Of a stretch of DNA of 37,303 nucleotides, positions 1-37,303 are shown piece by piece. The DNA is from an uncultured Verrucomicrobia subdivision 3 bacterium (lineage in GTDB: Bacteria > Verrucomicrobiota > Verrucomicrobiia > Limisphaerales > UBA11358). Numbering within the stretch: position 1 is the first letter of the stretch; the number at the start of each line of letters is the position of its first letter. The notes under the pieces were generated by a model. It was not told where the DNA came from. It saw nothing but the letters and a program-made list of their open reading frames with translations, and ran no database searches. The stretch is taken from NCBI GenBank assembly GCA_903870815.1, contig CAIQEI010000114.1, forward strand, positions 1 through 37,303, in the 5' to 3' direction. Position numbers and translations under genes: made by a program.

Positions 1-929
1 GAATACGGGCTTTGTCTCCCGACTGTTTTTACAGCTTCAACCTTGACATCAATAATATTGTTAAATTCAATCATTGCACGCTTTTTGCCGAACCGTTTAT
101 TTGGCAACCCAACCACGCGTGTAAATTCGTTTATAATCAGATCGTAATTACCAGAATAGATTCTTTTGAGGCCCAGAAGCAAAACCACCGCTCCCACACA
201 AAAAATAGCACACGATATATTTATCATCACACCTAAAGGCGGATGACTTCCATAACTATTATGGGATAAAATCGCCAGTGCGATAAATGGGAATAAACCA
301 ATGGTCGCGAAGGCAAACAAACTCGGATGAAAACCCGGTAATCGAACCCGAATAATATTTCCGTCACTAAAGACTTTTACGCCTCCCGGAATCGGTCTGA
401 AAACCATCCTGTACATCCTTCCCACTGGGATCACCCAAAGACTTAACATTATCATATTGAATGGCAATATAGGGGAAAAAATAGTTAGAAAATCATTTCC
501 GTTTATTCCTGGCGATAACAACGACTCGGCCGGATTAATTGGATCGTAAAACACTTGAATTATTGAACCTACAGTATAATGTTCCACTATATTTCGTGCC
601 CAGATGGAATCAGCTGAAAGAGTTCCTGCGATATGCCCGGTTATTAGTTCATTATTGTAGCGAAAGCGATTTCCTTCGTACGTTTGCCCATTAACTTTAT
701 AATGATAACCAATATCCACGATATCTCCAACTTTGGATCCACCACCTTTCCCGCGCATAGTTATTTGCTTGACTTGGCTGTAACTAACCACACCGGCAAC
801 ATTATAATATTCTCGCGAAGCAAACTGACGAATCAGATTCCCACAAAACATATGCTTATCGGCATATAAGACTAATGCCGAAGCTAGTAAGGCAAGCATC
901 AATAAAAACAAATTCTTTACCGCATCCAT
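1..929 (-). CDS. DUF3592-like membrane protein, C-terminus beyond the window
   Basis: Reading the minus strand from the ATG at 927-929 gives an uninterrupted frame of about 309 codons to base 1, so the protein is N-terminally complete and cut by the window edge. Residues about 5-23 form a hydrophobic signal/anchor segment. A domain follows with the pattern VDIGYHYKVNGQTYEG, then YTVGSIIQVFYDPINPAESLL, which is typical of DUF3592 (a Y-x-Y-x-V-x-G-x-x-Y strand and a late V-x-YDP-x-NP motif). Further hydrophobic segments occur after it (around LPFNMIMLSLWVIP, LFAFATIGLFPFIALAIL and INISCAIFCVGAVVLLLGL). The gene is much more AT-rich than nearly everything to its right, which suggests transfer. 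Function is unknown. The domain call rests on motif pattern only. Confidence 0.8.
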   Translation of the reverse strand, partial: MDAVKNLFLLMLALLASALVLYADKHMFCGNLIRQFASREYYNVAGVVSYSQVKQITMRGKGGGSKVGDIVDIGYHYKVNGQTYEGNRFRYNNELITGHIAGTLSADSIWARNIVEHYTVGSIIQVFYDPINPAESLLSPGINGNDFLTIFSPILPFNMIMLSLWVIPVGRMYRMVFRPIPGGVKVFSDGNIIRVRLPGFHPSLFAFATIGLFPFIALAILSHNSYGSHPPLGVMINISCAIFCVGAVVLLLGLKRIYSGNYDLIINEFTRVVGLPNKRFGKKRAMIEFNNIIDVKVEAVKTVGRQSPY

Positions 930-1790
930 AACGTTTATAAATCAAATTGCAAAATAGTTATTATTTGGCTAGCTTAGAATGATTATAAGCTAAAAGATTA
1001 TTATAATCTACTTCATTGCTATGATAAGTTGACACAAATATACACCATTATTCTTTACTAAACATAACGACTGCGCCACTGCGCGACCGAGTTAATTGTG
1101 AGACCAACATTTGGTAAAAGTGGTTGACACATTTGGTTTCTGGTTTTGACGGACGGTAATCAGACCCTGGCAGCGGAGCCAGGCTTCCACAGTGACCCGC
1201 AACGCCGTGACGGGTTTGAGGTAACGGCCATTTGTCGTTTTCCCGATCATCGCTCCGAACCAGGCGACCAGCAACCGGAAAATGGTCAAAGCATTTTCAC
1301 AAATGCTGTAGCCGTTCGGTTTGGCTGAAGGAAGCGGGCGGTCTTTTTGGTTTTTGACTTCGTTTCGGCTCAGTCACAGGGTTACTTTGAACCTGCTCCT
1401 TCGCCAAAGCCTCGCCAAAACCAAAAAATCCTCGCTCCGAACGGCAACAGTATTTCTTCGAACGCTGTAGCGCTGACGTTTCAGCCAGGTGCAGTTATTG
1501 AATTCCGATGTGGGCGGGTGACCTGACGGAGGCTGACGGCGGAATATTTGGAACCGGGCTGGAAATAGCGGCGATAAATCGCACGCAGTCCAGGCGCTCC
1601 GCGATGGCGAATGCCATTGGGTAACCCAACGACCCTTGATAGTGGCAACGCACTGCCGATTGCAAATCGGCGATACGGCAGATTTCAAATCTGCGCTACA
1701 ACGGCCGGCGGTAAGAACGGGGTTAAGATGCAACGCCTTCCGTTGCTAATCTGACCTAGCCGGCCGGGCCGGGCCGAGAATTGGACCCAA
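930..1790. other. Gene-poor spacer with decayed sequence
   Basis: About 860 bp without a convincing gene. The first ~150 bp are very AT-rich and lie upstream of the minus-strand DUF3592 gene. They contain an inverted repeat (AGCTTA at 971-976, TAAGCT at 986-991) and a perfect palindrome GATTAT-T-ATAATC at 996-1008, which could be regulatory for that gene. From about 1090 the composition becomes GC-rich. Short open frames there (minus strand 1092-1289 and 1374-1733) have no recognisable domain, and the second is written largely through a hairpin repeat. I read this part as non-coding or degenerate DNA at the junction of an AT-rich acquired segment and the native chromosome. Confidence 0.5.
1655..1694. 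repeat. REP-like double hairpin
   Basis: Two perfect 7-bp stems with 3-nt loops lie six bases apart. The first is GCCGATT-GCA-AATCGGC (1655-1671) and the second is GCAGATT-TCA-AATCTGC (1678-1694). The two units are near copies of each other. This architecture is that of REP/BIME-type extragenic repeats. It lies about 100 bp beyond the stop of the activase gene (minus strand), where it may act in transcript ends. Copy number in the genome cannot be seen here. Confidence 0.7.
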
Positions 1791-2741
1791 TTAAATTAAG
1801 CCCGTGAGGTGAACATCATGGCTACGGCCGAGACTGCGGCCGGCGGTCTGCCGGAGGCGCTCGCCGAAGTCGCGGTTCAGCAGCGGTTTCCCCTTTAGCG
1901 GCCAATCCAGTCCCAGCCGGTCATATTTTCCCTGGCAGGTGTTGTTGAAGGCGCACAGTTCCCAGCGTTCCAAGCGGTCTCCGAGGGTTTCGGAAATGAA
2001 TTGGCCGAGCGCGGAAAGGTTTTCCTCCGTGGCGGTGTAATCCGGGATGAGCGGGGTGCGGATCCAGATGGCGGGGCGGCCGGCGTGCCGGTCCTGATAG
2101 TCGGCGAGCCGTTGCAGGTTGGCGTGGATGCGGTCATTGGCCACACCGGTGAACGCCCGGTGCCGCTCCGGATCGCTTTCCTTCAGGTCGTACAGCACCA
2201 GGTCGGTGTGCGCGAGCACCGGAGCCCAATCGTCCCAGGCGGGAAACCCGCAGGTGTCCAGCGCCGTGTGGATGCCCTGCGCCTGGCAGCCGGCGAAAAA
2301 CTCGGCGACAAATTCCGCCTGCAGACACGGCTCGCCACCCGAGACCGTCACGCCACCGCCGGAGTTTTTGAAAAAAAGCCGGTCCTTCAGCGCCTCAGCC
2401 ACCAACTGCTTGACCGTCCACGAGCGGCCGAGAAATTCAATCGCCTGGCTCGGGCAGGACTCGACGCATCGCCCGCAACCGGCGCAGCGTTCGCGGTCAA
2501 TCACCAAGCCCTGCGCGGTCAGCCGCAGCGCCTCCTCGGGGCAGACCCGGGTACAATCGCGCGCCCCGATGCAGCGCTGGGACAGCCACCAGACTTCCGG
2601 CCGGAGCGAAAAACTTTCCGGATTGTGACACCACGCGCAACGCAAGGCACAGCCTTTGAGAAAAAAGGTGTCGCGCAGCCCGGGCCCGTCATCCGTCGAA
2701 AGCCGATGAAGGTTGAAGATCAGGGCGGAAAGTTCACTCAT
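1791..2741 (-). CDS. Glycyl radical enzyme activating protein (radical SAM)
   Basis: A 316-aa radical SAM activase. It would use S-adenosylmethionine and an iron-sulfur cluster to abstract hydrogen from the glycine of its partner, presumably the glycyl radical enzyme at 3857-6118. The radical SAM motif CALRCAWC (C31, C35, C38) sits in the typical activase context GCxLRCxWCHNPES. A ferredoxin-like insert follows: CIGARDCTRVCP (57-68) and CAGCGRCVESCP (86-97). The GGE-type SAM motif is VSGGEP (133-138). The second cluster is complete (C86, C89, C92, C96), but the first has Ala at position 60 where Cys is expected. It is the last gene of the operon, 21 bp after the fucosidase stop. The family call is secure, and the pairing is inferred from position. 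Confidence 0.93.
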   Translation of the reverse strand: MSELSALIFNLHRLSTDDGPGLRDTFFLKGCALRCAWCHNPESFSLRPEVWWLSQRCIGARDCTRVCPEEALRLTAQGLVIDRERCAGCGRCVESCPSQAIEFLGRSWTVKQLVAEALKDRLFFKNSGGGVTVSGGEPCLQAEFVAEFFAGCQAQGIHTALDTCGFPAWDDWAPVLAHTDLVLYDLKESDPERHRAFTGVANDRIHANLQRLADYQDRHAGRPAIWIRTPLIPDYTATEENLSALGQFISETLGDRLERWELCAFNNTCQGKYDRLGLDWPLKGKPLLNRDFGERLRQTAGRSLGRSHDVHLTGLI

Positions 2742-2762
2742 GAAGTCGGGCGGAAAAATGCG

Positions 2763-3806
2763 CTAGGGGCGGGCGGCGGCGGGCGGCAATTTCAGTTCGC
2801 CACGAATATAACGGCCCACCTGGCGCAGGGTTTGCACATCGATGTCGCGCAACCTGCCTTGGTAATCCGGGCCGACATCGAGCGAGAAAATGTTCCCGTA
2901 TTTCACCGCGCCGAGGTAATCGGCGTAGATTTTCTCCGCCGGCTGACACAGGCCGTCGAATTTGGGCAGCGAATAAAACCAATCGGCCCCGCCCTGATGC
3001 GGCGGCAAGATCTGATAGGTGAATTCCGCGAGCCGCCAATTTTTCCCGGCTTCTTTCATGTTCGGCCCGGCGGCACTGACATCCGAGAGCGGGCCGGGCC
3101 GCCCCATTTCGCCCAGCCGGATGTCCGCATCCGTCTGGTCGCCATGATTAAAACCGATGAAGCAATCCGGCTGCAGCGATTTGCAAAAGGCGAAGGTATC
3201 GGCATGGCTCCAGCCGCCATCGGTCTGCGCGTGGTCGAACCAGATGTATTCGACCGGCCCGTATTGCGTGAGCAGTTCCTTGAGCTGCGCCTTTTTCAAC
3301 TCCGGCGTGTAACCGCCGGCGTGATAGAGCTGGTTATCGCTGAATTCGCCCTCGGAAAAATACAGCGCCAGCTTGAGACCGTATTTATCGCACGACTTCC
3401 GCAGCGCGGCCAGCACATCGCGGCCCAGCGGGGCTTTGGTGACTTTGCGGTCGGTGGTTTGGGTGTCCCACAGGCAAAAGCCGTCGTGATGTTTGGTGAG
3501 GAACAGGATGTAGCCCATGCCGGCCTCCTTCGCGGTCCGGGCCCATTGATCGGTGTCGCAATTGGTGGCGGCGAAGAGATCAATGTTCGTCACGCCAGGC
3601 GTCCATTCATGGCCGGAAAAGGTGCTGAACGACCAGCAGATGAACATGCCGAAATGCAGGTTTTTCAGGGCCGCCACGCGCGCGGCCGACACGCCGGCGA
3701 AAGGCGCGGCGTTGGTTGTTTGGGCGTCCCGGCAGTGAGCCACCGGCGCGGTCAGGAGCAAGGCCAGACCGGTTGCGAGCAGCAGACGATGGATGATTTT
3801 ATTCAT
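2763..3806 (-). CDS. Secreted alpha-L-fucosidase, GH29
   Basis: A 347-aa protein with an N-terminal signal peptide (basic MNKIIHR, then a hydrophobic stretch to about residue 24), so it should be exported. GH29 hallmarks are HFGMFICWSFSTFSGHEW (51-68), KHHDGFCLWDT (105-115) and YIWFDHA (187-193). Asp191 matches the catalytic nucleophile position. Family members retain the fucosyl configuration and release L-fucose from glycans. It is short for the family (often 430 aa or more) and seems to lack the C-terminal beta-sandwich. It lies between the glycyl radical enzyme gene (50-bp gap) and the activase gene (21-bp gap) on the same strand, which indicates co-transcription. The exact linkage and substrate are unknown. 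Confidence 0.88.
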   Translation of the reverse strand: MNKIIHRLLLATGLALLLTAPVAHCRDAQTTNAAPFAGVSAARVAALKNLHFGMFICWSFSTFSGHEWTPGVTNIDLFAATNCDTDQWARTAKEAGMGYILFLTKHHDGFCLWDTQTTDRKVTKAPLGRDVLAALRKSCDKYGLKLALYFSEGEFSDNQLYHAGGYTPELKKAQLKELLTQYGPVEYIWFDHAQTDGGWSHADTFAFCKSLQPDCFIGFNHGDQTDADIRLGEMGRPGPLSDVSAAGPNMKEAGKNWRLAEFTYQILPPHQGGADWFYSLPKFDGLCQPAEKIYADYLGAVKYGNIFSLDVGPDYQGRLRDIDVQTLRQVGRYIRGELKLPPAAARP

Positions 3807-3856
3807 GGATTTTGATGGCGGAGATTATCCGCCGGCAACCGGTGAGTCACCCACTT

Positions 3857-6118
3857 TCAGAGATTCTGGTAGTTGACGCGCTGGATGAATTCCTCCTGGA
3901 ACCGGCGGTCCATCACCACGAAATGCGAGGAATAGCCCGTGACCTTGACCAGGATTTCCTGCGACTCGGGCAATTCGGGGTGCGCCATGGCGGTCTTCAA
4001 CTTTTCCAGGGCCAGCACGTTCAGGTTAATCTGCACACCGCCCATCTGGAAAAACGAGGTGGCGAACGGCATCACGAGGTCGCCGCGCGGCTGGACTTTC
4101 GGGAAGAAGGTCGGCTGCAATTCGATCTGCAGCGAGCCGCCCTGATATTTGGTGAAATCGAGCTTGCAGAACGAACGGATGGTGGACGCCATGCCCTGGC
4201 GGTTACGGCCATGCATGGGGTTCATGCCGTGCGCCACCGGTTCCCACCGCTTACGGCCATCGGGCGTCGCGCCCAGCATCGGACCGGCGTAAGTATGGCC
4301 CATATACTGGAACAGGGACGGCCGGAAACAGAAGCCCTTGTTGTTGCGCCGGCTCTCCAGCACTTCGCGGATGTGCTCGGAAATGCGCACGGTCATGGCG
4401 TCGACGCCGTCGTGGTCGTTGCCAAACTTCGGCTGGTTCAGGAATTCCTGGCGCATGGCTTCCTGGCCCTCCCAGTCGCGATTGACCGCGTCCCGGACCT
4501 CGCGCAGCGGGTACTTCTTTTTCTCGAAAACGAGCTGTTGCAGCGCATAGATGGAATCGGCCACATTGGGAACGGCCAAAACGTTGACCGAGGTGAAGTT
4601 ATTATTGACCGCATGGCTGTCGGTGATGTCGCGCCCCTTCTCAATCGGCCCGTGAGCGCAGAAGGACGTGACCATTTCCGGCCACACTTTTGGCTGCCAA
4701 AGATAGGTGGCGTTCTTGAAGTCGCGCAGGGCGTCGGCGGTCCGGTTGACCTCGAGGTCGTAAATTTTCCAGAACGCCTCAAAATCGGCGGCGTCCTGCT
4801 CGATCGCCAGATCCATCGCGCGCTGCATCGGCTGGATCAGGACAAGGCAATTGACATCGTGGTCGCTGTATTCGTTGCCGGGGGAGCAATACCACTGGCA
4901 GCCGCTATAAGAAACATTCCAGGCATCGGCTTCCGGATAGCCGGAACGCAGTTCGCTCGCGCGGAAGATTTCGTAATTCAGCAGCGTCGGACAACCCGCG
5001 CCGTGCCGGCCCACGACATCGCACGCGTAGCGCCAGAACGCCGGGTCGATATCGGCATGCCACATCACGCCGAGATGATTGTAGCCGCCGACCATGTCGA
5101 AAGCTTCGAGGCAGACCCAACTGGTTTCGCTCGTGGCGTCGTGCAACTCCCGGTTGCGACCGCCGAGGGACATGTAACTGCCATAGCGAAGGAACAGCTC
5201 GGCGACGAGGTTGCGCGCGTCTTCGCGCGTGGTGCGACCGGCGGCGATATCCGCCTCGTAGAACGGCTGGAGCAGCAGGTCGAGCCGGCCATAGCCGTTG
5301 CCATGGCCGTGCATCCGCTCGGCGATCTGGTAAAACTGGATCCATTGGATCGCCTCGTGCAGCGTTTTGGGCGGCTGCTCGGCAATGTTGCCGCAAACCT
5401 CCGCCACCTGCTCATAGATGGCGCGGTTTTCAAGGTCCGTTTCCGTCGCCGCCAAGCCGGCCGCGCGGTCCGCATGGCTGCGGATGAAACTAATGATGCC
5501 TTGCGCCACCTTTTCCGACGCGCGCAAGTAGTCGGCGCTTTCCAGGTTACCAAACTGCTCGAACTTCTGCCGGTTCCGGCGGGCTTTCGCCAGCAAGCCG
5601 CCCCAGCCGAGAGCCAACCCGATGCTCAAGTCGGGACAGGTGTGAGTGAAACTGATGCCGCCCGCCCCCAGCTTGCGCGCCTCGTGGCCCAGCGCATGGA
5701 CTTCGTCGGGATAGCGGAAAAACCGGGCTTCATCCAGTTGCCAATGAAAGTCGCCCACGATCATATCACCCGGTTCGACGACCGCCGGGCTGTGGGTGAT
5801 GAAGAAGTGATAATCCTCCGCCCAATTTCCGGCGTCCAGCTTGAGACCGTGCTTTTTGGAGGGCATTTCGGCGGTGAAAGGATATGGCTGGCCATTGTCC
5901 ACGCGGCAACTGTGGTCGCCAATGTTGATGCGATGATCACTGGCCTGCTCGCCGGTGGCGGGTGCGAAGGTCTCGGACTTGCCGGACCAGTGATAGACCA
6001 GAAACTCGGCATTGTCACAATAGACATTGCGCTTGTTGGAAGTGTTTAAGGCGGTTCGCCGGCGCCGAAGGGCGTCGATTCTAGGTAGAATGCCGGGGCG
6101 GACAAACGTGGATTTCAT
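3857..6118 (-). CDS. Glycyl radical enzyme of the PFL-like superfamily, unknown substrate
   Basis: A 753-aa protein of normal length for the superfamily, with no signal peptide, hence cytoplasmic. The C-terminal radical loop VKVTGYSSHF places the radical glycine at G728, in the usual position near the C-terminus. The candidate thiyl radical residue is C407 in SGCQWYCSPG (405-414), with another Cys at 411. The GCVE motif of choline lyase, glycerol and hydroxyproline dehydratases and isethionate lyase is absent: Trp409 stands where the general-base Glu would be. The adjacent Cys-Cys pair of pyruvate formate-lyase is also absent. The reaction therefore cannot be named. It is the first gene of the GRE-GH29-activase operon, and divergent from the SIMPL-domain gene. 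The enzyme is oxygen-sensitive by family chemistry. Confidence 0.9.
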   Translation of the reverse strand: MKSTFVRPGILPRIDALRRRRTALNTSNKRNVYCDNAEFLVYHWSGKSETFAPATGEQASDHRINIGDHSCRVDNGQPYPFTAEMPSKKHGLKLDAGNWAEDYHFFITHSPAVVEPGDMIVGDFHWQLDEARFFRYPDEVHALGHEARKLGAGGISFTHTCPDLSIGLALGWGGLLAKARRNRQKFEQFGNLESADYLRASEKVAQGIISFIRSHADRAAGLAATETDLENRAIYEQVAEVCGNIAEQPPKTLHEAIQWIQFYQIAERMHGHGNGYGRLDLLLQPFYEADIAAGRTTREDARNLVAELFLRYGSYMSLGGRNRELHDATSETSWVCLEAFDMVGGYNHLGVMWHADIDPAFWRYACDVVGRHGAGCPTLLNYEIFRASELRSGYPEADAWNVSYSGCQWYCSPGNEYSDHDVNCLVLIQPMQRAMDLAIEQDAADFEAFWKIYDLEVNRTADALRDFKNATYLWQPKVWPEMVTSFCAHGPIEKGRDITDSHAVNNNFTSVNVLAVPNVADSIYALQQLVFEKKKYPLREVRDAVNRDWEGQEAMRQEFLNQPKFGNDHDGVDAMTVRISEHIREVLESRRNNKGFCFRPSLFQYMGHTYAGPMLGATPDGRKRWEPVAHGMNPMHGRNRQGMASTIRSFCKLDFTKYQGGSLQIELQPTFFPKVQPRGDLVMPFATSFFQMGGVQINLNVLALEKLKTAMAHPELPESQEILVKVTGYSSHFVVMDRRFQEEFIQRVNYQNL

Positions 6119-6262
6119 GTGGTAACTTTACCTTCGGTCAGATCGGGATGCCAGCAACAGCATATTCATCATCTTGCCAAATACATGGACGATCTAAACC
6201 TCGGGTTTGGGCAAGCAGCAGGTGGCGAGTGGCAGATGGCGTTAAGGCTTTGGATTGCGGCC

Positions 6263-6280
6263 TTACAAATTTTTTACAAA
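6263..6280. promoter_or_regulatory. Direct repeat TTACAAA x2, possible operator
   Basis: TTACAAA occurs at 6263-6269 and again at 6274-6280, so the repeat starts are 11 bp apart (one helical turn). It lies in the 213-bp spacer between the divergent glycyl radical enzyme and SIMPL genes, about 50-70 bp before the latter. This is only a candidate protein-binding site. The rest of the spacer shows nothing I can name. Confidence 0.25.
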
Positions 6281-6331
6281 CCTTTGACGCGCCGCTGACA
6301 ACTTTCCGGAGCGATCGGGCACAATGACCGG

Positions 6332-7087
6332 ATGAAAATAAAATATATTCTGCTCCTGGCCCTGTCACTGCCGGCAACTGCGCCGGTATATGCCCAAACC
6401 ACGCCGCCGCCCCAAATCAGCCTGTCGGGCTCGGCTGAGGTGAAAGTCGCGCCGGATGAAATCATGCTCAACGTGGGGGTGGAAACCCGCGCCGAAACCC
6501 TGAATCCGGCCCGGCTGGAGAACGACCAGAAAATCGCCGCGGTGCTGGCCTTTCTCAAGCAGTCCAAAATCAAGGACGCAGACATCCAAATGGATTACAT
6601 CAACATCCAGCCGGATTATCGCTATGAAAATGGGTCCAGCGAATCGCATGTGAAGCCGATTGCCTACCTGGTGCGAAAGAACCTCGAAATCCGGCTGACG
6701 GCGGTGGCCGGCTTTCAGGATGTGCTCACCGGCATGCTCACGAACGGCGTGAATTATGTGAACGGGATTGATTATCGCACGACGCAATTGCGGAAATACC
6801 GCGACCAGGCGCGGTCCATGGCCGCCCGCGCCGCCAAAGAAAAAGCCCTGGCGCTGACCGCCGAACTCGGCGCGAAGCTGGGCAAGGTCAACAGCATCAC
6901 GGCCTATGACAGCAGCGGATATTCGGGGAGCCCCTGGGGCATGAACCGCGGCTTCAACGGTTTCAACGGCCAGGTTCAAAATGCCGTGGCCACCGGCGGC
7001 GGAACATCGGACAACGCCGGCGACACCTTTGCCGCCGGGCAGATCAGCGTCTCGGCCACGGTGAATGTGTCGTTCCTGATCGAATGA
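6332..7087 (+). CDS. SIMPL (DUF541) domain exported protein
   Basis: A 251-aa protein with a signal peptide (MKIKYILLLALSLPATAPVYAQ, cleavage after AQ at about residue 22). The mature part begins ISLSGSAEVKVAPDEIMLNVGVETRA, the typical SIMPL opening (SGxAxVxVxPDxAxxxxGVxT). It continues through the alternating helix/strand pattern, including the long helix RKYRDQARSMAARAAKEKALALTAELG, and ends with a beta strand (SVSATVNVSFLIE). SIMPL proteins are periplasmic or outer-membrane associated, with poorly defined roles, often stress-related. The kinase gene starts 62 bp downstream on the same strand, so co-transcription is possible. An ATG at 6324 is followed directly by a stop in frame, so 6332 is the start. 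Confidence 0.9.
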   Translation: MKIKYILLLALSLPATAPVYAQTTPPPQISLSGSAEVKVAPDEIMLNVGVETRAETLNPARLENDQKIAAVLAFLKQSKIKDADIQMDYINIQPDYRYENGSSESHVKPIAYLVRKNLEIRLTAVAGFQDVLTGMLTNGVNYVNGIDYRTTQLRKYRDQARSMAARAAKEKALALTAELGAKLGKVNSITAYDSSGYSGSPWGMNRGFNGFNGQVQNAVATGGGTSDNAGDTFAAGQISVSATVNVSFLIE

Positions 7088-7149
7088 CGCTTCGCCCACA
7101 TTGAGCTTGGTTATGCCGCCGGACTTGGGATATTCCGGCCGGAACGCCC

Positions 7150-9015
7150 ATGAAAAAAGTCGCGCTGGTTTTTGCGGTCGCGGTGCTGTTGCCGAGCCTC
7201 GTGCTCGCGTGGCTGGCCGTGCGCTCGCTGCGCGACCAGCAATACCTGCTCGAACGCCAGCAGTCGCTGCTGGACCAGCGCGTGACGGATTCGGTCGCGC
7301 AGACCATCTCCGACCAGCTGGCGCAACGGCAGCAGGAATTCAGCGCGCAGGTGGAACAGCTCGCCACCAACCCGGCGGCGGGCGAAATCGCGACACAGTT
7401 CGACGCCCGAATCCGCCAGACCTGGCCGCTGGCCGAAGTGGGCTTTTGCGCCACGCTGTCGGGGAAAATCCTTTCGCCTTCGCCCAACGCGCGGCCGGCG
7501 GCGCAGATGTTCTACATCGACAACAAGGATTTTCTCGGCAACCGCGCGGCCGTGGAAGTCTATCCCAGCCAGAATTACGTCACGGCCAACGGCAACACCT
7601 TCACGCGCCCCGCCGCGAACTCGCAAGCTTTGAACAACGACTACGCCGGCGGGGGATATGGTCAAACCCAGTCCTCCAGCCCTGCGGCACCGGCGAGCAA
7701 CCCGGGCGGCCAAACGCAAAGGCTCAATGCCTTTGCGGCGCAGGCCCGCAAGGTCAGCCCGCAAAACGTGCTTTTGGTTGAGGCCAAAGACGCCGGCGGC
7801 GACGCGGCGAATAATTTTTCCAAGGTCATCCCCGCCGAGGCGGGGTTTGCGCAGCTCATCGGCAGCGCGACGGACGGGATGCTGGCGCGGTTTTTGCAGA
7901 ACCAGCTCAAGCTCATCTTCTGGCACCGGCTCACCCGCCAGCCGGACCTGGTTTACGGCGCGCAACTGGATCTGAACCGCGTCGTGGCCGGCTTGCGCGG
8001 CCTCGTGCAGCCCGATCCGGCGCTGACCAACGACCTCTGCCTCGCGCTGCTCGACGACAACGCCAAACCGGTGGCGCTATCGCGCCCGGATTTTTCGGCG
8101 AACTGGAAACGCCCGTTCGTGGCCACGGAGATCGGCGCGGCGCTGCCGCATTGGGAGGTCGCGGCGTACCTGGTCAACCCCGCCGCGCTCACGCAGGCCG
8201 CGCGCGCCGCCGCGCTGACCCTCGGCCTGCTCGTCGCCGTGCTCGTGCTGGCCATCGGCGTCGGGAGCTGGCTCATCGTGGGCAGCTTGAATTCCGAGCT
8301 GAAGCTCGCGCGGCAGAAAACCGATTTCGTCAGCAACGTCTCGCACGAATTGAAGACGCCGCTCACCTCGATCCGCATGTTTTCCGAACTGCTCGCCGAA
8401 GGCCGCGTCACGGATGCGGCCAAGCAGCGCGCTTACCTGAACATCATCACCGCGGAGGCGGCGCGGCTCACCCGGCTCATCAACAATGTCCTGGATTTTT
8501 CGCGCCTGGAAAGCGGCGAGAAGAAATATCATTTCCAATCGTTTGACCTGACGGAGCTGGTGCGCGCCACGGCGGAGATGTTCCGCCCGCACCTGGAAGC
8601 CGCCGGATTCAAATTCGATTGCCAACTGCCCTCCGCGCCGGTTGCCATTCACGGCGATGCCGACGCGCTCGCGCAGATCATCGTCAACCTGCTGTCGAAC
8701 GCGGAGAAGTATTCGCATGGGGGCAAGGAAATCACGTTGCAACTGGCGCCGAAGCCATTGCCGCTGCCGCACGTGGAGATCCAGGTGCTGGACCGCGGGT
8801 CCGGCGTGCCGCGGGGCAGCGAGGAAAAGGTGTTTGAGAAATTTTATCGCGCCCACGATTCATTGAACAGCGGCATCCAGGGCTCGGGGCTGGGCCTGAC
8901 GATCGCGCGCCAAATCGCCCGCGCCCACGGCGGCGAGGTGGTTTGCGAACCGCGCGCGGGCGGCGGCAGTTGTTTCAGCCTGCGAATCCCGCTCCACCGA
9001 GGCGAACCGGCATGA
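7150..9015 (+). CDS. Membrane sensor histidine kinase
   Basis: A 621-aa two-component sensor. TM1 is about residues 4-24 and TM2 about 353-378. The ~330-residue region between them should be periplasmic, and it contains a low-complexity Gly/Ser/Pro/Gln linker at about 163-190. After TM2 there is no obvious HAMP domain, only a short linker. The HisKA box NVSHELKTPLTSIRMFSELL follows, with phospho-acceptor His399. The HATPase domain has the N box NLLSNAEKYS (513-522), G1 LDRGSGVP (547-554), F box FEKFYRA and G2 GSGLGLTIA. The stop overlaps the start of the response regulator gene by 4 bp (ATGA), so the two are translationally coupled. The signal sensed is unknown. Confidence 0.94.
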   Translation: MKKVALVFAVAVLLPSLVLAWLAVRSLRDQQYLLERQQSLLDQRVTDSVAQTISDQLAQRQQEFSAQVEQLATNPAAGEIATQFDARIRQTWPLAEVGFCATLSGKILSPSPNARPAAQMFYIDNKDFLGNRAAVEVYPSQNYVTANGNTFTRPAANSQALNNDYAGGGYGQTQSSSPAAPASNPGGQTQRLNAFAAQARKVSPQNVLLVEAKDAGGDAANNFSKVIPAEAGFAQLIGSATDGMLARFLQNQLKLIFWHRLTRQPDLVYGAQLDLNRVVAGLRGLVQPDPALTNDLCLALLDDNAKPVALSRPDFSANWKRPFVATEIGAALPHWEVAAYLVNPAALTQAARAAALTLGLLVAVLVLAIGVGSWLIVGSLNSELKLARQKTDFVSNVSHELKTPLTSIRMFSELLAEGRVTDAAKQRAYLNIITAEAARLTRLINNVLDFSRLESGEKKYHFQSFDLTELVRATAEMFRPHLEAAGFKFDCQLPSAPVAIHGDADALAQIIVNLLSNAEKYSHGGKEITLQLAPKPLPLPHVEIQVLDRGSGVPRGSEEKVFEKFYRAHDSLNSGIQGSGLGLTIARQIARAHGGEVVCEPRAGGGSCFSLRIPLHRGEPA

Positions 9016-9707
9016 AGACAAAAATCCTGATCATCGAAGACGACCCGCATATTTTGCTGGGGCTGGAGGAGGTTTTGAAAAGCGAAGGCTACGAAACCGC
9101 CGCGTGCAACCGCGGCGACGAAGGCGTGGCCGCCGTGGCCCGCTTCCAGCCGGCGCTGATTGTGCTCGATGTGATGCTGCCGGGCGCGAGCGGCTACGAC
9201 ATCTGCAAGGAGTTGCGCGCGAAGAAGAATCCGGTGCCGGTGCTCATGCTCACGGCCAAGGGCCAGGAGCTGGACAAGGTGATCGGCCTCGATCTCGGAG
9301 CGGATGATTATGTGACCAAGCCGTTTGGCGTGCGCGAGCTGCTCGCGCGGATACAGGCCCTGTTGCGCCGGGGCGGCACAGTTAGTGAAAAGAGTTATTC
9401 CGATCAGAGCTTCAAAATTGGTTCGGCGACGATCGACCCGAAAACGTTCCAATTAAAACGCGGCCGGACGACGGAAGAACTGACGGCCAAGGAATTGAAA
9501 CTGCTGCAACATTTTCACGCGCACGAGGGCGAGGTTTTATCGCGCGACACCCTGTTGAATGAAATCTGGGGCTACAATTATTACGGCACCACGCGCACGC
9601 TGGATCAGGTGATCGTTCAACTGCGCAAGAAACTCGGCGACCATGAACCTGCGCTGCTGCTGACCATCCACGGGGTGGGCTACAAACTGGCCAAACCGAC
9701 GCCATGA
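9012..9707 (+). CDS. OmpR-family response regulator
   Basis: A 231-aa protein. The start at 9012 is chosen because it overlaps the kinase stop as ATGA and gives a normal receiver N-terminus (MKTKILIIEDDPH); a longer in-frame extension upstream would lie inside the kinase gene. The receiver domain (1-120) has acidic residues E9, D10 and D11, phospho-acceptor D53 (LIVLDVMLPG), T81 and K103 (VTKPFG). The winged-helix DNA-binding domain (about 135-228) has ELTAKELKLLQHF, the recognition-helix region RTLDQVIVQLRKKL and the terminal hairpin TIHGVGYKL. It should be phosphorylated by the kinase at 7150-9015 and control unknown promoters. Confidence 0.95.
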   Translation: MKTKILIIEDDPHILLGLEEVLKSEGYETAACNRGDEGVAAVARFQPALIVLDVMLPGASGYDICKELRAKKNPVPVLMLTAKGQELDKVIGLDLGADDYVTKPFGVRELLARIQALLRRGGTVSEKSYSDQSFKIGSATIDPKTFQLKRGRTTEELTAKELKLLQHFHAHEGEVLSRDTLLNEIWGYNYYGTTRTLDQVIVQLRKKLGDHEPALLLTIHGVGYKLAKPTP

Positions 9708-9723
9708 ATCCGGGCCAAGGTTT

Positions 9724-9792
9724 CTAATAAATGTTCCGGTGAAGTGTCATAATATCACGGACATGAAGAAACTCCTCGTCGTGGCTAATTAA
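9724..9792 (+). promoter_or_regulatory. Promoter-like block plus decayed leader (copy A)
   Basis: CTAATAA (9724-9730), 13 bases, GTGTCATA (9744-9751), 5 bases, ACGGA (9757-9761), then ATG at 9763. Copy B before the gene at 10765 has the same words with identical spacing. GTGTCATAAT contains a -10-like CATAAT. The ATG opens a nine-codon frame (MKKLLVVAN, stop at 9790-9792) that resembles a shortened version of the shared leader of the downstream genes. I read this as a promoter followed by a broken leader copy. The next gene starts 5 bp after its stop. Confidence 0.45.
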
Positions 9793-9797
9793 CTTTC

Positions 9798-10649
9798 ATG
9801 AAAATCATCGCCCTCATCACCGCCATTTTTCTGGGCGGCAACGTATGGATTGCCGCGGCGGAGCCAATCCCTGCATCCGACGTCAACTGGTTGGGCTTGT
9901 CGGGTTTTATCGGAACCAACTTTGCGCAGGGGAAGCCGATCTTGTGCCTCTTGGCTCCGGGCACGCCGAGACCAAACGATCACGAAGCGGCCATAATCAT
10001 TGGCCTCGCCGGGCCGATGGATGAGGCCATGACGAAGTGGTTTCGGGATCATCCCAAGGCCGTGGTTGTGACCATCGCCCACATTGACACCAGTGGGACC
10101 AAAGCTGCGGCAATGAATAATAATTACGTTTGGGTGGTTGAGGGCGATCACAACCTCAATTTGGAACTCGTACGCCAGGGTTTCATCGCGCCAAACACCC
10201 AAACCGGCGTCAGTCCCCAGGATCTGAAAATCCCGCGAGCCGATTACGACGCCTTCGTCCAAAAGGCATGGCAAGCCGGCAAGGAGGCCAGGGAAAAGAA
10301 GGCGGGGATGTGGATGAATGAACTCCAAAACTTTCCCAAAAGCTGGCCCGACGGCGCGACTCGCGTCATTGCAGCCGAACCGACCAAATCCAAGTTGCAA
10401 GAGCCGAAGCTCAGCATCGAGGACGCGCTTTCCATCGCCAGAGATTATGTCCTGCAGCACCACATTCTAGTTTCCGACAGCTATATTGATTCGACGCGCC
10501 TCGACCTCAACCCGCGTGGAGACCGTGGCAAGTTCTGGCTCGTCACCTGGCTGCGTAACGAATACGCCAATGGCGTTCCCATCAAAGGGGGTCAATTTTT
10601 CATGCGCATCTACATGGATCGCACCGTAGAGGTTTTCTATGGCGATTGA
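9798..10649 (+). CDS. Exported SNase-like / PepSY-like protein
   Basis: A 283-aa protein with a signal peptide (residues 1-21, ending AAA before EPIPASD). Residues about 85-175 resemble the end of a staphylococcal nuclease-like fold: HNLNLELVRQGFIAP (118-132), then DYDAFVQKAWQAGKEAREKKAGMW (149-172), which matches the NxxLVxxGxA...Y...AxxAAxxxxxGLW pattern. The catalytic Arg/Glu positions of active nucleases are not evident, so it may be inactive. The C-terminal part (about 204-283) has the layout of a PepSY-like domain: a helix LSIEDALSIARDYV, then strands ending FFMRIYMDRTVEVFYGD. Function is unknown. It does not carry the leader shared by the next seven genes. Confidence 0.7.
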   Translation: MKIIALITAIFLGGNVWIAAAEPIPASDVNWLGLSGFIGTNFAQGKPILCLLAPGTPRPNDHEAAIIIGLAGPMDEAMTKWFRDHPKAVVVTIAHIDTSGTKAAAMNNNYVWVVEGDHNLNLELVRQGFIAPNTQTGVSPQDLKIPRADYDAFVQKAWQAGKEAREKKAGMWMNELQNFPKSWPDGATRVIAAEPTKSKLQEPKLSIEDALSIARDYVLQHHILVSDSYIDSTRLDLNPRGDRGKFWLVTWLRNEYANGVPIKGGQFFMRIYMDRTVEVFYGD

Positions 10650-10714
10650 GCCGGTCTTGTAATTGACCATAGCGTCGCCGACACCACCCGACGTGGCGCA
10701 GGGCCAAAAACATC

Positions 10715-10752
10715 CTAATAAGTCAGAGGGCGCGGTGTCATATTAATACGGA
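10715..10752 (+). promoter_or_regulatory. Promoter-like block (copy B) before the leader-cassette array
   Basis: CTAATAA (10715-10721), 13 bases, GTGTCATA (10735-10742), 5 bases, ACGGA (10748-10752), 12 bases before the ATG at 10765. It is identical in words and spacing to the block at 9724-9761, while the spacer bases differ. CATATT at 10739-10744 could be a -10 element. It is the only promoter-like signal I find for the tightly packed genes from 10765 to 16931. Confidence 0.5.
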
Positions 10753-10764
10753 TATTGAACTACC

Positions 10765-11847
10765 ATGAAAATCAGACTCATCTTCGGCCTCGCGCTCGTT
10801 TTGGGCGTTGTTTGCTTAACAATGCCGCTTCGGGGCGGAATAATTGAACAAAGGCCTTTCAACGTTTTCGGCATGGATTTGTTTCAAAGCTTCGAACATG
10901 ACGCCAGCGTTTATGTTTGTAAGGTTCTCAAACGTGAGCCGTCATCGTCTGAATCAGACCGGAATACAGAAAGAGGCGTGGTAACATTAAAGGTTATCCA
11001 AACCTTGCGCGGCACAAACCGGCTCATTTTGGCTTTACCATATAGCTTTACTTCTCGCGGTGGCATCGCGGAAGACGGGCCGATGATCTGGCCGCCACTG
11101 GATGAGGTCAGTAATGTTTTATGTATTGTTGTTCCAGACGCAAAAGACCCCAGCGCGCCAACAATACCCGGCCTCAATGAGGCCGCCAGCATGGTCGTCG
11201 CCGTTGACAAAAATGAAGGCGCAGTGCTGGAAATGGAGCTGATTTGCAAACTTTACGGCAGCCAGGCCACACCGAAATTCATCAGGCAATTAAAAAAAGC
11301 CGTGGCCAGTCCGCAACTAACAGTGCGGAGGTTTGCATTGGAAACAACCATTATGAAGCTGGGCAAAACCAATCCTGATGCAGCGCTGGAGATCGTCCGG
11401 GCACGAGCGGCAGCTTATCGGGAACCGGCCAAACATTTAACCATTTCAGAGGACCCCTTGGATGAAGGCGCGTTTGCCATGTGCACGCAAAATTCCAGCC
11501 ATGCGAATATTTTCGAAGCTGAAGAATTTTTTTCATACATTGGCGGCGGTTTCCTGAAAATCGGGCCAGAGGAAAAGTTTTGCACCTTTCTATGCCGTTG
11601 TATGATCGTTCTGGCTCAATCCGAATCAAACGCAATCAGGGGAAAGGCAATCACCGGCTTGGCAGGGGGAATTTCATTTTATGATTATCGTCCCGACCTT
11701 CACTTTCGTCCCTTAGACGGGATTGATAACTCCGAGCGGAAGGCATTGAACACTGCGCTCGACGTCGAATCGAGGGTTGGTGATACAAACATGCTGGCGA
11801 ATATTCATTTGATCCGCGACCGGCTTGTCCCGATTAAAAATAAATGA
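10765..11847 (+). CDS. Exported protein of unknown function, array gene 1
   Basis: A 360-aa protein with leader MKIRLIFGLALVLGV and cleavage near residue 24. The mature N-terminal region contains DASVYVCKVLKREP...VVTLKVIQTLRGTNRLIL, a layout seen in exported proteins of the type 'hydrophobic VxVxxV, then FxVxxxxKG, then a hydrophobic strand'. The same layout recurs in array gene 7 (16008-16931). The second half (about 160-355) is mostly helical and might be a HEAT-like bundle (FIRQLKKAVASPQLTVRRFALETTIMKLG). I do not recognise a family. Its stop overlaps the start of gene 2 (ATGA). The body is less GC-rich than its leader. Confidence 0.75.
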   Translation: MKIRLIFGLALVLGVVCLTMPLRGGIIEQRPFNVFGMDLFQSFEHDASVYVCKVLKREPSSSESDRNTERGVVTLKVIQTLRGTNRLILALPYSFTSRGGIAEDGPMIWPPLDEVSNVLCIVVPDAKDPSAPTIPGLNEAASMVVAVDKNEGAVLEMELICKLYGSQATPKFIRQLKKAVASPQLTVRRFALETTIMKLGKTNPDAALEIVRARAAAYREPAKHLTISEDPLDEGAFAMCTQNSSHANIFEAEEFFSYIGGGFLKIGPEEKFCTFLCRCMIVLAQSESNAIRGKAITGLAGGISFYDYRPDLHFRPLDGIDNSERKALNTALDVESRVGDTNMLANIHLIRDRLVPIKNK

Positions 11848-12815
11848 AATTCAAACTCATCCTCGGCCTCGCGCTGGTTTTATTTGTCCCCATCCGCCAA
11901 TCATTGGCCAGCGAGCCATCAACCAACCGGCCGCCGCAAAAATTGGTTCACCACTGGCAATTCATCACGTTTCCCTCGACTTTGCCGGAGGGTAAGCATT
12001 GTCCGAGTTTTTTGTGCGGCTATGACGAACATGTCCGCCTGGGACTCCGCCTGGATATCATGGGGATCATGCCGGAATTTTTCAAAACGAACGGGATCAC
12101 TGCGCGGCTGTATCGGGCGGATGGGGAAATCGTCGAGCCGACTGTGGAAGGAAAGAAACTTCTGAATAATCCGATCAGCATCAACACGGCTACCCGAAGG
12201 CCCGGAATCGAAACCCCCAGTCAAGTGATGACTTTTTTTCCTTGGGGCACAAATGCGCTGGAAGAGAGCTGGGTTGAAGTCGCGATGGGCCCGGAACGCT
12301 ATTGGGTGGAAATGCCCTATGGGTTTGACCGGAACCCGGCCGACCCGCTTCCGCCGTCGTTTCCGGGTGGTCCTCCCAGATTTATTTCCGCCATGAAATC
12401 GTTGACTGACCACGACCATGTGGTGCGCTGGCAGACGGTTCATTATGACTTGGGCGTGATCCAAAATGGCTGGCGGCTTTCATTGATCCAGTCCAATTCA
12501 GTTGATTCGGAAAGCGATGTCGTACTTTATCGCGATGATGTCAAAATCGGCACCGCGACTTCATGGGCGACCGATTCACCGACGACCGCCGTGCGGGTTT
12601 GGGATGGCACCGGGACGCTCATCGGCAGCCGAGGTACGGATGTTCATATTCAGGACGGCGGCATGGAAAGGAGCAACCGGTATGACATCGCACACAATGG
12701 CGACGAGCAACGATGTTGGGGTCAAATTGAAATCAGCGTGGATGATAAGAGCTATCGGGTCGTTGTGCCTTCGAGCCTTTACAAATACGCTCACGGACAC
12801 GCTTCGGCCAACTAA
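11844..12815 (+). CDS. Exported protein of unknown function, array gene 2
   Basis: A 323-aa protein with leader MKFKLILGLALVLFV followed by PIRQSLAS, so it should be exported. The mature part has several Trp- and Tyr-rich beta-like stretches (VRVWDGTGTLIGSRGTD, QIEISVDDKSYRVVVPSSLY) and no Cys motif. It is probably an all-beta protein. I do not recognise a family. It overlaps gene 1 by 4 bp and ends 6 bp before gene 3, so it is almost certainly in the same transcript. Confidence 0.75.
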   Translation: MKFKLILGLALVLFVPIRQSLASEPSTNRPPQKLVHHWQFITFPSTLPEGKHCPSFLCGYDEHVRLGLRLDIMGIMPEFFKTNGITARLYRADGEIVEPTVEGKKLLNNPISINTATRRPGIETPSQVMTFFPWGTNALEESWVEVAMGPERYWVEMPYGFDRNPADPLPPSFPGGPPRFISAMKSLTDHDHVVRWQTVHYDLGVIQNGWRLSLIQSNSVDSESDVVLYRDDVKIGTATSWATDSPTTAVRVWDGTGTLIGSRGTDVHIQDGGMERSNRYDIAHNGDEQRCWGQIEISVDDKSYRVVVPSSLYKYAHGHASAN

Positions 12816-12821
12816 AAATCC

Positions 12822-14501
12822 ATGAAACCCAAACTCCTCCTCGGCCTCGCGCTCGTTTTGAGCTGTGTTCTTTCGGTTTTGTCAGCCGGGCGCGGGCTAG
12901 CGAATTCCTTACCAAGGCCGGGCCGCCGCAGTTGGCGACTAGGCTGCATCGGAATCGTTGGTAACACACAATATAAATTAGCTTATTGGACCGTCCTCGC
13001 GGCTCTGGGCATTGCGTTCAACGCGCAAGCTACCAGCTACCAGGAATGGATCGCCAGCAACGCACGCACTAATCTCGCCAACGGCGGTTTCCACGGCCCT
13101 ACCGATAAAGTTCTTTTCATTGTAACCAGTGTCGAAGGCGATGGGGCGTCGCCAACCAATTGGGCCCGTTCGGGGTTTTGGAAGGTCGTGGAGTGGGGTT
13201 GGATCGTTTCCACGACAGGTTATGTTCAGAGCTTCTACGAATCAGCTTTAGGCACAAAAGGAGGCGGCGGAATGCGGCCAACGATCTCGAGCGAGAATCT
13301 GAAACAACTGGACAAATTACTGGCGAAATTGCCCAGTGACGGGGCGCGCCTGCCTCCGCCGGGTCGTCGTTTGCTGGTACAGGCGGACGTGCGGGGTCAT
13401 TTGCTGACGCGGGTTTATGATCGGGCCAATCTGCCCGATCGTCTGTGCGAGATTCTTCGTTTAGCCGGATGCGGCGTGCCAGCGTGGGTGCCGCGATATG
13501 CGCCGGACAGTAGAATTAATGCTTGTGGAGTTGAATTCGGCGGATTCCTCGCCTTGTCACCGGACCGGCAGCAGATTCTCTACGCCTTGGCGAATCGACC
13601 GCTTCAGTTTTGGGATCCGACAATCCATAAACTTCTGGCGGAGATTCGCGGGTTGCCAGACGTGGGATCGAGCGTGGGCTGTTTAGCCTACAGTCCAGAC
13701 GGTTCCAAGGCTGCCATCACGGGCGATTATGCCGAGGGTTTCTGTCTGGAAACGAAAACGTGGAAGATCCTCCATCAATTCCATAAACCCCAGGCCAACG
13801 GAGGATGGTATACGCCGAGGTGGCCGATTTTTACCGCCGATAGCCGCCACCTGTTGCTGCAATACCCTGACGATCTCGCCATTTTTGACACGGCAACCTG
13901 GCAGCGCGTGGAGCGATTGCCAGAAGTCCCCCCAGGAGCTTTGCAATACATTCCCGCGCCCGACAACAAACGCGCCGTCGTCACTTTGAAATCTGGCGCG
14001 GTCGTGTTGTGGGATGTTCCACGCCAGCGTTTGGTCGCAACTCTGGCCCAAAACGTCCGCCTCTCACAAGTTTCCTTCTCGTCCGATGGCTCCCTTTTTG
14101 CGACGGTCACCGACGCAACGAACGATTTTTCCAAGACGGCGCATTCCATGCGTCTTCGGATTTGGCAGTCAAGGAACGGCAGACTGGCGACGGAAATAGG
14201 ACGGGATGGTAAAACCGCGTGGCCCTACACGTTCGAGCATCTGCTTTGGTCGCCCGACGGCAAATACCTTCTGGCGGTCGCCCACATTGCCGGCGGCAGC
14301 AGCGGCGTTGATATTTTTAACGTCAAGACGGGGCGCAACCTGGGATATCTTTCCGGGCCCATGGGTGCTATGAACGGCCTGATCCTTTTGCCCGGCGGCT
14401 CCCAGCTCGTCGCCGGTGGCAACGACGGTAAAATCTACTTTTGGGATTTCACCGCCGTCATGACTCTAACCAAGTCGTTTGAGCGCTCGCTGGCAGATTG
14501 A
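12822..14501 (+). CDS. Exported WD40-type beta-propeller protein, array gene 3
   Basis: A 559-aa protein with leader MKPKLLLGLALVLSCV. A basic linker (about 22-50, PRPGRRSWRLG) follows, then a second signal-like segment YKLAYWTVLAALGIAFNAQA (51-70) ending in an AxA-type site. From about residue 240 there are WD40-type blades: FLALSPDRQQILYALANRPLQFWD, CLAYSPDGSKAAITGD, VSFSSDGSLFATVTD...LRIW, LLWSPDGKYLLAVAH and LVAGGNDGKIYFWD. These are typical scaffolds with no enzymatic residue. The double signal suggests that the shared leader was joined in frame upstream of a gene that had its own signal peptide. No in-frame ATG, GTG or TTG lies just before the second segment. Confidence 0.85.
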   Translation: MKPKLLLGLALVLSCVLSVLSAGRGLANSLPRPGRRSWRLGCIGIVGNTQYKLAYWTVLAALGIAFNAQATSYQEWIASNARTNLANGGFHGPTDKVLFIVTSVEGDGASPTNWARSGFWKVVEWGWIVSTTGYVQSFYESALGTKGGGGMRPTISSENLKQLDKLLAKLPSDGARLPPPGRRLLVQADVRGHLLTRVYDRANLPDRLCEILRLAGCGVPAWVPRYAPDSRINACGVEFGGFLALSPDRQQILYALANRPLQFWDPTIHKLLAEIRGLPDVGSSVGCLAYSPDGSKAAITGDYAEGFCLETKTWKILHQFHKPQANGGWYTPRWPIFTADSRHLLLQYPDDLAIFDTATWQRVERLPEVPPGALQYIPAPDNKRAVVTLKSGAVVLWDVPRQRLVATLAQNVRLSQVSFSSDGSLFATVTDATNDFSKTAHSMRLRIWQSRNGRLATEIGRDGKTAWPYTFEHLLWSPDGKYLLAVAHIAGGSSGVDIFNVKTGRNLGYLSGPMGAMNGLILLPGGSQLVAGGNDGKIYFWDFTAVMTLTKSFERSLAD

Positions 14502-14526
14502 TTTGCAAAACACAAGTACACAAACC

Positions 14527-15069
14527 ATGAAACCCAAACTCCTACTCGGCCTGGCGCTCGTTTTGAGCGGCGGGTTGATTGGCTGTTCCGCCACAAAATC
14601 TAGCGTTCGTTTGGAATCATGTGCATCACCCGGCAACTTCAGGCAGATAACTCCAGCTCAACAGCAGTTTTTAAAAGTCTTTGAAGCAGCTATTGCCAAA
14701 AACGATGTTGAGTTGTTGATGCCGATCACGGATTTCGGACTCTTATCGAAGAAAGAAAGGGAATTTACTAAAGCAATGATTCTTGCCCAGCTTCTCGTCG
14801 AAGCGCATTCACGAGACAACAGGATTTACAGTTTTGGAAATCTAGACGCTGATGATCAGCGTTTAATAAAGCAACTTACTCAAAATGGTGGCGTTGCGAC
14901 ATTGCCGCCGACAGTCGTCCTCCGAATCAACGATTCTATATCCTCAAGAACCTCAAAAAACTTGTTGGGGGAAAAGGACGGCGCGCTGTATTTAGTCTGT
15001 TTCCGTGAAAAGAATGAGAAGATTGAGCCAGCGTCAAAATCTTCGCCACCGCCGATTAAAATTAGATAG
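14527..15069 (+). CDS. Lipoprotein of unknown function, array gene 4
   Basis: A 180-aa protein. The start at 14527 is chosen because it restores the shared leader (MKPKLLLGLALVLSG); a longer frame from 14479 overlaps gene 3 and adds no plausible sequence. The leader runs into a lipobox LIGC, so Cys20 would be lipidated and the protein membrane-anchored. The rest is mainly helical (QQQFLKVFEAAIAKNDVELL, EFTKAMILAQLLVEAH) with a Pro/Ser-rich basic tail. No family is recognised. The gap to gene 3 is 25 bp and to gene 5 it is 4 bp. Confidence 0.75.
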   Translation: MKPKLLLGLALVLSGGLIGCSATKSSVRLESCASPGNFRQITPAQQQFLKVFEAAIAKNDVELLMPITDFGLLSKKEREFTKAMILAQLLVEAHSRDNRIYSFGNLDADDQRLIKQLTQNGGVATLPPTVVLRINDSISSRTSKNLLGEKDGALYLVCFREKNEKIEPASKSSPPPIKIR

Positions 15070-15073
15070 AAAC

Positions 15074-15556
15074 ATGAAACTCAAACTCATCCTCGGCCTC
15101 GCGCTGGTTTTGAGCGGCTATTGTCACGCGGCCATCATAGATTCTTTGGCGGCAAAGGCACAGCGGCATATTTCAAGCACCAACCTGGACCTTAAAACTC
15201 GATACTATGAAGTCAGTCCGACGAATCTGGCTTCGGGAGTATTCCTGTCCAAAGCAGAAGGGTTGGGAGAATCGAGCGGACATGCCTTTGACAGTAATAT
15301 TCCAGAAGCTTTGCAAATTGCGGAGCAATTGTCGCAAGTCAAAAAGCAAGATTATGAACCGCGCCTTTTAGATAGTGCACCCATTCTTTTTGTTGCGGTC
15401 TGGCTTCATGGGAAATCAGACGACATCATCATTCCGTTGCCGCCAACTTTTGGCAGATGGAAGGCCTATCAACCTTATTCAGAGAGCGAAATGATCAAGC
15501 TTTTGAAACCAGAGGCGAAGAAAAGAATTAAAGAACCGCCTGGAATGGGTGATTAG
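15074..15556 (+). CDS. Small exported protein, array gene 5
   Basis: A 160-aa protein. The start at 15074 is chosen because it gives the shared leader MKLKLILGLALVLSG, with cleavage after CHA at about residue 19. A longer frame from 15005 would overlap gene 4. The mature part includes YYEVSPTNLASGVFLSKAEG and a hydrophobic strand PILFVAVWLHGKSDDIIIPLPP. No family is recognised. The segment VSPTNLASG resembles VTPTNLDQG of gene 6, a possible sign of partial common ancestry. It starts 4 bp after gene 4 and ends 2 bp before gene 6. Confidence 0.72.
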   Translation: MKLKLILGLALVLSGYCHAAIIDSLAAKAQRHISSTNLDLKTRYYEVSPTNLASGVFLSKAEGLGESSGHAFDSNIPEALQIAEQLSQVKKQDYEPRLLDSAPILFVAVWLHGKSDDIIIPLPPTFGRWKAYQPYSESEMIKLLKPEAKKRIKEPPGMGD

Positions 15557-15558
15557 CC

Positions 15559-16011
15559 ATGAACCCCAAACTCATCCTCGGCCTCGCGCTCGTTTTGATC
15601 GGCGGATGGTCGGCACACGCAGACAGCGTGATTTTTCCGGTCACGCCAACAAATTTGGATCAGGGTCAATTTGCTTTTTCGGTTTCCACGAATTTGACCC
15701 AAGAGGGGATATCCTTTCATGTGACCATCGCTGCCAAGACCGGTGAGATTTATCCCGATTCGCAGGCACATTTGAGCACGGTCACAAAGACACCCAACGC
15801 TGGCACAATTCAACCCGTAAAATCTGTGACACTAAAAAAGAACGATCATTTTTGGACGGCTGATTTTATTACAACGCCTGAATTATTGAAGACACCAGGC
15901 ATTTGTTTCGTTTTTATTGCTCAGGGCCATGCGATTAATAATGGAAAGACGATTCCGATGCCCAGTGCGGAATTTTATGAGATCAAGCTGGAAGATTTTC
16001 TAAGACGATGA
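15559..16011 (+). CDS. Small exported beta-rich protein, array gene 6
   Basis: A 150-aa protein with leader MNPKLILGLALVLIGG and cleavage after AHA at about residue 21. The mature part is rich in alternating beta-like stretches (GQFAFSVSTNLTQEGISFHVTIAAKTG, TPGICFVFIAQGHAI), which suggests a small beta-sandwich. No family or catalytic motif is recognised. It overlaps the start of gene 7 by 4 bp (ATGA), so the two are coupled. Confidence 0.72.
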   Translation: MNPKLILGLALVLIGGWSAHADSVIFPVTPTNLDQGQFAFSVSTNLTQEGISFHVTIAAKTGEIYPDSQAHLSTVTKTPNAGTIQPVKSVTLKKNDHFWTADFITTPELLKTPGICFVFIAQGHAINNGKTIPMPSAEFYEIKLEDFLRR

Positions 16012-16931
16012 AGCCCAAACTCATCCTCTGCATCGCGCTTGTTGCCTTTAATTTGTCGTCACACGCACGCGGTGTTCGCTCTTGGAGTGATGCCGAATTG
16101 ATGGCGGCCTCCGATTTGGTGGTCGTCGGTCAGCCGATCTCAGTGACCGATCTGGCTGAGACAAATTCCCTGGGTTTCGCCGGGTCGAAATCATTCCAGC
16201 CAAAATTCCGGGGTGTGGATACAACGTTCAAGGTTTCCGATGTCATCAAGGGAAAGCCCGGAACCGACCCGATTGTCTTGCACCATTATCGTGAAGAGAT
16301 CGAATGGGGCACCCCGGGCAATGGCCCGACCTTTGTGGGTTTTACACCCGGCGATACCAATGAATATCGGTTGTATCTGAAAAGCGACGGAGCGAACGGA
16401 TATGCTCCGGCGGCGGGGCAAATCGATCCGGGACTTTCAATCAAACTGTCGTCCAAGCATTCCATTGGGTTACCGGTGTTGCCCCCGATTGCCGAGGCCA
16501 ATCCTTTGATTCGCAAGCCGCTCATGGTTCAGGTTCCCACCCGGCTCAAGATCGAGCGGACGGCCGATATGCTTTCCGTGACGATTGAAACCAACGGATT
16601 TGAATCCACGAACCTCATGGTCGGCAAGAATATGGCGACCGGAGTGGAGAGCCGCTGTTCAATTTTTCCAGGACCCGAGGCTTCGTGGGTGGTGGCAGTG
16701 AACCCGCTTAAACAGAGGTTGGGCTTGAGCAGCGGATTGGATTTCAATCCGGGCAAAGCCATCTGGAATACCCTATCCGATGGCATCCCGGCGGCAGGGA
16801 AACAATATGTCATCTGGCTCGAATTGACGGCCTTTGAAACCGACGTCCCACCACAGCACGAGTGGGATCCACGCGCCGGCAAAAGCTATCGGGTGCTTTG
16901 GCAACGAACCTTGCGCCAGGCTGTCGATTGA
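16008..16931 (+). CDS. Exported protein of unknown function, array gene 7
   Basis: A 307-aa protein with a diverged version of the shared leader (MKPKLILCIALVAFN) and cleavage after SHA. The first domain has SDLVVVGQPISVTD...VDTTFKVSDVIKGKPGTDPIVLHHY, matching the layout of the N-terminal region of array gene 1. This pattern is common in exported proteins of unknown function. The C-terminal part looks beta-rich (YVIWLELTAFETD, YRVLWQRTLRQ). It is the last gene before a repeat at 16936-17106 and a convergent glycosidase gene. Confidence 0.75.
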   Translation: MKPKLILCIALVAFNLSSHARGVRSWSDAELMAASDLVVVGQPISVTDLAETNSLGFAGSKSFQPKFRGVDTTFKVSDVIKGKPGTDPIVLHHYREEIEWGTPGNGPTFVGFTPGDTNEYRLYLKSDGANGYAPAAGQIDPGLSIKLSSKHSIGLPVLPPIAEANPLIRKPLMVQVPTRLKIERTADMLSVTIETNGFESTNLMVGKNMATGVESRCSIFPGPEASWVVAVNPLKQRLGLSSGLDFNPGKAIWNTLSDGIPAAGKQYVIWLELTAFETDVPPQHEWDPRAGKSYRVLWQRTLRQAVD

Positions 16932-16935
16932 ATCC

Positions 16936-17106
16936 GGTAGGCACATCGCGCTGCGGTGTCCCCGCCCGCGCGGAGCGGGCGAAGGAGAGAACGCAGCTTG
17001 CAACTGGCCAGTTAGATATTGAGGCGGTGTTGCGGGCGTGGGGCGTTTATTCCGTCGCCTGACGCTGCGCTCGGCGACGGGGACGGCGCAGCGCGCCATC
17101 CCTACC
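16936..17106. repeat. MITE-like element with imperfect inverted ends
   Basis: A 28-bp sequence at 16936-16963 (starting GGTAGGCACATCGCGCTGCG) matches the reverse complement of 17079-17106 at about 22 of 28 positions, so the ~171-bp segment has imperfect terminal inverted repeats. Inside are two hairpins: GCCCGC/GCGGGC (16964-16980) and CGTCGCC/GGCGACG (17053-17079). There is no coding potential. It fills the space between two convergent genes (array gene 7 and the GH95-like gene) and could serve as a bidirectional transcript end. Mobility is inferred only from structure. Confidence 0.55.
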
Positions 17107-17159
17107 AACTTCGTAATTCGGGTTGAATTGCAACGCGCCGCCGCTGATTTAATCCGACT

Positions 17160-19694
17160 TCATTCCACAACCATTTTCTGCGGCAGCGGCTGGCCTTGGG
17201 GAACCAGCGTCACGGTCTCATCCACCGCCGTGGTAATCACCAGGAGTTTGCCGGTCATTGTTTCCGCTTCCTTGCCGTCCCGGTAGACAGACACCGGGGC
17301 CTCGCCCCAGGGATTCTGCACGCGGCAGGGACCCCCTTTCCGGGAATGGATTTCCGCAAACCCGATCTGGCCATTCTGCATGGAGGCGCTGATGATAAAC
17401 GCATCGCGGGCCGCCAGCGTGAACTGGGCATCCCATGCTTTGGGCCAGGCCGCGAACAGATAGTTCACCGGCGCCTGATCCGGCGCGGGCGGCACACTTT
17501 GCAGCAGGGCCAGGTGCAGGGCCTGCGAAAGCAGGCCCAGCCGTTCACATTCGATCGCCCCCGGCCCTTCGTCCAAGGCCAAACGGTTGCGCATCACCCC
17601 GACATCCCATTCGCCGATGCCGGTGTAATCGAGCTGCTTTATCGATTTGTCGGGAGGTACGACCAGGACCGGCAACATGCGCTGGATCGCTCCGGCCCAA
17701 CCGAGGTGAGCGGCGACGACGGGAAGGCGCGACAACGTGGAGCCATTCGTCATTTCCCTCGGGCTATAGATGCCATTCGTGAAATGCCGGCTGAAAGCCA
17801 GGAGCACATTCGTGCGGATGGCCAGATTGTCGCTGCCAACGGTGCACAGGTCGTAATACTCGGCCGGCTCCAGCGCGGGCGGAACCGGCGCGAGACGATC
17901 AAGAACCTTTTTCCAAAGCGGACGCAAATTGGCGTCCACCCCTAGAATCTCTGAAGCACGGATGGCCAGGGGGAAGATCTCATGCATGGCGGAGAGTTCC
18001 TCGGGCGTGTCGGAAGTTCCCCAGTCGCTTTCGTGGTTGTTCACATAGCGGATATGGTATTTACCATCGCGCGCCCGGTAGAGATTGGGGAAATTGCGGT
18101 AAAACTCGGCCGCGCCCTTGATCACGGGATAGCCATTGGTCCGGAGCCACCCTTCATCCAGCGTGTAGGCGTAGTGCAGCCAATAGACATAGGCGATTTT
18201 AGCCGTGCTGGACATGATATGCGAGGTCCAGGCAAAGGGGCCTTGATCGCCGTTCTTGTTCACCTCGCGGGCGCTGGGCAGAATGCGCCAGTTCCAGCGG
18301 CTGTCCATCCCGCTTTTGCCCTCCGCAAAGCTCATAAACTCGGCGGAACGATTCTTCCACGGCTTTTGGGCCAGATACAACTTGCGCATTTCGCTGGCCA
18401 CCCCGTCCGGCAGGTTTTCCAGGCCGTTAAAGTAGGTGGTTTCTGGAATCCAAATTCCCTGGCTGCCCCATTGCTGACGGGCGCCCCGGGCAAACGTCGC
18501 CAGGTTCCGGTAGTAGGTCTGAAATAATGGATCCATTATTTCGGGCCGGTTGGCGGGCTCCAGCAGGCCGTAATACGTCTCCTGGTTGTGCCACCAATAC
18601 TCCGAGCCCCACTCGCGCAGGTCGCCGTTCGAGCCCCACAGCATCCCGGCGAAACGCGGCATATATGTCCCCCGCGAGCACGAGCCCATGATGTAAAGGA
18701 AGTAGGTGTAACCGGCCTCGACCAAGTCAGCCGCGCCATCGGCGCTGTGCAGGTGCACGAAGGACTTCGGCCAATATTGACTCCACCAAGCGCGGTTGTC
18801 GGCCAGCAACTCGTCAAAATGTTTCGCTTCGGCGGCGTCCAACTGTTTCAACGCCCGCCCCGCCACATCTTCCTTGGGATCGTAGCTGGCGGCGCTCGCG
18901 ATCAGCGTGGTGAATTTGCCCTGGCCCGGTGCGGCCGACAGGCGCACGGTGGTTTCGTTATAGTAACTGGCCTGACTCTTCCGCCCGACGACACCAATGG
19001 CCACGGCCGAGGCGCTGTAAAAACTGCCTTCCCGGAACTCCTGCACCAGGATGATCCGGCCGTGGCGGATTTCCAGCCGCGACTGGGCGGTGTGCGCGCC
19101 GTTTTGCACCAGCGTGGCGTGATGGCTGAATAAGACATAGTTTTGTTGGACGATATAATCCACGGCATAGCGCAGCATGCGCAGGTCAATGTTGACGGCG
19201 GAAGGTTGGTCGCGTTGATCGTCGGTTTCCACGGCGATCACATCCCCGTCATTCCAGGCCAGCGCCCGGGAAGTGACGCCCTTGCCCGTCACCGTGGTTA
19301 GGCCGTCATAGACCGACAAGTGCTGCCGGAAGGCGGTGCCGGTGAAAATACCGTCCCCATAATCCTCCAAGCCGATATCCACGTAGCCGCAACCGCTCGA
19401 ATAACTGTTGTTGCCCATTGGAAAGCTCCGGCAGTTGTTGCCCATGCAAAACAAATCCACCCGGTTGATCTGAAAATGCAACGCGGCGGGCGTGGTCCAG
19501 ACGAGGCTGCCCATCTGCCCGTTGCCGATGGGCATACCTTCCACGCTTTGCTTGACGGGGGTGTCGTAATTCAGGTCCGCCCGCGAAACCAGCTGCTCGT
19601 AGTTCACCTGCATGAGGCCGCCGGCATAGGGTTGGGCCGGGGCGGTTTGCAGGCCAAGCAGAGCCAGGCAGGTCAGTAATATGGTATTTTTCAT
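17160..19694 (-). CDS. Secreted GH95-like glycoside hydrolase
   Basis: An 844-aa protein with a signal peptide (MKNTILLTCLALLGLQTAPAQ). The N-terminal domain opens with VEGMPIGNGQMGSLVWTTPAALHFQINRVDLF, typical of the beta-domain of GH95 and related (alpha/alpha)6-barrel enzymes. The barrel region includes FAGMLWGSNGDLREWGSEYWWHNQETYYGLLEPANRPE and NHESDWGTSDTPEELSAMHEIFPLAIRASEILGVD. The layout matches GH95 alpha-L-fucosidases/galactosidases, but I cannot align the catalytic residues with certainty, so it could be a sister family (for example a DUF5703-type hydrolase). It is convergent with the array and has no partner gene beside it. It should act in the periplasm or outside the cell on plant or algal polysaccharide. 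Confidence 0.75.
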   Translation of the reverse strand: MKNTILLTCLALLGLQTAPAQPYAGGLMQVNYEQLVSRADLNYDTPVKQSVEGMPIGNGQMGSLVWTTPAALHFQINRVDLFCMGNNCRSFPMGNNSYSSGCGYVDIGLEDYGDGIFTGTAFRQHLSVYDGLTTVTGKGVTSRALAWNDGDVIAVETDDQRDQPSAVNIDLRMLRYAVDYIVQQNYVLFSHHATLVQNGAHTAQSRLEIRHGRIILVQEFREGSFYSASAVAIGVVGRKSQASYYNETTVRLSAAPGQGKFTTLIASAASYDPKEDVAGRALKQLDAAEAKHFDELLADNRAWWSQYWPKSFVHLHSADGAADLVEAGYTYFLYIMGSCSRGTYMPRFAGMLWGSNGDLREWGSEYWWHNQETYYGLLEPANRPEIMDPLFQTYYRNLATFARGARQQWGSQGIWIPETTYFNGLENLPDGVASEMRKLYLAQKPWKNRSAEFMSFAEGKSGMDSRWNWRILPSAREVNKNGDQGPFAWTSHIMSSTAKIAYVYWLHYAYTLDEGWLRTNGYPVIKGAAEFYRNFPNLYRARDGKYHIRYVNNHESDWGTSDTPEELSAMHEIFPLAIRASEILGVDANLRPLWKKVLDRLAPVPPALEPAEYYDLCTVGSDNLAIRTNVLLAFSRHFTNGIYSPREMTNGSTLSRLPVVAAHLGWAGAIQRMLPVLVVPPDKSIKQLDYTGIGEWDVGVMRNRLALDEGPGAIECERLGLLSQALHLALLQSVPPAPDQAPVNYLFAAWPKAWDAQFTLAARDAFIISASMQNGQIGFAEIHSRKGGPCRVQNPWGEAPVSVYRDGKEAETMTGKLLVITTAVDETVTLVPQGQPLPQKMVVE

Positions 19695-19755
19695 AGGCTG
19701 ATGAACGTCATGAATCCTGACGGACGAGCAATGAAATTGCCCGGTCCGGAAGAAA

Positions 19756-19920
19756 ATGCGTGATTACAAACCCAGTTTTAACGCCCGCAGCCGGGGAACG
19801 CAAGACCCAAGCAAAATGGCTGCGCCACCGGGTGCCCGTAACTGGAGCGGGCGTGGCAACCGGCCGGAGGAACCGCTGGCGCTGAACGACAAGCAACCGG
19901 GGATGTCCATTAACCGGTAA
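19756..19920 (+). CDS. Possible 54-aa basic protein
   Basis: ATG at 19756 to TAA at 19918-19920. A GGAAG stretch lies about 3 bases before the ATG. The product is Arg/Pro/Asn-rich (begins MRDYKPSFNARSRGTQDPSK), with no hydrophobic segment. Codon choice resembles neighbouring genes, but the frame is short and no family is recognised. It lies in the 236-bp space between the divergent glycosidase and TPR genes, so it could equally be chance. Confidence 0.35.
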   Translation: MRDYKPSFNARSRGTQDPSKMAAPPGARNWSGRGNRPEEPLALNDKQPGMSINR

Positions 19921-19930
19921 ATTCTGTCCT

Positions 19931-21025
19931 TTGATTGCAGGATTGCTATCTTTGACCGCTGTGAACGAGCTCACCATCGGACTTTTGGGCGCGCTGCTGG
20001 CCACCAACCAGCCGCAGGCCGTGAGCAATGTCATCCAGCAGCAGACGGGCGTGGCGGTGGATATCGCCGCCGAACCGGCGGAACGCGAATTGCGCGAGGT
20101 GATGATGGCCGATGACGCGGCGCAGGATGAGGTGAACGGCTGGATCCTGACTTTCAACGCGTCGACCAGAACGAACCAGGCGGCGGCATCGGCGGCATTG
20201 AACACCCGGATCAAAGCGCGGCTGGACCGGGTGCGCAGCGCCTATGATAATTTTCTGGTCCGCCATCCCGACAGCGCGCACGGCTGCCTGGCCTACGGCA
20301 GTTTCCTCAGCGACATCGGCGACGAGCAAGGCGCGCATCTGCAATACGAAAACTCGATGCAGCTCGACCCGAAAAATCCCGCCGTCTGGAACAACCTGGC
20401 GAACTACTACGCCGAACACAGCCCGGTGACGAAGGCTTTCGAGGATTACGCGCAGGCCATCAAGCTCAAGCCGGACGAGCCGGTGTATTACCAGAACCTG
20501 GCCACAACGGTGTATCTGTTCCGCAAGGACGCCCGCGAGTTTTATCACCTGAACGAGCAACAGGTGTTTGACAAGGCGCTGGGACTTTACCAGCAGGCGA
20601 TGCAGCTGGCGCCGGACAATTTCACGCTCGCGACCGATTACGCCGAAAGCTACTACGGCATCAAGCCCCTGCGCACCCAGGACGCGCTGGCCGCGTGGAC
20701 CAATGCCATGAGCATCGCCCACACCGACCTCGAACGGCAGGGCGTGGAACTGCACCTGGCGCGGGTGAAGACCTACGCCGGAATATTCGCCGAGGCCCAG
20801 GCGCATCTGGACACGGTGACGAACGCGGCCTACCTGGAATTAAAAAACACGCTCATCCGTTCGCTGGCGGACCACGAACGGCGCGCGACGAACAGCGAGC
20901 CCGCGGTGCAGTACAGCCCGCCGAAGTCCGGGCCGCAAGGGGAAAACACTGACGCGACCAAGGCACCCGATTTATCCTCGAACCTCCTGGCCATTCCGCC
21001 ACCAGTGCGCGGGCAAGAGCACTAG
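19931..21025 (+). CDS. TPR-repeat protein
   Basis: Up to 364 aa. No in-frame ATG exists near the 5' end. TTG at 19931 or 19943, or GTG at 19961, are the candidate starts, and the exact one is undecided. The N-terminus is hydrophobic (ELTIGLLGALLA) and may be an export signal or anchor. From about residue 105 there are tetratricopeptide-type helix pairs: AHGCLAYGSFLSDIGDEQGAHLQYENSMQLDPKNP, AVWNNLANYYAEHSPVTKAFEDYAQAIKLKPDEP and KALGLYQQAMQLAPDNFTLATDYAESYYGI. The C-terminal ~50 residues are polar and low-complexity. Such proteins are interaction scaffolds, and the partner is unknown. Confidence 0.8.
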   Translation: MIAGLLSLTAVNELTIGLLGALLATNQPQAVSNVIQQQTGVAVDIAAEPAERELREVMMADDAAQDEVNGWILTFNASTRTNQAAASAALNTRIKARLDRVRSAYDNFLVRHPDSAHGCLAYGSFLSDIGDEQGAHLQYENSMQLDPKNPAVWNNLANYYAEHSPVTKAFEDYAQAIKLKPDEPVYYQNLATTVYLFRKDAREFYHLNEQQVFDKALGLYQQAMQLAPDNFTLATDYAESYYGIKPLRTQDALAAWTNAMSIAHTDLERQGVELHLARVKTYAGIFAEAQAHLDTVTNAAYLELKNTLIRSLADHERRATNSEPAVQYSPPKSGPQGENTDATKAPDLSSNLLAIPPPVRGQEH

Positions 21026-21064
21026 CAAATTTCGACGGTAATCAGGGCACACGCCGGCCGATAC

Positions 21065-21084
21065 CGGCGGCAGCGCCGATTTTT
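21065..21084 (+). terminator. Possible intrinsic terminator after the TPR gene
   Basis: CGGCG (21065-21069), loop GCAG, CGCCG (21074-21078), then A and five T residues (21080-21084). The 5-bp stem is short, so the site is weak, but it is well placed 40 bp after the TPR stop and before hisI. An alternative stem GCCGG/CCGGC (21053-21068) overlaps it. Confidence 0.4.
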
Positions 21085-21120
21085 CTTCATTCTTCAATCT
21101 TCCTTCTGCATTTTTAAGTC

Positions 21121-21510
21121 ATGAGCTTCTATGACCAGTTGAAATTTGACGCGAATGGCCTAATCCCCGCCATTGTGCAGGAGCAGAAAACCGGGCGCGT
21201 CGTAATGATGGCGTGGATGAACCGCGCCGCGCTGGAAAAAACCATCGCCACCGGCAAGACGCATTTCTGGAGCCGCTCGCGGCAGAAATTCTGGATGAAA
21301 GGCGAGGAAAGCGGCAACACGCAAACCGTGAAAGACATCGCCTTCGACTGCGACGGGGACACGCTGCTGCTCCAGGTCGAGCAAAACGGGCCGGCGTGCC
21401 ACGAGGGTTACCGCTCCTGCTTCTTCCGCTCCATCGAAGGCAGCGGCGAGACGTTCAAGACCACCGAGCCGCGCCTGCTTACGCCGGAGCAGATGTATAA
21501 AAAGAAATGA
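21121..21510 (+). CDS. hisI: Phosphoribosyl-AMP cyclohydrolase
   Basis: A 129-aa single-domain enzyme of usual length for stand-alone HisI. It opens the purine ring of phosphoribosyl-AMP, the third step of histidine synthesis. The motifs are VVMMAWMN (27-34), HFWSRSRQKFWMKGEESGN (48-66), DCDGDTLLLQVEQNGPACHEGYRSCFF (77-103) with the Mg-binding D-x-D-x-D, and the zinc-binding Cys residues. It is not fused to HisE, and no other his gene is in the window. It is probably soluble and cytoplasmic. Confidence 0.95.
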   Translation: MSFYDQLKFDANGLIPAIVQEQKTGRVVMMAWMNRAALEKTIATGKTHFWSRSRQKFWMKGEESGNTQTVKDIAFDCDGDTLLLQVEQNGPACHEGYRSCFFRSIEGSGETFKTTEPRLLTPEQMYKKK

Positions 21511-21576
21511 AACCGATAGAAGGATGAATGAAAAATTGCCGGGGCAAAAGTCCGGCCTTCATTCCCGCGCCGGAAA

Positions 21577-23235
21577 ATGTTTTCATGGCGCATGGTTCCG
21601 GGCGTGATTTTTGAGGACGAGCATCTGCTGGTGGTTCACAAACCCGCCGGCTGGAACACGCACGCGCCATCGCCTTACGCCGGCGAGGGCATTTACGACT
21701 GGCTGAAACATCGCGAGCCGCGCTGGTCTTCGCTCGCCATCCTGCACCGGCTGGACAAGGAAACGAGCGGCGTCATTGTCTTCGGCAAAACGCCGACCGC
21801 CAATAAATCGCTCACGGAACAATTCACCGCTCGCGGGATCCACAAGAAATATCTCCTGCTCACCGACCGCACCGGGCCAAAAAAGGAGTTCACAGTGCAG
21901 ACCGAACTCGTCCGCGCGGGCGAGAAATACGCCAGCCGGCCCGGCGGAGAAATAGCGGAGACAAAATTCACGCCCGTCGCGGACGCCAAGTTCGCGGTCA
22001 CCAGCGCCGGACTGACGATGGTAACGGCCGAGCCGCTCACCGGCCGCACCCACCAGATCCGCGTCCACGCGGCGGAGAGCGGCTTTCCCATTCTCGGCGA
22101 CACGCTTTACGGCGGCACGGCCTCACCGCGCGTATATTTGCACGCCGGGGAAATCTCGTTCACGCATCCGGCGACCGGCAAACCGGTGAAGTTTTCATCG
22201 CCCGTCGATTTTGACATCGAGGTGAGACAAGCGCTGCGCACCGCGGTCATTGGGCCGGAGACAACCAACGCCTTCCGCATCATTCATGGCGCGAGCGACG
22301 GCTGGCCGGGCTGGTATCTGGAAAAACTCGGCGACTACCTGCTCTCGCAAGCCGAAGCGCCGTTGAGTCCGAAGCAGCAGGACGAGTTGACACGACGGGC
22401 CGGACAATTTTCCTCGCGCGGCGCGTATCATAAAATTTTGTCCCGCCAGGTCCGCCGCACCACAACCGCCGCCGCTTCGCCGCAACTCGTATTAGGCGAG
22501 GCCGCGCCGGAACGGTTTGAGATTATGGAGAACGGCGTCCGCTACGAGCTGAGCTTTGCGGAAGGCTATTCCGTCGGCCTGTTCCTGGACCAGCGCGACA
22601 ACCGCCGCCGTCTGCTCACCGGTCACATCGCGGCGGATTTCCCGTTTCAACCGAAGGGACGAGTCTCCGTTCTATCTAACCTTGATCATTTAGGGGCTCG
22701 TGGAACTCGCCCCTCCGAAATTTTGAACTGTTTCGCCTATACATGCGGCTTCTCGGTGGCAGTGGCCAAAGCCGGCGTTAGCACGGTCAGCCTGGATCTC
22801 TCAAAAAAATATCTTGAATGGGGCAAGCGGAACTTCGCGCTGAACGGCCTCGACCCGCTGGCGCACCAATTCATCTACGGCGACACTTTCGACTGGCTGC
22901 GGCGGTTCCGGAAGAAAGACCGCGTTTTCGATGCCATCGTCCTTGACCCGCCGACGTTCTCGCAGTCGAAGGAACACGGCACGTTCCGCGCGGAGAAGGA
23001 TTACGGCCGGCTCGTCAGCGCCGCGCTGCCCGTCCTCAAGTCCGGCGGCATGCTGCTCGCCTCCACCAACGCGGCGGACTGGCCGCCGGAGGAATTTCTC
23101 GCGGACATCGAAACAGCGGTGCGCGCCGGGGAACGGAAGATTATGAAGCAGCATTACGTCCCGCAGCCGCCGGATTTCCCCATCAGCCGCAAGGAGCCGG
23201 CGTATTTGAAGACGGTCTGGTTGAAAATTGCCTAG
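21577..23235 (+). CDS. Fusion: RluA-type pseudouridine synthase + RlmI-like methyltransferase
   Basis: A 552-aa two-domain protein. Residues about 8-205 are an RluA-family pseudouridine synthase: FEDEHLLVVHKPAGW, ILHRLDKETSGVIVFGK with catalytic Asp60, and LTGRTHQIRVHAAESGFPILGDTLYG. Residues about 225-552 are a class I SAM methyltransferase like RlmI/YccW: GWPGWYLEKLGDYLL, GLFLDQRDNRR (335-344), EILNCFAYTCGFSVAVAKAG (381-400), SLDLSKKYLEWGKRNFALNG and VLDPPTFSQS (455-464). The domains would modify RNA (likely rRNA) by two chemistries. Residues about 360-380 are an extra segment encoded by a palindromic insertion. ATG at 21592 is an alternative start. Both domains look intact. Confidence 0.88.
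   Translation: MFSWRMVPGVIFEDEHLLVVHKPAGWNTHAPSPYAGEGIYDWLKHREPRWSSLAILHRLDKETSGVIVFGKTPTANKSLTEQFTARGIHKKYLLLTDRTGPKKEFTVQTELVRAGEKYASRPGGEIAETKFTPVADAKFAVTSAGLTMVTAEPLTGRTHQIRVHAAESGFPILGDTLYGGTASPRVYLHAGEISFTHPATGKPVKFSSPVDFDIEVRQALRTAVIGPETTNAFRIIHGASDGWPGWYLEKLGDYLLSQAEAPLSPKQQDELTRRAGQFSSRGAYHKILSRQVRRTTTAAASPQLVLGEAAPERFEIMENGVRYELSFAEGYSVGLFLDQRDNRRRLLTGHIAADFPFQPKGRVSVLSNLDHLGARGTRPSEILNCFAYTCGFSVAVAKAGVSTVSLDLSKKYLEWGKRNFALNGLDPLAHQFIYGDTFDWLRRFRKKDRVFDAIVLDPPTFSQSKEHGTFRAEKDYGRLVSAALPVLKSGGMLLASTNAADWPPEEFLADIETAVRAGERKIMKQHYVPQPPDFPISRKEPAYLKTVWLKIA
22652..22717 (+). repeat. In-frame palindromic insertion inside the methyltransferase domain
   Basis: The segment begins CGAAGGGACGAGT (22652-22664) and ends ACTCGCCCCTCCG (22705-22717). 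The ends are inverted copies at 11 of 13 positions, and the segment is exactly 66 bp (22 codons). It encodes about 21 residues (GRVSVLSNLDHLGARGTRPS and neighbours) between FLDQRDNRRRLLTGHIAADFPF and EILNCFAYTCGF. These flanks are close together in RlmI-type enzymes, as far as I know. The form is like the palindromic coding elements known from Rickettsia. Confidence 0.6.
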
Positions 23236-23256
23236 AAAAAAAGGGGTGGTGACGCT

Positions 23257-23754
23257 TCAAAACAGTTCATTCTGCTGCGCTTTTCTTTCTTTGACGGCCA
23301 GGAGCAATTTGACGGCGTCCAAATCCTTGCCGCGACCGGCGGCGGTTTTGGCGGCAATGAGCGCATCCAGATTCAACATTCTAAATTCGCCAAAGGACAT
23401 GGTATGCGAAATGGATTGCCGCAAAACTTGTTCATAACCGCCGATGCCTGCGACTTCGCCCAAGCAATCCAATTTGCCCAAGTCGGTTTGCAAATACAAA
23501 TTTTTCAAACTGGCAAAACTACTGCGCGTTTGTTCCAGCGGCAATTTGTTCGCAGTCAGCCGGTGAACCGGGTTCAAATCCTTGACTGCCGATTCGATTC
23601 GCCGGACATTTTCCTCGCCAAACGGACAACAGATGTCGAGGTCAAACGTAGCCACCGGCACGCCGTGATAAACCACACAGACTCCGCCGATGACAACGAA
23701 TTCGAGGCCGCTGTCTTTGAGCCGCATCAGCAAAGCCTGGTCATTTTGCGGCAT
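23257..23754 (-). CDS. Nucleotidyltransferase (MNT/AbiEii-like), possible toxin
   Basis: A 165-aa protein with the minimal nucleotidyltransferase fold: FVVIGGVCVVYHGVPVATFDLDICC carries the GG pair (23-24) and the metal-binding D38-x-D40. The C-terminal half is helical (FRMLNLDALIAAKTAAGRGKDLDAVKLLLAVKER), like AbiEii and MNT-type toxins and related stand-alone transferases that modify tRNA or proteins. Its start overlaps the end of a 72-aa gene by 14 bp. The arrangement suggests a toxin-antitoxin-like pair, with a small acidic partner first. That is inference; it might be a housekeeping transferase. Confidence 0.75.
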   Translation of the reverse strand: MPQNDQALLMRLKDSGLEFVVIGGVCVVYHGVPVATFDLDICCPFGEENVRRIESAVKDLNPVHRLTANKLPLEQTRSSFASLKNLYLQTDLGKLDCLGEVAGIGGYEQVLRQSISHTMSFGEFRMLNLDALIAAKTAAGRGKDLDAVKLLLAVKERKAQQNELF

Positions 23755-23959
23755 GAGATTGACCTGATTCCTGCAATTCGATTAAAAAATCGATGACCTG
23801 CTGATGTTCCGCCAGCCTTTGCTCCGGCGTCAACTGGAGAAATGCTTCGATGAGCGACATGTCAAAACCATGTTCCATCGCTGCGCGCCACGCGGGGCCA
23901 GCGTTGGGCGGACAAACGTATTTGCCGTTCATCTGCGCCAATGTTTCCTCGTCAATCAT
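23741..23959 (-). CDS. Small partner of the nucleotidyltransferase, possible antitoxin
   Basis: A 72-aa acidic, mostly helical protein (SLIEAFLQLTPEQRLAEHQQVIDFLIELQES). A short N-terminal part has MNGKYVCPPNAGPAWRAAM. There is no DNA-binding motif that I recognise. The stretch LTPEQRLxxxxxxIxFxxEL is typical of small proteins encoded before nucleotidyltransferases in soil bacteria. It is translationally coupled to the transferase gene (14-bp overlap). Confidence 0.7.
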   Translation of the reverse strand: MIDEETLAQMNGKYVCPPNAGPAWRAAMEHGFDMSLIEAFLQLTPEQRLAEHQQVIDFLIELQESGQSHAAK

Positions 23960-24022
23960 GGAATCAAGTTAGGCCCGCCAGGGCGCCTTGGCAACCGGCA
24001 GCCGCCCAGGACACAATGGCAA

Positions 24023-25228
24023 TTACTTCCCGACGGCCGCAACGATCTTCTTTGCGGCGTCCGCCATCGAATCGCCGGTGATGATGGCCACGCCGGATTC
24101 GGCCAAAGTCTTTTTGCCGGCGGCGACGTTGTTGCCTTCGAGCCGGACGACGAGCGGGAGTTTCAAGCCGGTTTCCTTCACCGCCGCGACGATGCCGGTG
24201 GCGATGACGTTGCAATCCATGATGCCGCCGAAGATGTTAACGAGGATGCCTTTCACATGCGGGTCGCTCAGAATGATTTTGAACGCCGCCGTGACCTGAT
24301 CCTTGCTCGCGCCGCCGCCCACGTCCAAAAAGTTTGCCGGGCTGGCACCGAAATGCTGGATGATGTCCATCGTCGCCATCGCCAGGCCCGCGCCGTTGAC
24401 CAGGCATGCGATCGAGCCGTCGAGCTTGATGTAATTCAGGTTGAACTTGCTCGCCTCAATCTCCAGGGGCGCCTCCTCGTTCAGGTCGCGCATCTCCTGG
24501 ATGTTCTTGTGGCGATAGAGCGCGTTGTCGTCGAGGGAAATTTTCGCATCGAGCGCCATGACCGTTTCCTTGCCATCGGCCAGCTCGACCACGGCGAGCG
24601 GATTGAGCTCCACCATCGAGGCGTCGCATTCCCACCAGGTGTTATAGACGCCGGTGATGAGCTTCACGCCGGCATTGAACAAATCGCCCTTTAGGCCGAG
24701 GGCGGCGGAGATCTTGCGCGCCTGATAGGGCATGATGCCGACGGCCGGATCAATGGTCTCCTTGAAAATCTTTTCGGGATGCTTTTCGGCGACCTCCTCG
24801 ATATCCATACCGCCCTCGGTGCTGGCCATGATGAGCGGGCGGGAGGTCTCGCGGTTGAGGAGCACGGCCAGGTAAAATTCCTTTTTAATCTTCGCGCCGG
24901 CAGCAAGGAGCAACGTCTGCACCCTCCGACCATCCGCGCCGGTCTGCTTGGTGACGAGTGTCTGGCCGAGCATTTTTTCGGCGTAGCCCACCGCCTCGTC
25001 CACGGAGCCGGCGACTTTCACGCCGCCCTGGAAACCGCTCTTGAACGTGCCCTTGCCGCGACCGCCGGCGTGGATCTGGGATTTGACCACGACCTTAGCG
25101 CTGCCACTGGCGGTGATTTTTTCCGCCGCCGGGCGCACCTCGGCGAGGGACTTGGCGGGAAGCTCATACGGAACATTGACACCGTACTGCGCGAGCAACT
25201 GCTTGGCCTGATATTCGTGGATGTTCAT
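24023..25228 (-). CDS. sucC: Succinyl-CoA synthetase beta subunit (ADP-forming type)
   Basis: A 401-aa protein. The start is set at 25228 ([20 protein letters not shown]), the canonical N-terminus; a longer frame from 25300 adds non-homologous residues. The ATP-grasp domain has [20 protein letters not shown] and the nucleotide loop region. The C-terminal ligase/CoA domain has [19 protein letters not shown] and [23 protein letters not shown]. It makes succinate, ATP and CoA from succinyl-CoA in the TCA cycle together with SucD. No sucD lies next to it in the window, although sucCD are usually adjacent. The nucleotidyltransferase pair follows on the same strand. Confidence 0.95.
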
Positions 25229-25417
25229 GGCAAAAAATCGTTGCCGCATTAAAAACCATTGCCGCCGGAAATCAACTGCCAACTGCGCCCGCCAGCGCAA
25301 CCGCCCCCGCCAAAACTCCAGCGGGCGGAAACAATTCGAGCCGCTGCGCGGGGCCGGCGGGGCCGGCGGGAAAATTCCCCTTTAGCTTTGGGCGGCTGCG
25401 CCTTAACTTGCGCGGCC

Positions 25418-26437
25418 ATGAAATTCCGTTGCTGCCTCGGGTTGCTGCTCGCCGTCGCGTGGTCCGCGTCCGCGGGGCGGGCGGTATTCGTCAACAGCCG
25501 CAGCTACCAGCCGGTTACGGACTGGGCGGACGCGAACGGCTTCCGCACGGCGGCGCGGCGCGGCGACGTCATTGTTCTGACCAACCGCACGGCGCGGCTG
25601 GTGCTGGAAAAGGATTCACACACGGCAGGGATCAACGGCGTTAACGTGGCTCTATCGTTCCCGGTGGCGGTCGACAAGGGGCAGTTCTCCGTGGCGCAGA
25701 TGGATTTGGCCCGGACGATCGGGCCGCTGCTGTTCCCGCCCCCGCCGACGGGCAAACCGATATCCACCATCGTCCTCGATCCCGGCCATGGCGGCCGGGA
25801 CAGCGGCTTTCGCGTTGGCTGGCATTACGAAAAGACGTACACCCTGGCGCTGGCGGACGAATTGCGCGACCAGCTCCAGGCGGCCGGTTACAAGGTCATC
25901 CTCACGCGCACGAAGGACAAATATGTGGAGCTGCCGGTGAGGCCGGACCTCGCCAACCGCGCGAACGCGGATCTGTTTGTGAGCCTACATTTCAACGCGA
26001 CGACGTTCGGCAAGGCGGAGGTGAACGGGCCGGAAACATATTGCATCACGCCGGTGGGCGCGGCGTCCTCCAACGCGCAGGGCGAGGGCGCGAATTACGG
26101 CGGGACGACGGCCAACCTTTCCGAGAAAAAAAGCCTGCTGCTGGCGTACCAGGTGCAGCGATCCCTGGTGAAGAACCTCGGCGCGGAGGATCGCGGCGTG
26201 CGGCGGGCGCGGTTTGCGGTGTTGCGCGACGCGGAGATGCCGGCGATCCTCATCGAAAGCGGCTACATGACGCACCCGGCGGAGGGAAAAAAGATTTACG
26301 AAGCGGGCTACCGGAAGCAGATTGCGGCGGCGATTGTGAAGGGGATTGTGAATTATCAAAAGCTGACCGTGCCGCCGGCGGTGACGACGAACAAAGTCAC
26401 CGGCGCGCGGCGGGCGAAGCCGGTACGAAACGACTAG
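25418..26437 (+). CDS. N-acetylmuramoyl-L-alanine amidase (Amidase_3)
   Basis: A 339-aa zinc amidase of the AmiC/LytC type that cleaves the amide bond between muramic acid and the peptide in peptidoglycan. The start is at 25418 because it gives a signal peptide (MKFRCCLGLLLAVAWSASA); the longer frame from 25259 does not. Residues about 22-108 form a beta-rich N-terminal domain. The catalytic domain has IVLDPGHGGRDSGF (H124), E138 in WHYEKTYTLALA, VSLHFNA (H191) and ILIESGYMTHP (E280), all ligands or catalytic residues in place. It acts in the periplasm. It is divergent from sucC and 12 bp ahead of the cobalamin adenosyltransferase gene. Confidence 0.93.
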   Translation: MKFRCCLGLLLAVAWSASAGRAVFVNSRSYQPVTDWADANGFRTAARRGDVIVLTNRTARLVLEKDSHTAGINGVNVALSFPVAVDKGQFSVAQMDLARTIGPLLFPPPPTGKPISTIVLDPGHGGRDSGFRVGWHYEKTYTLALADELRDQLQAAGYKVILTRTKDKYVELPVRPDLANRANADLFVSLHFNATTFGKAEVNGPETYCITPVGAASSNAQGEGANYGGTTANLSEKKSLLLAYQVQRSLVKNLGAEDRGVRRARFAVLRDAEMPAILIESGYMTHPAEGKKIYEAGYRKQIAAAIVKGIVNYQKLTVPPAVTTNKVTGARRAKPVRND

Positions 26438-26449
26438 ATTATATTTCCA

Positions 26450-26986
26450 ATGAGCATTGCAACCAAGACCGGTGACAACGGCACGACGGCCCTGATGTAT
26501 GGCCGGCGCGTGCCCAAGCATCATGCGCGCGTGGAAGCCTACGGCACGGTGGATGAATTGAATACCGCGCTCGGCCTCGCCCGCGCGACGGCAGAACACG
26601 ATTTTGTGCGCAGCAACCTGCTGGCCGTCCAGAAGGATTTGATTGTACTGATGGGCGAGCTGTGCGTGCAGCCGGTGGATCTCCACCGCTACACCGGCGA
26701 CGGCTATTTACCGGTGACACCGGACATGACGGCCAAGCTCGACGTGCTGGTGAAGGAAATCGAGGCGCAAAACATCAGCTTCAAAGGCTGGGCGACGCCG
26801 GGGGCCACGGCGCATTCCGCCGCGCTGGACGTAGCGCGCACGGTCTGCCGGCGCGCGGAACGGCGCGTGTGCGAGCTGAAATTCACCGACGAACTGCGAA
26901 ACCAGGAGATTGTCCTGTATCTCAACCGGCTGTCGGACCTGCTCTGGCTGTTTGCCCGCTGGGTGGAGTCGCAGCGCGAGAAGTGA
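26450..26986 (+). CDS. ATP:cob(I)alamin adenosyltransferase, PduO type
   Basis: A 178-aa enzyme of normal length that transfers the 5'-deoxyadenosyl group from ATP to cob(I)alamin, making coenzyme B12. The motifs are the N-terminal ATP site TKTGDNGTTALMYG (5-18), VEAYGTVDELNTALGLARA and the helix VARTVCRRAERRVCEL, which carries the conserved Arg/Glu residues. LSDLLWLFARW closes the fold. It follows the amidase by 12 bp, so the two may share a transcript without an obvious functional link. Confidence 0.94.
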   Translation: MSIATKTGDNGTTALMYGRRVPKHHARVEAYGTVDELNTALGLARATAEHDFVRSNLLAVQKDLIVLMGELCVQPVDLHRYTGDGYLPVTPDMTAKLDVLVKEIEAQNISFKGWATPGATAHSAALDVARTVCRRAERRVCELKFTDELRNQEIVLYLNRLSDLLWLFARWVESQREK

Positions 26987-27004
26987 CCCGCGCAACTCCG
27001 CACT

Positions 27005-27032
27005 TTGCAAACGCCGGTCATCTGACTATACT
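27005..27032 (+). promoter_or_regulatory. Probable housekeeping-sigma promoter of lysC
   Basis: TTGCAA (27005-27010), 16 bases, TATACT (27027-27032). Both hexamers are close to the sigma-70 consensus (4 of 6 and 5 of 6) and the spacing is acceptable. The implied untranslated leader before the lysC ATG at 27086 is about 45 nt. No leader peptide or terminator is visible in it. Confidence 0.55.
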
Positions 27033-27085
27033 CCCGCTCCCATTGGACTTCGGCCGCGACGGATTCGCACGATTCCAGAATTTTT

Positions 27086-28318
27086 ATGGCCTTGATTGTT
27101 CAGAAATATGGCGGCACCTCGGTCGGCAACACCGACCGCATCAAGAACGTGGCCCGGCGCGTGGCGGAAAGCCGTGCGCGCGGCGACTCGGTGGTGGTGG
27201 TGGTCTCGGCGATGAGCGGGGTGACCGACGGCCTGATCAAGCTGGCCAAGGACATCGCGCCGCTGCCCAGCGAACGCGAAATGGACATGCTCCTCGCCAC
27301 CGGCGAACAGCAGACCATCGCGCTCACGGCCATTGCGCTGCACACGATCGGCGTCCCGGCGGTGTCCATGACCGGCGCGCAGGCGGGAATCGTCACCGAC
27401 GGCGTCCACACGAAGGCGAAGATTCACAATATCACGCCGCAGCAGGTTCATGAAAAGCTCAAGGCGGGCAACGTCGTCATCGTCGCCGGTTTTCAGGGCG
27501 AGACGGCGACGGGCCAGATCACGACGCTCGGCCGCGGCGGTTCGGATCTGACCGCGATTGCCCTGGCGGCCGCGCTCAAGGCCGACCTCTGCCAGATTTA
27601 CACGGATGTGGACGGCGTATACACCACCGACCCGCGCATCGTGCCGACGGCGAAGAAGCTGGCGGAGATTTCCTACGACGAAATGCTCGAACTCGCCAGC
27701 CTCGGCGCCAAGGTGATGCAGAGCCGCTCGGTGGAATTCGCGAAGAAATTTGGAGTCGTGTTCGAGGTCCGCTCCAGCCTCAATGACAACCCCGGAACCA
27801 TTGTGAAAGAAGAAACTAAAAGCATGGAAGGCGTCGTCGTGCGCGGCGTCGCGCTCGACAAAAACCAGGCCAAGGTCACGCTCGTGGGCGTGCCGGACAA
27901 ACCCGGCGTGGCCGCGAAGATTTTCAAGGCGCTCGGCGACGCGACCGTGAACGTGGACATGATCATCCAGAACATCAGCCACGGGTCTTTGCAGACGGCC
28001 AACAGCACGCCCACCACCGACATTTCCTTCACCGCCGACAAACCGGATCTGCTCAAGGCGCAGAAGGTCATTGAGGGATTGAAAAAAGAAGTCGGCTACC
28101 GCGAGGTCATCACCGCGGAGAAAATCGGCAAACTGTCCATCGTCGGCGTGGGCATGAAGTCGCACACCGGCGTGGCGGGAAAACTTTTTGAGACGCTCGC
28201 GAACGAAGGAGTGAACATTGACATGATTTCCACGAGCGAGATCAAGATTTCGGTGGTCATCGACCTCGCGAAAGGCGAGCAGGCGGTGAAAGCCGTCCAC
28301 GCGGCGTTCATCGGCTGA
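27086..28318 (+). CDS. lysC: Aspartate kinase
   Basis: A 410-aa protein that phosphorylates L-aspartate, the first step towards Lys, Met and Thr. The kinase domain (1-250) has the start VQKYGGTSVG (5-14), VVVSAMSGVTDGLI, the substrate site region TTLGRGGSDLTAIALAAAL and VYTTDPRIV. Two ACT domains follow (about 260-340 and 345-410: VTLVGVPDKPGVAAKIF and LSIVGVGMKSHTGVAGKLF), so feedback control by lysine and/or threonine is expected. The length is that of the monofunctional class whose small subunit can arise from an internal start. It is transcribed from the promoter at 27005-27032. Confidence 0.96.
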   Translation: MALIVQKYGGTSVGNTDRIKNVARRVAESRARGDSVVVVVSAMSGVTDGLIKLAKDIAPLPSEREMDMLLATGEQQTIALTAIALHTIGVPAVSMTGAQAGIVTDGVHTKAKIHNITPQQVHEKLKAGNVVIVAGFQGETATGQITTLGRGGSDLTAIALAAALKADLCQIYTDVDGVYTTDPRIVPTAKKLAEISYDEMLELASLGAKVMQSRSVEFAKKFGVVFEVRSSLNDNPGTIVKEETKSMEGVVVRGVALDKNQAKVTLVGVPDKPGVAAKIFKALGDATVNVDMIIQNISHGSLQTANSTPTTDISFTADKPDLLKAQKVIEGLKKEVGYREVITAEKIGKLSIVGVGMKSHTGVAGKLFETLANEGVNIDMISTSEIKISVVIDLAKGEQAVKAVHAAFIG

Positions 28319-28383
28319 AAGTTTCATTCCGGTAGGCCGAATTCAACCTTGACGACAAACGGCCTTGGCCTAACGTCAGCGCG

Positions 28384-29439
28384 GTGAACCTTGACGAAAA
28401 TCGTTTCACGTCCTCCGCCGAGCCGCCCAAGCCCATTCCCAACCGCCGCGGGAGTTCTGCGACGACTTGGTTTGCCCTTTATGGTTTTCTCTTCGTTTCA
28501 CTGGCGCTGACGGCTTATGTGATGGGGGTGCTGCTCGGTCCCCTGCGCTGGGTGCTGGTGGATCCGCCATCATTCCGCCGGTTTAATGAAGCTCTTGTCT
28601 GGTATAGCGGAGTTCCGTTGGTCCTGGGAATTTTCCTTATCAGTTGGGATTTGTTCCGCAATGTCATCCGCAGCCGGCAGACAAAGTCTGTTCGCAATCA
28701 ACCGCCGGTGAATCGTTTTCTGACCGTCGCGCTGACCGCCTATAATGATGAGCGTAGTATCGGCGGTGCGGTGCAGGATTTCCGCGCGCATCCGCTGGTG
28801 CAGCGAGTGATTGTCATCAGTAATAACAGCAGCGACCGCACGATGGCCATGGCGGAACAGGCCGGCGCCAGTGTGTTCAACGAAACACGACAGGGCTACG
28901 GTGCCTGCGTGCATCGCGCGCTGCGGGAGGCGCTGAAATATGAGGATACGGAGCTGACTCTGCTGTGCGAGGGCGATTTGACTTTTCGTGCGCTGGACAT
29001 CGAAAAGTTTCTCACCTACATCCCGCATGCCGACGTGGTGAACGGCAGCCGAATTGTTGAACAACTTCAGGAGCGGGATACCCAATTGTCGCTGTATATG
29101 CACTACGGGAATCTGTTCGCGGGAAAAGTGCTGGAGCTAAAACATCTCGGCATGGTTTCGCTGACCGACGTGGGTACGACATATAAACTATGCCGCAATT
29201 CCACGCTGCGGCAACTGCTGCCGCAACTCGATCCGCGCATCAATCTGGAATTCAACGCTTACTTTTTGGACACCGCCCTGAAGGCTGGTATCCGGATCCT
29301 GGAATGCCCGATCTGTTTTTTTCCGCGCGTGGGTACCAGCAAGGGCGGCAACGTGAACAACCGCATCGCCACGCGGCTGGGGTTGCGTATGCTCGTCGGA
29401 ATTTTCACCGACTGGAAAGGTTTTTATCATGACCCATGA
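28384..29439 (+). CDS. Membrane-anchored family 2 glycosyltransferase
   Basis: A 351-aa protein with a GTG start. Two N-terminal membrane segments (about 30-52 and 76-94) are followed by a GT2 domain: FLTVALTAYNDERSIGGAV (111-129), VIVISNNSSDRTMAMAEQAGASV and LLCEGDLTF, which stands where the DxD motif usually is (here E-G-D). The layout is like dolichol/undecaprenyl-phosphate sugar synthases, which use a nucleotide sugar to glycosylate a lipid or envelope acceptor at the inner membrane. It is first in an operon with a methyltransferase (11-bp overlap) and a GT-C type protein, which fits envelope glycan assembly. The donor sugar is unknown. Confidence 0.88.
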   Translation: MNLDENRFTSSAEPPKPIPNRRGSSATTWFALYGFLFVSLALTAYVMGVLLGPLRWVLVDPPSFRRFNEALVWYSGVPLVLGIFLISWDLFRNVIRSRQTKSVRNQPPVNRFLTVALTAYNDERSIGGAVQDFRAHPLVQRVIVISNNSSDRTMAMAEQAGASVFNETRQGYGACVHRALREALKYEDTELTLLCEGDLTFRALDIEKFLTYIPHADVVNGSRIVEQLQERDTQLSLYMHYGNLFAGKVLELKHLGMVSLTDVGTTYKLCRNSTLRQLLPQLDPRINLEFNAYFLDTALKAGIRILECPICFFPRVGTSKGGNVNNRIATRLGLRMLVGIFTDWKGFYHDP

Positions 29440-30064
29440 TGTTTATCACAACACGCGCTTCACGCCGGATCCGCGCCGCCGCGTGCTCTGGCAAACACTC
29501 GTGGCCGGCGTCTTTCAAAAACAAATTCCCCAGGACGGCGTGGTGCTGGAATTGGGCGCGGGCTATGGCGAATTCATCAATGCCGTCAGGGCCCGCCGCC
29601 GGCTGGCCGTGGATCAATGGCCGGGGATGCTCGCCCACCTTGAGGCCGGCGTGGACGGCTTGGTCACGCCCATCACGCAGCTTGATGGTGTGCCGGCTGA
29701 CTCGGTGGATTATGTTTTCAGCAGCAATTGTTTTGAACACGTTTCGCAGGCGGAGCTGGTGGAATGCCTCGCCCAGCTCCGGCACAAGATGAAGCCGGGA
29801 GCGACACTCACCATCGTGCAGCCGAATTTCAGATACTGCTCCCGCGAATATTTTGACGACTATACGCACGTCGCTATCTACACGGACAAGGGGCTTTGCG
29901 ACCTGCTGGCCGCCAACGGATTTAAGATTGTCCGCTGCGTGCCGCGCTTCCTGCCGTTTTCCATCAAGGGTTCGCTGCCGGTGCATCCGTGGCTGATCCG
30001 GCTTTACCTTCTGAGCCCATTCAAGCCGTTCGCCAAGCAAATGCTTATCAGCGCGATCCGATGA
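29429..30064 (+). CDS. Class I SAM-dependent methyltransferase
   Basis: A 211-aa Rossmann-fold methyltransferase: VVLELGAGYGEFINAV (37-52) binds SAM, an acidic residue ends the second strand (LAVDQWPG), and SVDYVFSSNCFEHVSQAELVECLAQL and PGATLTIVQPNFRY match the later motifs. Such enzymes in glycan clusters often methylate sugars or lipid-linked intermediates; the substrate here is inferred from context only. It overlaps the GT2 gene before it and the membrane protein gene after it (ATGA at 30061-30064), indicating one transcript with coupled translation. Confidence 0.87.
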   Translation: MTHDVYHNTRFTPDPRRRVLWQTLVAGVFQKQIPQDGVVLELGAGYGEFINAVRARRRLAVDQWPGMLAHLEAGVDGLVTPITQLDGVPADSVDYVFSSNCFEHVSQAELVECLAQLRHKMKPGATLTIVQPNFRYCSREYFDDYTHVAIYTDKGLCDLLAANGFKIVRCVPRFLPFSIKGSLPVHPWLIRLYLLSPFKPFAKQMLISAIR

Positions 30065-31884
30065 CCATGGTGGTTCCATCTGCTGTGTCCATCTCAACAA
30101 GCTGGTGGCGGCGCCACCGCAACCTGCTCACGGGCTTGTTGCTCATGCTGGCGGCATGGGGAATGTACCTGCCATCAGTGCGGTATGGTTTCGTTTATTA
30201 CGACGACGTCCGGATTTTGCGGGATCACCCGGAGCTGTACGGTCAGGCCACTTTGTCCGCTGATTTGCGCGCGATATTTGTGACAGGTTTTCCGCGCGAG
30301 GAACCGCTGTTATTGCGGGATGTTTCGTGGGCGTTGGACAGCCGTATTTTCGGATTTGGCAATGCCTTCGGCTATCACCTCGTCAACGTGCTGCTCCACG
30401 GGATGGTTGTCGCCCTGATGTTTGTTTTTTTGCTCGGCACCACGCGGCGTTATGGTTTTGCCCTGGCGGTCACCCTCAGCTGGCTGGTGCTCGCCATTCA
30501 CACGGAACCGGTGGCGTGGATCATGGGGCGGAAGGACATTTTGTCCGCACTGTTCATGCTGCTCGCGCTGTGCGCGCAGAAGCGGCGACTGGCCGTGGAA
30601 AATTTTCCCGCCCGGTGCGGCTGGTATTGTGTCACACTAGCCTGTTTCATCTGCGGGCTGCTTTCGAAGGTCAGCGTGCTGACTTTTCCGGCCGTCCTTT
30701 TGCTTCACGCTATTTTCCTGCCTTACTTGAACGGCGAACGGCCACCCAGTGGAGATTTTGTGGGGGGCCGCCGATTGGTGAAGGAGATTTTCCTGTCGCT
30801 GCCGGGGCTTGTGGTCAGCCTGCTGGTCTATGGCTGGTATCGCCGGATACTCACCCAGATGGGCGTTTTGAATAGTGGTCAAAACGTGCCTAGCCTGACG
30901 CATTTCTGGAACCTGCTCATGATTGACCCGCTCACGCTGGGGATTTATGCGCAACAAACATTCCTTCCGTGGCATCTGAAGGTTTTCTATCCGTGGCCGA
31001 AAATCCTGGTTGCTTATCCTCGCTGGCAGGTTGCCGCCGCGCTGGTCGCCGTGATGCTGGCGGGGGGAATTGGCGGGTGGTTGTTTCGGCGGCGAAAGGA
31101 TCTTTTTTTCTATCTCGCGGCGTTCTTGGTCGTCATGGTGCCGTATCTGAATCTGACGATTTCCGGCATCTTGGTGGCGGAACGCTATTTATATTTCTCC
31201 ACGTTTTGTCTTTTGGCTTTGGCGCTGTCCGCCGGGGTTGAATTATTGCGGCACCCGCAGCCGCTGTTGCGCGGCGGTCTGCTGGTGGTTGGTGCCGGGC
31301 TTTTAGTCTTGAATTTATTTCAGACCATTTCGTATCAGCCCGCCTGGCGAAACGGCGAAACTCTATGGCAATATCACTTGGCTTTGCCGCAGACCACCCC
31401 AGCTGCTTACGCGAACCTGGCCGCCTGCTATTATGCCCAGGCCACCGCTCAGCAAGGTACGCCGGAAATGGCCGTAACCATGCGCAAAATGTCCGTTGTG
31501 GTGGACGCCGGATTAACCCAGTTCTGGCCCGACCCAGCCCAGCCCCCGCCGCCGGGAACCTACTTCCTGTTTTTTCTCAAATCTATCGTGCAGGAGATCC
31601 GGGGCGAACCGGCGGCGGCGCTGGCAAGTTTACTGACCGCTGATTCGCTGCACCCAAAATTTGATTCAATCAATCTTAATCTTGCGCTGTTGTATCACCA
31701 ACTGGCAGGCATCACCGCCGATCCGAGCCAAAGAGCATCCTATGCCCTCGCCGCCCGGGACCGATACGCGGAATACATCAAGCTCGTTTACCAGGGCCGC
31801 GCCACGCCGCTGGCGATCCAAAAAAAAATGGCGGAGTTTGAAGCCGAATGTTCTGCTCCCAACCAGCCGGCGGGAGGAAAATAG
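30061..31884 (+). CDS. Polytopic GT-C-like membrane protein with TPR-like tail
   Basis: 607 aa from 30061. This start is preferred because it forms an ATGA overlap with the previous stop; the open frame extends upstream to 29989 inside the methyltransferase gene. About ten membrane segments follow. The first loop carries YGFVYYDDVRILRDHPEL with an acidic pair, and later DVSWALDSRIFGFGNAFGYHLVNVLLHG, like TMTC/O-mannosyltransferase-type bacterial proteins. The C-terminal ~170 residues are soluble, with TPR-like helices (AYANLAACYYAQATAQQG, FDSINLNLALLYHQLAG). It probably transfers sugar from a lipid carrier outside the inner membrane. The substrate is unknown. Confidence 0.82.
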   Translation: MTMVVPSAVSISTSWWRRHRNLLTGLLLMLAAWGMYLPSVRYGFVYYDDVRILRDHPELYGQATLSADLRAIFVTGFPREEPLLLRDVSWALDSRIFGFGNAFGYHLVNVLLHGMVVALMFVFLLGTTRRYGFALAVTLSWLVLAIHTEPVAWIMGRKDILSALFMLLALCAQKRRLAVENFPARCGWYCVTLACFICGLLSKVSVLTFPAVLLLHAIFLPYLNGERPPSGDFVGGRRLVKEIFLSLPGLVVSLLVYGWYRRILTQMGVLNSGQNVPSLTHFWNLLMIDPLTLGIYAQQTFLPWHLKVFYPWPKILVAYPRWQVAAALVAVMLAGGIGGWLFRRRKDLFFYLAAFLVVMVPYLNLTISGILVAERYLYFSTFCLLALALSAGVELLRHPQPLLRGGLLVVGAGLLVLNLFQTISYQPAWRNGETLWQYHLALPQTTPAAYANLAACYYAQATAQQGTPEMAVTMRKMSVVVDAGLTQFWPDPAQPPPPGTYFLFFLKSIVQEIRGEPAAALASLLTADSLHPKFDSINLNLALLYHQLAGITADPSQRASYALAARDRYAEYIKLVYQGRATPLAIQKKMAEFEAECSAPNQPAGGK

Positions 31885-31902
31885 GCGGGTTAAAACCTAT
31901 CG

Positions 31903-33636
31903 TCAGAGGCGGAACACGGCAATGTGCGCGTCTTCGTAGCAAGGTTCTCCGAGCGTCTTTTGATATTGATTCCGGAGCCGCGTCAGATCCGGCAAGGGCA
32001 GCGCAACCTCGGGCAACTGCGCCTCAAAGCGTTTATGCAGGATCACATACTCCACCCCGCGCCCGCGCATCGCCGCCAGATTGTCCATGGATAGGAAATT
32101 GCGAAAGTGCAGGTCGGCCGGATCCTGGACGAGGCTCAGGACCTGATCAATGTAAGTGTTACCATAGATGTTACCGGGAGCGAGACCACGCGACAGCGTC
32201 ATATCCGTCGTGTAACCCACCAGCACCGGTCGCCGATGGAAGTGCTGGTAGTAATACAGCGGATTGAAATGGTCGCCAATCAACATTGGATACTCGACGA
32301 TGGGGCGCGCACTTGGGCGGCTCGCCAGCAACAGGTAGAACGGGGAAATTTCATCTGACCGCAGGGTCGTGACGAGCGTAAAATCTGCCGGAGTCAAGTC
32401 GCTGGCAAAGGACTGCCGCCAGTCAATGCTGCCGTAGTGATGTTGATAAGCGCCGTGGCTGGTGAAATTATTCGGTGCCACATAGCATTGCGGCAGCGGC
32501 CCGGTAAGGGCCAGGGACGCCACCCACGCCAGCGCAATGGAGGTTTGCAGACCCGGCTGCAGGCTGGAATATTTGGCCACGGCCTCCAACCCGGCCTGGA
32601 TGCCACACGCCACAAATAAAAGGCTGACCGGCACCAGCGGGATGCAGTAGCGGGCCAGGACAATCGCGCTCTGGGCGGAATCCGGCCGCGACAAAATCAG
32701 CGCGAGAGCATGCAGTGGATAGAGACTCACCAGCATCGCGCCAAACCACGGATTGCGCCGGCATTGCTCGAGGGCGCCCGCGATAAAGGCCGTCCAAAAC
32801 AACACCGTCAGCACCGGCTGGCCGGTGCCGCTGATCAACTGCGCCACCCGTGGCAGGGACTGAACACTTAATTTCCCCGCCAGCGCGATGTTGAAAAAGG
32901 TGCTGTGCAATGAATCGATCAAGGCCGGCAGTACCAGGATGGACCCGCCCCCAGCGATCACCACTGTAACCATGATCCATTGCCGCAGGGATGGACCGGC
33001 CACGATGCCGCGCGTGACCTCAGACCGTCGCGCCGAGACCACATAAGCCAAAGTCATGAGCAAGGGCGCGGCCACGGTGACCAGGGCAAACAGGTGGAAA
33101 TAAATGGCCAGCACTCCCGTGACGGCAAACAGCAGCGCCGGGCGCCAGCCGCCCGACCGCAGCCAGCGCGCCGCGAACAACAACGAGGCGAAAGCCAGCA
33201 GCGCCACCGCGCTGTAGGGCCGGCAAATGCGGCTATAAAAAATCAGGAGCGGCGAAACGGCCAGCAAAAACCCCAGCCACCCAGCGCGGCGCGAGCCAAT
33301 GATTTCCCGCGCCAGCAGCGGGCCAACCGAAACGCATAAAACCCCACTTGCAAGCGAGGGCAGGCGCAGCAGCAGCTCCGACCACCCGGTGGTTGCGCCC
33401 AATAACCAGCCGTAAAAATTAAGCGGTATGCACGTCGCTCCGGGAATGGAAAAATGCGTCAGCAGCCACGCGGGAGACTTGCCGATGGCGTAATAGAAAC
33501 CGTGCCATTCATCATCCAGGAAAATCTGATCCCCGAGCAAATGCCACCGCAACCAGAAGCCCGTCAGGGAGGCCGTCACGAGCGCGAGCACGAAGGCCAG
33601 GGTCCGGTTCTGCTGCAACGGCGTCTTCATTCGCAA
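31903..33636 (-). CDS. Polytopic glycosyltransferase, GT39/ArnT-like
   Basis: A 577-aa membrane protein of the GT-C superfamily. The first periplasmic loop has the acidic motif FLDDEWHGFYY (38-48). Further on, REIIGSRRAGWLGFLLAVSPLLIFYSRICRPYSAVALLAF contains the SRxxRPY-type motif of PMT/ArnT-like bacterial enzymes. About ten to eleven membrane segments precede a periplasmic C-terminal domain (about 395-577). It likely moves a sugar from a polyprenyl phosphate to an envelope acceptor. It is convergent with the previous operon, with an 18-bp gap, and divergent from leuA. ATG at 33630 is an alternative start. Confidence 0.85.
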   Translation of the reverse strand: MRMKTPLQQNRTLAFVLALVTASLTGFWLRWHLLGDQIFLDDEWHGFYYAIGKSPAWLLTHFSIPGATCIPLNFYGWLLGATTGWSELLLRLPSLASGVLCVSVGPLLAREIIGSRRAGWLGFLLAVSPLLIFYSRICRPYSAVALLAFASLLFAARWLRSGGWRPALLFAVTGVLAIYFHLFALVTVAAPLLMTLAYVVSARRSEVTRGIVAGPSLRQWIMVTVVIAGGGSILVLPALIDSLHSTFFNIALAGKLSVQSLPRVAQLISGTGQPVLTVLFWTAFIAGALEQCRRNPWFGAMLVSLYPLHALALILSRPDSAQSAIVLARYCIPLVPVSLLFVACGIQAGLEAVAKYSSLQPGLQTSIALAWVASLALTGPLPQCYVAPNNFTSHGAYQHHYGSIDWRQSFASDLTPADFTLVTTLRSDEISPFYLLLASRPSARPIVEYPMLIGDHFNPLYYYQHFHRRPVLVGYTTDMTLSRGLAPGNIYGNTYIDQVLSLVQDPADLHFRNFLSMDNLAAMRGRGVEYVILHKRFEAQLPEVALPLPDLTRLRNQYQKTLGEPCYEDAHIAVFRL

Positions 33637-33708
33637 AGATTAGGTCAAAACCAAGCGGCCTGGCAATCTTCCCGCAGTGGCGGGGAAAAACCTTCCGCCG
33701 AAATTGGT

Positions 33709-33737
33709 TTGACCGCGACTAACCGGCGGACTAGTTT
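33709..33737 (+). promoter_or_regulatory. Possible promoter of the leuA leader
   Basis: TTGACC (33709-33714), 17 bases, TAGTTT (33732-33737). The -35 is good and the -10 is weaker. The expected transcript start (about 33744) coincides with the GTG of the leader peptide, which would make the leader leaderless. It sits in the 107-bp space divergent from the GT39-like gene. Confidence 0.4.
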
Positions 33738-33743
33738 AGGAAT

Positions 33744-33809
33744 GTGAATCGCCATTTGAACCTACTGCTAACGAACGCGCTGCTGACCAGCGCGGCGGTC
33801 GGGTGTTGA
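33744..33809 (+). CDS. Leucine-rich leader peptide of the leuA attenuator
   Basis: A 21-codon frame starting at GTG 33744 and ending with TGA at 33807-33809, preceded in frame by a stop at 33732. The peptide begins MNRHLNLLLTNALLTSA and has six Leu, with the runs CTA-CTG-CTA (33762-33770) and CTG-CTG (33780-33785). CTA is rare in the surrounding genes. The frame ends 22 bp before an intrinsic terminator and about 100 bp before leuA. These are the hallmarks of a leuL-type leader whose translation senses charged tRNA-Leu. Its only product role would be regulatory. Confidence 0.75.
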   Translation: MNRHLNLLLTNALLTSAAVGC

Positions 33810-33840
33810 GCATTCACGGAAATTTATCAACCCCACCGCC
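33794..33840 (+). promoter_or_regulatory. Antiterminator stem of the leuA attenuator
   Basis: GGCGGT (33794-33799) plus GGG (33801-33803), with C33800 bulged, can pair with CCC-ACCGCC (33832-33840), the same bases that form the 5' arm of the terminator. A ribosome stalled at the Leu codons (33762-33785) would leave 33794-33803 free, so the antiterminator forms and leuA is transcribed. A ribosome that reaches the stop codon at 33807 covers it and the terminator forms. The mechanism is inferred by analogy with enterobacterial leu and his operons. Confidence 0.65.
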
Positions 33841-33860
33841 AGTCCGGCGGTGGGTTTTTT
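33832..33860 (+). terminator. Intrinsic terminator in the leuA leader
   Basis: CCCACCGCC (33832-33840), loop AGTCC, GGCGGTGGG (33846-33854), then six T residues (33855-33860) and, after a G, four more. The perfect 9-bp GC-rich stem directly followed by a T run is the clearest intrinsic terminator in the window, yet it lies upstream of leuA rather than after a gene. It is best explained as an attenuator. Confidence 0.9.
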
Positions 33861-33907
33861 GTTTTAACCCGACTGTTGGATGGCAATAATAAGAAAGCCA
33901 AACGACC

Positions 33908-35569
33908 ATGCATAAAGATCCGTCCAAAAAATATCGTCCGTTCCCGCCGGTCCGTTTGCCCGACCGGCAGTGGCCGAACCGCGTCCTCACCGCCGCGCCG
34001 CGCTGGTGCAGCGTGGATTTGCGCGACGGCAACCAGGCGCTCGCCGTGCCGATGAACGTGTCGCAGAAACTGGAATTGTTTCAGACACTGGTGAAAATCG
34101 GGTTCAAGGAAATCGAAGTCGGCTTTCCCTCGGCGTCGAACACGGAGTTCACGTTCAACCGTCGGCTGATCGAGGAGAAACGCGCGCCGGACGATGTGTG
34201 GCTGCAGGTGCTCGTGCAGGCGCGCGAGGATTTGATCGAGCGCACCATCGAGTCCCTCATCGGTGCGAAGAAGGTCATCATCCACATGTACAACTCGACG
34301 TCGCCAGCCCAGCGCCGCGTCGTTTTCGGCAAGTCAAAGGACGAAATCAAGGCCATCGCCGTCAACGGCGCCAAGATGATCAAGGACCGCTTGCACCGGC
34401 TCAAAGGGACGGAAATCATGCTCCAGTATTCCCCGGAAAGTTTCAGCATGACGGAAGTGGAATATGCCCGGGAAATTTCCGAGGCGGTCATGGACGTGTG
34501 GCAGCCGACGCCGCAGCACAAGATGATCTTGAATCTGCCGGACACCGTCGAGGTGGCGATGCCGAATGTTTACGCCGACCAAATCGAATGGATTTGCAAA
34601 AACATCAAAAACCGCGAGGCGCTGATCATCAGCCTGCACACGCACAATGACCGCTGCACGGGCGTGGCGGCGACGGAGCTGGGATTGCTCGCGGGCGCGG
34701 ACCGCGTGGAAGGCACCTTGTTCGGGAACGGCGAGCGCACGGGCAATTTGGACATCGTGACGGTGGCGTTGAACCTGTACATGCACGGCATCGATCCGAA
34801 ACTGGATTTCTCGGATCTCGGCTCGATCATTGACGTTTATGAGCGAAGCACCGGCATGACCGTGCCGGCGCGCCAGCCTTACGCGGGCGAACTGGTTTTC
34901 ACCGCCTTCAGCGGTTCGCATCAGGATGCGATCAAGAAAGGCCTGGCCGAGCGCGAAAAAATTCCCGGCTCACCCTGGGATGTGCCGTATCTCACGATCG
35001 ACCCGGCGGACATCGGCCGCGAATACCGCGAAGTTATCCGCGTCAATTCCCAGTCCGGCAAAGGCGGGGTGGCTTACCTGCTTGAAAGCGAATTCGGAAT
35101 TGAGCTGCCCAAGGACATGCAGCGCGAGTTTGGACCGATTGCCAATATCGAAGTGGACGCCCTTGCCCGCGAGGTTTCCGGCGCGGAGCTCAAGGCCATG
35201 TTCTGGAAGGAATACGTCGAGCGCAACGCACCCTGGTCGCTCCAGCAGTTCGAGACGGAAAGCAAAAATGGCGTTGTGAAATGCCGCGCCAAACTGTGGC
35301 GCGAAGGAAAGGCGGTTGAATTCAAAGGCGAAGGCAACGGGCCGCTCGCCGCGCTCGTACACGGATTCTCGCAAGTCGGCGTTTCGCGTTTTGAGATCAG
35401 CAACTACAGTGAACACGCACTGAGTTCCGGGGAGGCGGCGGCGGCGATCGCCTATATCCAGATCCGGACCGCGGACGGCACGACCCGCTGGGGCGCGGGC
35501 GTGGACACGAACATCGAGCTTGCCTCGGTCAAGGCCGTGTTGAGCGCGCTGAACCGGTGGGGCCTTTGA
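33908..35569 (+). CDS. leuA: 2-isopropylmalate synthase
   Basis: A 553-aa enzyme condensing acetyl-CoA with 2-ketoisovalerate, the first committed step of leucine synthesis. The length and the start (KYRPFPPVRLPDRQWPNRVLTAAPRWCSVDLRDGNQAL) match the long LeuA type. The catalytic barrel has the metal ligand region VDLRDGNQAL, GFKEIEVGFPSAS and LIISLHTHNDRCTGVAATELG (HxH metal site). GTLFGNGERTGNLDIVTVALN is also typical. The C-terminal ~130 residues form the LeuA dimer/allosteric domain, where leucine binds. Expression is probably controlled by the attenuator at 33744-33860. Confidence 0.96.
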   Translation: MHKDPSKKYRPFPPVRLPDRQWPNRVLTAAPRWCSVDLRDGNQALAVPMNVSQKLELFQTLVKIGFKEIEVGFPSASNTEFTFNRRLIEEKRAPDDVWLQVLVQAREDLIERTIESLIGAKKVIIHMYNSTSPAQRRVVFGKSKDEIKAIAVNGAKMIKDRLHRLKGTEIMLQYSPESFSMTEVEYAREISEAVMDVWQPTPQHKMILNLPDTVEVAMPNVYADQIEWICKNIKNREALIISLHTHNDRCTGVAATELGLLAGADRVEGTLFGNGERTGNLDIVTVALNLYMHGIDPKLDFSDLGSIIDVYERSTGMTVPARQPYAGELVFTAFSGSHQDAIKKGLAEREKIPGSPWDVPYLTIDPADIGREYREVIRVNSQSGKGGVAYLLESEFGIELPKDMQREFGPIANIEVDALAREVSGAELKAMFWKEYVERNAPWSLQQFETESKNGVVKCRAKLWREGKAVEFKGEGNGPLAALVHGFSQVGVSRFEISNYSEHALSSGEAAAAIAYIQIRTADGTTRWGAGVDTNIELASVKAVLSALNRWGL

Positions 35570-35624
35570 ACGCCGCGAAATCCCGCTCGTCAAACAACGA
35601 CGACCTGCTAAATTCCAATCTCAA

Positions 35625-36545
35625 ATGAAACTGAGCCGAATCGGTTTTGCCTTCGCGACCATGATTGGTTTCGCCGCCGGGGTTTTTTCTGCAACCGCCC
35701 AACCGGCCAATCCCGCGACTACCGCTCCGACCAACGTGCCCAATTGGTGGCCCAAAACAAAGGCGGATGCGATCGCCACAAACGCCGTGGCGACCGCGCC
35801 GGTTTATGTGCCGGACACCTCGCACGCCGGTCAACCGCTGCCGGACGGCAACCTCGCATGGGACGCCCTGTCCAAGGTGGCGGACGCCACAAACGGACAG
35901 GGTTTCGCCCGGTTCACCTTCAGCTTCACCAACATCACGACCGGCAACATCACGGTTCTGACGGTGCATCCCTCCTGTGGTTGCACCACGGCGGAATTAC
36001 CGCCGGTGCCGTGGACCATTCCCGGAGGCCAAACCGGCGAGATCAAATTGGCCGTCAATCTGGCGGGCAAGGCGGGCACATTGTTCAAACAGGTGAACGT
36101 CGCGACGGATAAAGGCAATCTCAACCTGATGCTGCGCATCAACGTCCAGCCGGCGCCGCCCATGCCCGAAATGACCGAGGCCCAACGGGACGCCGGCATC
36201 GCCGCCGCCAAGGTGGACCGACAAGCGGTTTTCAAGGGCGAGTGCGCGAGCTGCCACCTGAAAAACGTCGAGGGCAAATATTCCCAGCAGCTTTTCGACG
36301 CCATCTGCGCCGTCTGCCACGAGGCCAAAAACCGCGCCACCATGGTGCCCGACTTGCACCACTTGCAGGTGCCGACCAACGAGGAATTCTGGCGCACCTG
36401 GATCACGGCGGGCAAGGCCGGCTCGCTCATGCCGGCATTCGCCACCTCACAGGGCGGCCCGCTGAACGACCTGCAGATAGCGTCGCTCGCCGCCTATCTC
36501 AACGCGGTCATTCCATCACACGTTCCAGTGCCGGCCGCGAAGTGA
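35625..36545 (+). CDS. Exported DUF1573 - cytochrome c fusion protein
   Basis: A 306-aa protein with a signal peptide (residues 1-26, ending ATAQ). A DUF1573 domain follows (about 85-175) with VHPSCGCTTAELPPVPW and PGGQTGEIKLAVNLAGKAG. The C-terminal part (about 195-300) is a cytochrome c-like domain with two heme-binding CxxCH motifs only 21 residues apart, CASCH (207-211) and CAVCH (228-232), and a possible axial Met in GSLMPAF. It would be a periplasmic electron carrier. DUF1573 resembles Ig-like ASPM-type domains. The partner oxidoreductase is not in the window. It starts 55 bp after leuA. Confidence 0.87.
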   Translation: MKLSRIGFAFATMIGFAAGVFSATAQPANPATTAPTNVPNWWPKTKADAIATNAVATAPVYVPDTSHAGQPLPDGNLAWDALSKVADATNGQGFARFTFSFTNITTGNITVLTVHPSCGCTTAELPPVPWTIPGGQTGEIKLAVNLAGKAGTLFKQVNVATDKGNLNLMLRINVQPAPPMPEMTEAQRDAGIAAAKVDRQAVFKGECASCHLKNVEGKYSQQLFDAICAVCHEAKNRATMVPDLHHLQVPTNEEFWRTWITAGKAGSLMPAFATSQGGPLNDLQIASLAAYLNAVIPSHVPVPAAK

Positions 36546-36655
36546 AGCAACGGGATAGGTTACCGCTGGGCGCGACTGAGTCGCACGCAAACACCAGCGC
36601 ATCCCCCATAGGAAGTCCCCTTGCGGAATTTACGGCGGCCGCTATCCTGTCAACC

Positions 36656-37303
36656 ATGACAGCGAACAAGGTTGACGCGAACCATCACGAGAAACTTTCC
36701 GCCCTCGGCCAGCGGGTTCTGGACGGCGGCCACGTCACCCGCGACGAAGCGGCGTGGCTCTTCAACCTTGAAACCTCCGCCGACATTCTGGATTTGCTCT
36801 CGTGGTCAAACCGCATCCGCGAACACTTCAAGGGCAACAAAATTCATCTCTGCTCCATCGTCAACGCGAAGGCCGGCGCGTGTTCGGAAAATTGCAGTTT
36901 CTGCGCGCAGTCGTCGCATTACCAGACCGGCTCGCCGAAATATGGATTTGTGGATCCCGAACCCGTATCCGAGGCGGCGGACGAAGCCAACCAAAACCAT
37001 GTGACCGCCGTCGGCCTCGTGGCCGCGTGGAAAGGTCTCAATGAAGGCCCGATGCTCGACGAGGTTTGCGACCGCATCCAGGAACTGAAGGCCGGCGGCA
37101 AAACGCGGCCCGACGCCTCGCTCGGCATCATTAAATCGCAGAAGGTGGCCGATCGCTTGAAGGAAGCCGGGCTTGAATGCTACGGCCACAACCTCGAAAG
37201 CTCGCGCCGCTTTTTCCCGAACACCTGCACCACGCACCCGTTCGACGACCGACTGGAGACCATCGGCTATCTGAAAAAGGCCGGCATCAAGATTTGTTCC
37301 GGC
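36656..37303 (+). CDS. bioB: Biotin synthase, 3' part beyond the window
   Basis: 216 codons from the ATG at 36656 to the window edge without a stop. The radical SAM motif CSENCSFCAQSSHY (CxxxCxxC) is the BioB signature, preceded by IHLCSIVNAKAGAC. Later come VGLVAAWKGL, YGHNLESSRRFFPNTCTTHPFDDRLETI and the start of the CSG motif. The enzyme inserts sulfur into dethiobiotin using two iron-sulfur clusters. The C-terminal third, including residues of the auxiliary cluster site, is not visible. It lies 110 bp after the DUF1573 gene, in a space where I see no clear terminator. Confidence 0.93.
   Translation, partial: MTANKVDANHHEKLSALGQRVLDGGHVTRDEAAWLFNLETSADILDLLSWSNRIREHFKGNKIHLCSIVNAKAGACSENCSFCAQSSHYQTGSPKYGFVDPEPVSEAADEANQNHVTAVGLVAAWKGLNEGPMLDEVCDRIQELKAGGKTRPDASLGIIKSQKVADRLKEAGLECYGHNLESSRRFFPNTCTTHPFDDRLETIGYLKKAGIKICSG

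Follow-up and report, generated by a model that had tools for sequence, protein, structure and literature searches.

Upstream of leuA in an uncultured Verrucomicrobia subdivision 3 bacterium lies a short, leucine-rich open reading frame followed by a hairpin, and the question is whether these parts make up a switch that controls the gene. The window considered here is a 37,303-nucleotide stretch of DNA (contig CAIQEI010000114.1), in which an earlier note had read positions 33744-33860 as a complete leuA attenuator. Amino-acid attenuation mediated by the ribosome is a classical, textbook mechanism class, and on every point that sequence can address the locus has the features of a classical attenuator. 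Judging from these features, we consider it very likely (probability of about 0.92) that the element at 33744-33860 controls leuA as a ribosome-mediated transcription attenuator.

Parts of the element and their conservation

The leader peptide MNRHLNLLLTNALLTSAAVGC is encoded on the forward strand at 33744-33809, beginning with GTG and ending with TGA at 33807-33809. Six of its 21 codons specify leucine (TTG, CTA-CTG-CTA and CTG-CTG), which is the richness in codons for the end product of the pathway that is expected of an attenuator leader. The Leu-codon run ACCTACTGC at 33760-33768 forms segment 1. Segment 2 (33794-33803) is made of the last leader codons and consists of GGCGGT at 33794-33799, a bulged C, and GGG at 33801-33803; it is complementary to CCCACCGCC at 33832-33840, the 5′ arm of the terminator (segment 3). 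The 3′ arm GGCGGTGGG at 33846-33854 (segment 4) runs directly into TTTTTT, the two together occupying 33846-33860. The resulting hairpin, CCCACCGCC-AGTCC-GGCGGTGGG, has a perfect 9-bp stem and starts 22 nt past the leader TGA. An intrinsic terminator (33832-33854 plus six T residues) is thus found between the leader and the first structural gene, as the earlier note had stated along with the 21-codon leader and its six leucines. That gene, leuA (33908-35569, forward strand), encodes a 2-isopropylmalate synthase of the long (yeast/actinobacterial) type, with product scores of 816.7 bits for NF002991 and 723.9 bits for TIGR00970, both of which exceed the cut-offs.

We collected leuA loci from relatives of the source genome, namely metagenome-assembled genomes named Limisphaerales, Pedosphaera or Verrucomicrobia subdivision 3, and aligned the 66 distinct leaders that they contain. 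All 66 are in frame, with 20-24 codons of which 4-8 are Leu (a typical peptide is MNRNLNLLLTNALLTSAAVGF), and they start with GTG in 57 cases and ATG in nine. Leader, segment 2 and terminator stay together in these 66 loci. A covariance model, R1, was built from 47 of the 66 leaders; the window copy is one of these seeds, and its score of 108.8 bits (E ~1e-28) is to be read with that in mind. Matches to R1 at E 0.01 or better occur in 178 of 196 Limisphaerales genomes, some weak second hits being other elements, and the gene that follows is leuA in every homologue behind the model. Changes in the leaders fall on codon positions 1, 2 and 3 in the numbers 1134, 1041 and 1434, a weak bias that argues only faintly for coding. 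The start of the peptide, NRNLNL (codons 2-6), is conserved beyond its Leu codons, and Asn makes up 15% of residues.

Taken by itself, the hairpin is ordinary, since a scan of the region gives about as many terminator-like sites as shuffled sequence does (17 versus 13.4). It could then simply be an intrinsic terminator that ends a transcript coming from upstream and lies beside an ORF that is Leu-rich by chance. However, the gene before it (31903-33636) is divergent, being read from the other strand, and therefore no forward-strand gene needs a terminator at 33832-33854. That 66 loci and 178 of 196 genomes have retained leader, segment 2 and terminator as a unit also stands against this explanation, which is already refuted by the conserved leader codons and pairing and which we regard as extremely improbable.

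A different proposal would be that the leader, though read by a ribosome, acts on leuA at the level of translation or by way of Rho, as has been suggested for actinobacterial leuA leaders, which have no typical terminator (PMC8079986; PMC1262725). In nearly all homologues studied here, however, there is an intrinsic terminator of at least 9 bp with a T run, and the leuA start lies some 25-250 nt further downstream. This makes control through translation or Rho very unlikely.

Alternative pairings

If the element is a transcription attenuator, its segments should form mutually exclusive stems. Pairing was counted as the percentage of cells formed in the 66-row alignment, and amounts to 99.3% for the terminator stem (3:4), 96.3% for the antiterminator (2:3) and 89.7% for the 1:2 stem. 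When one partner is slid by 1-3 columns, formed cells fall to 30-69% for these stems. The antiterminator excludes the terminator because both use segment 3, and segment 2 is likewise common to the 1:2 and 2:3 stems. In the 1:2 stem the Leu codons at 33760-33768 pair with 33795-33804, which places the control codons inside the stem as in known attenuators. The anatomy at 33744-33860 is therefore the full classical set of 1:2, 2:3 and 3:4 stems.

When the leader is not translated, its minimum-energy fold combines the 1:2 stem with the terminator, and within 1:2 a further hairpin, CGCGCTG/CAGCGCG (33776-33794), is nested between segments 1 and 2. One element of the earlier reading must hence be given up, namely that the design lacks a separate pause hairpin. 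What it proposed about the switch, a translation-coupled leucine attenuation in which GGCGGT-c-GGG in the last leader codons pairs with the 5′ arm of the terminator, is supported by the 2:3 pairing and the retained Leu codons, as far as sequence can speak to it.

For the antiterminator, the covariation score is 0.132 compared with 0.114 in shuffled alignments (0 of 500 shuffles as high). Neither the column covariation of the terminator stem nor the column-count covariation of 1:2 rose above shuffles in the 66-row alignment, because there is so little variation among these sequences. Native pairs of segments have a mean duplex energy about 1 kcal/mol better than pairs assembled from different species, for each of the three stems, and none of 5000 partner permutations is as good as the own partners for 1:2, 2:3 or 3:4, although this figure is uncorrected for relatedness. 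For 1:2 and 3:4, support comes from such whole-partner permutation and from the class-wide comparison alone. An apparent compensation in 1:2 is seen in two loci (L066 and L090), where the last codon is TTG rather than TTC or TTT and segment 1 has CAAYC rather than GAAYC or AAACC. Tested leader by leader against synonymous recodings, the 2:3 pairing ranks within the top 5% in only 20 of 64 leaders.

Several genomes outside Limisphaerales match R1 more weakly in a class-wide draw, before leuA in other Verrucomicrobiia families, and among 20 stretches examined, eleven from such families carry a Leu-rich leader immediately upstream of a leuA. There the switch strand differs in sequence and the pairing is retained (CGGCAGACGGTGGGTTG with TAACCCACTGTCGCCG, and CGGTCGGTGGGTTG with CAACCCATCGGCCG). 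An alignment of relatives had been proposed as the check on the attenuator, and its outcome is favorable, with Leu codons kept in 66 of 66 leaders and a 2:3 pairing that persists through sequence turnover in other families.

An outer stem, GTGAAT at 33744-33749 with ATTCAC at 33812-33817, just past the stop codon, spans 33744-33817 and adds to the minimum-energy fold. It reaches -5 kcal/mol or lower in 41 of 66 relatives compared with 15% of shuffles. As this stem pairs the region of the start codon, it could mask that codon in a leaderless RNA that is not being translated.

Predicted leaderless start and proposed mechanism

A predicted -35 element, TTGACC (33709-33714), is followed on the forward strand after 17 nt by a predicted -10 element, TAGTTT (33732-33737), which ends 6 nt before the GTG. 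This spacing between promoter and start is fixed among relatives. TAnnnT is present at a gap of exactly 6 nt in 34 of 66 homologues and at 7 nt in four, compared with zero to two at any other gap, and in 54 of 66 (gap-6 register) TTGAC precedes the -10 hexamer at a distance of 16-18 nt. Hexamers at a gap of 6 or 7 nt score 8.1 of 12 on average, versus 4.3 in shuffled sequence. In Streptomyces lividans the distance from -10 hexamer to transcription start averages 6.3 nt (PMC8079986). Since the -10 element here ends at this usual distance from the GTG, the start codon should also be the 5′ end of the transcript, and the leader mRNA is probably leaderless. That term applies to transcripts beginning no more than about 3 nt from the start codon, a position predicted here from promoter spacing alone. 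An SD-like 4-mer precedes the leader in only 6 of 66 homologues, and translation of the leader consequently depends on this leaderless assignment. Leaderless leaders are known before leuS, ilvB and leuA in Streptomyces (PMC8079986) and in trpL of Sinorhizobium meliloti (PMC7298713). Such a start would neatly tie translation to transcription right from the 5′ end of the RNA.

From this arrangement we infer the site of transcription start, the stalling of ribosomes, termination in vivo and a response to leucine, as follows. Transcription would start at the leader GTG, with a ribosome loading on the bare 5′ end. When charged Leu-tRNA is ample, the ribosome would reach the TGA at 33807 and cover segment 2, leaving segments 3 and 4 to pair, and RNA polymerase would stop at the T run. 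A shortage of charged Leu-tRNA would instead stall the ribosome on CTA-CTG-CTA, where it covers segment 1 and leaves segment 2 available to segment 3; the terminator would be blocked and leuA transcribed. If the leader is not translated at all, 1:2 would form and termination would follow.

Further indication of what is being sensed comes from a second, weaker R1 match in the source genome (C68:10375-10493, reverse strand, 28.7 bits; locus L145), which is an attenuator before acetolactate synthase (ilvB). Its leader MKNVIQAVSLVVVVVGDAVGAC has a TTG start with an in-frame ATG just before it, and the terminator is ACCCACGGC...GGCCGTGGGTTTTTT. This leader carries a run of Val codons instead of the Leu run, and the identity of the codons thus follows the product of the gene. 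An ilvB attenuator with Val runs is present in ten or more relatives, the family having been checked on L164. The Val-rich ilvB leaders of L145 and of relatives (L160, L162, L164-L167, L169-L173 and L193) apparently also start close to a promoter.

That Leu codons go with leuA and Val codons with ilvB bears on another explanation, in which a ligand-binding riboswitch or protein-binding leader would act without sensing through tRNA and would overlap a small ORF by chance. It could be taken in its favor that segment 2 and the linker past the stop codon are strongly conserved in sequence across the leaders. Yet neither the window nor the relatives have any Rfam match at gathering score except two tRNAs, and with the codon switch this makes a riboswitch or protein-bound leader very unlikely compared with a leader read by ribosomes.

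Known leaders, a second leuA type and other genes

The best weak match to a known family is to the enterobacterial Leu_leader (RF00512), which scores 15.6 bits where the gathering cut-off is 50 (E 0.64). This is chance level and places the element outside that family. The enterobacterial attenuator is similar in its Leu-rich leader peptide, its 1:2, 2:3 and 3:4 stems and its intrinsic terminator before leuA, but the present element shows no significant sequence or covariance match to it, has only 21 codons and a predicted leaderless GTG start, and precedes a different leuA type. A Leu-rich leader before a leuA is also the shared feature with the actinobacterial LEU element (Seliverstov 2005, PMC1262725; Streptomyces LeuL1, PMC8079986), whose leader is transcribed leaderless in S. 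lividans. That element has a proposed pseudoknot and lacks a typical terminator, whereas the Verrucomicrobiota element has a classical terminator and antiterminator. Given that the LEU element is defined by a conserved pseudoknot, a base stem of the Leu run with the leuA Shine-Dalgarno sequence and no terminator, the conserved terminator argues against membership. The leuS (LeuL2) and ilvB leaders of Streptomyces, with a leaderless leader mRNA and then a hairpin and U run, are alike in layout and belong to other genes and another phylum (PMC8079986). Similarly, the attenuator transcript of S. meliloti trpL starts at the ATG of the leader, but it reads Trp instead of Leu, and its peptide and RNA reportedly also act in trans (PMC7298713).

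According to a survey of 2010, leader-peptide systems had until then been known only from Proteobacteria and Actinobacteria, and the survey itself added Firmicutes (PMC2965389). We found no report of attenuation in Verrucomicrobia in the searchable literature, subscription papers lying outside the search. The attenuator is thus apparently new for Verrucomicrobiota, a tentative statement that fits the earlier note, whose author knew of no described case in such a bacterium. It would extend textbook amino-acid attenuation to this phylum, where in one order it is nearly universal for leuA. For annotators, R1 provides a covariance model of an element absent from Rfam.

In many Limisphaerales genomes the R1 match lies before a leuA of the other family. 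The downstream gene is TIGR00973 leuA_bact in G047 and G039, and by coordinates a leuA of the other type likewise follows in G040, G042, G046, G050, G051, G054 and G055. One genome (G157) carries both types, with one attenuator copy before each (L203 and L204). The two leuA types are about 30% identical, and hence one cassette serves two non-orthologous leuA genes. The simplest reading of these sequences is that the gene was replaced under a retained cassette. We give roughly even odds to the broader proposal that a leaderless promoter-attenuator cassette for leucine is ancestral to Verrucomicrobiia and was kept while the gene was exchanged, so that it now stands before two leuA types and has a Val-reading counterpart at ilvB. 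If so, the regulatory element has been more stable in evolution than its gene. One cassette in front of unrelated leuA genes would offer a way to study how a regulatory RNA persists when its gene is replaced.

Among about 24 relatives, no leader and terminator with a matching amino-acid run was found before trpE, hisG or homoserine dehydrogenase, and among the genes tested attenuation in this group seems restricted to the branched-chain ones. Another R1 match in the source genome (C9:4689-4774) is a terminator before argC that has no leader peptide, and weak matches on the other strand over the element are palindrome echoes of its hairpins.

Eight leuA loci of Verrucomicrobiaceae (L089, L093, L094, L095, L097, L098, L101 and L103) are without a terminator-type attenuator. 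They carry a different Leu-rich leader, with CTTACNCNAGGGTAGGCGGC conserved across the stop codon, about 110-160 nt before leuA, and this leader may be of a kind with the actinobacterial LEU element, which it resembles. In another family of the class, a leader MLVNVVVVLVTSTASARA and a terminator precede an acetolactate synthase-like gene (L190; G401:C12:176672-176794).
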